Positions 1-64,000 of a DNA stretch of 64,000 nucleotides are shown here, piece by piece (position 1 is the stretch's first letter; the number at the start of each line of letters is the position of its first letter). A program made the position numbers and the translations under genes. Origin of the DNA: Fragum whitleyi. Lineage: Eukaryota > Mollusca > Bivalvia > Cardiida > Cardiidae. Below the pieces are notes generated by a model that saw only the letters and a list, made by a program, of their open reading frames with translations, did no database searches and was not told where the DNA came from. The stretch covers positions 52,205,933 through 52,269,932 of the forward strand of contig OX411544.1 of the NCBI GenBank assembly GCA_948146395.1, given 5' to 3'.

Positions 1-2
1 TC

Positions 3-117
3 ATGACGTTAAAAGCCGTCAAAAAAGGCAGACGTTGCCATGATGAACGATGTGAAAGAGTAAAAATGTCGAGCACGTCCTCCGATTCACCCGGTAGCGT
101 GAAGTGGCAAAAGATAA
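3..117 (+). CDS. EF-hand gene 1, exon 1 (first visible)
   Basis: Open frame from the window edge to a strong donor, AA|GTAAGTC, at 117/118. The ATG at 66 has A at -3 and begins MSSTSSDSPGSVKWQKI; an in-frame ATG at 3 would add 21 basic residues. The exon ends after one base of a Lys codon, which the first two bases of the exon at 2670 complete. It could be internal if the gene starts outside the window. Confidence 0.75.
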
Positions 118-3100
118 GTAAGTCAAGTGTTACAATATTTCAAAAGTCTGAAATTAGTGTATCATTTTAAGTTTTTTTACTTTCATTTTTTTTTCTTTCG
201 AAAATTTACACTGTCCAAATTCATACAGATTGAAAACAGACGAAATGAAAAAAAAAAAGACAGGAGTTTTCGCCTAATTTAAAGAGTTAATAATTCGTTC
301 GTAAAATCATTTTCTTTATTTTTCGTAATTGACTTAAACATAGTTCAAAGCTTATGACGTATCACGAAGTTTTAGATATCTTTAACGCATTTAACAATTT
401 TGATTGGTCTAAATTCAGGAGGTTGATTGATAAATTTTGGTTAAAACTATGTCAATATGTGCTGCCTCCGATTCAATGTACACATCACTTTCAGAAATAC
501 TTTTCTTTAATCACATAAACATATAGGCGTAACAATACGCTGTATCGCTATTTTCCGAATTGTTCGCAAAATGATTTTACGAACAAGTCGGAAAATAGCG
601 ATACATCGCTTATGTTAATATGTTATCACAAAACCGACTATGAATAAAATTTTGTATCTTGTATCTTGTATCTAACAAAATTGTTTCTAATTTATTGGGG
701 TTTTTTTTGTTGTTGTTGTTGGTTTTTTTTGTTGATTGTTTTTTTTTTTTTCTTTTTCGTTCCGGCGTAGGTTGAAAGAATCATATATGTTAGCCTAAGT
801 AATTGTTAGTTCCTAGCAGAAGAAATCTCATAGATAACTTGACCTCAGCAAGAAAATACTCTTAGTATTTAAAAATCGATTTTTCCTTCACGTTCCTGCA
901 GGCTCTCTTTTTTTCATTAAAAAGACAATGGGGCCGTGAAAAATATCAACCGTTTGCAGTGTCGCTCTTTGTAGATTAACCACGAAAGATCTGAATTTAG
1001 TGATACTAAATTATCGAATTTTCATTTTCAAATACCATTCATGCTTTCGAGGAATAAAAAGCGCTCGCAAACCCCTCCTTATCGATATTATTATTATTAT
1101 TATTATTATCAGTATCAGTATCATCATCATCATAATCATTATTGTAATCTTCGCCATCATCATTTATTTTCTTTTAGTAATCCAGAATACAAATTTTGTA
1201 ATATCTATCGACATCTTTAGGATCCGATCTTTTTTTTTTTTTTTTTTTTTTTAATACTACCCGACGATCTTAATAAAGTAGACTTAGCCTAACTTCAAAT
1301 TGAAATAAGCTGTAGTTATGACATGTTTGGTCACAGATCTACAGCTTTTTTGTTGTTGTATTATCGGGTGGTTGGCTTTGGCGTGTCGGATCGCAATATC
1401 ATTCAAGCCCACCTTTCAAATAAATCGCTGCATTTCAAAGTTGCAGAAAACTTAATCTCTGATGCAGTTTACATAAGATATTGTGATTGCGCATTAAGGC
1501 ATGATGTTCAATATGGTTATCTTTTTATACATCGATTATGTAACACAGTGGGACACGTCGTGAAATCGAGACAGAACACAAAACTGCATTTTAGTTGGTG
1601 GGCGACCAAAATATCGTAACTACAGCTTGAATAAAGCTGTAGTTACGAGATTGTGGTGTCCCACTGACGGTTTGTTCCAATCGAATTGCCGATATATCCT
1701 TACTAATTAAAAGCAGAATGTTTTGCGAAAATTTTGCAAAGAACCTCGTTACACTATTTCATATATGATATTGTTCTACCCCACTCTATGTTTAGTTAAA
1801 GAGATTTGCTCTTAGGGCCCCTTTCGATAAGTGCTATATTTCTCTCTATATTCGTATTTATTCCTTCGCTCTGTGGCAAATTAAGTGAAAGCATCACAGA
1901 GAGAAAAGTGGGACGATAATATTATTTATAACGGTCCGATACATTCAATTTCTTCAATGAATTTAAACAGGTGCGAATTTAAATAATGCACGGATGCTGT
2001 ATATGGATATTTAATGCATTAAAAAAATAAACAGGAATCATAAATATTTAAAGCTAGATTGAAGTTATTCTGCTGATATGAAATCCAGTTAAGATGGACA
2101 AAGAAGCTTTAATGTATATCAAAGGTTAGATCTATTCTTTCCTTGGCTAGCTTCAGAGGCGTTTTGATACAGCTCAAATTTAGTATAGTTAAAATGAAAA
2201 AGACAAATACATCATTATTTAAATATGTGTGATTTATGATATGAGTTTTCGTGTATCTTTTATGTGAGACGAAGTAACCAAATAAAGTATATTGTATTGT
2301 ATAAAGTATATTAATTGAACCTGGAATAGGAAATCGCACATTTCGTTTAAATTGAACAAATTTGGCGATGTTCTATTAACACCATTTGAATAATGAAATA
2401 AAAAACATGTACAAAGATAACCGGATTTGTTGTCAAGTCCAATTTCACACCATTCAATGAATTCATGGAGTGTTTGGAGCGTTGTGAGTAATTTCCGACA
2501 GATTTTTCCTCTTCTGAGTCAATGGTTCAAATGCGCTGAATTGATAACTAAAATTAATTTGATTTTGAGAAGTGTCATTTTATGAAGAACGATTTTGTAT
2601 AAACGTTATGATTATAAAACATAGTAGTAATTAATGTTTTTTTAAAAATTTATTTAACTTTGATTACAGAATTCCGGGCGTCCGAAAATGTGGCCCTCCT
2701 GTCGGCAATGGAAGCTCTTAACTCCTTGCATGAAAATCAGGCAGACAAACAGGAGAAGGTTAGCACAATCTATTAAAAATACTTGATTTAGTTTGAAAAA
2801 ATTATATTCCATAAGGAACCCATGTTACCCCCTTTTTTACAACACCCGCTTCGAATTTTCGATCACTCGAAATTTATCAAGAAAACAATATAATTTGGGA
2901 ATCATATGATATGAGCCTGTGCGTGAGATTTCCAACAATTTCGAATATGCGCCAAGCAAAGACTCCGACCAGCCTGTGCATCTGCACAGTCTGACCAGAG
3001 TCTTCACTGTGCGTTAAGTAGATAAATAAGGTCTCAAAGTAGCTGTAGACCACCAGGTACCTTGATATTTACAGTATGTGGCTGTCTATGCTACCAAATG

Positions 3101-6100
3101 TTTGCACAACACTAACAAATTGTTGGAAATGTCACGCACAGGCTTATACTTTTATTACTATTCCTCAACTACACTCTGAAAATATGTGATCCATCACGAA
3201 ATAGGGACGGCGGCACTCACCCTTTTCGGGCATTTGTCTCCCACCCATGAATTGATAATTGTAGACCTTTGTGAAATAGCAGCTGGAGGCTAGGAAGGGT
3301 GTGATGGTAGTACTGGTGTGAGAAATTTCAGGAATCCATTGTTAGGTGCTCAAGACTCTGAGATATAACTGTACGATTGTTAAAAGCAGCGTTAAACCCC
3401 CATACAAAGAAATAAAACGAAAAATGGGACCATCTGCGAAGTGCGGATATCCGCGTCACAAAGTTTTACGGAAATTATAAAGGGGGGGGGGGCTAACATA
3501 AGTTGTAAGAACATGCTTCCCTATTGATATACAAAAAGTGCGCTAAAAAGGCTTAAACCAAACCAATCTTTCATGTAATCAATAGCCGAAGAAGCCAGCG
3601 AAGAAGAAAAGAAAACGTAAAGGTAAACATGACGACTCAACAATAGAGTTTGACTATGACTGGCCGCCATGTGTATGTGGTATGAAACACCCACCTATAC
3701 CCTTCTTTAGACCACCTGATGGAAAAAGGTGCTCATATTATTGGGTAAGAACTTAAGCGTTTTTCGGATCTTTTAGGTTAAAATTTTGCTTAAAAATTTA
3801 GTTTAAAAATTTTAATTAAAATAATTGAATAACCCATCGAAGGAAAAATATTGTACACGACGTGTGTATGACATGAAACACCCAGCTATACCGTTCTTTA
3901 GACCACCTGACGGAAAAAGTGCACATATTACTTAGTAAGAACTTGCACTTTTTTAGTCCACTTGGTCACCCCGAGATCACTGCATCGGGTTACCCCGGAT
4001 GTGTTCCAGGAAGGGAGAGCTGGAGTTTCAGAAATTCTTGCAAACAAGGGTAGAATAACCATTCTATATGTAAGAAATCAACGGTTGGACAGACTGACAA
4101 GGTCGCCCCTTTACACACTTACTAGTTAGTCCCTTTTGAGAGAGATTTGAATACATGGAATGGAAATTTTTATGTGCCACAAAAATATACTATTTAAACG
4201 AAGTTATATAAAACCTGTTTGACATTGATTTCATTATTATATTAATCCACGTCTCTTCACACAGTCAGAGCGTGATAAGGTTATTAGCTTCATGCCTCTA
4301 TGGAGTGAAAACGCCAACATCTTGGTCTCTCACATCAAGGTTGTTTCTTTTGACAGCAAATCGCCGACATGTTTCCGTTCATGACATTACACAGAGTTCT
4401 GACGACTGAGATCAAATTCATTGAAGCAGATAAGGATCAGAGTGGGGTAGGAAATCTTTACAATTTTCTCGTTTGGAGTGACTCTATCTGCTGATATTTT
4501 CCTCGGAAAAATATCTATTTAAGTACATGTACTTATGATTTTTAGTGACATTTTAAATCTTGAAATAAAAATAGTCAGCTTTTGTTGTTAAAAATTTTAC
4601 ATGGAAAGTGAACTATTATTATTATTCTATTTAATAATAATGAATACAAAAGTGAGAGAGACGAAATGTTGAAGCTTTTCAGATATTTGACCCTTCACGC
4701 GAAAAGGGACCATCTGGGTAGAGCGTAAGTTCCTAGTCAGACTGCGCAGACTGACTAGGGTCGAAGTTTTTGGACCGTGCTTATTTTTTTAATCTTGAAT
4801 GATCGATCTACCGTCCAGCGAAAAAATTTTTGAAATGCGAATTCTGGTTGACCTATGCAAGATCAAATCTCTTTTTCAATAATTTAGTTTATAGAGTTCC
4901 CGGATGGTCCCTTTTCGCTTGACGGGTTACGTATATTCGATTTTATTTTCTCATTTTTTCATCTCTTTCTTGCTCGTTATAGCTTGCAAAAATTATGACG
5001 TCATCAGAAAAATGAGCTCCGTTTGGAAAAAAAAAACCATCTCATTTGTTGTTATCTGTGCAATATTAAGCATGACAAAATACTAGCGAACGTTTCAACC
5101 GATTCCATCGCTCACCATTTCTTCTAAGCTCGCGAGCATTTCGTCATCCATAATGACTACGGGACTGAATTAGTGTTATAACAATATCTTGTAGGTAATC
5201 GAGATGGACGAGTTGAGGGTCTTACTTCAGAATATTATGGGTGAAGATTTAAAAGATTACATGGTGATGAAAACATTTAGACAGATCGACACTGACGGCA
5301 GTGGATCATTGGATTTTAGTGAAGTTCTTATGGTAACGTACAAAATAGCCATGTGTCCAGGGTAACGAAGCACACGTGAGCGCCCCAGAAATGGTACCCT
5401 GCTTCACGAAAGCGTATCTTAATGCTTTGCTTGTGATTGGTTAGTCTTAGACGCAGGGCTGTTTTATAAGTTAATGAAGAAACCCGGCGTTCGCGAAACG
5501 TATAATAAATGATACCCCTTTGCACATGCACGTGTAAAGCAGAGGATCATTGTAAAACGGTCTCTTGCGCAAACGGTGTTTGATTCTGAACGTAGGACAA
5601 TATTCGAAGTATCTGCTAAAACTGAAGCTAAGCGACCGGTCTATAGACCACAAAAACTTTTTTGTGTAGGTTTCGCGTGAAAATCTCTTTGTGCCATTTA
5701 TCTCTCGCTTCAAAATCCTGGTTACTCGTTTTTGTTGATATGTTTGGACAGAGTTTAAAATCTTCCTTCACTCCAAGGAGTGCAAGTGGTATTTGCATCA
5801 GTTTGATCAAAGGAAAAAATCGATTGCGGGGCTCATCTTCGCCAGCCAAGGGATCTAAATCTACTGAATTCTTAAGAAACAAAGTTAAGTTAGCGCCCTT
5901 GACTTACGAAGCTTTTGCTAGACTTGGCCGTCTCACTGTCAACTTCCAGAAATGGCTAAATTGATGGTAGACATTGGCACAAGTCAAAGATGTTGATGGC
6001 GCAAAATTTGTTATCCATAGATATGCATTTTCTCAAAGAACTTTAACGTGTTGTTGCCGTGAACAGTAAAGCTTATTCGGTAATGCGCTGGGCTCTAAAT

Positions 6101-6849
6101 CATTGGGGTCGTGAGTTCCATCACTGAACCATTCGACTATCATTCGATTTTTTTGTCACACAGTGCTTGTAAACCCATCCCCAGTCTTGATGATTTAAAT
6201 AATAATAATGATAATAAAGATAAAGATTATAATAATAAAAGTATTAATAATAATAATTATAATAATAATATATTAATATATACAATAAGATGTATACAGT
6301 GCGACCAAAGAGCGATGGTCGTTGGTGGCTCGCATTTAACAGAGGTACAGATAAGAGGGGTAAAGCTCGTCTTAAATCTTTTTTCTCGATGAAACCTTGT
6401 GTTGTTGGTACTCATTTGAATCGTCTTAGCAAGACGATTCCAGTGAGTACAAACAAAATAACTTATACGAACATTTTTTGAATATTTGAATCTTAAGTCC
6501 AAAATACCCCTTCTACTCTGACTTAACATGCACTGCGTTCAGGTTTACGAAACAGTTTGCACCGTTTTGTCACCTTGAACGCAGGGATGGTGTACTGGTG
6601 GGAGAATAAACAAGAAGACATGGTAGGTACACAAGCCTTTAACTTAAAAAATACAAATGTACTGTTGAGGTGCACGGCTTTATAACCCATACAAAGAATA
6701 AAAAGAATCTACAAAAGTATCTTCTATGACACAGAATTGTATTAGTTATATATCCATTGCAGGTTGTAGATGGAATTATCCAGCGCCGCACCGTAGAATT
6801 ACCAAATGCAGTGAAAAATGAGATGTCCAAAACATGTACCGTTCAATAA
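3..6849 (+). CDS. EF-hand protein with C-terminal CaaX-like box, gene 1 (six exons, 5' end may lie outside)
   Basis: Joined exons 3-117, 2670-2758, 3586-3744, 4357-4446, 5195-5332 and 6763-6849 give one open frame with GT-AG borders and matching phases. From the ATG at 66 the product is 204 residues; the frame stays open upstream through an ATG at 3 to the window edge, so the true start is unsure. Order: Ser-rich N-terminus, short helical exon, Lys-rich linker (PKKPAKKKRKRKGK) ending in YYW, then EF-hands with loops at about residues 125-136 (DKDQSG then VIEMDE) and 162-173 (DTDGSGSLDFSE). Loop positions 1, 3, 5, 9 and 12 carry usable Ca2+ ligands. The last four residues are CTVQ, a CaaX-type end whose X = Q would favour farnesyltransferase. 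A paralogue follows downstream on the same strand. The calcium-binding fold is secure; function is unknown, and membrane tethering is inferred. Confidence 0.85.
118..2669 (+). other. Intron 1 of EF-hand gene 1
   Basis: GTAAGT...TTACAG intron. It holds a near-perfect hairpin (542-604), T-rich runs, ATT/ATC microsatellite (about 1083-1145), a T22 run (about 1230-1252) and a fold-back repeat whose core GTAACTACAGC/GCTGTAGTTAC lies at 1617-1649. No further exon was recognised. Confidence 0.7.
542..604. repeat. Long near-perfect hairpin
   Basis: Inverted repeat with about 25-bp arms (left arm begins GTATCGCTATTTTCCGA, right arm ends TCGGAAAATAGCGATAC), one mismatch inside the arms and a loop of about 13 nt. 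It lies in intron 1 of EF-hand gene 1. A minimal fold-back MITE is the simplest reading; its size also fits a small-RNA hairpin. Confidence 0.75.
2670..2758 (+). CDS. EF-hand gene 1, exon 2
   Basis: Follows TTGATTACAG and is followed by GTTAGC. Two bases complete the split Lys codon; 29 codons follow (FRASENVALLSAMEAL... to KQEK), ending in phase 0. The exon is Ala/Leu/Glu-rich and probably helical, and sits where gene 2 has its coiled-coil exon. Confidence 0.85.
2913..3145. repeat. MITE, family with GAGCCTGTGCGTGACATTTCC ends (one base short of full end shown)
   Basis: About 230 bp between inverted ends related to GCCTGTGCGTGACATTTCC, with subterminal AAGCAAAGACTC and its degenerate complement inside. 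The same element recurs at 12288, 15457, 23750, 38899, 42780 and 49255. This copy lies in intron 2 of EF-hand gene 1. Confidence 0.8.
3208..3410 (+). repeat. V-SINE-like SINE, 5'-truncated
   Basis: Shares GACGGCGGCACTCA, the GCTGGAGGCTAGGAA block, CCATTGTTAGGTGCTC and the end GCAGCGTTAAACCCC with the full SINEs at 28675 and 53387. The tRNA-like head is absent. It lies in intron 2 of EF-hand gene 1. Confidence 0.75.
3586..3744 (+). CDS. EF-hand gene 1, exon 3 (Lys-rich linker, ends YYW)
   Basis: 53 codons in phase 0, from CAATAG|CCG to TGG|GTAAGA. It starts PKKPAKKKRKRKGKHDD, then an aromatic/proline/cysteine part (WPPCVCGMKHPP) and ends CSYYW. The gene 2 counterpart at 25578-25796 also starts basic and ends EYYW at the same phase. 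The basic run could act as a nuclear signal or a polybasic membrane contact. Confidence 0.88.
3861..3942 (+). pseudogene. Partial duplicate of exon 3 with its donor region
   Basis: Matches exon 3 and its donor flank (about 3669-3755) about 190 bp upstream: GAAACACCCAGCTATACC, TTCTTTAGACCACCTGA and TAAGAACTT recur with substitutions. The frame now closes in a stop where TGG should be, and the donor is altered, so it should not be spliced in as coding sequence. Confidence 0.85.
4357..4446 (+). CDS. EF-hand gene 1, exon 4 (first half of EF-hand 1)
   Basis: 30 codons, phase 0 at both ends, TGACAG|CAA to GGG|GTAGGA. It encodes the entering helix (MFPFMTLHRVLTTEIKFIEA) and loop positions 1-6 (DKDQSG). 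The gene 2 exon at 27054-27143 has the same length and borders and shares MFP, VL, KFI, AD and G positions. Confidence 0.9.
4680..4928. repeat. MITE with AAAAGGGACCATCTGGGTA-type ends
   Basis: Left end CGCGAAAAGGGACCATCTGG and right end GGATGGTCCCTTTTCGCTTG are inverted copies. A related pair bounds 37561-37827 and a single end lies near 18415. It is in intron 4 of EF-hand gene 1. Confidence 0.7.
5195..5332 (+). CDS. EF-hand gene 1, exon 5 (rest of EF-hand 1, EF-hand 2)
   Basis: 46 codons from TTGTAG|GTA to ATG|GTAACG. It begins with loop positions 7-12 of EF-hand 1 (VIEMDE), then the linker, and has the full second loop DTDGSGSLDFSE, a canonical Ca2+ loop with Gly at 6 and Glu at 12. It ends in phase 0, as in gene 2. 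Confidence 0.92.
5333..6762 (+). other. Intron 5 of EF-hand gene 1, with repeats
   Basis: Contains palindromic pieces of the GCGTTCAGGATGAC MITE family (about 5450-5595 and 6533-6588), an AAT microsatellite (about 6199-6275), a tRNA-like SINE head fragment (about 6083-6123) and a MITE with the AATCGTCTT hairpin (about 6340-6480). No extra exon is needed: exons 5 and 6 join in frame exactly as their gene 2 counterparts do. Confidence 0.65.
6763..6849 (+). CDS. EF-hand gene 1, exon 6 (C-terminus, CTVQ)
   Basis: Follows CCATTGCAG and encodes 28 residues plus TAA, ending MSKTCTVQ. The gene 2 last exon is also 28 residues and ends YSRTCTVQ; both keep Arg-Arg and Leu-Pro in the middle. C-T-V-Q fits the CaaX rule for prenylation. 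Confidence 0.92.
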   Translation, partial: VVDGIIQRRTVELPNAVKNEMSKTCTVQ

Positions 6850-6850
6850 A
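6845..6850 (+). promoter_or_regulatory. Candidate poly(A) signal overlapping the stop codon
   Basis: The last codons CAA TAA plus the next A form AATAAA. A second AATAAA lies at 6941-6946. Using the first would leave a 3' UTR of only about 10-30 nt. Confidence 0.5.
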
Positions 6851-7890
6851 GTTTGAATATAATAAGACAATTATATGGATATTTCTATTTGTAATATATG
6901 TTCTGGTATTAAAAAATCGTTTATTAAATCGATAAATTAGAATAAATCAAACGGTGTTAGTCTTAATTTAAGTTTCATATGTACCGAATACTGTATTGTG
7001 GACGCCCAAAACACCAGCAGTACCGACCACCGTCATGGCGTTGTTGGTAGCACATCGGACATTGGACACCTTCGACCTTTTCTTCCCAGCGTCATAGCAT
7101 TCTTATAGCTAAAATGATAACTCGCAAACATGTCTGTCACACCCAATGGAGTGAACATTGAAATCTACTCGGTTAACAGTATTTACAATATTTTAAAATT
7201 AATCTCAAAGACTGAAACGAACTTCTAAACGACCACTTGGTTTTTGCTGAAAACGTAATATTTTCTTTAGTATCTGAAATAGGAAGTAGTCGGATTCTAT
7301 TAGAAAAATCATCAAGAGAGAATCTACAATAAACATAGACTTGAAAAAAAAATGTGAGGAAAGCAGCGAATTAGATGGGATTTCAATGATACCCCTGATT
7401 TCAAAATTAACATTGGTGGGTTGGGTAATTTTAGCATTTTGTCCTTGTGTGAAAAATGAGCCACAATGTTATTTTCTACAGTAATTTCTTATGTGGCACG
7501 CAAAAGCTATCGAATTTTGTCACTTATAGGATCAATCGCTGAGTATTTCTTAGACCGAAAGTTAGAAATTCTAAAATGTGCAATGTTTGAGACTTTCGTG
7601 ATAGAAGGTTCTTGGTTTGATCGTTTGTTACAGACACCGAGGACAACAATTCGAATCCATTTTCCTTTGAGAGTACGCCAAATTGAACGGCCTTTCATCT
7701 GAAAATAAAAGATAGTTCATTAAATGACTATATAGATATGTTGAAATGCGGAAAATGCTAGGTGGCCGTTTAGAAGTTCGTTTCGGTGTTATGGCAATAT
7801 ATGACATTGATCATGTGACCAAGACTTTCTAAGGACAGCAGATACATCATATGTACAGCCGAAGCTTAGACGTTGAAATCAACAATCAAT

Positions 7891-8018
7891 CCTGCGTTCA
7901 GGATGACAAAACGGTCCAAACTGCTTGCAAATTATATCCGGCTTTGCACGCAAGAGCGCCTGTAAAGCGGGGTGTAATTTTTAAAAAGTTTGCACCGTTA
8001 TATCATCCAGAACGCAAC
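7891..8018. repeat. Palindromic MITE, GCGTTCAGGATGACAAAACGG family
   Basis: Ends CCTGCGTTCAGGATGACAAA and, inverted, a degenerate TGCACCGTTATATCATCCAGAA, around a centre TTTGCACGCAAGAGCGCCTG. Copies occur near 5450, 6533, 9848, 19189 and 23560. Confidence 0.75.
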
Positions 8019-9847
8019 ACACTTCTTTGCCCTTTTTGCTTGATGACCCATCTTATAACGTCACATTTGAATTGTTTTGTTTGATATATGAATTATCGGT
8101 CTTAAGTTAGGTTGCTCAGTCGGCATTCAGTTATCGGAAAAATCTGACAAGAAGAAAATAAAGCAAATGTCCATTTAAGTATGTAGGCCTACATGCTCGA
8201 GAATTGTTGTTATCATAACACGCCTGAAAAAAGGACCCGGCGTTGTCCTTCTATAGTCTACGCCATTTGTCACACAGCTCACAAAACAAAATAACAAAGT
8301 AGTTGTGTGAAAATTGTCAAAGAGTAATTTTGAAATACGCCTGTGTGACATTTAAAAAAAGTGACCTGTCCGCGAATTGCAGCCTAGGCAGGCATAGTGC
8401 AATGAGAAATTTGTCTCTCTTAAGATACTTTGAGACCTAGTCTAACTTCAAAGCGCAAAGTGAAGATTCTGGACAGTCTGTGCGGATGCAAATACTGACC
8501 AGAATTCTCGCCTGGCGCACATTTGGAATTGTTGGGAATGTCAAACACATTCTCAAATAGTGTAACGTTATACCTTAAAAAGATCCAGTTGAATACTCGT
8601 TTGACTGTCTATATGTTCGCGATCCTTTGATCTCGTCTTGTCTGTAAGTCAATTCGTGGTAATAAAATGTCTCCTTTTTTACAACTCCATACATAGCTGA
8701 TAAGCATCTTTTCATTTATTATTCATGAATCAGTGAATTTAATACATGAGTCGGATTCTATGTATTCATTCAATAGATGAAGACTATTTTGATTTTTTTT
8801 TCTATCTTCGTAAGAGTGTGGAATGCAGAAATCGATAAGTGATTATTAAAACTATTATTGTAAGATCTATAATCATTATTACTATCATTATTTGGCTTAT
8901 CATTATTTTATATTTAATACGTTGTTGAAAAAAAGACCTCGCTTTAATGGGTCTATGCAAATTAACTGCGTGCTTAGCACTTTGTTCATGTAGGAATGAA
9001 TAAATTATTTTATCCGATCAGAACGCTTTATTTTGATTTACGAAACTAAAATTCAATCATTCAAGAATTTTACGTTTCAAAAAACTTCCTTCAGACCATC
9101 TAAAATAAAATGAGGAGTTCCTTCAATTTGCGATGAAATTGAAAAGGACTGTAAAATATTGCAGAGAAGATTGACAAAAAAGAAAGAAACTACTTAAAAA
9201 AGCAACTTCTCTCTTTTCCTCAATGTTTTCCCAACTTATTACCCTCAGTGCACAACAATTCGGTAAGTGCCTTGTTGTTACATACACTGGTACACAGCAT
9301 CTATTTTTTCGGAAATAATATGTTATTCTGGTTTCATAAATAAGAAATTTTACATGTTTTTAGAATTTGAGTTTTTAAGTTTAACGTAAATCTAAGTCAA
9401 TTTGTTTTTCGTTTGTACAGTTTTTCATTGATAGCGGACCTCTTATAGTCGATTGTATTAAAAAGTAAAATGAAGACGCCGATCTACATAGAAAGGTGCA
9501 TCCGATTTTCGGTTTTGTTAGCTCAGCATTTTGGGAACAGATATGTGAGAAAAGTTGGCACATGTATCATGTTCATACATGTATATGTATCATGGCAAAT
9601 AGAAAGAACAACAATAAGTTTTTGCCATCCATGTTCCGTATTCTCTGATCGCAGAAGATATTTGGTTATAAAAAAAACTTTTCCTAGACAAAAATCCAAT
9701 TCATTAACGAATGTTTTACACGTTGATTGATTAGACCTCGAGATGTATTGAATTAGGCCGTAACATGCAATAAAATGTATCGCCACACTGCCTTAGATTC
9801 CCATTTTGGTATCCTCTTTACAGTTTTAGGTTTGACGGAATACCAAC

Positions 9848-9966
9848 CCTACGTTCAAGATAAAAACGTTCAAAAATTGTACCCCGATTTGCACGTTTTC
9901 CAACGTGCAAATCGGGGTACTACTTTTAAGAAATGTTTGCAAACGTTTTTGCATACTGAACGCAGG
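9848..9966. repeat. Palindromic MITE, GCGTTCAGG family
   Basis: The central arms ACCCCGATTTGCACGTT and AACGTGCAAATCGGGGT are perfect inverted repeats around CC, with outer ends CCTACGTTCAAGAT and CTGAACGCAGG. Confidence 0.8.
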
Positions 9967-9979
9967 ACTTCTGAATAAT

Positions 9980-10285
9980 GTAGAGACGCTTTAATATGTA
10001 ACGTTGTGGGCTCTCAATCCAGGAGTCGTGAGTTTGATCCCAAAATCAACCAACTTTCATCTGACTATTGTCAGAAAGAAGTCAGTGTGAGTCATTTGTG
10101 CGTTTGATTCTCACCAATTGGAGAATGATATGTAAAATGCTTAAGTGGTGGGCAGCTGGTGGGCTGGAAGAAATATTGTGGATGCGATAACTTGTGGCAA
10201 CAGAAAACCATTGAGAGGTGCCTCAGCCGTCGAGATATATCTGCAATACTGTTTAGAGCGGCATTTAACCCATTTAAACAAATAT
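9980..10285 (+). repeat. tRNA-headed SINE, diverged
   Basis: The head has a B-box-like GTGAGTTTGATCCC. The tail keeps GCCTCAGCCGTCGAGATAT, CTGCAATACTG and AGCGGCATTTAACCC, the diverged counterpart of the tail shared by the other SINEs here. Confidence 0.6.
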
Positions 10286-11490
10286 CTATCTGGTGAGATC
10301 CCTCGCCTTCTTGTCCAAAACATTCAAGGAAAGACCAAATCAACTCGATAACTTCTCAGTCAAATATCATCTTTTGTGTCCAACAAAATGTCGTAACTAC
10401 AGCTTGAATAAAGCTGTAGTTACGACTTTTTGTCGCTCAAAGGCGATATTGACTTTTGTAGCTGCAGATAGCACGTTTATAGACTCCATCTTATCTCAAG
10501 TTCAGATAACAATCGCCCCAATCCTAATTACCTCCTTTACGCTACATCTGATGCCGTGTTTCAGAAATCTTTAAATGATTTTAACGAAAAGCATTTTAAA
10601 AAAAGGGATTTGTTTTTCTTTTAAAAAGACGTACATACTTATTTCTATCTAATTTTACTTTCTTGTGGTACTTTTTTGCCCGTTTTGCTCTCTTTTATTT
10701 TTGCTAGTAACAATACATTTAGGCATTATTAAGTATGCGTGGTAAAGAGTCTGGCTCCAATTAAAAGTCAGGTTACACAAAATTACTGGAATTAAAACCG
10801 ACCGAGGATACTTGTGTATTTGGATTTAATTCTTTGTTTAATAAAACCATCATATTCTTGTTTTGACTGCACTGTTGCAACGGTTGATTTAAAACTTCTA
10901 TAAAACAATATTTCAGAATTTTATTACACGTATAGACCTATTAAGTGCGCATTTCCAAAGTTTCTCGTGTACTAGGTTTGAACTCTGAAATACATCATTG
11001 TGTCTAGTATAGTCTAGAAAGGTTGTCCCAAGAAAAAAAACAACACCTATTGTGCTCGTACAAGTGATTCCGTGCTAAAAATGGAAATTAATCACAATAT
11101 ATTATTTCTTGGGAGGAAATCTGTGTAAAGACTATTTATTGCTCCTTAATTAGTGTTAAAGTCTGCAGAGAACGACTTACTGAGCATTTTGACATTTAAT
11201 CAATGATTTTCAAAACTCAACAAAAATAAAACGGAATGTAGACTTTTGTGAAAATGATTTTGCTAGCGACAGACTTATTTATCCTTTTATAACTATATTG
11301 TTGGTTTTTCCTATAGAAATGTTCATTGGTTTTCAAACTACATTATTTTTGGCTTTGAACATTCACAACTCCGAAATTACGACCAAACGATATGTAACGT
11401 GTAGTCTCTTCAGATCGATGAGTAGTCTATTGTTCTGTTGTCTTAAAACAGTTAAGTCAAACTTCGCGTAGATTCAGGTCAAATCTGCAA

Positions 11491-11639
11491 ATGGTTAGCC
11501 TTGGAGACTGCTTGATCATTATGAAGAAGAGCATACGAAAGGTGCACAGAAAAAGCAGAGGCTCTAGTGTAGGAACTTATTGGACTGGTTCGACAACGCG
11601 GAAGACACAAAGTGGTCGGTCAACTTCGAGTACGGACAA
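11491..11639 (+). CDS. EF-hand gene 2, exon 1
   Basis: Begins ATGGTTAGCC and encodes MVSLGDCLIIMKKSIRKVHR then a Ser/Thr/Arg/Lys-rich part ending STSSTD plus two bases of a codon, at a strong donor AA|GTAAGT. The next exon at 22929 supplies the single missing base (giving Asn). No in-frame stop was noticed just before the ATG, so an upstream start or a further 5' exon is possible. Confidence 0.65.
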
Positions 11640-14600
11640 GTAAGTTACGATGGACCAATGGTGCAAACAAGCCTAATGCTACAGTACGTAGAAAAAAAAA
11701 GAAAAGAAATGTAGAGAATACAGTCAATGTTGCTCGGGCTACCACGTCTTTTGATCGAATAATTTATATAATGCGACCGTTTTTGAAATCCCATTCTCAA
11801 AATCAGAATATCTTACAAAGTTGATAGTATTAACAGAGCTATGTAGAGTGGGTATTTTGGATTTCAATTCAGATCATTTCAACTATTCTAGGGTAAATCC
11901 TATGTTGTGGCTTCTCATTAAAATCGTCTTGATAAGACGATTCAAATGAGTACCCACAACATAGGGTTTCAATGAGAAATAAAGATTTTAGAATGCCATT
12001 ACCCCCTCTTATCTGTACCTTTGGACTACTGGTCTAGAAATTACCGTAAACTAATCCTATGTTGTTTTAAACTCAATGAAATCGTCTCTAAGAAACGATG
12101 CTGGTGAGTGTTTACATCGTAGGATTATTCAGAAATTTGCAATACTATACGTAAAAATTCAATCAAAATCATGTATATTATTTGTATTTGTACAAAAAGT
12201 GTCCTAAGTGACCTTTTTTTTTATAACGATCGCTTTCTGGTGGACCGGTAAATGTTCGCTTAATACAAGTTTTACAGTACATAAATAAGCTTGTGCGGGA
12301 CATTTCCAGCAATTCGAAAAACTTGCATGAGGTGCGAACGGGGAGCAAACTAGGTGGAAACAAAGCGCAATGCTAACGAACGTTACTTTGAGATCTTGAA
12401 TAACGTGGAAAGTGAATACTCTGGTTAGACTTTGCGGACGCACGAGCTGGCAGCACAGACTGACCAGGGGCCAATTTTACTAAATAACTTACGACAAAAT
12501 TTAATCGTAAGTCAAAATCACAAATCGTACCTGGTGTTTTCATTTTTTGTTAGATTCTACCTTGCAATATCTCGTTGGAATCGATTCCAATGAAATGATG
12601 CATGGCAGAATTCTATATTTAGTAATTACTGTAGAAGCAACTTTAATTTTTGACTTACGAAAAAAATGATCGTAAGATGTTTAGTAAAACAGGACCCAGG
12701 GTCTTTGCTGCACACACATTTGAAATTGTTGGAAATATCACGTATAGGCTCATTTAATTTATCCGTGATACGAAATTGAAAACATATTCTCACTTTAAAG
12801 GGTCATTCGAAAAGTTTTGAAATCGTGATTAATTCTAGATTATCCATTCCCACTCAAAATCAATTCGTGACCGACCTGACAAAAAATCCTAACCTCTGAC
12901 TGAAAATATAAGATTTTAAATACATTGTATAAGATTTTTATGTAATCCAATGTCAATTTTGATATTTTGCTTATAGACGAACGACCATTACGCCATGTTT
13001 ATTTGCCTATATTATTTGAACTTTATTGAATTCCGTTGATTCTACAACACCAAATTACCTGAAATTACGCAGTGTTTCAAAACAGTAATAATATTGATTT
13101 ATCAACGTCAAAAGTATTAATCGAATATATATGTAAGGTTTAGTCTTGTTTTTTGAAACATGTACTTTAAAGTTCTTTTCAAACGTTGACTTCGAGTTAT
13201 CAATTTCCTATTCATATCCGTTTAATTATTATTCTAATAATAATTACTATTATTGTTATCATTATAATTATTCCGGGGAAGTACCACAATCTTTAATTTT
13301 TAATCATTGAGACTTAAAAGCAAAAACGTACCTTCGACCCTGCCCTTCGTTCAAGATGTAAAAAAAATGTTTGCGTATACAGTAAAACTTGTGTTAAGCG
13401 ACCACTTAGGGGACCACCAAAAATCGGTCGTTTATGGGAATGGTCGCTTAGTACGAAATACCATGATAAAAGTGACAGTTTGTTTTGATAGCATTTATAG
13501 ATTGTCGGTCAATTCGTACTGAATCTTATGATGTTCGAACCCATTAGAATCGTCTTATTGAGACGATTATAATGGGTTCCAACAACATAATATTCAACAA
13601 TAACCATTTTTTCGTTAAGAATGTCCCCTTTTTCAGAGAATTTGCTTACGGTGAGGGGACTTTTTATGGTGGTCGCTTAATAGACGTGGTCGATCGATCA
13701 ATATCGACTGTGCCTTTAAAAATATTACCCCGTTGTGTAGAACTACGTTAATTCACGTAAAAAGCGGAATAATATTGCCGAAACGTTTGGTGAACACAGG
13801 GCTGATCAGTCTGCAAAGTATGACAAGGGACGAAACCTTTGGCTTTTTCCGGAGGGTCTTTTTTCGTGTGAAAGGTCATATGTATTATCAAGTGGGCCTT
13901 TAGCCAACACGATCTTGTCAATGAAAGCTTAAATTTCAAGACATTGTGGCGAATAGTTTGCTCTGGAAAGTACTTACGTACAAAATGAATATCATGGTGC
14001 TATATCGCTCACATTCGTCTCTTTAAAACCCATTTTCCTGTGAAATCAGATAGAAATTCCCGTTTTCAAAAGAGTTCATCCTTGTAGCATGAAAAACAGT
14101 CCGACCAAGTTTCATTAAGATATGGCCATATTTGAGGCCTTTAGAGTGTAAACAAGAAAATTGCCATTAAGGCCTTTTTTCCGTACAAACACATGGGATC
14201 TTCCCATAGGGCTCATCCTCGTGACCTGACAAACATTTTGACCAAGTTTCGTGAATATTGTGGCCCCTAGAGTGTAAACTAGAAAATTATCATTAAGGCT
14301 CCATTTTCTGTGATATCGCACATTTTCACGTCCCTGAGAGAGAGGTAGTTTAAACTCATTGGGGCCCTATTCTACGGCTTGGTGCACTGAGGTTGGTTAT
14401 TAAGTGTTTTGTCGAAAAACAATCCCGGCGACTGTGGGGCTCGAACAACGGACCTCCAGGTCACGGCTCGAGCGTCTTTACCACTAGGGCACCGAGGCAG
14501 TCTTTTTCCATTTTCAAAAGGGTTCATCCTTGTGATCTGACAAACATTCTGACCAAGTTTAATGAAGACCGGGTCATAACTGTGGCCTCTAGACTATATA

Positions 14601-17600
14601 CAAGAAAAATTTTCGTGGTCACATGGATCCTTCCCATTTTCAAAAGGGTTCATCCTTGTGACCCGACAAACATTCTGACCAAGTCTCAAGACGGGTTGGC
14701 CATAATTGTGGCCTAAAGAGTGTAAACACTTGATGTCGGACCACGGACGACAGACATTCAATGATCACAAAAATTAACATTAAGCACGTTGTGCTCAGGT
14801 GAGCTAAAAAACCAAAATAAAATCTGTTTACATTGCAGAATTCAAAAGCTCAATAACAAATTCACAAAACCTATTCGGTGGTAGACAAAAATCTCGAAAC
14901 TACAACTGAATACCTGAAAGCTGTAGTCATGAGACTTGGGTCGCTCAATGCTTATATTTTCTTCACACTTTCCTGTTTTACAAAATTTTGGACCTGTCCA
15001 AATTCAAAGGTTTTGCAGACGAAAATTTAAAGTAGATTTAATTTGAAAAATAAGCATTCAGTAGGGTAGAAAAGAGTGTGGAAAAGGAAGAAATTGCTTG
15101 TCAGAAGCACTTTCTTCTTTTTTCACAATGTTTTCTCAATCATAAAATCACAGGCACGTAAAAAGCAGGGATAAAACAGCAAAGGGTTAATTCGACTCTG
15201 GAGTAACCTATCTTGTATCAAGTTTCAAAGTTCAAGGCTGGTAAATAAATCTGGCGAGAGTAAAAGCCACTTGACTTTACAATACCAATATAAGAATACA
15301 ACGTCAGAGCTTTTGAAAAAATATTGACGGAAATATTTAATATCACATATATAGCGATACTAATTGGCAGACAACCCGAGCCATTTGAAATTATGACTTA
15401 TATATAATTCAGACTTGACCAAATCTTAATCATTCCTAGACGAAAACTGAAAAATTGAGCATGTGCGTGACATTTCCAACAATTTGAAACGTTCGCGAGG
15501 TGCAAGCCTTGAGAAAGTAACAACTTGTAAATATATATAAAGTAGCCTGATGGTCTACAGATACTTATTTATCTACTAAACGCATAGTGGAGACTCTGGA
15601 CAGACTATGCAGATGCACAGACTGGTCAGAGTCTTTGCTTTGCGCATATTTGAAATTGTTGGAAATCTCACGCACAGGCTCAAATGACATTCTAGACAAA
15701 TTTTGTTTCAAGCAAACAGAAAAGTTCTCGTTTTCCCAATTACCATAAACCATTGGTACAAAACGATGCATACTGTGTCTATTCTACTCTACCAAGAAAG
15801 AGTGATTTCAATAAAAATACATAGAAATGTCATATTTGCAAAAGACAAAAAAGTATATTTTCCTATAATCTTAAATTTTCATGATAAAAAACGATTTGTG
15901 ATTTGATAGTACAGTAAAACTTGCATTAAGCGACCATTTGCGGGACCACCAAAAGCGGTCGTTAAGGAAATGGTCGCTTTATACAAGTTTTGTTAACAAT
16001 AAGGAAACATAAGTTTTATTGAATATGTATGATTTTTAGAATTTCTCAATAATCCTGTGTTGTAAACACTCACCAGAATCGTCTCAATGAGACGATTCTA
16101 TTGAGTTTTAACAACAAAGAATTAATTTATGATAAATTTTAGACCAATGATATCTACTCTGTCAGATATTTTGAACTGAGAAGGGGGATTCTGAAAACGG
16201 TCGCAAAATAAAATTGGTCGCTTAATAGACGTGGTCGCTCGAGCAAACTTGTCTGTATTAGTATCGTCGCAATCTAAAAATAAAAAGAAGTCCGGCGCAG
16301 ACGAAAAAAAAAGTAAATAAATAAAACCACCAAAAAATCAACAACAAAAAACAACAACAAACTCGTAGTCTTCATCTTTTGAATAGACTATAGCCTTTGC
16401 CAACTAATTACAGAAAACTTTGACTAGAAAGTATAAGAATTTTGGAATGTATTTAAGTAAATATTGAGTGATATTATTTTACGATTGTCGATTTTTACAC
16501 CAGTTTTATAAGTGCCATATGTTTCCAATATTTTGTTTGTTCAGTAATGTCGACTTACGTTGCTATATCATAGTTGTATTGACAGAATAGGATTACAATA
16601 GGAAAGGTTCGACTTTATTAATCTAATTTAACATGCAATTTATTATTAGATATTAGATAAACCTGTCAGCTTATTTTTTTTTCGCTCCCTAATAAAAAAT
16701 CAGACTCCACTAATAAGCTACTTTTGAAATTGATATTCAACAAACACGAACCGTTTCATCAAATATGTATATGTCACAAGGTATCAATGAGCATTTCTGA
16801 AATTAAGTTCTAAAGCCATTTACACATAAGCCTATGTAAAATTGACCGCAGTCTGGTGGTGTTAGACGGTCTTTAAAAAATATAAGGCCACGCTTTAAGT
16901 AGGAAAATTCGAAATAAGAGAAACATTTAAACTTTCCTTTTATTATCTCGATTGCATATAAATAAATGTTTATAAAGTCCTAACAGAAATTTTGCGGAGA
17001 GAGAGGGGGCAGACAGACAGACAGACAGAATGGTTCGCTAAAATGGCTCATAGTTAGTAACATTCGATTCTTGTCGTTTGATTTCTTTCTTAATATTGTT
17101 TTGTTTTAATTCGAAACCCCTACCCATATATTTATAAATTTGCGTACTAGTATTTATGCAAGGTTGTTAGACTTATTTTCATAATGTTCTCTTTATTTTC
17201 TTAAAATATGAGAGATTTCACATAATTTAAAAGAATATCTGATATCTATGAATGATTTTTCGTAAGTTAAATGTGTATGTCCGGATCTATATATTTAGTG
17301 TGAGCGTATGTGTGTGTGTGCTTTGCAATGCTATCTAAAAAGAGTGTGAGTTATTCGTGCGCGCGTGTTTGACGAGTATGTGTGTGATTCATTACATGTT
17401 ATTTTGTTATTCGAAGGCCTTATTGTAAATAAGCTAATCATTATGCTGTTTGATTTATGTGTATGATGATGTCTTAATAAGTTACCTTCGTTAAATAAAG
17501 ATTTTATTATTATTATTATTATTATAATCTATGGCAGGTTAATGTGACTTCAGCATTTTATATATGGATAACAATGATCTCTGATATACCTATACAAAGT

Positions 17601-20600
17601 GTATTTAAAAATGCAAATCATTTCTATGAAACGTTAATGATATTTTAAGTAATCAATTGAGTTTCATTCAAAGATCAGAATTTCGATGTTTTTGATAAAA
17701 GGTTTTGCGAAAGAGGCTAGGGTAGGGGTTCTTTATTTCATCATAGAGCAAACGCAGAGTGTAATATTCACAGGTCTCGGGCGAGTTTACTTGCTAAAAA
17801 TTAACGTTGATGAAATTTTAGAAAGTATCTTTCTGGAAAGTAAACATTGTAGAAAATGAAGACGTTGTTTCGGCTTCAATGATTTCAAAAACCCTTTTCT
17901 TGGAATACCTAAAAAACGTGAATGCGTAGGAATGTATTTTAGTTTGCAAAAGAGTAAAAAAAAAATCAGGATTCTCCAAGAGCTATTTGACAATTTCCTG
18001 ACGTTATACGTAACTTCTAATTGGTGATATTGAATTATTACTGTGATATCACTGAGGAAAAACACTAACATATAGACAAAAAGAATATCAATAAAGAGAC
18101 GAAGAGAGTATCTGTTTATTTCACCGAGTTATCAAACTAAATACCCAATCACACTGTATGAATACGCGAAGCGGATTCATGCAATATTGTGATTAGGGGT
18201 TTACTTTCATACCTCTTTGAAACCTACAAATATTATCTTCATATCTAATGATTTAGTGTAATGAAGCAAAAATCATAAAGACTTGTAAATTAAGAAACTG
18301 AGAAAATACGGGCTAAGAAAATCAAACTATGAGGCATGTTCTAGAAATTCCTAGACTTTTTTTATATCAAGAAAGTCCACGAACTTCCGAAACACCCCTC
18401 GTATAAATGAGCTGTCAGGTGAAAAGGGACTATCTGGGTAACGTATAAAAAGTATCCACCTAAATTTCTAAAATAAAACCTTAAGTTGACTTCGAAAGTA
18501 AATGGAGTTCCTAGATCGTGGAAAAGGATATTGGATGATAATTTGATTTTAGTAGTGTCCATCAACATTTGTGCGTTCTGATTGGCTGAAAAGTTGAGTA
18601 TGAGTATGCAGCTGTTTTTGTTTGCTTCCACAAAAGTCCCATAAGAATTGTACATTCATACGACATAAAATCGAATAAGGTATTCGGGAAAATTTCAAAC
18701 ATATTTCATATCGATTTTATTGGATAAATAGAATGATTATTGCCAAAATTTTGTTCGAATAAAAGATTATATACAATTATGTAGTAATAGACCGAAGGCC
18801 AAACATTAAAAAGACCATTACCGTGACAGACAGTATTCAATGATAAAGAGTATAGAGACAAGAATAGAATAATAAATGAGATATGTGATACGAGTTACTG
18901 TCCCTAGATAAGTTTGTTTGTTTGGGTTTAACGCCGCTTTCAAAAAATTTTCAGTTATCTCGCAGAGGCTGGAGCACCTAACAATGGATTCCTGGTATTT
19001 CTTACGCCATTACTACCCTTAAATCTTTTCATTGCCTCCAGCTGTTATCCAACATAGGTCTACGATCGTAAACCCATTGATTGCCGGGAGACAAATGGTC
19101 GGAAAGGATGAGTGCCGCCGTCGGGGATTGAGCCCGTGACCCCTAGATAAGATGGATTGATATTACACCAGAAAACAGCCTTGCGTTGAGGATGACAAAA
19201 CGGTGCAAAATGTGTGACAATTATATCCCGCTTTACAAGCAAGTGCACGTGCAAAGCCGGGTATAATTTGAAAACAGTTTGCACCGTTTTGTCCTCAAGA
19301 CCGCAGAGCCGGCTAACGTTTCATTCGACTTGTCTTCCAAAAACAGATTATCCCAATTAAAAGATCCCGGATAAAAGTCAGACCTAATTGGTTATACGAG
19401 GTTGGAAAGTTACGTAGACTTGCGTTACAGAATTTTTTATTTCGCAGACTTTGAAAATAAAACTACACTGTTATTAAATTGCGGCATTTTTCTTTTTGTC
19501 GTATAAATTTGGATGAAATCCAACTAGTTGGTCACCTGTAGCAACCATACTGAAACATGTAGTCATTTGGTACCGGCGCACGGTAACGACGTCAATATGA
19601 CGCTACAGTATTGATAACTTCCGTTGAAAGCTAGTACTTTTCAAAATAGCCTACTCAACTCAACAATAAACACAATTTCTGTATCCCCTATCCATTGGAT
19701 AAGCACTATTTTCATATCCATCTGATCCAAAATGATGAACTTGAATGTATTAGTGTCTTTAAGATACTGAATTAATATTGATCTGTCACGATTACAGATC
19801 AAACGTCGAGGAGACGTTTTCTTTTCTCCGTGTGTCATCCTCCAGAAACGCTCTCCATTCTAAAACAAACCTCTTAAGCCATTTAAAAAGAAGGTGTATG
19901 CTTACATTTGAAGACCTTTTAGTATATTTTATCATTTTAACATCTCGATTAGGTTTTCCATCGGCATAGTAGAACTTTATTATTGCCCGGTTGTTTATGG
20001 CTGCACCGGTGCTTAAATTAAAAAAAACATCCAAACAGATTACGCCAACACATAAATATGCGAAGTTTGGTCCAAATTTAGGGGACAGTTACGGGTAATG
20101 GCACAAGGAAGTAACATTACAAAATGTGTTGTGCCGGTAGAACCTACCCAGGAATATCAAATGTTGGACTTTTTACATCATAGTCATATCAGGCCCTTGA
20201 AAATTTAGTATTATGTCAACATTAAATGGTTAAGACGTGTACAAGATTTTATTTATTTCCGTCGGAAAATCGAAAGTTATAGTAAATGTCCACGTATTTT
20301 TTATCCACCCTCGTGTATGAACCCATGCGTGACATATCCAATTTCGAAAGTGCGCCAAGCAAAGACATTGGAAAGTCTGTGCAGTTGCAAAGACTGATCA
20401 GTGTCTTCACATGCGTTATGTAGATAGATAAGGTCTCAGAGTGTCTTTGGACAGTTAGGGAATCTTCTAATTTCACAAAGTAATTGTCTATTCTTCTCAA
20501 TATCGATCCTTCACGTATACATGTTTGTTTAAACCTATTAATTTTACATCGATTCGAAAACAAGTTCTTACAACTTATATTAATCCCTCTCGATTCTTCT

Positions 20601-21052
20601 TCCTGCTAAATTCACTAGTACTCACGCTGAATGTGTGGGTCAATGAAATAAGCAGGATCATTAGTCGCTCGCGGAAATCGACCTCAGGTCAAGAGGCCGA
20701 CGCCCTACCTCTTGACCACGTACACATGTATGTGAAGTTGTTTGGAATGTTGAGGACAGGCTCATCTGTCTGTTTTGCAAACGAATTAACTGCATTTTTA
20801 TGCAAGATATTCTTGGGGAACTCGCCTATGTAGAAATAGTTCTGAATTGTGACTCGACAGCCCGGGCAACTACGTCATCAGTATGATCAGGATTAAACGA
20901 AGGAATCTGAAAAGGCGTGTGCAAAACAATCAATCTAGTGAAATTTGCTTCAATTCAGCTCTTCAATTTCAGCGAAGAAGATGATTAGAGTAAAATTACG
21001 GACGCAAATCGGACAAAATACGGGGACAACAGTTATAATAATAATACAATTT

Positions 21053-21129
<77 letters not shown>

Positions 21130-24100
21130 TATAATAATTATAATAATAAAATCTTTATTAAATGAAGGTATCATATTAAGAAATTATTCAAAATACCAAT
21201 TTCTTATTTTCAATATGGCCTTCAAACAACATCAATTCTCCGCGAGCAAGCATACATACATACATAATCCAAGTATGTACAAAATGGAATACCATTTAAG
21301 GTATTGGAACCATAACGGCTCTGCAATATCCCGGAAGTCACGACTAGACTGTGTCCAGTGGGGCTAAAAATCACACGAGGAAGGTCAACAAACAAAAAGT
21401 TCTATGTCACTTAAGGTGCTTTTATGATATAACCGGTCTTAGTTTTTCACAAATCCAAGTTCTGTGCTCTTAACGTCATTTTCCCCTTTATGTTTATTTC
21501 TACAACAAGGTGACTAGGTCCATGTAATGTTAATATAACAATATTTTTACTGCTTGAATGTTATAACCAAAGAATGCAAATTGATGTTTGTTTCATTGCA
21601 AACCTTTTGTAAGTGCCTATATTTTATAGGCACTTTCAAAAGTCTTGCCCTGACCCATCGAAATGGAATGTGCATTTTTGCATGAAAGTAATTATCTTAT
21701 CAATGCGATTTTTTGACAATGAGAAAGAAGGAAAGCTGGAGTGTGAAGAAAGAACAATAAGTTGTTGAACACTGAATAAGAACTTTTGACCATTTATGGC
21801 GATAAGCAATGAGATCTAGTTTCTTATCACCGCCCTCATTGCTTTAATTCTGAAATGTGAGAAGCAAAAGAACCTCATGAAGATTTCTTAATAATCAGAA
21901 AAACAAGTAACACCTCTTTTTTTTATAATACATATAAATTTGCCTATTTTCTGAAAAATATTAAAGAAATCAAGCTGCCTTTTAAAGATTTCGTTCCATG
22001 GCATTTATCACAGTAACATTATTTCAAGTTCGGTGGAGAAAGGGTTACGTAGACTTTATGTTGCCTCTATGCAACGTTGACCTACGATACTTCGAAGTCA
22101 GTTTGATTCGTGCACTTGGATCTTAAGCCATGGAAAACAAGTAATTTTTCATGATTTGAGCATCTTCTTGCTTAGTATTCTCATTCAGGGATTCCCGTTA
22201 AGGGCTAATATACTTCATTTAGTATATTTAAGTCAAATCGTATCATTTATGTTCCTAAACTGACAGGACAAAAACAGCATGCACTAGATCTATCGATGCG
22301 GTGGAATAAAACATATAATACAAGATAAAAAAAAAAACATTAATACAAATAATTTGCGTTGACGAATGTGTTTTGGTAAATAGACAAGTTCTTTTTAAAA
22401 ACCAACTTCAAAAGGCTACTATCTGTGAGACAAGTGGGTATACTATGATAGTATGACATATGAATATAATTATATACTGGTTATTATGTAGGCACAAGTT
22501 ATACTAAATTTTGATTTGTTTTTTGTTTAGAGATTAAGGAAATATAACTCTTTTTATTTCTTCTTTTTCGTTAAGTTATGAGACAAACATGATTACTGTA
22601 CAGATTCATGAAAAGTGCGACTAGAGATTTAGCTTCATTTCTCTATGAAATCGGGAATTTTTCACCACAAGGCAAGCATTGTAATTCATTTTAGGCGGGT
22701 TTTAATGAACTACATTTGTGCCTTAGTAGAGCTGAAGCGTTCATGCGTACATAAGATTTCTTTCCTCGAGGTAAGAAACATAATCCTGCTAATTCAAAAT
22801 TCATGAAAGAAACTTCCATTGAATTAGATCTACTTAGATTTAAGAAATGGAAGTTCTTGTTTTTCTCGTCAATGGGCGTATTTGAAATATGACCATGTAT
22901 ACAATGTATATAACATATGACTTTTCAGTGGCCAGTTTGGAAGGCAGACTCAACGACGTCGTAAATTCGGTGTACAAATTCGAACAGAAGACAGGGTCAG
23001 GGATTATCTATTGGGTCTTCCCGAACATCCTGGCCCTTCCGCTGACTCTTCTGAATCCATAGGAGTAGTAACTGCATCAGTAAAGTCCGACAGATCACCG
23101 TGTCCAAGCGTAGGTTTCTCAAATAATCCGGAGAGAGGCAGACATGAACACCGAGGTAGACGAAGATCGCTTAACCTCGACGATATCTCGCCATTAAATC
23201 AGAATAGACGCCGACTGAAAACCACAGAAAAGCAAACGCTCTGGAGACCGAACGATGCACTAGCCGATACAATAAAATACGATCGTGATTTTGCAGATAT
23301 TTCAAACGAAATCATTGACAAATCTGTAAGAGCAGACCATAAGTTATCAGACAGTAAACTACCGAGTGTTCACAAAAGCCAAACCGACGATAAAGAGGTA
23401 GCAACTGAAAGTGAATTAGACAGAAAGTACAAAAAGGATGTGCATAATGTGTTACAAAGGATAGATTCTTTCAGTATTGAACCATTCTTTTCTAAATGGA
23501 AAATAAGTGGATTTAAACATAATAAGGTAGGTAACATGCGTGTGGAAGTACAGCCCTGCGTTCAGGATGAAAACGTTAGCGAAGCGCTTTCGAAATGATA
23601 CCTCGCTTTGCACGAATCGTAATTTCAATTTGAAAATGTGACAGTCTTTTGATATACCAACTACGATAATGATTTTTTTTCTAAGAATTTCACTATTGTG
23701 ACGCGCATGTTGTAACAATCAGCATCGGGTCTCTACGCGTTGGAAATATGAGCCCGTGCTCCAACAACTTTGCATGTTTGAAAGGGGAAAACATTAAAAA
23801 GTCGAGAAAGCTATGTCGACTCAAAAGAAGATTGAATGACTGTCTTGAAATACTTTGAGACCTTATCTCTCTTTAAAAGTGCATGGTGAAGACTTTGGTA
23901 AGACTGTGCGGATGCACAGGCTTGCCAGATTCTTCGCTTGGCGCACATTTGAAATTGTTGGTAATGTCACGCACAGGCTCATATCATTCTTGAAACGTGT
24001 CTTTTAAAAGAGTATCATCATATAAACTAAATATATATATTTTCATTTAACGGGTTACGCATAGAATCACTTAGTTGTGACAGTTCATGAATTTTTTCTT

Positions 24101-27100
24101 TGTAAAAGATATTTAAGTTCTATAAATGTCTCTCGCTCAAGGTTTCGCACGAATTTGCAGGTCTTGATAAGAAGCACAACCACTATGGGGGATCAAACAG
24201 AAACGAAAGAAGTGACTCCAGAATTTGTACATTATATAAAGGAGAGAGACGCAGCGAGGGACGAGGCAAAGAAAGCTCTGGAAGAACTAAGAGAGACTCA
24301 GTGTAGATTGTACGATGCTATGCAAGAAATAGAACGCCTGGAAAAGGTATAAACCGTTAGATGTAGTATTTTTCACAGCATTTTAGACCAAACAAACTAT
24401 TTCTTATATCCAATTCTAAGAATACCGAGACTTTAAAGGTTTAGGGCTGAGCAGTATAAAGTCGTAAGGAGATCTATTCGTTTTTTGAAATTTTCAGTCG
24501 CCTACCAACGAAAGTGATTATCATGAAAATATGTATATTAGAATTACATTTCACGGCTTAAATGAATTGTTGATTCTTAGCTTGGCAAAAATTTCATGGA
24601 TTGACTATCGGAATCGGGTATTTTTACTATATAACTGAAAATTTCAGTTATCCTATAAAATTACTGATTTTTGACATATTACAATAACATATTTTTACGT
24701 ACAATACATCTAAAACTACAACAATTGTGATGGAAAACATGAATTAAGAAACAAAAAATGTAAGGAAATATTCCCAAAGTATGTGAAAAATACTTTTTAC
24801 TGAAAGAAAAACCTTTGAATGAAAGCAAGTTACACAATTGCAAGTATTTTTCAAGGTGTTGGAAATCAACTTGAGAATTCTCCGAAAGAATTGTATTAAG
24901 AAGAGAGAGCAAAATATTCTGACATACCATAATCTGTATAAAGATTTTGCATTCATCATTTGGGAACATTGATCAAAGGAAAAATATTACTCTATCAATA
25001 CTATACAACCACTTTCAAGTACTTTTAAATAGTTTGTTGATAGCAAATATCACAAAGATATTTTCAAACATTCTTCAAATAAGTGACAGTAAATAATAGT
25101 AAACTTTTAAGTACCATAATATCGTCATTGGTCGACCAAAACCTCATAACTACAGTTTGAATAAAGCTGTAGCTACGAGGTTCTGATCAGCAACCGACGA
25201 TGTAACCCTTGCAGGAAAATATACTTATAGGCCTAATACAAATCTCCCACCCAGCTTAATCCTAGGCGACTTAGTATAAGACCAGGCAAACCACAATTAA
25301 AGTTTAAATTTTCAAATGAATGGATATCGACGATGGATCAGTGCCAAACAGTTGTAACTGCATATAAATGTAAAGGCAGCTACAACTGTTTCGTCTAGAG
25401 CCACCGATATAAAAATCACATCAAAACCCAAATCAATTGATGGTGGTTGTTATAAGGTCCTTCTTTCATAGGTTACAGCATGTCGATTACTCTGCGAGAA
25501 ACAGTTGTAATTGCATGTAAACATATGGGCAGTTCCTACTGAGCCACCAATTTTTAAGTAATGACTATCATTTTTAGAAATCCAAGAGCACCAAGAAACC
25601 TCCACCAAAGAAGAAACCTGCAAACAACACTCAGAGCAATGGACTGAAGATACCCAGCGCGGCCAGTGGGTCCAGCAGTGGTGTCAGCTCAGCTCGAACC
25701 AGCACCGTGAATTCCGTGCGCACTGGCACAGACGGCGTCTACCATCCGCCTGTTGAGGGCATTGAACCAGACGTGGATACGTGTGAATATTATTGGGTAC
25801 GTCAATTAGTGGAAATGATGGTCTACCAATTCGTCATTTGGCATCCGGAAATTCTAGCTGTAGTTACGAGGTTTTTGTCGCCAATTGAAGAATTGATCAT
25901 TGTACAGTTTTGACCTATCGGCAACGCAAAATTTACAGTTTGATCTTGATCAGCTAGCGCAGACCGTTCAGTGTAAGCATTTTTTCTCTTTCACAATATT
26001 TTTTTCAAAATCGATAAGATCCATTCTATCTTACTACATTTTCATTTCAGAAAATTAATATCTGATTTACTACTGATGGATTTTGTCACTTTTTCAAAGC
26101 TTTGAATTACTGAAAGCCATGGTAATCTTTTTTACATGAAGGGTTACTATTATTTCTAACAAATCGCCGCCCGATCCGATCTAACTCCTTCACTCAGCGT
26201 TCATTTCATTCATTCCACACACCCACTCAAATCGATCAAAAACGCTCCAAAATCATTTGATAACATTTCGAAATTGTTCGAAACAATACACACTCTATTT
26301 AAATCGATCAAATTATTCGTCGATTTTATTGGCTGGTGTGGATTTTAAGGTGTCTGCTTGGTTCAAGAAGACACATAAACAGAAAATTGAGTATATTTCA
26401 TTAAGGAAGGTAATAAATATCGCTAATTTTTCATCTTGAACAAAATTAGCGATATTGGATTGCCTCCCTATAATTTCAATCAAAACTCGCTCCACAAACT
26501 CATTCAATTTCTTTCAAAAATCATTCATCTTGTCAATTTCACGATGTTCTAAACAGAAGTACATGTAGTATATACTTATGTGAAATTCTAGTCCCGTTTT
26601 AAAATGAAGATTTACAGACTTGTATTCTAGAGAAACTAGAGTGTGGTTGATTTAAAGAGTGAAATTGTTGAGAACTTTCTCCTTTATTGCTGTCACTATG
26701 ATCGAGGTATCTTTTTCGTTCAGGTTTAAAATAAGTTTTAAATTTGTACATGTACTTCTTTACGTTCATCCGATTGGCGGAAAAATCTCAAAGTACTTCA
26801 AAAATATTCTTTGTTTCGACTTGATGCAGAGTAAGCTGAGTACATTTGTATTTTAATTAGACAAAATAAGGGTCGGGCCTGCCTCAGGAAACAATTTAGG
26901 AATAATTCGCTATTTCGATTTTTCCTTTTTTCTAAAAAAACAAACAAAATCTTGAATTATTCTTTATCTAAAGTTTGCTTGATTCCGGAATACTAGCATT
27001 GGTTGTCTTTTGGTAGATCAAATGATAAATATCAATATTTTTTCCCATTCTAGAAACTTGGAGAAATGTTCCCTACTTTGCCTATGTTTTATGTGTTGGA

Positions 27101-30079
27101 CGCAGAGAAGAAATTTATAAAGGCAGACCTAGATTACAATGGAGTAAGATTTTTTTTCAATTTCGTGAATATGTTTAATTTTCTTTACATTTGGATAGAT
27201 TGTTGTGACTAAGTGTTTTTGACCATTTGAAAAGTGCATTTAACTCTTTTCCTTTTTCTAAAAAGAAATGTCCTCTTATAAAATACAGGACAGAGCGCTA
27301 GCAAAATTCTATAATGTACACGTTATTCAATCAACAAATACGCGATGTTCTTTAAATTAAGACAATTGAATGAAAAGCTTACAGATTAAAATTCTTACCT
27401 TAATTTATATTTAGACATTTTTCCAGAATTCGTGTTTGTTTTGTTGAGTACCCCTTTTTCAATTCGAGTTGTATAATTTGACTTGTGATTTAGGTTACTC
27501 ATTTCAAATTCAAGCAACATTTTTTTTGCTTGTTCAAACACTGCTCAAATTACCATTGAACTAAATGTTTAGACCTCTATCCTCAGTATATCGATAAAGA
27601 AGAGCTAGACAAAGTGCTAACAGATACAGTTGGTATGTTTACACCTAACCAAGTGGACTCGATATTTAAAGAAGTGGATTCGAATAACAGCGATATGCTC
27701 GACTTCTATGAAGTGCTCACAGTAAGTGAACATATTTACAAAGATATTTGGTCACGTCGTTTTGATTGTCCGTCTACGTAAAAATCAATAACAAGAGGGC
27801 CATAGTGGCCCTAAAGCGCTCACCTGAGTTAACAGTCTTAAGATCTGACCTCTTAACCTAGTTTTTAACCACACTTGACCCAAATTCAAACCAGACAGAT
27901 GTTTGAAGACAATTTCAATCTGGCTAATTCTCTGGATGATAGGGCAAAACTTATGGCCTCTAGAGTGTCTACAAGGATTTTCAAAGATTTGACCCTGTGA
28001 CCTCGTTTGTGACCCCACTTGACCCAAGTTCATCAAGAAAGTCATTCTGACCAATTTTCAAGTTGATTGAGCAGAATTATGGCTTAAAGAGTGAGTGTCT
28101 ACGAGGTTTTTCTAAAACTTGAACCTGTGTCCTTATTTTTATTCCCATTTGACCATAATTTATACTTTACCTAGACTTCATCAAGACAATCATTCTGACC
28201 AATTTTCAGATTGATTGAGCAAAAAATATGGCTTATAGAGTGTCTACAAAGTTTTTCTAATATTTGACCTCGTGACCTCATTTTTGACCCCACCTGACCC
28301 AATTTTGAACTAGTCCAAGATTTTATCAAGACAATCATTCTGACCAATTTTTAGGTTGATTGAGCAAAAAATATGGCTTCTAGAGTGTCTACAAGGTTTT
28401 TCTAATATTTGACCTCGTGACCTCATTTTTGACCCAACTTGACCCAATTTGGAACTTGTCCAAGATTTCATCAAGACAATCATTCTGACCAATTTTCAGG
28501 TTGATTGAGCAAAAAACATGGCTTCTAGAGTGTCTACAAGGTTTTTCTAATATTTGACCTTGTGACCTCATTTTTGACCCCACTTGACCCAATTTTGAAC
28601 TTGTCCGAGATTTCATCAAGACAATCATTCTGACCAATTTTCAGGTTGATTGAGCAAAAAATATGGCTTCTAGATTTTATTGATTGATTGAATGGAGTTT
28701 AACGCCACTTTCAACATTATTTCAGTTATATCGCGGCGGCTGGAGCACCTAACAATGGTTTCCTGGTATTTCTCTCACCAGTACAACCACCACATTCTTT
28801 CCTAGCCTCCAGCTACTATCTCACATAGGTCTACGATTATCAACCTATTGGTGAGAGACAAATAGTCGGAAAGAATGAGTGCCGCCGTCGGGGATCGAAC
28901 CCGGGACCTCTAGATTGACAGTCCGACGCGCTACCAACTGCGCTATGACGGCGGCATATGGCTTCTAGAATGTCTACAAGGTTTTTCTAAGATTTGACCC
29001 TGTGACCTCATTTTTGACCCCACTTGACCCAATTTTGAACTTGACCGAGATTTCATCAAGACAATCATTCTGACTGATTTTCAGCTTGATTGAGCAAAAA
29101 ATATGGCTTCTAGAATGTCTACAAGGTTTTTCTAAGATTTGACCCTGTGACCTCATTTTTGACCCCACTTGACCCAATTTTGAACTTGACCGAGATTTTA
29201 TCAAGACAATCATTCTGACTGATTTTCAGGTTGATTGAGCAAAAAATATGGCTTCTAGAGTGTCTACAAGGTTTTTCTAAGATTTGACCCTGTGACCTCA
29301 TTTTTGACCCCATTTGACCCAATTTCGAACTTGATCTAGATTTCATCAAGACAATCATTCTGACTGATTTTCAGGTTGATTGAGCAAAAAATATGGCTTC
29401 TAGAGTGTCTACAAGGTAAATGTTGACGACGCACGACGCACGACGAACGACACACGACGGACGACGGACGACGGACATCATGGGACCACAAAAGCTCACC
29501 TTGAGCACTTCGTGCTCAGGTGAGCTAAAAAATGGAGCATTCCAACAAAAATTGATTTGATGAAGATTAATGTACTTAGAAGGGTATGCAATACCATCCC
29601 GTGGACCAACAGGATTTCCCGATAGATTGTAACTTCGTAATTCAATGAAAGTACCAACATTTTCAACCTCACATTTGCCCATTTTACCCTATTTGACGTC
29701 TAAGCGAAGCCTATTATGCCAATATTGTCATCACGATGAGCAGCCATGACTTCACCACTCATGAAAATATACATGTAATTTTGTTGTTCACTCAATGAAG
29801 GATCAATCGATCGTGCACTGAAATAAACAACTATCCTCTACATATGTAAAAGTTCTTGACACAGATTTGCAAATCTATGTAAAATTTTCCATTTATTCTA
29901 ATGTTCATATATCATTGTTAATTAATTGTGCATATTATTTATTCGATTCATCTTTAATCATTTCTTTATTATTATTTGTTATATTTTTCCAGGTTCTGAA
30001 TAAACTCTACTCCCGTAGAAGGACAAATTTACCTCAATCATTGCAGCAAAATTACTCCAGAACATGTACAGTACAGTAA
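11491..30079 (+). CDS. EF-hand protein with C-terminal CaaX-like box, gene 2 (seven exons, about 487 residues)
   Basis: Joined exons 11491-11639, 22929-23526, 24161-24346, 25578-25796, 27054-27143, 27587-27721 and 29993-30079 keep one frame; the 11.3-kb intron joins AA to T across a phase-2 border. Order: basic Ser/Thr-rich N-terminus (1-249), coiled coil (about 270-311: RDAARDEAKKALEELRETQ), Lys/Pro/Ser linker ending YYW (312-384), EF-hand loops at about 409-420 (DLDYNG + YIDKEE) and 445-456 (DSNNSDMLDFYE, with Asp in place of Gly at position 6), and a 28-residue tail ending CTVQ. M258 (ACCACTATGG context) is an alternative start giving 230 residues. It is a tandem paralogue of the gene ending at 6849. 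Calcium binding is well supported; prenylation and membrane tethering are inferred; the N-terminal region was not recognised. Confidence 0.82.
11850..12020. repeat. MITE with AATCGTCTT/AAGACGATT hairpin core
   Basis: Core ATCGTCTTGATAAGACGAT flanked by CCTATGTTGTGG and CCCACAACATAGGG, with an AATAAAGATTTTAGA segment and CCCCCTCTTATCTGTACCT end. Related copies lie at about 6340-6480 and 46705-46915. Confidence 0.7.
12288..12751. repeat. GAGCCTGTGCGTGAC-family MITE, split by another MITE
   Basis: Left end AAGCTTGTGCGGGACATTTCC and right end GGAAATATCACGTATAGGCT (inverted) belong to one element. Its GACCAG/GTCTTTGC core is interrupted by the element at 12468-12699. Confidence 0.75.
12468..12699. 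repeat. MITE with TTTTACTAAA...TTTAGTAAAA ends
   Basis: Ends GGGCCAATTTTACTAAA and TTTAGTAAAACAGGACCC, with subterminal CTTACGA/TCGTAAG and inner TCTACCTTGCAATATCTC. Copies at 33884-34127 and 32200-32452, and two more copies hold the big elements at 30164 and 34278. Confidence 0.8.
13378..13700. repeat. MITE with AGTAAAACTTG...TTAAGCGACCAC end
   Basis: Left end CAGTAAAACTTGTGTTAAGC, right portion GGTGGTCGCTTAATAGACG. The middle holds a perfect hairpin AATCGTCTTATTGAGACGATT. A second copy spans about 15911-16245, a diverged one 48600-48895, and a fragment lies at 12210-12275. Confidence 0.7.
14000..14815 (+). mobile_element. Remnant of large repeat element ending TGCTCAGGTGAGCTAAAAA
   Basis: Repeated phrases such as TTCAAAAGGGTTCATCCTTG and TGACCAAGTTT match the element at 30164-32050, and the right end GTGCTCAGGTGAGCTAAAAA is the same. 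No intact left end was found. A tRNA-like piece interrupts it near 14431-14503. Confidence 0.7.
14431..14503 (-). repeat. tRNA-derived sequence (SINE head type)
   Basis: On the minus strand an A-box-like CCTAGTGGTAAAGACGC is followed by a B-box-like TTGTTCGAGCCCC. The arms do not close into a good acceptor stem, so it is read as a SINE head or degraded tRNA, not a tRNA gene. Confidence 0.55.
15457..15681. repeat. GAGCCTGTGCGTGAC-family MITE, near intact
   Basis: Ends GAGCATGTGCGTGACATTTC and GAAATCTCACGCACAGGCTC are inverted copies with ACAATTTGAAA/AAATTGTTGG inside, about 225 bp in total. Confidence 0.85.
15911..16245. repeat. MITE with AGTAAAACTTGCATTAAGC end
   Basis: CAGTAAAACTTGCATTAAGC and, further in, GGTCGCTTAATAGACGTGG, with hairpin GAATCGTCTCAATGAGACGATTC at the centre (arms of ten or more bp). 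Same family as 13378. Confidence 0.75.
17400..17527 (+). repeat. Retroelement 3' end with (ATT)n tail
   Basis: The sequence GTTACCTTCGTTAAATAAAG runs into TTTTATTATTATT. The same ACCTTC..AATAAAGATTTTATTATT end occurs at 46070-46106 and, on the minus strand, at 21139-21171. This is typical of a non-LTR element's 3' tail; the body was not recognised. Confidence 0.6.
18913..19140 (-). repeat. V-SINE-like SINE, 5'-truncated, with 11-bp target duplication
   Basis: Shares the GGGTTTAACGCCGCTTTC tail, GGCTGGAGCACCTAACAATGG and GTGCCGCCGTCGGGG blocks. Direct repeats CCCTAGATAAG flank it at 18902-18912 and 19141-19151. Confidence 0.85.
19189..19307. repeat. Palindromic MITE, GCGTTCAGG family
   Basis: Starts CCTTGCGTTGAGGATGACAA and ends TGCACCGTTTTGTCCTCAAG, with GTGCACGTGCAAAGCCGGG in the centre. 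Confidence 0.75.
21048..21171 (-). repeat. (AAT)n microsatellite as a retroelement tail
   Basis: About 95 bp of AAT repeats followed by AATAAAATCTTTATTAAATG and AAGGTA. Read on the minus strand this is the ACCTTC..AATAAAGATTTTATTATT end seen at 17481, so the microsatellite grew from the tail. Confidence 0.7.
22929..23526 (+). CDS. EF-hand gene 2, exon 2 (long N-terminal exon)
   Basis: One base completes the codon begun at 11638; 199 codons follow without a stop, from CTTTTCAG|T to AAG|GTAGGT. It starts GQFGRQTQRRRKFGVQIR, is rich in Arg, Ser, Asp and Lys, has no membrane segment or recognised domain, and looks mostly disordered. Length and composition in this AT-rich context argue for real coding. 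Gene 1 has no counterpart inside the window. Confidence 0.78.
23750..23980. repeat. GAGCCTGTGCGTGAC-family MITE
   Basis: Right end GTAATGTCACGCACAGGCTC is well kept; the left end GAGCCCGTGCTCC is diverged. It lies in intron 2 of EF-hand gene 2, just after a fragment of the GCGTTCAGG palindromic MITE (about 23556-23640). Confidence 0.7.
24161..24346 (+). CDS. EF-hand gene 2, exon 3 (coiled coil; alternative start)
   Basis: 62 codons, phase 0 at both ends, TTTGCAG|GTC to AAG|GTATAA. After VLIRSTTT comes MGDQTETKEVTPEFVHYIK, then a heptad-like charged helix ending QEIERLEK. The ATG at 24185 could start a shorter 230-residue form if an alternative promoter is used. Confidence 0.85.
25147..25177. 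repeat. Fold-back core GTAGCTACAGC-type
   Basis: CATAACTACAGTTTGAATAAAGCTGTAGCTACG folds as a short hairpin. Sister copies lie at 1617, 10389, 14888 and 42212. Confidence 0.65.
25578..25796 (+). CDS. EF-hand gene 2, exon 4 (linker, ends EYYW)
   Basis: 73 codons from TTTTTAG|AAA to TGG|GTACGT. It starts KSKSTKKPPPKKKPANN, continues as a Ser/Thr/Gly-rich low-complexity stretch and ends DVDTCEYYW. Same phase and same YYW border as gene 1 exon 3, but 20 codons longer. Confidence 0.9.
26415..26456. repeat. Short hairpin
   Basis: AATATCGCTAATTTT and AAAATTAGCGATATT are perfect 15-bp inverted arms in intron 4 of EF-hand gene 2. Confidence 0.7.
27054..27143 (+). CDS. EF-hand gene 2, exon 5 (first half of EF-hand 1)
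   Basis: 30 codons from TTCTAG|AAA to GGA|GTAAGA: helix KLGEMFPTLPMFYVLDAEKK and loop positions 1-6 (DLDYNG). The intron interrupts the loop between positions 6 and 7, as in gene 1. Confidence 0.92.
27587..27721 (+). CDS. EF-hand gene 2, exon 6 (rest of EF-hand 1, EF-hand 2)
   Basis: 45 codons from CCTCAG|TAT to ACA|GTAAGT. It completes loop 1 (YIDKEE) and carries loop 2 DSNNSDMLDFYE; Asp replaces the usual Gly at loop position 6, so site 2 may bind Ca2+ more weakly. It ends EVLT, matching EVLM in gene 1. Confidence 0.92.
27790..29531 (+). mobile_element. Tandem-repeat mobile element A (pearl/Helentron-associated type), 145-bp units
   Basis: Left end AACAAGAGGGCCATAGTGG then GCTCACCTGAG (27818-27828). 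The right end has a GACGAC-rich tract, hairpin GAGCACTTCGTGCTC and CTCAGGTGAGC (29515-29525) followed by TAAAAAA. The core is about nine units of 144-146 bp, marked by CTAGAGTGTCTACAAGG. A SINE sits inside. The end and core layout fits bivalve pearl-type/HINE elements; that class call is inference. It lies in the last intron of EF-hand gene 2. Confidence 0.8.
28675..28955 (-). repeat. Full-length tRNA-headed SINE with 14-bp target duplication
   Basis: On the minus strand: tRNA-like head with A box TAGCGCAGTTGGTAGCGCG and B box GGTTCGATCCC, the conserved body, and the tail GTTAAACTCCATTCAATC. Direct repeats ATATGGCTTCTAGA flank it (28661-28674, 28956-28969). The layout resembles the V-SINE family known in molluscs (RUDI). 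Confidence 0.92.
29993..30079 (+). CDS. EF-hand gene 2, exon 7 (C-terminus, CTVQ)
   Basis: Follows TTTTTCCAG: VLNKLYSRRRTNLPQSLQ, then ends YSRTCTVQ and TAA. 28 residues, identical in length to gene 1's last exon, with a conserved CaaX-like end. No AATAAA is obvious in the next 80 bases. Confidence 0.93.
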   Translation, partial: VLNKLYSRRRTNLPQSLQQNYSRTCTVQ

Positions 30080-30163
30080 AATTATGTTGTCGCCAAAGAA
30101 TTTTGACAATGGAGTGCCACGGTCAAAACTAAGGACCTGGGGCCCTTTTAACTAAGGTTCGAA

Positions 30164-32050
30164 AACAAGAGGACCCTGAGGGCCCTAAATCGCTCACCTG
30201 ATCTTACAAGTAAATTATCATTAAGACTCCATTTCCTATGATATGGCATGAACCTTCCCATTTTCAACAGAGTTCATTCTTGTGACCTGGCAAACATTTT
30301 GATCAAGTTTCATGAAAATTGGACTATATTTGTGGCGTTTGGAGCTCTTACGAGAAAATTGTCATTAAGGCCCCTTTTCCCGTGATATGGCATGTATACT
30401 TCCCATTTTCAAATAAGTTCATCCTCATGACCTAACAAACATTGTGACAAAGTTTCATGATGATTGGACCATATTTGTAGCTTCTAGAGAGTAAACAAAA
30501 AAATTGTCATTTAGACGCCTTTTCCTGTGATATGGCACCGATCCTTACCATTTTCAATAGACTTCATCCTGTAGAGTGAAAACAAGAAATTTGTCATTAA
30601 GGCCCCTTTTCTCGTGATATGGCACGGATCCTTTCCATTTGAGCAATTTTCATAAGTGACCACCCAAGGAATATTTCTGCCAAGTTTGGTTGATTTTGAC
30701 CCATAAGTTTAGGAGGAGATGTCGTTTAAAGATATTGTTGACAAAATTGTCATTAAGGCCCCTTTTTCTGTGATATGGCACGGATCCTTCCCATTTTCAA
30801 TAGACTTCATCCTCATGACTTAACAAACATTCTGACCAAGTTTCATGAAGATTGGACCATATTTGTGGCTTTTAGAGTGAAAACAAGAAATTTGTCATAA
30901 AGGCCCCTTTTCCCGTGATATGGCACGGATCCATTTCATTTGAGCAATTTTCATAAGTGACCACCCAAGGAATATTTCTGCCAAGTTTGGTTGATTTTGA
31001 CCCATAAGTTTAGGAGGAGATGTCGTTTAAAGATATTGTTGACAAAATTGTCATTAAGGCGCCTTTTTCTGTGAAATGGCACGGATCCTTCACATTTTCA
31101 ATTGACTTCATTCTCATGACCTAACAAACATTCTGACCAAGTTTCATTAGTTTGGACCATATTTGTGGCTTCTAGAGTGAAAAAAAGAAAATTGTCATTA
31201 AGGCCCCTTTTCCCGTGATATGGCATGGATCCTTTCCATTTGAGCAATTTTCATAAGGGACCACCCAAGGAATATTTCTGCCAAGTTTGGTTGATTTTGA
31301 CCCATAAGTTTAGGAGGAGATGTCGTTTAAAGATATTGTTGACAAAATTGTCATTAAGGCACCTTTTTCTGTGAAATGGCACGGATCCTTTCCATTTTCA
31401 ATAGACTTCATCCTCATGACCTAACAAACATTCTGACCAAGTTTCATGAAAATTGGACCATATTTGTGGCTTCTAGAGTGAAAACAAGAAATTTGTCATT
31501 AAGGCCCCTTTTCCCATGATATGGCACTGATCCTTTCCATTTGAGCAATTTTCATAAGGGACCACCCAGGGAATATTTCTGCCAAGTTTGGTTGATTTTG
31601 ACCTATAAGTTTAGGAGGAGATGTCGTTTAAAGAAATTGTTGACAAAATTGTCATTAAGGCGCCTTTTTCTGTGAAATGGCACGGATCCTTTCCATTTTC
31701 AATAGACTTCATCCTCATGACCTAACAAACATTCTGACCAAGTTTCATGAAAATTGGACCATATTTGTGGCTTCTAGAGTGAAAACAAGAAATTTGTCAT
31801 TAAGGCCCCTTTTCCCGTGATATGGCACAAATCCTTTCCATTTGAGCAATTTTCATAAGGGACCACCCAAGGAATATTTCTGCCAAGTTTGGTTGATTTT
31901 GACCCATCAGTTTAGGAGGAGATGTCGTTTAAAGAAAAAGTTGACGCCGTGACGGACAGACGGACAGATGGACAGACGGACAGACGGACGCCGGACAACG
32001 ATCGATCACAATAGCTCCCTTGAGCACTTCGTGCTCAGGTGAGCTAAAAA
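30164..32050 (+). mobile_element. Tandem-repeat mobile element B, about 300-bp units
   Basis: Left end AACAAGAGGACCCTGAGGG then TCGCTCACCTGA. The core has about four or five units near 300 bp, marked by AAGGAATATTTCTGCCAAG at about 30669, 30968, 31268, 31568 and 31868. A GGACAGACGGACAG tract precedes GAGCACTTCGTGCTC and AGGTGAGCTAAAAA. It is inserted in a TTTTACTAAA-type MITE (flanks 30142-30163 and 32051 on). Confidence 0.8.
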
Positions 32051-32452
32051 TAATCGTAAGTCAAAATCCAAAATCCTATCTGGTTCCTTCATCCATTGTT
32101 GGATTCTGCCTTACAATATATCATTGTAATCGTCTTTAAAAGAAGATTCCATTGAGATCATGCACGATAGAATTCAATGCTTCAACGAACCCCTAGAGCC
32201 TGTTTTAGGGACTTTTTTACAAAAAATCGTAAGTCAAAATGACAAATCGTACCTGGTACTTTCATTCATTGTTAGATTTTGCCTTGCAATATCTTATCGG
32301 AGTCGTCTGAAAAAGACGATTCCAACGAGATAATGCATGACAGAATTCCATATTTAGTTACATATATATAAGCTACTACAATTTTTGACTTGCCCAAAAA
32401 ATCATCCTAGGATGATTAGTAAAACAGGCCCCTGAACTGTCCAAATATTATT
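32051..32452. repeat. Right part of one TTTTACTAAA MITE fused to a second copy
   Basis: 32051-32200 continues the MITE interrupted at 30163 (TAATCGTAAGTCAAAATCC). A second copy follows to AGTAAAACAGGCCCCTG near 32452, with the hairpin GAGTCGTCTGAAAAAGACGATTC inside. Confidence 0.65.
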
Positions 32453-32699
32453 TTTTCATTCGAGAAACACAATTTCAAGTCGACTTAGGAAATTTGATGA
32501 TATTTCAGTGCACTTGTTTTCTCTTTCTGTCATATAATATAGATCTATATCAAGATCAACTTGAAACAAAAATATTTTGCTACGCATGTAAATTTAACCA
32601 TGAAAACATTTTCAAACAAGATATGTCTGAATGGTCTCCTAGGCATTTTAAGCCAACAGTGGATAAAAAATGAAATCGTTCATGAAACATATAAGAAAC

Positions 32700-33556
32700 T
32701 AGAAAGCCATGAATGGCCTGTGTCGCTCCACAGGCTTGAAATTCTTGTAAAAACAAATAAATGTTTTGACTAGATTTTTAGATATTTGGGGTTTACTGAT
32801 GTTGAAGATGATTTTCAAAGTTTCAACTATAGAATAGAGAAATGACCTCCACTCTTAAAAGACATATTTTTCATCAAATCAAAATAATTTTTGGCTGCAT
32901 GATAATGGGTCACCCAAAGATCATTCCAAAAATGTTTGATTGATATCCATCAGTTACATTCTGAGAAAATGACTTTCATAGTTTCCACTATATTAACATT
33001 TTGAGAAATGACCTCCGCCCATAAAATACATATTTTTCATCCAATCAAAATAATTTTTGGTACACTGATAAAGGGCCACTCAAGGATCATTCCAGTGAAA
33101 TTTGGTTGATATCCAAAAATTAGATTCTAAGAAAATGGTTATCAAAGTTTCCACTATATAACATATAGAGAATTGACCTCTGCCCATAAAATGCATATTT
33201 TCCATCTGATCACAATGATATTTTGTAGACTGATAAAGGGTCACCCAAGGATCATTCATGTAAAATTTAATTGGTATCCATTGATTAGAATCTGAGAAAA
33301 CTCACTTTTTGCCATATTTGGAAATTAGCCACGCCCATTAAATCCATGTTTTTCATCGGATCAAAATTTATTGAACAACTTTGAAAGAGAGTCATCCAAG
33401 GATCATTCCTGTGAAGTTTGGTTGAATTTCATCCAGTAGTTTCTGAGGAGAAGATTTTTAAAGAAAAGTTTACGACCGCGCGGACAGACAGACAGACGCA
33501 CGACGGACACAACGCCATGACAATAGGCGTAGTGGCTTTCAGCCAGTGGAGCTAAT
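32700..33556 (+). mobile_element. Tandem-repeat mobile element E (GCTCCAC ends)
   Basis: Left end GGCCTGTGTCGCTCCACAGGC. The core repeats CCCATAAAATACATATTTT and ACCCAAGGATCATTCC about every 140-160 bp. The right end has GGACAGACAGACAGACGCAC, hairpin TGGCTTTCAGCCA and GTGGAGCTAATAA. Same layout as elements A-C with different ends. Confidence 0.7.
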
Positions 33557-33782
33557 AAACAACTGCATTGCATGTTCAGTCACAAACACTTTGTCATCAT
33601 GAACGCAGACTGTTTTCCTAATTCAAAGTGCATGTTGATAACAAAGTATCAATCATCTACTTGGGTCACATCTGGTATGTACCTAGAGCTAGGACGAGTA
33701 CTCAAGTACCTGGGTATCGGGTAAGGTAATGTTTCTTTTTGGGTCCTGAATTATTACCAGTATGTACCTTTGGGAATTAACA

Positions 33783-33832
33783 ACAGAAAAGAATTCAAGA
33801 CTGTTTAAGACAGTCTTCAATTCTTTTCTGAA
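33783..33832. repeat. Hairpin repeat AAGACTGTTTAAGACAGTCTT
   Basis: CAGAAAAGAATTCAAGACTG is inverted as CAGTCTTCAATTCTTTTCTG. A sister hairpin lies at 49518-49566. Probably the core of a small MITE. Confidence 0.7.
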
Positions 33833-33883
33833 GTTAATTTTTAGAAGGTCCTACAGAATAACATCAGAAAGTTTGAGAGTCCT

Positions 33884-34127
33884 GGGGCCTGTTTTACTAA
33901 ACATCTTACGATCATTTTTTGCATAAGTCAGAAATTAAAATTGCTTCTACAGTAGTGAGTAAATATGGAATTCTGCTATGCAACATCTTATTGGAATCGT
34001 CTTCTAAAGACGATTTCAATGAGATATTGCAAGGCAGAATCTAACATAAAAGGAAAACACTAGGTACGATTTATGATTTTGACTTACGATCATTTTTTTC
34101 GTAAGATGTTTAGTAAAACGGGCCCCT
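33884..34127. repeat. TTTTACTAAACATCTTACG MITE, intact
   Basis: Ends GGGGCCTGTTTTACTAAAC and GTTTAGTAAAACGGGCCCC, inner CGATCATTTTTT copies and the central hairpin GAATCGTCTTCTAAAGACGATTTC. It gives the uninterrupted form of the MITE that holds elements B and C. Confidence 0.85.
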
Positions 34128-34277
34128 GGCCAAAGCCCCTTACAGAATTTCTCGACCAGCCTTTGTATTTTAAGTTGGTGAAATAAATATATGGACAAAA
34201 ATCATCAGGTGCTCCAATTCCTGCGGGTAACAAGATCTTGGGTACCTGGGGCCCGTTTTATTAAACGTCTTACAAAA

Positions 34278-35883
34278 AACAAGAGGGCCATAGTGGCCCT
34301 AAATCGCTCACCTGAATGAACTGTCAAAAATTGTTTAAAGTAGGTTTAGAAAAAAGATGTAAGCCAATGACCAAGTTTTTGACCCAACTTGACCTAATTT
34401 CAAACTCGTCTGAGATTTATCAAAACAGTCATTCTGACCAAATTTCAGTTTGATTGGGTAAAAAATGTGGCCTCTAGAGTGCATAGAGGGTTTTACTAAG
34501 ATTTGACCCCGTGACCTAGTTTTTGACCCCAGTTGACCCAAATCCAAAATTGTCCAAGATTTTATCATGACAATCATTCTGACCAAATTTCAGGTTGATT
34601 GGGAAAAAAATGTGGCCTCTTAATTGCATACAGGGTTTTTCTAAGATTTGACCCCGTGACCTAGTTTTTGACCCCAGTTGACCCAAATTTGAACTCATCC
34701 AAGATTTCATTAAGACAATCATTCTGACCAAATTTCAGATTGACCAGTCAAAAAATGAGGCCTCTAGAGTGTATACAAGGTTTTTCTAAGATTTGACCCC
34801 ATGACCTAGTTTTGGACCCCAGTTGACCCAATTTCGAACTTGTCCAAAATTTTATCAAGACAATCATTCTGACCAAATTTCAGGTTGATCGGGCAAAAAA
34901 TTTGGCCTCTAGAGTGTATACAAGGTTTTTCTAAGATTTGACCCCGTGACCTAGTTTTTGACCCCAGTTGACCCAAATTCAAACTTGTCCAAATTTTATC
35001 AAGACAATCATTTGGACCAAATTTCAGGTCAATCGGGCCAAAAATGTGGCCTCTAGAGTGCATACAAGGTTTTTCTTAGATTTGACCCCCATGACCTAGT
35101 TTTTGACTCCAGTTGACCCAAATTCAAACTTGTCCAAGATTTTATCAAGACAGTCATTCTGACCAAATTTCAGGTTGATCGGGCAAAAAATGAGGCCTCT
35201 AGAGTGTATACAAGGTTTTTCTAAGATTTGACCCTGTGACCTAGTTTTTGACCCCAGTTGACCCAATTTCGAACTTGTCCAAAATTTTATCAAGACAATC
35301 ATTCTGACAAAATTTCAGGTTGATCGGGCAAAAAATTTGGCCTCTAGAGTGTATACAAGGTTTTTCTAAGATTTGACCCCGTGACCTAGTTTTTGACCCC
35401 AGTTAACCCAAATTCAAATTTGTCCAAAATTTTATCAAGACAATCATTCGGACCAAATTTCAGGTCAATCGGGCCAAAAATGTGGCCTCTAGAGTGCATA
35501 CAAGGTTTTCTTAGATTTGACCCCATGACCTAGTTTTTGACCCCAGTTGACCCAAATTCAAACTTGTCCAAGATTTTATCAAGACAGTCATTCTGACCAA
35601 ATTTCAGGTCAATCGGGCCAAAAATGAGGCCTCTAGAGTGTATACAAGGTTTTTCTAAGATTTGACCCTGTGACCTAGTTTTTGACCCCAGTTGACCCAA
35701 TTTCGAACTCGTCCGAGATTTTATCAAGACAATCATTCTGACCAAATTTCAGGTTGATCGGGCAAAAAATGTGGCCTCTAGAGTGCATACAAGGTAAATG
35801 TTGACGGACGGACGACGGACGCCGGACATCCACCTACCCACAAAAGCTCACCTTGAGCACTTCGTGCTCAGGTGAGCTAAAAA
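34278..35883 (+). mobile_element. Tandem-repeat mobile element C, 145-bp units
   Basis: Ends AACAAGAGGGCCATAGTGG with TCGCTCACCTGAA, and GAGCACTTCGTGCTC with AGGTGAGCTAAAAA. The core is about ten units near 145 bp marked by GGCCTCTAGAGTG, related to but distinct from element A. The GACGGACGGACGACGG tract lies just before the right end. Confidence 0.82.
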
Positions 35884-35994
35884 TGATCGCAAGTCAAAAT
35901 CACAAATCGTACCTGGTGTTTTCTTTCATTGTTAGATTCTGCCTTGCAATATCTCATTGGAATCGTCTCTTAAAGTGCACGGCAGAATTTCACA

Positions 35995-37013
35995 TTAAGG
36001 TTCATGTAAAGTGTTTGAGACCCAATATTTAGGGTACTTCATTAGCCAAGAAAAAACAGTATGTCCAGGTAAATTATATATCAAAATGAAGCTATTCGTG
36101 AGCACAAGCAGTTAGGCAACATAAGACCGCCATAGCTATAGTGGTATAGCCAAAACATTGTGAAAAAGGGTCATTTTGTACAGAACAAGCAACTGCATGA
36201 CGGTTGCATAAAATTGCCCCGTATTTTAACAAAGTACAGTCTGAAGTACCATCAAGGTAGTGCTACAACCTTAGATATAAAACTCGGTCTCAAAAGGCTC
36301 TTTTGAAACAATCAATTTCCATTTATTTTGTCAACATACATGTCAAACTGGTTTAGTCTGTTTTCGAAATAGATGTAAGGTATGGTGCAACATCACACCA
36401 TAATATTGTGAAATATTTTCTACGATTTATTTCAAATTATAGGGTTTTTTTAATTCAATGATCTACAATGTTACTATATTTTTATCATTCTGTGAAACAG
36501 AAATTGATATATTGCTAAACAACCTTACAGGTATATAAACAATTAATGTCTATTTATGTTGTGATAACACACCATACCCTAAAAAGATCTACACGTTTAC
36601 AAAATTAGAATGCCATATATGACATATGTGTTTATAAAATAAGTCACAATAAATTGCTTGCATAACTACGTTTTGGGGCTGAGTTTTATACCAATGGTTG
36701 TAGCACTACCTGGATGGTACTTTAGGCTAGACTTTGTTAAAATATGAGCCAATTTTATCCAACAGTCATGCAGACTTTGTTAAAATATGAGCCAATTTTA
36801 TCCAACAGTCATGCAGTTGCTTGTTCTGTACAAAATGACCCTTTTCCACAATGTTTTGGCTATACCGCTATAGTTATAACAGTCTTGTGTTTTTCAACTG
36901 CTCGTGCTCATAAATAGCTTCAATTTGATATATAATATTCCTGGACATACTGCTTTTTCATGGCAAATGAATGTCCTTAAAATTGGGTCTCAAACACTTT
37001 ACATGAACCTTAA
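35995..37013. mobile_element. Fold-back element with long inverted ends and TTAA borders
   Basis: Left TTAAGGTTCATGTAAAGTG and right CACTTTACATGAACCTTAA are perfect inverted copies. The arms continue, with mismatches, for about 330 bp (AGTATGTCCAGG against CCTGGACATACT). TTAA lies at both borders, which could be a piggyBac-type target site. No transposase is present. The right arm has a 43-bp direct duplication at about 36729-36814. Confidence 0.8.
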
Positions 37014-37091
37014 ATTACTTATTTAGAAGCAACTTTGATTTTTGACTTGCACAAAAAAAAGATCGTTAAACAGGCCCCTGAGTACAAAATT

Positions 37092-37443
37092 TCTACTTGT
37101 CCCAGAGTTTTCTCCACTTGTCCCTGGACAAGTAAAAGCCGATTTTCTACTCGTCCAGGATCAAAATGAACTTGTCCGCTAAAGAGTAAATAGAAAAATT
37201 TGAAAAAAACATTGCCTTTTGATGAAGAAAATGCTGGTATCCAGCATTTTCTTCATTAAAAACAATGCTTTCTACCCTATGATATGAACATTAGGATGAT
37301 TTCTCTCTTAATTCTTTTAAGTAACATTCCAAGATTTGCCCTGGTATTTACTTGTCCTTGGACAAGTGGCTTAGAAAAATTTACTTGTCCTCAAGTACAA
37401 AAGCCCGAGTCGGACAAGTCAGGCATGGGAATTCCACACCCCT
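37092..37443. repeat. MITE fragment, ACTTGTCC...GGACAAGT family
   Basis: Inner CTCCACTTGTCCCTGGACAAG, hairpin AGAAAATGCTGG/CCAGCATTTTCT and right end TTCCACACCCCTG. The left CAGGGGTG end is missing. The full copy is at 47418-47772. Confidence 0.75.
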
Positions 37444-37560
37444 GTGTACCTAACACATTTTCAGGTTTTTGATCAAATATTTTTTTCAAGAAGATTGGCA
37501 ATGCTTTCGCAATGTTTGTCATAATCATCATCATTTTATGTTAATAATTTTGATAATTGT

Positions 37561-37827
37561 GACCTGTCAAGCAAAAAGGGACCATCTCAGAGTGTGCAAT
37601 CCATAAAATAAACATTTTGAAAATGGATTGAATCAAGCAAAGGTCAACCACAAGGCGTTTTAAAGAAATTTTTACCTAAGAGGGAGGAATATTCATTCTA
37701 AATTCAGAAAATTTGGTATTTGCAAAAAGTTTCAACCCTGATCAGCTGGTGCAGATCAAGCAGTCTGATAAGAATTGTAACTATTACAACTTCCAGGATG
37801 GCCCCTTTTTGTGTGACGGGTTACAAC
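37561..37827. repeat. MITE with AAAAGGGACCATCT end
   Basis: Left GTCAAGCAAAAAGGGACCAT and right ATGGCCCCTTTTTGTGTGAC are diverged inverted ends. Same family as 4680-4928. Confidence 0.65.
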
Positions 37828-38898
37828 TATGATTTAATTGCGTGTATTGTGTAAGATATTTAATTAATTAATCATGTTAACTAATGAAATATACTTTCCT
37901 AAAACACTTTAAGTGTTTGAAATATATTTTTACTATTCCCCACGCATATAAAATTAATAATCCTGTTGACTTACTATAGGATTAGTCCTTTTCCTACAAC
38001 AAATGTGCATGTCATAAAGCTGTTCTCAGAATTTTCTTGCTTTGGCAGACAGTATGGACAAAGATCAGCCTGCACAGACTTAATTTGATCTTAACCTAAA
38101 CCTACTGCTTTCTACTATATCATTTTGGAGAAATCTGAGCCTGATTTTGTTGGAAACATAATTTAAATTTATAGGGAAAGGGTCATATGTATTCAAGCAT
38201 CTGCTGGACTCTCACCTAAATCAACATAAGTAGACCATTTCAGTAGTTAATTGATAATGGTCGCTTAATGTAAAGGAAGTCATGAAGTTTAACAATTATT
38301 ACCGAGGTTTCCAAATGATTTCATTAGGAAACCTCGTTAATATTGTGAAAAATCATTTGTTCTGTTATGTTGTAGTATGTTGTAGACCTATTATGGGTCC
38401 ACTACCTTAAAAACTTGCGATTAAATTAAGGTTGTGTCCACCATGATTCATGTATTCCAATGGGCTGAAAATTTGGTTTTATTCCGCAATGAAATCAACT
38501 CTGACTATGCAGCTATTTGTAAGCTTACACACAAAGAAGTCCCTCAATAATATAGCTGTCTCATAATTGACAAGTCTTAACATTTTCCCTTTATGGTATT
38601 AAATTATAAGATAGGTGGAGAGGACTTGTTGATTTCATGGGGGTATGAACTAAAAACCTTATCACACTTACATGTACGTATGAATTTGCTTTCCATATTC
38701 AAACAGTATAATTAAGTTTTTAATTTTAAACCAAAATGAAATCAACAAATACTCTCTACATCTCCTAAATAAAACTACAGAGAAGATGCCATTTGGATCT
38801 ATTTACAAACCAAAATTCACCGAAAACGAATGAAGGCAGGATGCTAATACACATATTAGTGTTTCAAGGTTAGTCTCTTACCCCTCCTTATTTCAATT

Positions 38899-39125
38899 GA
38901 GCCTGTGTGTGATATTTCCAACAATTTCAACTGTGCGCCAAGCAAAGACTCTGGCCTGCGTGTGTGTCGGCACACTCAGACTAGAGTCTTAACTTTGCAC
39001 TTTGTAGATAGATAGGTCTTAAGACAGTCAGGAAATCTTCTAATTGCATTGTGTAACTGTCTAGGTTGCAAATGTTTACACTTCAAGCACATCTCAAGTT
39101 ATTGGATATGCCACACATTAGCTCA
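38899..39125. repeat. GAGCCTGTGCGTGAC-family MITE
   Basis: Left end GAGCCTGTGTGTGATATTTC with AAGCAAAGACTCTGG following; the right end is more diverged (GATATGCCACACATTAGCTC). Confidence 0.7.
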
Positions 39126-41466
39126 ATTGTTTTTTTTTAAAAAAAAAAAACGCCAATACATGTACATATACTTTGGAAAGTCTAGCTCTAGTTTTTTTTC
39201 CATCATTATCAAGTATAAAGCAGGTATTGTAGGCTAGGATTAGACCGCATGTCTGTGCAGGCTGATCTTAGTCTATATGACCTTCCTAACATTTAAAATC
39301 ATCAGGAATACTTCTTGAAGAAAGGTAAAGGCTTCAGCCAAGTACATATACCTGATAACAGTTACATCAGAATTTCAGCACAAAATAGAAGCCAATCATG
39401 AAGAATAAGCCATCCCAATGTAAATTCATGAACATTTATTTACATAGTTACAAGATAAAACGATGCTGCAAGCAGAAAAGGACAAATAAAATTATATTTT
39501 ATGAGACCTGTCATGCTTAAAGGCACAATTCAATGAGTTTCAGCAATATAGGATTCATTTACATTAATGTTTCAACAAATAAAACTTCTTTCAAAAATAT
39601 TTTGGTTGTTAGAAAAGGGATTTTGAAAAAAGTCCATTAAAAAAATGCTCGCTTAAAAAACTTGGACATTCAAGCAAGATGTACTGTAAGTCATTGAAGT
39701 CTTATCATGATAGACTTGAATTTGATTATTTTTTAATTCTTATCAAAATGAGCCTGTGTGTGGCATTTAAATTATTCATCTCTGTTAATGATGGACAATC
39801 ATTGAGCAGCCTAAATAGCGTCACAGTACACTGAAAATATACCGTGACTGTAAGCTGGCTTTATGAATCAGACACTTGCTATGAAGCGCATTATAAAAAC
39901 TCTGATCAGTATAAATATTTATAGGAAATTCCATATTGATAGCTCAGCGCAAAACAGTTGTAACTGCCTATAAATATATAGGCAGTTACATATGTTTCTC
40001 ACTGAGCCATTGTTATAACAATGGCTCAAGTAACTGTAAGAGAAATTCAAAATCATTGGTGATAAATCACCATTGAGCCTTCTGCTGTGGGTATGCAAAA
40101 GAATTGTATTTTAAGACAAAAATTTATGAATAACATCATATTGCTTAGACAAGAAAGGAACAATATAAAAGTAATTACTTTTTTTTTCATTTCCATAATA
40201 GACTAGTTTACCTAAATGAAAGGTTTAGCATGACAAATCACATAATACTGTCTGATAGCTTCCAAAATATGATAAAGAAAGGCTACTCAAGTTAAATTTT
40301 ATCAAAATTTTAGAAGCTTGCAGACACTTGATAATACATGTATGGCTAAATATGGGATGAAATACGCATGGAAATATAAATATACACATGATAAAAGATC
40401 ACAACTCATCAAAACATGCTACATAGGATTTCTGACCTTGACTAAAACCTAATTGATATGACTAACCCTTGTGGTGTCCAGATTACAAAATAGCATTCAT
40501 GTGACCAACCCCTGCAATTTCTAGATTACAAAATATGAGACTGGTAAAAATTGAGAAAATTGAACATGTGTGGGACTTAAATTTGGAAGCCAAATACGTA
40601 AACTATTTCCTCCAATTCAAAATTTGGCAGTTAATCCTGTAAAAATATTTGTTGAAAAACCTGTTCTTTATACAACAGCTGTTATTTGAATGAAATAGCT
40701 GAAATTGGAATAAAAGCTTGTTTTCCAGTTTCATTAGATGTTTTAAGATTCAACAAAAATATTTTCTTTTGTCTTAAATGCGCCAACTTACTAAAGTTCT
40801 ACTTTGTTGAGAACCATTTCATTAAAAATTGGATGTTGCCATACTTTTTACTTTGTGTATATCTTCCTGTATCATAATATTTTAAATACAACATCCGGTA
40901 TAAGAGCATGGCTTACAGATGTTTTCATGTGTGCCAAGTTTCAAGTGAATGCCTTAATTAATATCAGAGATATCCCAAAATATCAAAGGTTTTGTATGAC
41001 GACAACCACAACAACAAATACCTCTGTTTTTTACGATAAACAACCAAGCCAAAAGTTCTTTTTTAAAAGCAGCTACAAGCTTTACCACGGGATCTCTTAA
41101 CTTAGAAACATAACAGTTAAGCCTACTCCTACCCTATGTTCAGTATGCAAATATGTTTCCAAATGTTTGAAGATAATACCCTGCTTAAAATATAAGTATA
41201 CAAGTAAAATGGGGTACCATTTCTCAAACATTTTTGTTGACATTTTAAACTTAAACAGAAAGACTGTAACATTATCAGACTGTTTCAGAGAGAGGAAAAT
41301 TCAAAGGAAGACTAATAAGGAAACTTAGTGTCTAATAGGTTTGTAAATAATGCGAGACAGGATACAATTGCTTGTCACAAGCAATTCTTTTTTGTCAGAT
41401 AAAACTTTCAAAAGCAGTATTCTTATTGTACTTAAATTCAGGTTTATTTGGTTAAGGGCTAATTCA

Positions 41467-41641
41467 CTGTGTCACTTAAGGTAGTGGACCTGTTATAGTT
41501 CTGGAACTTTTCGAGAGTAATGATCTTTTAACAGTGTTAACAGAGGTTTCCTAATGATTTTCATTAGGAAACTTTGGTCAACATTGTGAGAAATATGAGT
41601 TTCCAAATGTTGTGGACCTATTAATGGTCTACTACCTTAAG
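41467..41641. repeat. MITE with CTTAAGGTAGTGGACC ends
   Basis: CTTAAGGTAGTGGACC at the left and GGTCTACTACCTTAAG at the right, around the hairpin AGAGGTTTCCTAATG..CATTAGGAAACT. Confidence 0.75.
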
Positions 41642-42779
41642 ATAAAGAGAGTCAACAAGATTATTGTCTACAGTACAAAGGCTTTTATCTTGTACATCAA
41701 AATCTAGACTCCCACAAACAAAACCATAGCAAGCAACAAACAAAATAACCAGACCCCTCTCCTGACAGGCGCATGTAAAAAGTTTATAGGCTACACAACA
41801 TAAAGATAACTTTATAAAACAGTATATACATGTAAGTTTAAGGTTAAAACTTATGTATTTGTAGATAGACAATCTTATGTTCTTATAAACAGGTATTTAT
41901 TCTAGCCCTTATTATACATTGACTGAACTCTTATCCCACTATATGTGAATTCTTCAAACAAATTGCCAACTTTTAAAATACTTCAACCAATCTGGTTCAA
42001 GTTTTCCCCACAATTTGAAAATCTGCATATCAAAATAGAAATGCACAAATTCAAGATAAGCATGCTGCCCACACCTTTGCCCTTCCCTACACTGAGAACA
42101 GCAAAGTGGTGACAATAAATTGAGTTTTTTGTTGCAAAACAGCCGAGCTTATAAAACAACAATTTTGTTTTTTATAAATGCTAAGCCTTAGTCAAATTAA
42201 TTCTACAACATATAACTACAGCTTGACTTAAGCTGTAAATACAAGGTTTTGTAATTTAACCAACCATATACGTAGTCAGAAGGTTGAGAATGACTTTCAC
42301 TACAAAGATTAAAGGCTAACTGATTTCTGGCCCAGATCCTGGCTGGGACACTGATAGCCTGCTATATCAGAGTATCACACAGACAGCAGGCTACCAGTTT
42401 TTGCCCTGAGTAAACTGGAGCCAATGTTGAATATCAAAATAGCCTAGAAAGGCTATACTGATTGTTTACAATTAGACCAGAATGCGAGACAGAAATTTGT
42501 TGGCCCAATGTTTGGTATTAAGGTTACTTGAGGCAGCTTTATCACACAAATCACAAAGCTTTTACTCCATGCCTATTCATGCATCATGGAGTGAAATTCT
42601 CTATTAAATCTTTTTGAATAAACCTTTTCTCATTGTTCAAAATTTTAGACTGGTCCAAATTGAAATAGGTTGCTGATAACATTGAAAAGTCAGTGCTAAT
42701 TGACAAAAAACAATCCTATGTTTTAGGAAAATTTGCTTCTTACACCCAATTTCTTCTTTTCTTCAAAATTTTCTAAAAT

Positions 42780-43171
42780 GAGCCTGTGCACAACATTTCC
42801 AAAAATGTGCAAAGCAAAGACTCTAGCCAGACTGTGCGTCCCCACAGTCTGACCAGAGTCTTTGCTATGCGCTCTATAGATATATAAAGTTCAAGCCCAG
42901 CATCAGGTAGTCAACGAAAAAACTTTATGCAATATGTGGTTGCATGACATTTCCAACAATTTGAAAAATGCGCTAAGCAAAGACTCTAGCCAGACTGTGC
43001 ATCCGCACAGTCTGACCAGAGTCTTTGCTATGCGCTGTATAGATAGATAAAGTTCCAGCCCATCATCAGGTGTTCAGCGAAAAAACTTTATGCAATAAGT
43101 GGTTGTCTAGACTGCATTATGTCTGTACATCACGCATGCATGAAATTGTTGGAAATGTCAAGCACAGGCTC
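42780..43171. repeat. GAGCCTGTG MITE with an internally duplicated hairpin
   Basis: Between GAGCCTGTGCACAACATTTC and TCAAGCACAGGCTC the block AAGCAAAGACTCTAGCCAG to CTGACCAGAGTCTTTGC occurs twice, each copy a strong hairpin with the CTGTGCGTCCCCACAG-type apex, about 180 bp apart. Confidence 0.8.
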
Positions 43172-43403
43172 AAATATAAGGCACATACAAAGGAACATAA
43201 AATCTCCAAGAAAACGGAAGAGCTTAATTGTCAACCTAATTCATACTTTCATTAGATTCCTGTGAAATTATATGATAGGCTATGAACATTTTAAAAACTA
43301 TATAGGCCTTTAAAACTATATAGAAGTATAACCCCTGTATGCGAAGCGTAGTACAGTTCAAATCACATTTTTTCTTGTCTTTTGCATCTTTGAATTATCA
43401 AGG

Positions 43404-43503
43404 TCATTGGTGTTGTCCAGCCTGTTTCCGCAACATGATGTAAATTTTCTCTTTGATCCAATCTTTATTGTGGGGAACATAGTTGGCCATTTGTTTTTGG
43501 AAC
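43404..43503 (-). CDS. ERH: ERH last exon
   Basis: Acceptor TCCTACAACAG, one base completing Val, then 32 codons and [22 protein letters not shown] matches the ERH C-terminus; the preceding [11 protein letters not shown] is diverged but the same length as in human. Confidence 0.92.
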
Positions 43504-46500
43504 CTGTTGTAGGACAAAAATATTGTTAAATACTGGTACCATCTTTATTCTAGTGATGGCCCATGTTCCAGTGTCTATTCTAGGTAGGGGAATGTGCTTT
43601 TTGGCACATAATTTTCATAAATCCCCCCCTTCCCATTTTTTCTAGATGATTGGGATTTTATTACATTGAGAAAGTAAATAAATCCCTCTTTTAATAGAGT
43701 TTTCAATTTTAAGGTAGTGGAACCAAAATAGTTTTGCAGCGTCTTAGAGGTAATGAACTTTAATGGTGTTATGGTGGCGACTAGAATGCCACAGATATAG
43801 TTTTAATACAGCTGCGTTTGCAACATTTTGGGGGCTAAAGAACGATTTGTATAGTTACATAGCCCTTTCTGGTGGCTATCTTTAGAATAAAAATTTTCTT
43901 TGCACCGTTTTTGTAACATGATGACAACTGTATAATCATGTAAAGGGATAAATAATTAAATTTTGATGTCATTGACATATTTGAAAATTAATTAAAAGTT
44001 TGTAGTCAAACTGCTTGAAATTTAGATTTTTTAATCTTTGTGTATTTAAAAATGGTTCCCAACACCAACCACTTTTTTCATATTTTGATTGACAAGAATG
44101 GTCAATCGGGATTTCAAGTAAGCGTTGTAAAAAACAAAAAAACGACAACAACAAAAAAATTTGGCAACGAAATTTGAATTTTCCACAAAAAAGTGACAAA
44201 TCTTAAGTATATCATTAATAACCATTTTATTGGTAGGTTGAAATTAAATGTTGCACAATAGATTAGACTCGGAGAGCTATTCCCGATTCGATCGTAGGGG
44301 CTGTCAGGTACCGGTCTTACTCGATTTCTTCACCCTACATTTCTGACTCGGATTCAGACTGTGATAATACTACATCTTCAAAGCGAGTGGGCTCAAACGA
44401 TCTCAGTTGAACATGTGGATAAGTGGGTAACAGGATAGATTTTTCTTCGTTTCATTTGAAAGTGGTCAATTTTACTATGCTCTCTTTGTTTATCTAGAAC
44501 GGGGAATCCCTCACAGTGACGTTATAGCTATTGCGCATGCGCGTGTACGTATTTCTGGCCAGGTAAAATTTTCCAATAAATCATGGTCGTATTTTTGTCA
44601 ATACCGTTCTTTTAAATTTGTTTTTTTCGACGCGAACTTTTCGTGTCGCCTTATTTCATTGATAATTATCAGGAGATGTTTTAAACACACGTTCCAAAAT
44701 TAGCTTTTCATTTGATCTTTAAAAGCCAATTTAACAAGAGGCCCAAGAGGGCCTGTATCGCTCCACTGGCTTAAAGATCTCAAGATGTGAAAGAGAGAAA
44801 TTGAAAATAGAAGGTAATGAAAGTGAACAGCATTCAGAAGGAATTCCAACTTTTTCTAAGGTGAAACTGACTTATGAAGGAATGAAATTATTTAACTAAT
44901 ATGTAAAATTACAAGGAAGAATACTATTTAGATATCACTTTGAAACAAGAGGACCAGAATGGCCCTGAACTGCTCACCTGAATTTAATTGATCCAGTGGA
45001 TCTCATCCAATCCAAATTTTTTGAACAACTTTAGAAGAGGGTCACCCAAGGAACATTCTGGTAAAGTTTCATTGAAATCAGCCTAATGGTTCAGGAGAGG
45101 ATGAAGTTCAAAGATTTGGGGGTCAAAATAACCCGCCCTGCCAAGCCCATATTTGGGTGTCAATCCAAATTTCTTGAACAACTTAAAAAGGGTCAGCCAA
45201 GGACCATTTTGGTAAAGTTTCATTGAAATTGGCCCCGACGGCGGCACTCATTCTTTCCGACTATTTGTCTCTCACCAATGGGTCGATAATCATAGACCTA
45301 TGTGAGATAGTGGCTGGAGGCTAGGAAAGAATGTGGTGGTTGTACTGGTGATAGAAATACCAGGAATCCATTGTTAGGTGCTCCAGCCGCCGCGATATAA
45401 CTGAAATTATGTTGAAAGCGGCGTTAAACTCCATTCAATCAATCAATCAATTCATTGAAATTGGCCTAATGGTTCAGGGGGAGATGTCGTTCAAAGATTT
45501 TGGGGTCAAAATAAGCCCCGTCCTGCCAAGCCTATTTTTGGGGGTCAATCCAAATTTCTTGAACAACTTTAAAAGAGGGTCACCCAAGGAACATTCTGGT
45601 AAAGTTTCATTGAAATCGGCCCAATGATTCAGGAGGAGATGTCGTTCAAAGATTTTAAGGTCAAAATAGGCCCAATCCTGCCAGGCCCATATTTGGGGGA
45701 CAATCCAAATTTCTTGAACAACTTAAAAAGAGGGTCACCCAAGGAACATTCTGGCCAAGTTTCGTCAAAATCCACTCATTGGTTTAGGGGAAGAAGATCC
45801 ACGCACGACGGACACCTCGCCATGAAAATAGCCTTGGGAGCTAAAAATCATTTGCAACAATTCTGAAGTCCCGTTAGAAATAAACTAAGAGCTTAACATA
45901 CAGAATGTATCCATCCGAAGATTCTCTAATTCTGATGTTGTTCTCAATTTTGCAAGCATATTTATATCATTCTATCATTTTCATTTAAATCATATTTCTT
46001 TAATATTGAAGGCAACACTGTAAAAAAGACTACTTTCATATTATTCATTTGAAATATGTCTTAATGTTCTACCTTCATGAAATAAAGATTTTATTATTAT
46101 CATTATACTCACACTAAGCAGCTCAGATCTTTTAACTGGTCAATAAAATCAAACAGCTGACTTATATCGTAGGTGATACTCGGACACTCAGGATTCAGCC
46201 TCTTCAGATGCTCCTCGTAGATCTTACAAATACCTGTAATACAATAGGATAAAAGTTAAACAATTACATACAGGGTTTGACACTTACTACTTATAGCCAT
46301 GAGCCTGGAAGACCTGTAAGGTCTAAATATTACCTTCCTCCCTATTAAAAACAGGTCCTCCGTATAAACCATATTTAATTTTCAGCAATTTATAGGATAA
46401 ATTGTAAGGAAAACATTATAGGAAAAGAAGCAATTGCTTTTGACAAGCAATTTCTTCCTTTTTCTACAATGTTTTCCATCTGGTTGTGCAAATTAAAGTA

Positions 46501-49024
46501 TAGGAATGGCAATTGTTTTTCAAACCAGGACAGATTTCAAATATTAAGTACATTGTAATACCATTAACTACAGGCCTGAAGGACCTACAGCATATTAACA
46601 TCTACCAGTCCTTCCTAAAATCCACAGGTCTCCGGCCGGAGGACTGGTGTTACTGTCGATCCCTGACATAGTTACTACTTGGCCAGGAATCACGTTGATA
46701 CAGAGCTTCATATAGAGGGGGTATTTTGTAGGCCTAGTATTTTGGATTTTAAACCAAAGTATTACATTTAATGTATCACAAACCCTATGTTTTTGGTACC
46801 CACTGGAATGGTCTTGTGAAAAGGATTAAAAATGTGCCAACAACATAGGGCTTCATTGAGAAATAAAGATTTTAGACTGGCTTTACCCCCTCTTATGTAC
46901 CTCTGGCATGACCCAATTAAATGCTGACTTATTTGAAGGTTTGAAGCAAAGAATGCTGAAAAACATCAGGGATATTCTGGATCTTTTAAAAACCTGCTTA
47001 TATAAAAGCTATTGACAGCCGATTAAATTTTTACTTGGTTGTCAGTAACTAATTCATCTGCACATTTTTAAAAGATTTGCCATGTCCAGCAAATTCTCAA
47101 CATTTTTCCACACTTCTCTGCTTCAAACCAATACATGTATAAATCGGTCACATATTAACCCTATGTGCAGTCTGATATTAGTCTACACCACCTGTTTCTA
47201 ACTTTCAAACCAGAATTGTCATTAGATTTAGTTTTTCAAATAAAAATTGACCTTAAGTTGGGACTTTCAGTGCTTTTGCCCTTTGCTTTTGATGGAAATT
47301 TATAGCCAAAATTTATTCAGCATGACAAGGGTTAACAGAAATATTTACTATTCTCTGAAATTGTTGTGTCATCTGATTCTCTGCTGTGTACAAGTAGAGG
47401 AGGTATTTGGAAGTAAGCAGGGGTGTGGAAATATGCATTTTCTCCACTTGTCCCTGGACACGTAAAATGTGATTTTCTACTTGTACAATATCAACATGAA
47501 CTTGTCCGCACAAAACTGAATAGATAAGTAAGAGAAATTATTGTTTTTAAAAGAAGAAAATGCTGGAACCCAGCATTTTCTTGATTGAAAACAACATATT
47601 CTATCTTTTGATACAAAAATTTGGCTAATTAATCTCTTACCTTTATTAAGTACCATTCCAAGACTTGTCCTCCATTTGCTTATCCACGGACAAGTGGTAA
47701 AGAAAAATGTACTTGCCGGCAGGTAGAGAAACCTGTTTCAGACAAGTCCGGAGTGGGAATTCCACACCCCTGGTAAGATTAAAATATTTCAACAAAACTT
47801 GCACAAACCCTACATTGTGAGTACAAACTGGCATCTTCTTGTCAGTAGAACTTTGAATTGACTGTTTATTATATTGTTTCCAGATTATAATTACAGAATA
47901 TGTTAATGAGTGGTCATTGAATATCAAATTTATTAAACGAGTCATCTATAAATACATAATAAATAGATAAAAATGAGGCTGTGCTGAGTTTTTATCCGTT
48001 TTAGATGAGGAGTTTAAAAAAATGGTTTTATATGAGCACAAATTTGATATTCTAATGATAATATAACATGATTTATTGCGATAAATCAATGAAGTTAAAG
48101 AAATTCATCAGGTAAAATTATTATGCAAATCATATAACTACATTTTCATAATCAAGTCAGCAAAAGCATTATGACACCAAATATAGCATTGCTATATGTT
48201 CTTAGCTCATTTGCATAGATTTTCCACGAGTGTTATAGCACGTTATATTAAAAATATTGAACAGGGGAGTGGGTTAATTTTCACTAACACAACATATGTC
48301 ATATTATCAATGAAGAATAATTAATATAACTTGTACCATATTTATTCTTATAGATGATCTTTTCAGCTTTACAAAACATGGATAGGGAGCTTTTATTAAG
48401 CAACCAACTTCTGAAGCAAAATATCTATCAAATTACTATTTGATTTATCCCTTTTATATGAGGTAAATTTCCCCTAAAGAATCATTTAATTGATTGGTTA
48501 GAAGGATTTAGACTTAAATATGAGAAAAAGACTCCCAGCATTCCTCATAAGTAGTGTAGCTTCTATTTGGGAAAGCGTTCTTAGTTGAGAAAACGGTTTA
48601 CAGTAAAATTTTTGTTAAGAACCTTTTAAGGGACCGCCAAAAAAGGTCATTTATATGAAAATGTTTGTCATATACAATATTTCATGATAAACACAACAGA
48701 CCGTTTTAAAAGCATTTAAAGTTTGTCACATAATTCTAAATGAATCCTATGATGTTTGAACCTATAAGAATTATCTCAATGAGACGATTTTAATACGTTA
48801 CAAAATAATCTATGATAACAAATTATGTCCACTTGTTAAGAGATTCTGCTTATGTGAGATTGGCTTTTTATGATGATTACTTAATTCAAGTTTCACTGAA
48901 TTGAAGTGATTGCGCAAGCAATATTTTCTGTATTACCTTCAAGACACTCATTCAAGGACTCATAGTCACTGTATGTTCTTGTATCTGGTCGAGTGTTTGG
49001 CTGCACAAGTAAAATTGTATGGCT
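43404..49024 (-). CDS. ERH: Enhancer of rudimentary homolog (ERH)
   Basis: Minus-strand exons 49024-48937, 46233-46113 and 43503-43404 join in frame (phases 1 and 2) into 102 residues after the initiator Met; animal ERH is about 104. Recognisable blocks: [55 protein letters not shown] and [22 protein letters not shown] is a small conserved homodimeric nuclear protein linked to RNA processing and transcription. The segment after SCLV ([11 protein letters not shown]) differs from the human YRADTQTYQPY. The exon holding ATG must end exactly after it and was not found upstream. The introns contain SINE, MITE and LINE-tail insertions, but the exons are intact. Confidence 0.93.
44240..44700 (-). 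other. GC-richer, unique-looking segment in the last ERH intron
   Basis: Base composition differs from its neighbours. It has a palindromic GCGCATGCGC (NRF1-type core) and GTGACGTTA near 44515-44545. A minus-strand frame of about 44 codons ends SQSESESEM and a stop near 44322. It could be promoter-like DNA or the edge of an old element; no gene is claimed. Confidence 0.35.
44733..45848 (+). mobile_element. Tandem-repeat mobile element D, compound
   Basis: Two left ends occur: AACAAGAGGCCCAAGAGG with GCTCCACTGGC (44733), and AACAAGAGGACCAGAATGG with GCTCACCTGAA (44942). The core repeats GGGTCACCCAAGGAACATTC about every 160-180 bp. The right end GCCTTGGGAGCTAAAAAT follows a CACGACGGACAC tract. 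It lies in the last ERH intron. Confidence 0.7.
45235..45450 (+). repeat. V-SINE-like SINE, head-less, with 16-bp target duplication
   Basis: Runs from CCGACGGCGGCACTCATTC to AAACTCCATTCAATC plus AATC repeats. Direct repeats TTCATTGAAATTGGCC at 45219-45234 and 45451-45466. Confidence 0.9.
46070..46106 (+). repeat. Retroelement 3' tail next to an ERH splice donor
   Basis: ACCTTCATGAAATAAAGATT then TTATTATTATCATTAT, the same end as at 17481. It stops about 4 bp from the GT of the ERH exon 3 donor (46111-46112 on the minus strand). Confidence 0.7.
46113..46233 (-). CDS. ERH: ERH middle exon
   Basis: 121 nt from GTATTACAG|GT to TTAGT|GTGAGT. Encodes [19 protein letters not shown] and [20 protein letters not shown], the most conserved part of ERH. 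Confidence 0.96.
46271..46665. repeat. MITE with CAGGGTTTGACAC end and 5-bp target duplication
   Basis: Ends CAGGGTTTGACACTTA and TACTGTCGATCCCTG, with the inner hairpin GAAGCAATTGCTTTTGACAAGC. Direct repeats ACATA flank it. The sister copy is at 50178-50567. It lies in an ERH intron. Confidence 0.85.
46705..46915. repeat. MITE, AATAAAGATTTTAGA family
   Basis: AGAGGGGGTATTTTGTAGG at the left and TTACCCCCTCTTATGTACC at the right, with ACCCTATGTTTTTGG/CCAACAACATAGGG inside. Same family as 11850-12020. Confidence 0.7.
47418..47772. repeat. MITE with CAGGGGTGTGGAA ends and 5-bp target duplication
   Basis: CAGGGGTGTGGAA and TTCCACACCCCTG are perfect inverted ends, with direct repeats GTAAG at 47413-47417 and 47773-47777. 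Inside lie CACTTGTCCCTGGACACG and an AAAATGCTGG hairpin. CAG ends suggest a hAT-like origin (inference). Confidence 0.88.
48600..48895. repeat. Diverged AGTAAAACTTG-family MITE
   Basis: ACAGTAAAATTTTTGTTAAG, GGGACCGCCAAAAAAGGTC and AGAATTATCTCAATGAGACG follow the order seen at 15911, with many substitutions. It abuts ERH exon 2 on its intron side. Confidence 0.6.
48937..49024 (-). CDS. ERH: ERH exon with residues 2-30 and first base of Gly31
   Basis: 88 nt from ATATTTGCAG|AGC to GAAG|GTAATA. Encodes [20 protein letters not shown] and YESLNECLE. Phase 0 at its start means the Met codon ends the previous exon. Confidence 0.94.
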
Positions 49025-49254
49025 CTGCAAATATATGAAGGAAGGAGTAATTAACTGGTCTTTATAACCGGGTTTTAGTTTGACATCAATAAAACGAGGT
49101 CCCAAGGACTCAATAGTTTGACTCAAAGGCTTCCTTGTTCAAGTTTTGTGAGTCCCTGCTTTAAATGTGGACTATTTTCTTTTTTACTATCCTCATGTTT
49201 TTGTATAACTGTAAAAAAATCTGGGTTAAACTACATAAGGAATGGCATACAAAT

Positions 49255-49492
49255 GAGCCTGTGTGTGACATTTCCAACAATTTGAAATGCTTGTGAGGTG
49301 TAAACACTGAGAGGCGTAGACAGCCACAACTTGTAAATATGAATTAACCTGATGGTCTACAGATACTTGAAGACCTTTTATCGGTAGTAAGGGCATAGTG
49401 AAGACTCTGGACAGACTTTGCAGATGCACAGGCTGGTCAGAGTCTTTGCTTTGCACTTATCTGAAATTGTTGGAATTGTCACGCACTGGCTC
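49255..49492. repeat. GAGCCTGTGTGTGAC-family MITE
   Basis: Ends GAGCCTGTGTGTGACATTTC and GGAATTGTCACGCACTGGCTC are inverted copies; very close to the copy at 15457. Confidence 0.85.
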
Positions 49493-50177
49493 CAATTTAT
49501 TTCTTAGTATCAACTTCGGAGGAAAATTGAAGACTGTTTTAAAACAGTCTTCAATTTATCTCTGAAGTTGATCCCCACAGGATCCTAAGGACTTGTATCA
49601 TGATCAATTGAGAGTCCTGGCAACTTATTTAAGAGTCTCAGATTTTCAAAGCCTGTGTTCCTTAAAACCATGTTGTAAATTGTGTCACACCAATTAGCAT
49701 GAAAATCTAAGCCCTTATCCTACTTTAACTAAATCTTATTTCAAACAAATTACCCTTCTTTTTTGACAATGCATGTCTATTTCAGTCAGTAAGGCAGAAA
49801 TGATCAAATGATAATTAATAAGTAGAAAGCAGGAAGTGTAGCCTAAGATCAGACTGCATATTTGTGAAGGTTGATCTGAATCTATTATTGTCTCATATTT
49901 ATCCTTAAATATTTGCCTCAGAAACGTCAACCTTCACTTGAAAAATGTGATACATGTATACCTTTAATCAACAGCACTAATTACAAGTGCCATCACACCA
50001 CTGAAGTGTTGGATAAATGTAAAAAATCTAAATCCAAAAAGGGGCATATCTCTTCCAAAATTATTTCAGAGTTATCCCCCTAATAGTCTTTGCCTTGATA
50101 CTCTGGACCGTTAAAGAAACACTTTGGCAATATTTCTATCAGGGAACATTTTGACAACATTTCTTAAAGATATATCC

Positions 50178-50567
50178 CAGGGATCAACACTAACACCATT
50201 CCTTGGGCCCCCGAGACCTTTGGATTTTAGGAAGGACTGGTGAATGTAGCTATGCTGCAGGTCCTTCATGCCTGTAGTTTATCGCAGTACTTAGTATTTC
50301 AAATCTGTCATGTTTTAAAATAATTGACTTTCCAATACTAATATTTGCATTACCTAGATGGAAAACTTTGAAGAAAAAGAAGAAATTGCTTGTCAAAACC
50401 AATTTCTTCTTTTCTAATGAAGTTTTCCTTGCAATTTATTCCCTAAATTGCTTAAAAATTAAACATGGTTTTCATGAAGGACCCGTTGTTATTCTGGAGG
50501 ACCTATAATAATTTTGGCAAACAGGTCCTTCAGGCTGGTGACAAAAAGAAATTAGTGTCAAACCCTG
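50178..50567. repeat. MITE with CAGGG ends and 5-bp target duplication
   Basis: CAGGGATCAACAC at the left and GTGTCAAACCCTG at the right, direct repeats TATCC at 50173-50177 and 50568-50572, and inner hairpin GAAGAAATTGCTTGTC. Inverted relative to the copy at 46271. Confidence 0.85.
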
Positions 50568-52916
50568 TATCCTGTTTTTAAATATCAAATCAGAGGTGAA
50601 GATACACTTACTCTAAAACTTTCATATTACACCCTGATTATCCTATGGTTGATATACATGTGTAATTTCTTCAACAACCCGAGTTAAACTTATTCACAAG
50701 TATGTACATGTATCTGTTTCTACCGTTCATTAAATTTAGTTTGAGTCTCAATATGCCTATGTTTATACTACCACTATGAGGACTATGATGAAAAATACAA
50801 ATTAGTTCTTTTTTGTGTTATCCTTATAATGAGCGAATGCAATTAAATTTCGCCCTACATGATGAGTGGGCGTTTTAAGTTCATGTGTTCATCTCTCCTG
50901 CAAATTATGCGGAAAATTAAATCGTGCAAAATCATTTCTAAGTATACAGTATTGTCAAAATGTGATTCTTTGAAATGTGCTCCTGTATTCAATCATTCTT
51001 AATTTTGGAATATTCTGATATCTCAAGTTATTTGCAAATTGTCAGAAATATTTTTAAAAAAAATTATATGCATAGTTGAAATTGTTTTTGCTCTACTGGC
51101 GTCATGTAATCCACTTTTAAAATGATTCTAGGTTGAAAGAAAGACCTCTCTTTGATTTTGTAAGTCTGTTTCAGTAGTGTGGAGTATCAGGGACTCTAAA
51201 TATAAAGGGATATGCAATGTGCTATTAGATACACCCTGATATCAATCTTAACTCTGGTATTGATATCTGTGACATGCGCACACAGGTAGACGCCTTAATT
51301 TTTCTTTTCTTCCATTTAACTCCATGTCTCTGAATTACTTCTGTTTACTTTCGTTTACTTTATTTCATTAACAGCTCGTCATTTAGCGATATGATGATAA
51401 GACAATCTGCTTTTCACAGATTGCAATTTTAATTGCCTTGTCTGATAAGAATGTAGAATTTTTTATTTATATTTTTTCGCCAAAGTTGGATAAGAATAAA
51501 TGATTTAAACATGTATTTATTCCTCTTCGGAGCACTTTCTTTCTATTGTCAATATCAATCCAATTATCTTAACCCTTTGCTGTTTAATCCCTGCTTTTTA
51601 CATGCCTGTGATTTTATGATTGAGAAAACATTGTGAAAAAAGAAGAAATTGCTTCTGACAAGCAAATAATTTATCAAATTGAATCCACTTTAAATGTTCG
51701 TCTGCAAGACCTTTGAATTAGGACAGTTCCAAAATTTTGTAAAACAGGACAGTGTTAACTTTGAATCAACAGATACAGAGGGACAATAATTCATAATTGG
51801 CCGTGTAATGAGCTGAACATGGAAGCTCAAATATTGACGTCTCAGTACTAAAAGGCTGAAAGTGTTTGTCTTGGTATAAACATTTATGATCCTATAGAAC
51901 CCGACTCAGTCAACTGGCATGATTAACAATATTCTATGGTGTGTGTTGAACTATCCATAAAAGTGTCAAGTTAAAACAACTGATTCTGCCGTATACCAAC
52001 ATGACTCCATGAAGACTGGTACGAGAACTGTTGTTTCAGAAATTAACAATTGGGTATCAAATTGAAATAAACATCTAAGCTGTATATTGGTATCTTTTAA
52101 ATTTGGAAAGCTGCAGCCTTTCCAGTACCCTGAAACCAATTACTGAAGACTGATGTATATCCGGTAATCAAATATAATTACTAATTAGCAAATGATACAC
52201 ATAGGCCGATATCCCTCGTTCAGACTATACAATAGCAATATTTTCCCTATAACTATAGCACTTTCTCTATGAATGAATAAATAATGATAAAAAAAAAGAT
52301 AAAAAACTTTTTTGAACTTTAAAAGACTTTGGCCAAATCATCATAGCCGCCCATTCTAATATCATTTTTTAGCAGGGTTCATGTAGAGGAAATGTGAACA
52401 GGCAGACAGACCAACGGATGCTTGACAAATGATCAGAATTCTCAGTTTTCTCATCTACTTGTTAACTTTTGCATAATTCATCAAAAGCATCATCTAAAAG
52501 TGTTGAAATGGTATTTAGGGGGAAAATGATTATCATGTAAATCAATGTCCTTTCTTCTCAACCGATTTGCATTTTAATTTTCCATTAAATTTTCGTACCG
52601 TTCAGTCTAGAAATTGTTTGGACTTGGACGAGTATAAAATGTATTCACAAATAAGGACCCCCAGAAAAGCTTGCGATATAAACACGGCTTATCAAATGCT
52701 TAACAATTTTACCTATGACTTACACATGGCACATTTTTTAACATGATGTACAATCTTCGCTAAAAAAGATAATTTGTCCAAGTTCAGACATGATAGATTT
52801 TTACATTAAACATCGGAATTACAGTATTTAAGCCTTAGCTTCCATGCTTTCATAGTCCGCATATCAGCGATTTCTGTTATGTGCTTACTAATAACAAGTG
52901 CATGTTGTATTGCGAT

Positions 52917-53130
52917 TGATTGAATGGAGTTTAACGTCACTTTCAACATTATTTCAGTTATATCGCGGTGGCTGGAGCACCTAACAATGGTTTCTCTCAC
53001 CAGTACAACCACCACATTCTTTCCTAGCCTCCAGCTACTATCTCACATAGGTCTACGATTATCAACCCATTGGTGAGAGACAAATAGTCGGAAAGAATGA
53101 GTGCCGCCGTCAGGGATCGAACCCTGGGTC
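52917..53130 (-). repeat. V-SINE-like SINE, truncated, with 10-bp target duplication
   Basis: Same body as at 28675, cut within the tRNA-like head just beyond the B box (GATCGAACCCTGG). Direct repeats GTATTGCGAT at 52907-52916 and 53131-53140. Confidence 0.88.
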
Positions 53131-53386
53131 GTATTGCGATGCAATACAGTAGTCCCCCACCGGATAACAAAAAAATCCTTTCTTATAATATATCTCCTAC
53201 TTACTAGATCTATAACTGTATACAAAATTTGAAGTTCCTAGCACATTAGGTTTTGAACAAAATGTCCAAAACAAAAGTATAAGAGTAAAAACAACCAATG
53301 GCAAAAACTCCAAAAGTGGGTGGAGAAGAATGATTCTTGTACATGCCACTTGTCCTCAATGAGATCTATAAGTGTACCCAGTTTGA

Positions 53387-53671
53387 TTTGATTTGAATTG
53401 GGGTTTAACGTCGCTTTCAACAATCTTTCAGTTATATCGCGACGACTGGAGCACCTAACGATGGATTCCTGGTATTTCTCACACCAATACTACCACCACA
53501 TCCCTTTCCTAGCCTCCAGTTGCTATTCCACATAGGTTTACGATTATCTACCCATTGGTGGAAGACAAATGTCGGAAAGGATAAGTGCCGCGGCCGGGGA
53601 TCGAACCCGTACGAATATAGACCCCTGGATTAGAAGTCTGGCGCGCTACCAACTGCGCTATTGCCGCGGCT
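53387..53671 (-). repeat. Full-length tRNA-headed SINE with 15-bp target duplication
   Basis: Minus strand: A box TAGCGCAGTTGGTAGCGCG, B box GGTTCGATCCC, conserved body, tail GGGGTTTAACGTCGC inverted. Direct repeats GTGTACCCAGTTTGA at 53372-53386 and 53672-53686. Confidence 0.92.
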
Positions 53672-54413
53672 GTGTACCCAGTTTGAAGTTGCTAGCACTG
53701 ATGGCTCAGGGGATATGGTCCGGACAAAAATGTCAGGATAAAAAACAACAACGGACAATAACTAAAAAAGTGGATGTGGCAGAGTAACAGTTCTTGAGCA
53801 TTACACTTCTTCTCAATGAGATCTACCAGTGTACAAAGTTTGAAGTTGCTAGGAAGTTGCTAGGTCTTATGGTTTAGGAGATAAGAACGGGACAAAAATG
53901 TAAGGATAGAAACAACAAAGGGCAATAACTCAAAAAGTGGACATGGCAGAGTGACAGTTCTTGTACATGACACTTGTCCTCAATGATATCTATAAGTGTA
54001 GCAAGTTTGAAGTTTCTAGCACTTATGGTTTAGAAGAAGATATTTTCCGGACAAAAATGTAAAGGTAAAAACAACAAAGGGCAATAACTCAAAAAGTGGG
54101 TGTGGCAGAGTAACAGTTCTTGTACATGACACTTGTCCTCAATAAGATCTATACGTGTACAAAGTTTAAAGTTGCTAGCACATATAGTTTAGGAGATATG
54201 ATCCGGACAAGAATGTAAGACTAAAAACAACAAAGGGCAATAACTCAAAAAGTGGACATGGCAGAGCAACAGTTCTTGTACATGACACTTGTCCGCGATA
54301 AGATCTATCAGTGTACAATGTTTGAAGTTGCTAGCACTTATCGTTTAGGAGATATGATTCGGACAAAAATGTTGAAGTTGCTAGCACTTATAGTTTAGGA
54401 GATATGATCCGGA

Positions 54414-57109
54414 GTAACAGTGTAACGTGTCCCCCTGGTTAACGTGTCCCCGGGGACAGGTTACCCCGGGGTAACCTGTCCCCCCCTGGGGTAACATGTC
54501 CCCCCCATGGAAAACATTATTTCTTATCAAAATTTTAATTTTTCATTCATGCTATTTTGTATAACTCTAAATCAATTTAAAAAAAAAAAACATATAAAAA
54601 GTATATCTGTATTTTTGAGTGGTTTTCAATTCTTCAAACCAAAATATAATTTGCTTACTATGATTATCTAATCAAATCAATTTTCCTTTTTTTTTTATTA
54701 TTATTATCATAGTAGTCAATCTTGGTATTTTATGCAAATATTTGAAAGTTTAATGAGAAAAATATAAAAAAAAAACCTTTTAGTGTGTGTGTGTGGGGGG
54801 GGGGGGGACACGTTACCCCGGGGTAACCTGTCCCCCTATTCAAAATGCTTTTATTCATTTGATTTCACCTTCCAGTCATTCTATTTTCTTAAGAAATTAT
54901 CATTTGATATTCATTGAAAAATATTTCATTCATTTTTTTTTTAAAATTGATGCTTTTTTTAAAGAAGAATCTTAGCGCTTGAACATTTTAATTTTTTGCA
55001 ATATTACTTTTGCAATATCTAAGTTTATTCAAGTCCATATTTAGATTGATAAATAGTATTTATTAACATATCATGTTAATATTGCAGTTTTTTAATAAGA
55101 AAGCAACATGACAAAATCATTCAATGCTTATGGAATAGGGGGACAGGTTACCCCGGGGTAACCTGGCCCCCTATTCCAAATACTTTTTTCATTAAAGATA
55201 TCACCTTCCAGTCATTCTTTTTTATTAAGAAAGATATTCTTAGAAAATTTCCTCAATGGATATGTATGTTTATATTGCTTTTTTTGTACCTTTTTAAAGA
55301 AAAATTTTAGCACTTGAATTTTTTTTATTATTGCATCATTTCGATTTTTTCAGAGTCTGTTATTTGATTGAATAATAGGTTTTAAAAACACAATTATCAT
55401 GTCAGTATTGCAGTTTTGATAAGAAAACAACATGTCAATTGACAAATTGTTAAAACTTGTATTTTGGAAAGGGGGACAGGTTACCCAAGCCTGGGTAACT
55501 TGTCCCCAGGGGACATGTTACCCCGGGGTAACCTGTCCTCCATTCCAAGTGCTATTTTTCGTTAAAGATATCACCTTCCATTTGTTCTTTTTTTAATTAG
55601 GAATGTATGGTATGATATACTTTGAACATTCCCTCAAAGAATATGTATGTAAAATATATTTTGAAATGTGTTGCTTTTCAAGAGGAATCTAAGCCAGTGC
55701 AATTTTCTTATTATTTGCATCATTTCAATTTTTTTCCAAGTCCATGGTTTGAATGATACAAAGCTTTATGAACATATAATATTAATATGGCAGTTTTGAT
55801 AAGAAAACAACATGACAAATAATTCAAAACTTTTTTCTTTTGAAAGGGGGACAGGTTGCCCAAGCCAGGGAAACATGTCCCCAGGGACAGGTTACCCCAG
55901 CTTGGGTAACATGTCCCCCCCCCCCCCCCCTTATACATACACATAGGGCCTACACTCTCAATGAATTTTCTAATAAGTGAATAATTTTTGTAGTAAGAAC
56001 AGATGTGATATAATAAAGACTATAAAATAACTTTCAAAGAAAAGAAATTGTTTTTGTAATCTTTTGTGAAAATTCCTGGTTAACATGTTAGCAATGTTTT
56101 CCCAGGCTGGGGTAACATTTTTTAGAGACAAGTGACCACAGCTTGGAAAATCTTACATGTACCCAAAACAATTCAGAATAAATTAGAAAGAGAAAATATT
56201 TTGGTAAATTTGTGCACAGATCATTGTTGAAAACCATTTTAGAGGTGGGACAGGTTACCCAGGCCTGGGTAACGTGTCCCCGGGGACAGGTTACCCCAGC
56301 TTGGGTAACCTGTCCTCCCCTAGACATACACATACACTCACAATAAAATTTCTAATAAGTGAATAACTAATTTGTATAACAGTTTTGATATAAAAGAGAC
56401 TATCATTCAGTTTTCAAATAAAGAAAAATGTATTTGCAATTTTTTTTTAATAAATCCTCATTAACAACCTTTTTTTGTGTTTTCACTGGGTTAACAGGCC
56501 TTGGTAACATGTTTCAGAGACAAGTGACCACAGCTTTGGAAACCTTACCCCCAAACAATTTGAAATATTATTAAATAATTGAAAACAAATGGGTTTATTT
56601 TTGCATATATCATTGCTGACAGCAGTTTTGGGGGTGGGACAGGTTACCCAGGCCTGGGTAACGTGTCCCAGGGGACAGGTTACCCCAGCTTGGGTAACGT
56701 GTCCCCCCAAATACACAAAGAAAAAAATCATGCTTTGACTAATTTTTCTAAAGACAAGATCATTCTTAGATATGTCCATAGTTATGATGACATTAAACAA
56801 TTATTTTTCTAAAAAAAAAAAAGTTTAATTGTTATAATACTTATCATGAAAAATATAAAAATCCTTCAGGACTGAAACAGTTCACAAAACAGATTAAAAT
56901 TACATACAGATCAAAGAAAGGGACTTGTAACGCATAGAATAAAAATATCTAGGTAAAAGAAATATGACTAAATATTGGTTTACAATAACTGTAGGGGGGG
57001 ACAGGTTACCCCAGCTGATTTCTAGGGTAACATGTCCCCGGGGACAGGTTACCCCGGGGTAACGTGTCCCCGGGGACACGTTACCCAGGGGACAGGTCAC
57101 CCTGGGACA
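54414..57109. repeat. Array of GC-rich palindromes in AT-rich spacers, with 5-bp target duplication
   Basis: GGGGACAGGTTACCCC and its inverse recur at about 54430-54500, 54805-54835, 55138-55172, 55472-55533, 55850-55920, 56248-56315, 56636-56706 and 56995-57105, about 330-400 bp apart. Spacers are AT-rich and related (TCACCTTCCAGTCATTCT recurs). CCGGA lies at both edges (54409-54413, 57110-57114), splitting a unit of element H. It looks like head-to-tail copies of a MITE with GGGGACAGGTTACC ends. Confidence 0.8.
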
Positions 57110-57781
57110 CCGGACAAGAATGTAAGGCTAAAAACAACAAAGGGCATTAACTCAAAAAGTGGGTGTGGCAGAGTTATGGATCTTGAACATGACACTTCTC
57201 CTCAATGAGATCTATAAATGTACACAGTTTGAAGTTGCTAGCACACATAGTTTAGGAGATATGTTCCGGACAAGAATGTAAGGGTAAAAACAACAAAGGG
57301 CAATAACTCAAAAAGAGGGCGTGGCAGAGTAACGATTCTTGAACATGACACTTCTCCTCAATGAGATCTATAAGTGTACCAAGTTTGAAGTTGCTAGCTC
57401 ATATGGTTTAGAAGATATAGCCCGGACAAAAGTGTGACAGACAGACGGACAGGCGGATGGACAGACAGACAGACGGAATCGAGCAAACCTATAGTCCCCA
57501 AACCGGTAACCGGTGGGGGACTAATAAGGACTTTTTAAAGAGACTGCATATTTGCTTTCCTAATCTTCCTTAGGGTTCTCGGGGCTAGTGAAACTGTGCG
57601 ACATATTAAACAGTAAGCTTAATTTTCTCTGCCTTCATGATAATGATAAAACTGTGAGCGCCATACCGTACACTATCCAGTGAACCCTGTATTACTTGTG
57701 TTTCAAAATTGAGGCTATAATTGCCAGTGATTTGTTTTCCCAAACATAGTAGCTGATACAGGGTTTCACCAAAAATATCTT

Positions 57782-58086
57782 ATGAAAAACAAGATGTGTT
57801 TGTGAAACACGAGTGCCCCCATAACGGCATTTTTTTTTCAAAGTTTGACCTTGACAGATGACCTTGACCTTGTCACATGACCTTGACTTTGACACCAGCG
57901 GATGCGGATCATTGAGATCTATCATCATGCCAAATATTAGCTTTGTATCTTGAATAGGCTTGAAGATATTGGCAAGGTTAAGTTTTCGGGTTAAGTTTTC
58001 GAACAGACGGACGGACGGACAGACAGACAGACAGACATGAGTAAAACAATATGCCCCCCGATCTATCGATGGGGGGGCATAAAAAT
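57782..58086 (+). mobile_element. Small element G, AACAAGATGTGTTTGTG to GGGGGGGCATAAAAA
   Basis: Left end AACAAGATGTGTTTGTGAAA with GTGCCCCCAT; one core block of TGACCTTGACC phrases; GGACGGACGGACAGACAGAC; hairpin CCCCCCGATCTATCGATGGG; end GGGGCATAAAAA. Same overall layout as the larger elements, without long tandem units. Confidence 0.65.
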
Positions 58087-58703
58087 ATTGGGGACTTTAA
58101 ACGTTTTATTGGTTTGGAAATGAAATGAGCCCCGTTTCCCGATGAAATAATTCGCGAAACATTTACCAGAATGTTATTCCGACCTCACATGCCAAGTGGA
58201 GATCAATTTCCAAATGTTTGCAAACATTGTTGCATCCTAGACCCAAGCTTGCTTAAGTTTCAGAGTAAAGATGTGAATGCTTTAAAAAAAAACCCAGCCA
58301 AGATCACCACAAGAAACCTATATTTACATGTACATGTATTTATATGTTTCTAACTCTTAAACCATTAAACTTAATTGCTCACGCTCGGCTTCGTCCACAT
58401 ATATAGTGACAGGAGATGGGTGGGTAGAGGGATGGTTGAACTGTATTACGACGGAAGGATGGATAGATAACTGCTCCAAAAGACATGCAGACATACGACA
58501 CACAGGTAATTCAAACCAGACAGAAAAGGCAAACAGACTTTTTAAATTTTAATTTGACAAGTTGAATTGGTATCTTCATCTTTATAGCAACTATATAAGT
58601 CTAGGCTGACGATACAGTCTATGAAGTATTTTGTTGACATAAATGAACCAGCTTTTTGAGTGCTCATCTTTTAGCGCTAGTTTTCTCTCTGCGAGTTCTT
58701 TTT

Positions 58704-59575
58704 CTACACTGTCGCTTCTGAAGTGTTCATTGCATGTGTGAGGTATTTTTTATGGATATCTGACTCTATTGGTAGCTGTCCTGCTAAGATGTTCACTCCA
58801 CAGTCACATGCCCTTTCATGGAGATGCATGATTAGTTTTAGTATTTTCTTCTTGTAAAGTGAGATTTTGTTTATGTCTTGTCTTCTCAGGCAGAGACATT
58901 CAAGTCCATATAGTAATTTTGGTTTGATATACACACTCCAGAGGTTTAGGCCAACAAAGGGATTTACATGTGTATGCCATTCAGACCGTGGAAGCCTGCA
59001 CCCATTAATGAATAATGTCTTCCTTGCCAATTTGATTGCTTCGTCTACAATTAGACTAAGATTTTGGTGAACCACTGGCTTCGTTCAATGCCAATGTGGG
59101 TGTAGTTTTCGACTGTTTCTAGATCTTATCCATTTAATTTCCGTATGGATGTTTCATTCTTTGCTTTTGGTTGATTAAATATCATAATTTTGCTTGTTTG
59201 TTCGCTTAGTTTCTTTCTTTCTTGTTTTGCATAGGTTTCCTGTACTTTTAGTAGGGTCATCAGTTCATATTTGTCACTGGATAGGAGGATCTGGTTATCT
59301 GCACAGGTTGGTGTTGCTGCATGTATATTCCCTATTTTGAATCCTAAGGAGTTTTCTTCGATTACCTTCAGTCTTTGATTTATGAAGGTTAACTGGTTTT
59401 GAATGCAACTGGTGACCATGTTCCTCCTTGTCTGACGCCCTGCTGCTCTTTAAATTTGTTTGATAGGTTACCTTCCCATTTTACTTGGGAAGTAATATTT
59501 GAGAACCATTGTTGCATCAGTATCCAGTCTACTCCCTTGAGGCCCATATCATTTAGATTCTTTAACATCTAATTG
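58704..59575 (-). pseudogene. Degenerate non-LTR retrotransposon reverse transcriptase
   Basis: Minus-strand blocks in order: QGVRQGG followed by SP (about 59445-59425; RT motif B), then after a frame change CADNQILLSS (motif C, with Asn for the second catalytic Asp), then a thumb-like block with KPKLLYGLECL. Frame changes and the altered catalytic site show it is dead. The clade was not resolved. Confidence 0.8.
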
Positions 59576-60075
59576 TTCCACTATTGTTAATTCTCGTGAA
59601 TTCCCGGTGGCATTGTGTTTTGCGATATTTCGCCTTGTTTCCAGTCTGTGTATATTTAGGGTCCATGTATATTTTGGGTTCATGGTGGTGTATGAAAACA
59701 GTGTCTAGTGTCTAGTCAACGTTGGCTTTTAGCTGCAAAGACTAGCAAGTGCCAAATAAGTCTCCAGTGTTCCCGTTAAGGTAGGCTTTTAGCCACCATG
59801 TGTCGGCTTTTAGCCACAGTTTAGATCAAAATCAGACGGCTTTTAGCCGTAGTATTAAGAGATTTCGTCGGCTTTTAGCCAAGGATAATGAAGTTCCCGC
59901 TAGTTGGCTTTTAGCCGCTACAAGAGAATGATTCCGGATGTGTCTGCTCATCAGTGTTTAGTGTCTTTTAGACCAAAGTGACTTTACGACTTCCTACCAG
60001 TTACAAAGGGCTGACCTGCCAGTAATACCCAAAAGGGGAGTTAGGCAGTATACATAGATAGATAGATAATTGTCC
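59576..60075 (+). repeat. Array of GGCTTTTAGCC mini-hairpins, then a (GATA)n-tailed 3' end
   Basis: GGCTTTTAGC(C) occurs six times between 59721 and 59920, some extended to CGGCTTTTAGCCG (5-bp stem, 3-nt loop). Then CCAGTAATACCCAAAAGGGG and GTTAGGCAGTATACATAGAT with GATA repeats, like a retroelement 3' end. Otherwise unrecognised. Confidence 0.55.
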
Positions 60076-61229
60076 AGTTATTTACTCGGTTTACTTCAAT
60101 ACACTGTTACTTAATTATGTAACCAATCTAATTTTCTTCACATGGAAATATCACAATTAAGTTTATGCTACTTTAAGTGTAGTAGACAGGGAAAAATTGC
60201 AATGTTGCAATGTGCAAATTTCACAGCTTGAGGTGCCCGAATACTGCATTGGAGACTACAGCCTACAATTTTGGCATGGAATTTGCTAAGCATTCTTTCC
60301 ATCACCGCAAGTTTAATTGTTTCTAATAAATTCTGTACCATGGTAAGAAGATGTTTTGATCTTTCTTAGTTGTTTTTTCTGTATGTTTACCGACTTCCAG
60401 TGGCTGATCTTCGGCTTAAAGGGAACCAGTACGTCATTTGGGTTTTTTTTACTGAAACACAAAAAGATGCAAAAAGATACGACGATTTAACCGAAAACAA
60501 CGAAATCAACACCAAAAACAATTGTAGACTAATCCAATTCCTAAGAACTTGCAGACGCTAATTCAATGAGCTTTTCGATTGAAAATAAATAGTAAAAATA
60601 GAACGAAACATTGAGGGAAAAATGCATGAAACAATAAATTTCTCCATTTTTCGAAATGTTTTATTTATCGATCTACCCACTGTATCGTCGTATTAACAGA
60701 TTTTGGGATATTTTCATCAAAATGCCATCTTTCCAGTTTCTATTTAAATTACTAGGCCACCACAAACTTATAATGGCTTAGGTGTCAAGAAACATTAGAA
60801 TGGTGCTATATTATTGCCTTTACTTCCAAAAAGCATGGTAAAAAGAGTTCTTGTCGAAATAGATCTTTCAGATACAGTGGTGGTTAAAAGATTTTAAAAG
60901 TGATACAAAAATTACTATTTTCTAAAAAAAGAACAATTGTTATCCCGAAATAGCGTTGCATTCAATTCAAATTCAATCTTCTTGATACTGATGTGGCTCC
61001 ATATCATAAGTTTCAACATCATTTCCCACAATACATTGATACAATGGAGTGACTTTACAATTCACTGAGTGTGATATGGCTGCCTACTGTTGTCATTTTT
61101 GTATCAATTACTTGTGTTACCACTTCAAGTTAGTGCTTTGTGGGAAGTAAAGGCATAGAAACATGAGGAAATATTTTTGAATTCAGACAGGATTGATTAT
61201 TATTGCATTAATCACTAAATACTTACTGT
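60076..61229. other. Unassigned AT-rich stretch
   Basis: No exon, RNA gene or clear repeat recognised on either strand. One 63-codon open frame near 60370 has no support. Confidence 0.4.
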
Positions 61230-61645
61230 TTAACTTACTGTTCCTGGATCAATGGTAAGTCTATGACTTCTTGGGATCCGTCTCTTGATGTTGATGTTTC
61301 TGTTTGTGGTGTTATTGGAGTAACACTGCGCGTCAAACTTTGAAGGATGGTTTTTCCAGTAATTGTTGAGTTTGTTTTTAAATGAGTTTATACTTGGGGA
61401 GTTTACAATTTCTTGTGTAAGATTATTCCATGGGTCTACCACTCTGAAGCTGAAGCAGTTTCTGCGCAGTTCGGTGTTACAATTTTGTTTTGTTAGTTTT
61501 AGATTGTGTCCCCTTGTTCTATAAGAAGTGATAGGTAATAGTAGCTCATTTGATGATGGTTTGTCAAAGTTATTCATAATCTTGTAGACTTGTAGCATAT
61601 CTGCGCGTAGTCGTCTGTATTCAAGGGTGGGAAGGCCTAAATGCT
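61230..61645 (-). pseudogene. C-terminal end of a CR1/L2-type LINE ORF2, 5'-truncated
   Basis: Minus-strand frame reads LGLPTLEYRRLRADMLQVYK, then RTRGHNLKL, RRNCFSFRVVDPWNNL, SINSFKNKLNNYW and a stop at its low-coordinate end. This order is typical of the last part of CR1-like ORF2 proteins. Upstream domains are absent, as in a truncated insertion. Confidence 0.8.
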
Positions 61646-63249
61646 AAGTAGATCGATACAGTGGGGTACCAGGCTATTATAAGTAAACAGGTGATTTGGC
61701 ACACTTATTGGATGCGCGAAGAAGACAATTGATTTGTAAAACCTACGATCTTAAAATAATTTTCACATAATTTTTTGCATCTTCTTTTGTGCAAAGGAAA
61801 AAATAATTTGAAAAAAAGCTAACTTAAAGTAAAGGTGAATTAAGCATTTAAAGGCGAGTAGACGGGACGATTTATTCACCGGCCGAGTTGACTGTGAACC
61901 ATAAAATCGGGTATGATAAGTGGTTGTCCAAGGAAAACACTCGGAGCTCTGTCTTGGGTATGCCTTATTTGATTGGCGACTTTTGAGCTGGACTGGTCCC
62001 ACTGTCGACTCATGTATGTAAGCTTTAATGATAGTCGACAGTCGGACCAGTCTACTTATGAACCTGTTCTATTATTTATTTCAACAAAATCAACTATAAG
62101 GCTTTCCATCAAATTTTCCAGATTATTCCTTGTTAAACACCCCCCAAACCGACCCAAAAATGTAAAAGACAATCAAGGATGATAATTATCAAGAAACGTA
62201 TACCTCTTTGGATATTTTTTGTATAGTTGTGTTGATTGTCGTCTTAGAATAACAAAGAAATAAAACGAAAAGCTTAATTTATTTTTTTATATTATCGATA
62301 TCTCGAAATTGTAACAAAAATATTCTGAACAAAATAACAAGCAAGATATTGTCATTTAATATCGAACCATTGTCAAAGCGTTTGTTTTCATTTAAACTTT
62401 TACTTTGTGTAGTTATTACTTGTCAGTGTGAACACAACTCTTTTTTTGAAGAGTATAACATGTACTCGCCGATGATTAACATTTGGATACAAATTGCGAA
62501 AACGATCGATCTAATTAATAGATTTTCTACCGTACAATACACTGAATTTATTGGACAAGAAGTTTATGAAGGACAACATTACAACCACAATCATTTTCAC
62601 AATATTAGAATTTTAAGTATAGACAATTGAAAAATGCAAATAATAATAATACATGTAATTAAAAAAGGACTGAGCCAAATTGAAAGGGCTGCAAACAGGA
62701 CGATAAAACATTTATACGATATAAATAGAAAATATTATGGGAAAGGATGAACTAGTTCTCCATATATATATTATAATGAATTATAAACATGTATGTACAT
62801 CAACGATATAACAAACTAAAACTACATCTATTGATCATGTATGAATGACCTTAAAATAATGATAGCGGGTGGCTTAAATAATAGCCAATTGAAGTATGTA
62901 GTCTGTTTTATACAAAGCATTCAAGCATTCATACAACACCTCCCTTCTTTTAAAAGAAACCAAAGTATTACTTTTTAAGATAATCAAATCAAATTCATAA
63001 AGAGATATCTTTAGCGTAAGAGTTAACTTAGTACTGCAGACGACAGATTCTGAGTCAATTACTTAGTTATCTGTAACTGAAGTATCATATTACCAAGAAA
63101 TGTTTATTCTTCAAACATATTACTATGGAATTTACCATAAAACATGACCACCTAAGTAATACCATTCATCGCCAGCAAGCCGCTGGTTTTTCTTCACAAC
63201 TCTCCCTGTGACACCATCTAATGTCGGCATCTATAGTGGGGTCTGCGAA
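61646..63249. other. Unassigned stretch with one strong hairpin
   Basis: Apart from the hairpin at 61991-62052 no feature was recognised. A 93-codon open frame at 62349-62630 begins with TTG and has no support beyond a hydrophobic start. Confidence 0.4.
61991..62052. repeat. 20-bp-arm hairpin
   Basis: GACTGGTCCCACTGTCGACT and AGTCGACAGTCGGACCAGTC pair with one mismatch around a 22-nt loop. Either a tiny fold-back element or a candidate small-RNA hairpin. Confidence 0.8.
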
Positions 63250-63256
63250 TAGCTTA

Positions 63257-63690
63257 ATTCAATGATTTCGGATCAAGACATATGCTAAGTTTGTTTTGAG
63301 TGTTTCTACCACGACGATTGAATTTACAAAGTCGGTCGGTTCTGTGACTTTACGAATAATTTTGTCTTTTTCCATTTGGTCCAATTCAGCTTTTAGTCTA
63401 TGTTTTAATGCTTTATGAATTCCGCGGGTTGCATTTACAATAGGTGTGACATCATCCCTTAAATGTAGGTGGTCCCTTTTCCGGAAGAAACCCTTTGCCT
63501 TGGAATAAATAATCATATTCCTTCATAACACTCTCTTTTGTCATTGGCCGTTTTTCGACTGCAAAGGATATTTTCATCAAGCCTAGATCAATTGATGATT
63601 TTGGTGATTATCATATGAGGTGCTTTTGTGTCAACGATATGAAATTTTGTATTGACCATTAAGCCTTGGTAGGAACAATCAAGACTACAC
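63257..63690 (-). pseudogene. Ty3/gypsy Pol fragment (protease-RT linker and start of RT)
   Basis: Minus-strand blocks in order: FHIVDTKAP, IDLGLMKI, VMKEYDYLFQGKGF, then HLHLRDDVTPIVNATRG, ALKHRLKAELDQMEK and VTEPTDFVNSIVVVE, the usual run into the RT of gypsy elements. The reading frame changes at least twice and a stop interrupts it, so it is a dead fragment. No LTR was recognised; the element may continue beyond the window. Confidence 0.8.
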
Positions 63691-64000
63691 ATACCTTGAG
63701 TTTAAAACATTCCTCCTGAGTACGCGGTCAACTTGCAGTCTGACTTTTCTAGAGTATTCTTGATACATAGCGATTTAAACATTGTGAATGGAACTAGAAC
63801 TGTCGCAGAGCGGACTCATATCCCCCCCCCCAGCTCATTGTCCTACCCTGGCTATTTCCCAGTAAAAGTGCTTTCAGTGTATAATCTATTTGCAACATGA
63901 TAACAAAAATTCAGTAATATTACACGTTCAAGGGAGATAATTTGACAATTACTATTTTCAATATTGTATGTAAGGTGCTCAAGATAATAAAAACAATGTA

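What the first reader, a model, noticed from the sequence alone, without database searches (positions are those of the whole stretch)
54409..57114. 2.7-kb block of eight GC-rich palindromes in AT-rich DNA, bounded by a 5-bp duplication
GGGGACAGGTTACC and GGTAACCTGTCCCC motifs pair into long palindromes about every 370 bp, separated by related AT-rich spacers. The block splits a repeat unit of element H with CCGGA on both sides, so it entered as one piece. It looks like a head-to-tail chain of small transposons sharing ends, or a mobile satellite seed. The dense CG/AT alternation should form cruciforms and could serve as a protein-binding array.
Basis: partly seen in the sequence, partly recalled or inferred. 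Interest (0 to 1): 0.78.

Follow-up and report, generated by a model that had tools for sequence, protein, structure and literature searches.

The report
CCGG-targeting transposon packed with palindromes
The palindrome block is one copy of a gene-less jumping element that is repeated across this animal genome and inserts at CCGG sites; it is probably a Ginger1-type DNA transposon, and it is unusual because palindromic sites that look like protein-binding sites recur along its whole length and not only at its ends.

Summary
In detail: eight GC-rich palindrome clusters (31 half-sites, 0.65 expected) in a 2,697-bp insert that splits a 156-bp-repeat element.

The interpretation needs correcting. 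This is one transposon, not a chain of small ones. The window's own 1.22-Gb assembly holds 571 right ends and 488 left ends with CCGG (controls 0). All 16 copies with both ends found (of 20 loci) have CCGG on both sides; of 100 right ends listed without selecting for CCGG, 85 are followed by it. TGT...ACA ends, TIRs of about 71 bp and CCGG duplications match published Ginger1 transposons. No transposase-coding copy was found, so membership is structural only. Two copies differing by six substitutions sit at unrelated loci: the whole array moves as one unit.

The half-site GGGACA-N-GTTACCC varies less between copies than spacers do, and its central N varies more. That fits an internally multiplied transposase site; binding was not tested. 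Verdict: new variant of a known kind.

The parts
54409..54412 (.). left copy of the 4-bp target site duplication, CCGG
54413..57109 (+). the transposon copy, 2,697 bp, ends (A for T)GTAACAG...CTGGGACA
57110..57113 (.). right copy of the target site duplication, CCGG
54413..54483 (+). left terminal inverted repeat (about 71 bp, about 93% on the consensus; BLAST piece 54418-54483 is 91% in the window copy)
57040..57109 (-). right terminal inverted repeat
54420..54503 (.). palindrome cluster 1 (left end), half-sites < < > < <
54804..54835 (.). palindrome cluster 2, half-sites > <
55139..55170 (.). palindrome cluster 3, half-sites > <
55472..55540 (.). palindrome cluster 4, half-sites > < > <
55847..55918 (.). 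palindrome cluster 5, half-sites > < > <
56246..56317 (.). palindrome cluster 6, half-sites > < > <
56635..56706 (.). palindrome cluster 7, half-sites > < > <
56997..57102 (.). palindrome cluster 8 (right end), half-sites > < > < > >
54836..55846 (+). region of spacers 2, 3 and 4 (80-81% alike pairwise on the consensus) with clusters 3 and 4 between them
55919..56634 (+). region of spacers 5 and 6 (78% alike on the consensus) with cluster 6 between them
56086..56156 (.). decayed palindrome motifs inside spacer 5 (79% alike to 56478-56548 in spacer 6)
56478..56548 (.). decayed palindrome motifs inside spacer 6

Best explanation
The block is one copy of a non-autonomous cut-and-paste DNA transposon family, most likely moved by a Ginger1-type transposase (a relative of Gypsy integrase) supplied in trans. 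Shown: the same two ends at hundreds of places, a 4-bp CCGG duplication, TGT/ACA ends, inverted repeats of about 71 bp, movement of the whole array as one unit, and gain and loss of tandem units between copies. Inferred: the half-site GGGACA-N-GTTACCC, which makes up most of both inverted repeats, is the transposase recognition sequence; it was multiplied into the interior by duplication of units and template switching at palindromes; copies with intact sites move better, so the sites stay conserved while the spacers decay.
For: Own-assembly search: eight places besides the window match block bases 2-2698 at 89-92% (40 of 895 candidates scored). 16 of 16 copies with both ends found, out of 20 loci, have CCGG on both sides. 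571 right and 488 left ends with CCGG, reversed-pattern controls 0 (CCGG was part of these patterns). Without selecting for CCGG, 85 of 100 listed right ends (389 matches in all) are followed by CCGG. L016 and L017, on different contigs with dissimilar flanks, differ by 6 mismatches and 5 gap positions in 2.9 kb. Ginger1 has 4-bp CCGG (75%) or CCGT/ACGG (24%) duplications, TGTNR ends and TIRs of 40-270 bp (PMC2836005). Internal half-site positions differ from the consensus in 73 of 3190 cells (2.3%), spacers in 1028 of 25165 (4.1%), the central N in 25 of 288 (8.7%); 0 of 5000 column permutations matched the motif-spacer difference.
Against: No transposase-coding copy was found (incomplete searches). 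One of the two ends (TGTCC) does not fit TGTNR. The second Hydra target class CCGT/ACGG is absent among the 100 right ends (one CCGT right flank at L019). Half-site columns have more gaps between copies than spacers (6.6% against 1.6%), so whole half-sites are lost or gained often even though their letters are conserved. Gene conversion among some 30 half-sites could give the same low substitution rate without selection. No binding data.
Confidence: 0.6

Rival explanations
1. Same transposon, but the internal palindromes have no role. They spread and stay alike only through replication slippage, template switching and gene conversion, which GC-rich palindromes provoke.
For: Unit number varies (L013, L022, L045, L046). 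The 118-bp case L043 has an inverted copy of its right flank beside a 29-bp palindromic right end, as template switching at a hairpin would leave. Half-site columns have more gaps than spacers. The central N changes often, as shuffling of half-sites by conversion would also do.
Against: Successive clusters stay 371-390 bp apart across related and unrelated spacers alike (reference half-sites at consensus 749, 1120, 1496, 1883, 2273, 2649), and the half-site letters are conserved although the spacers of duplicated units have diverged by about 20%.
Confidence: 0.29
2. A CCGG-targeting DNA transposon of another, perhaps undescribed, superfamily that shares the target with Ginger1 by convergence.
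For: The transposase is unknown, one end does not fit TGTNR, and CCTG/CAGG rather than CCGT/ACGG is the second most frequent right flank (8 of 100).
Against: Target length and sequence, TGT...ACA ends and TIR length together are the published Ginger1 set. The weakly mirror-symmetric target flanks (R at -3 in 28 of 31, Y at the mirror position in 24 of 31, loci filtered for CCGG) would suit an integrase-like enzyme (recalled).
Confidence: 0.09
3. A head-to-tail chain of small transposons that share ends.
For: Clusters look like abutting inverted ends, and spacers 2-4 and 5-6 are tandem relatives.
Against: No clean single-unit insertion among 61 end pairs; CCGG lies outside the whole block in 16 of 16 copies; internal clusters lack the terminal TGTAACAG/CTGGGACA sequence.
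Confidence: 0.01
4. Assembly artefact (collapse or false expansion of palindromes).
For: Palindromic arrays are hard to assemble (general knowledge).
Against: Many loci on many contigs share the structure with their own flanks; 14 copies lie 2.7-7.2% from their consensus. Unit number at single loci could still be wrong.
Confidence: 0.01

Closest known systems
Ginger1 DNA transposons (Bao, Kapitonov and Jurka 2010, PMC2836005; abstract, part 1 of 5 of the text and passages seen)
   Same: 4-bp CCGG target duplication, 5' end TGTAA fitting TGTNR, TIR length within 40-270 bp, length near the published lower bound (2.6 kb), occurrence in a mollusc (Aplysia) already reported
   Different: No transposase found; regular palindrome array through the whole body; right end TGTCC; no CCGT/ACGG among 100 listed right ends
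Foldback elements Tetris and Galileo (PMC4079207, passages seen)
   Same: Repeats within or next to the inverted repeats, gain and loss of units, a source of satellite-like arrays; Galileo repeats are cited there as carrying extra transposase binding sites
   Different: Tetris has 8-10 bp duplications and is assigned there to Mutator; its tandem repeats lie within the TIRs
piggyBat and piggyBac ends (PMC11707139, passages seen)
   Same: Repeated motifs and palindromes in the transposon end bound by a transposase dimer
   Different: Confined to the ends; other superfamily and target
Helentron-associated HINE elements of oyster (PMC7492417, passages seen)
   Same: Non-autonomous bivalve elements that carry tandem arrays
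   Different: Rolling-circle elements without target duplications; element H of this window resembles these, the palindrome block does not

Membership tests
Ginger1 DNA transposons | 4-bp target site duplication, CCGG (or CCGT/ACGG) | tested here: met
   16 of 16 copies with both ends; 85 of 100 right ends not selected for CCGG
Ginger1 DNA transposons | Ends fit TGTNR | tested here: inconclusive
   Left end TGTAA fits; right end read inwards TGTCC does not. The paper states the pattern for the 5' end.
Ginger1 DNA transposons | TIRs of about 40-270 bp | tested here: met
   About 71 bp at about 93% on the consensus
Ginger1 DNA transposons | Gypsy-integrase-like transposase with GPY/F and OTU or Ulp1 domain, in the element or in an autonomous partner with the same ends | tested here: inconclusive
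   No open gene in the window copy. OTU 36 hits, rve 150 of 2,327 candidates scored, Ulp1 5 hits; the 59 of these on C1-C4 include none within 15 kb inward of 100 listed right ends. Incomplete: a Gypsy integrase nested in one copy was not among the rve hits.
Ginger2/Tdd | 4- or 5-bp duplications and a Ginger2 transposase | tested here: inconclusive
   4-bp length fits; the strict CCGG target is the published Ginger1 mark; transposase not found
Helentron / HINE | No target site duplication | tested here: not met
   CCGG duplication present
Foldback/Mutator-type elements (as Tetris) | Target duplications of 8-10 bp | tested here: not met
   Duplication is 4 bp

The most novel reading that the evidence does not exclude
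A Ginger1-type transposon whose whole body has become a regular array of palindromes that bind its transposase (or a host protein), kept by selection for mobility at a spacing of about 370-390 bp, so that each copy works as a scaffold or sponge for the protein that moves it and as a mobile seed for a new satellite.
Probability: 0.25. Interest if true: 0.62.

Novelty: new variant of a known kind. Interest (0 to 1): 0.42.

Why it matters
If the half-sites are transposase sites, this family shows a cut-and-paste element turning its own recognition site into an internal array of variable length, a step from transposon towards satellite DNA. Hundreds of copies with different unit numbers would let one test whether more sites mean more transposition. 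It would also offer a candidate binding motif for a Ginger1-type transposase; I saw none in the part and passages of PMC2836005 that I read.

Tried and rejected
Led nowhere: six motif strings in the paper library, 0 papers; palindrome pattern in genome contigs and viral contigs, 0 matches; Rfam at gathering score, one tRNA elsewhere in the window and nothing in the block; Pfam on ten window ORFs, no family; autonomous partner by OTU, rve and Ulp1 domains and a position check of the 59 hits on C1-C4; the best-scoring rve hit, which reads as a Gypsy element by its neighbouring reverse-transcriptase-like frames (my reading, no domain search); the longest end pair (13.5 kb), which holds a nested Gypsy element, integrase by Pfam and reverse transcriptase by my reading. 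A genome-wide count of the palindrome did not complete, so arrays outside this family were not surveyed.

Considered and dropped: cruciform formation as the function (strong folding, follows from any palindrome and shows no function); p53, RFX or nuclear-receptor sites (recalled likeness only, not tested); a 5-bp duplication (one search shows 4 bp).

Full report
Observation. The region was read in full. The half-site GGGGACANGTTACC (up to 2 mismatches) occurs 31 times in the window, every one inside the block, against 0.65 expected. Half-sites of both orientations form eight clusters separated by AT-rich spacers of about 290-330 bp. The two ends carry an inverted repeat (54418-54483 against 57040-57104, 91%). 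The longest frame without stop that I listed in the block is 105 codons. The host looks like a bivalve; that is recalled from the style of its repeats, and element H resembles the HINE elements described for oyster in PMC7492417 (passages). The assembly itself is unnamed.

One transposon, not a chain. A search of the window's own assembly (1.22 Gb, 38 contigs) with the block gave eight other places matching bases 2-2698 at 89-92%, and many partial matches (40 of 895 candidates scored, so counts are lower bounds). Of the 20 loci returned, one is the window copy itself; 16 showed both ends, and all 16 have CCGG directly outside on both sides. Of the other four, three show a right end only (followed by CCGG, CCGT and CCGG) and one a left end only (CCGG). 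L004 and L006 are one duplicated locus, and L003 and L013 have partly similar flanks, so these are 14 or 15 independent insertions.

Copy number and target. Right ends with CCGG number 571 and left ends with CCGG 488 (up to 3 mismatches, reversed-pattern controls 0). CCGG was part of those patterns, so they cannot measure target choice. A right-end pattern that leaves the target free except for barring A at its fourth base gave 389 matches. Of the 100 listed, 85 are followed by CCGG, 6 by CCTG, 2 by CAGG, 2 by CCCG and one each by TGGG, CCGC, CGGG, CCAG and CCAT (my count). CCGT and ACGG, the second Hydra class in PMC2836005, do not occur among these 100. In 31 of 39 loci (40 fetched, L006 set aside; kept only if both ends had CCGG) the neighbouring bases show a weak mirror-symmetric preference: R at -3 in 28 and Y at the mirror position in 24.

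Movement. L016 and L017 lie on different contigs, differ by 6 mismatches and 5 gap positions over 2.9 kb, and have dissimilar flanks, 300 bp to the left and 1,400 bp to the right. The whole array therefore moved as a unit, and recently by that measure. Fourteen copies chosen for length (2,619-2,799 bp; nine from the first 20 loci, five from the next 20) lie 2.7-7.2% from their consensus.

Length variation. Of the first 100 listed right ends, 61 pair with one of 85 listed left ends within 20 kb; lengths run from 118 bp to 13.5 kb, 42 of 61 between 2.0 and 3.5 kb. Both lists are capped, so the 39 unpaired right ends are not evidence of damage. L046 (1,579 bp) has five clusters at steps of about 361-374 bp, and L045 (1,230 bp) lost units too. 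L022 (6,820 bp) carries a ~600-bp double unit three times, the third split by a nested insertion. The 118-bp case (L043) is a remnant in which a 44-bp inverted copy of the right flank sits beside a 29-bp palindromic right end, as template switching at a hairpin would leave. The 13.5-kb pair contains a nested Gypsy retrotransposon. Ten inner stretches that do not match the element, in seven longer copies, show no long gene by eye (longest frame 153 codons); they were not searched for domains, and further non-matching stretches in five other loci were not looked at.

Anatomy. On the consensus, spacers 2-4 are 80-81% alike and spacers 5-6 are 78% alike; spacers 1 and 7 have only weak scores. Thirty-three half-sites match GGGACANGTTACCC exactly. 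From cluster 3 on, reference half-sites of successive clusters lie 371-390 bp apart; over 250 gaps in the fetched copies the distance from the last half-site of one cluster to the first of the next has a median of 322 bp (5-95%: 264-497). Internal half-site positions outside CpG and homopolymers differ from consensus in 73 of 3190 cells (2.3%), spacers in 1028 of 25165 (4.1%), the central N in 25 of 288 (8.7%); 0 of 5000 column permutations gave so large a motif-spacer difference. Against this, half-site columns have more gaps than spacer columns (6.6% against 1.6%): whole half-sites come and go. Gene conversion could give part of the pattern. Spacers 5 and 6 contain decayed motif clusters near their middle.

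Identity. Ginger1 elements have 4-bp CCGG (75%) or CCGT/ACGG (24%) duplications, TGTNR 5' ends and TIRs of about 40-270 bp (PMC2836005; abstract, part 1 of 5 and passages). The family here meets the target and TIR tests; of the two ends, one fits TGTNR. The transposase test is inconclusive: OTU gave 36 hits, rve 150 (150 of 2,327 candidates scored), Ulp1 5, and the 59 of them on C1-C4 include none within 15 kb inward of the 100 listed right ends. I therefore call it Ginger1-like. Ginger1 in molluscs is not new: a gastropod family is listed in PMC2836005 and an oyster satellite is annotated DNA/Ginger1 in PMC8268682 (table passage).

Mechanism. Transposases of other families bind repeated or palindromic motifs near the ends (piggyBac and piggyBat, PMC11707139, passages; Galileo as cited in PMC4079207, passages). 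The half-site here makes up most of both inverted repeats, so the simplest reading is that it is the transposase site and was multiplied inwards with duplicated units. Whether internal sites help movement or only ride along is undecided; I put the functional reading ahead because of the conserved letters and the even spacing across unrelated spacers. In five searches of the open library no listed title or abstract described such an array in a Ginger element; that library lacks most subscription papers, and Repbase and Dfam were not searched.

Noticed in passing
window 53672-54408 and 57114-57500: Element H, split by the transposon: 156-bp tandem repeats, a GACA-rich microsatellite and a CCGGTAACCGG-type palindrome at its right end, resembling bivalve HINE/Helentron elements.
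   Followed up: partly
window 54317-54413: A 50-bp tandem duplication breaks the register of the H repeat just left of the insertion.
   Followed up: no
window 28880-28952 (minus strand): tRNA match (Rfam RF00005, 47.8 bits), the only Rfam hit at gathering score; it overlaps a 145-bp repeat array.
   Followed up: no
window 28029-29417, 30200-31997, 34368-35795: Several further tandem arrays with units of 145, 156 and 301 bp, probably other array-bearing repeats.
   Followed up: no
L043:158-331: Remnant of the family with a 44-bp inverted copy of its right flank next to a 29-bp palindromic right end, a likely product of hairpin-driven template switching.
   Followed up: partly
L022 (whole), L032, L036, L011, L028, L030: Copies of the transposon are themselves split by other repeats, some with their own tandem units.
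   Followed up: partly
G000 C13:48045662-48048418 and C13:48052388-48055149 (L004, L006): The same insertion present twice in inverted orientation about 4 kb apart, with flanks 99.6% alike: an inverted segmental duplication or an assembly feature.
   Followed up: partly
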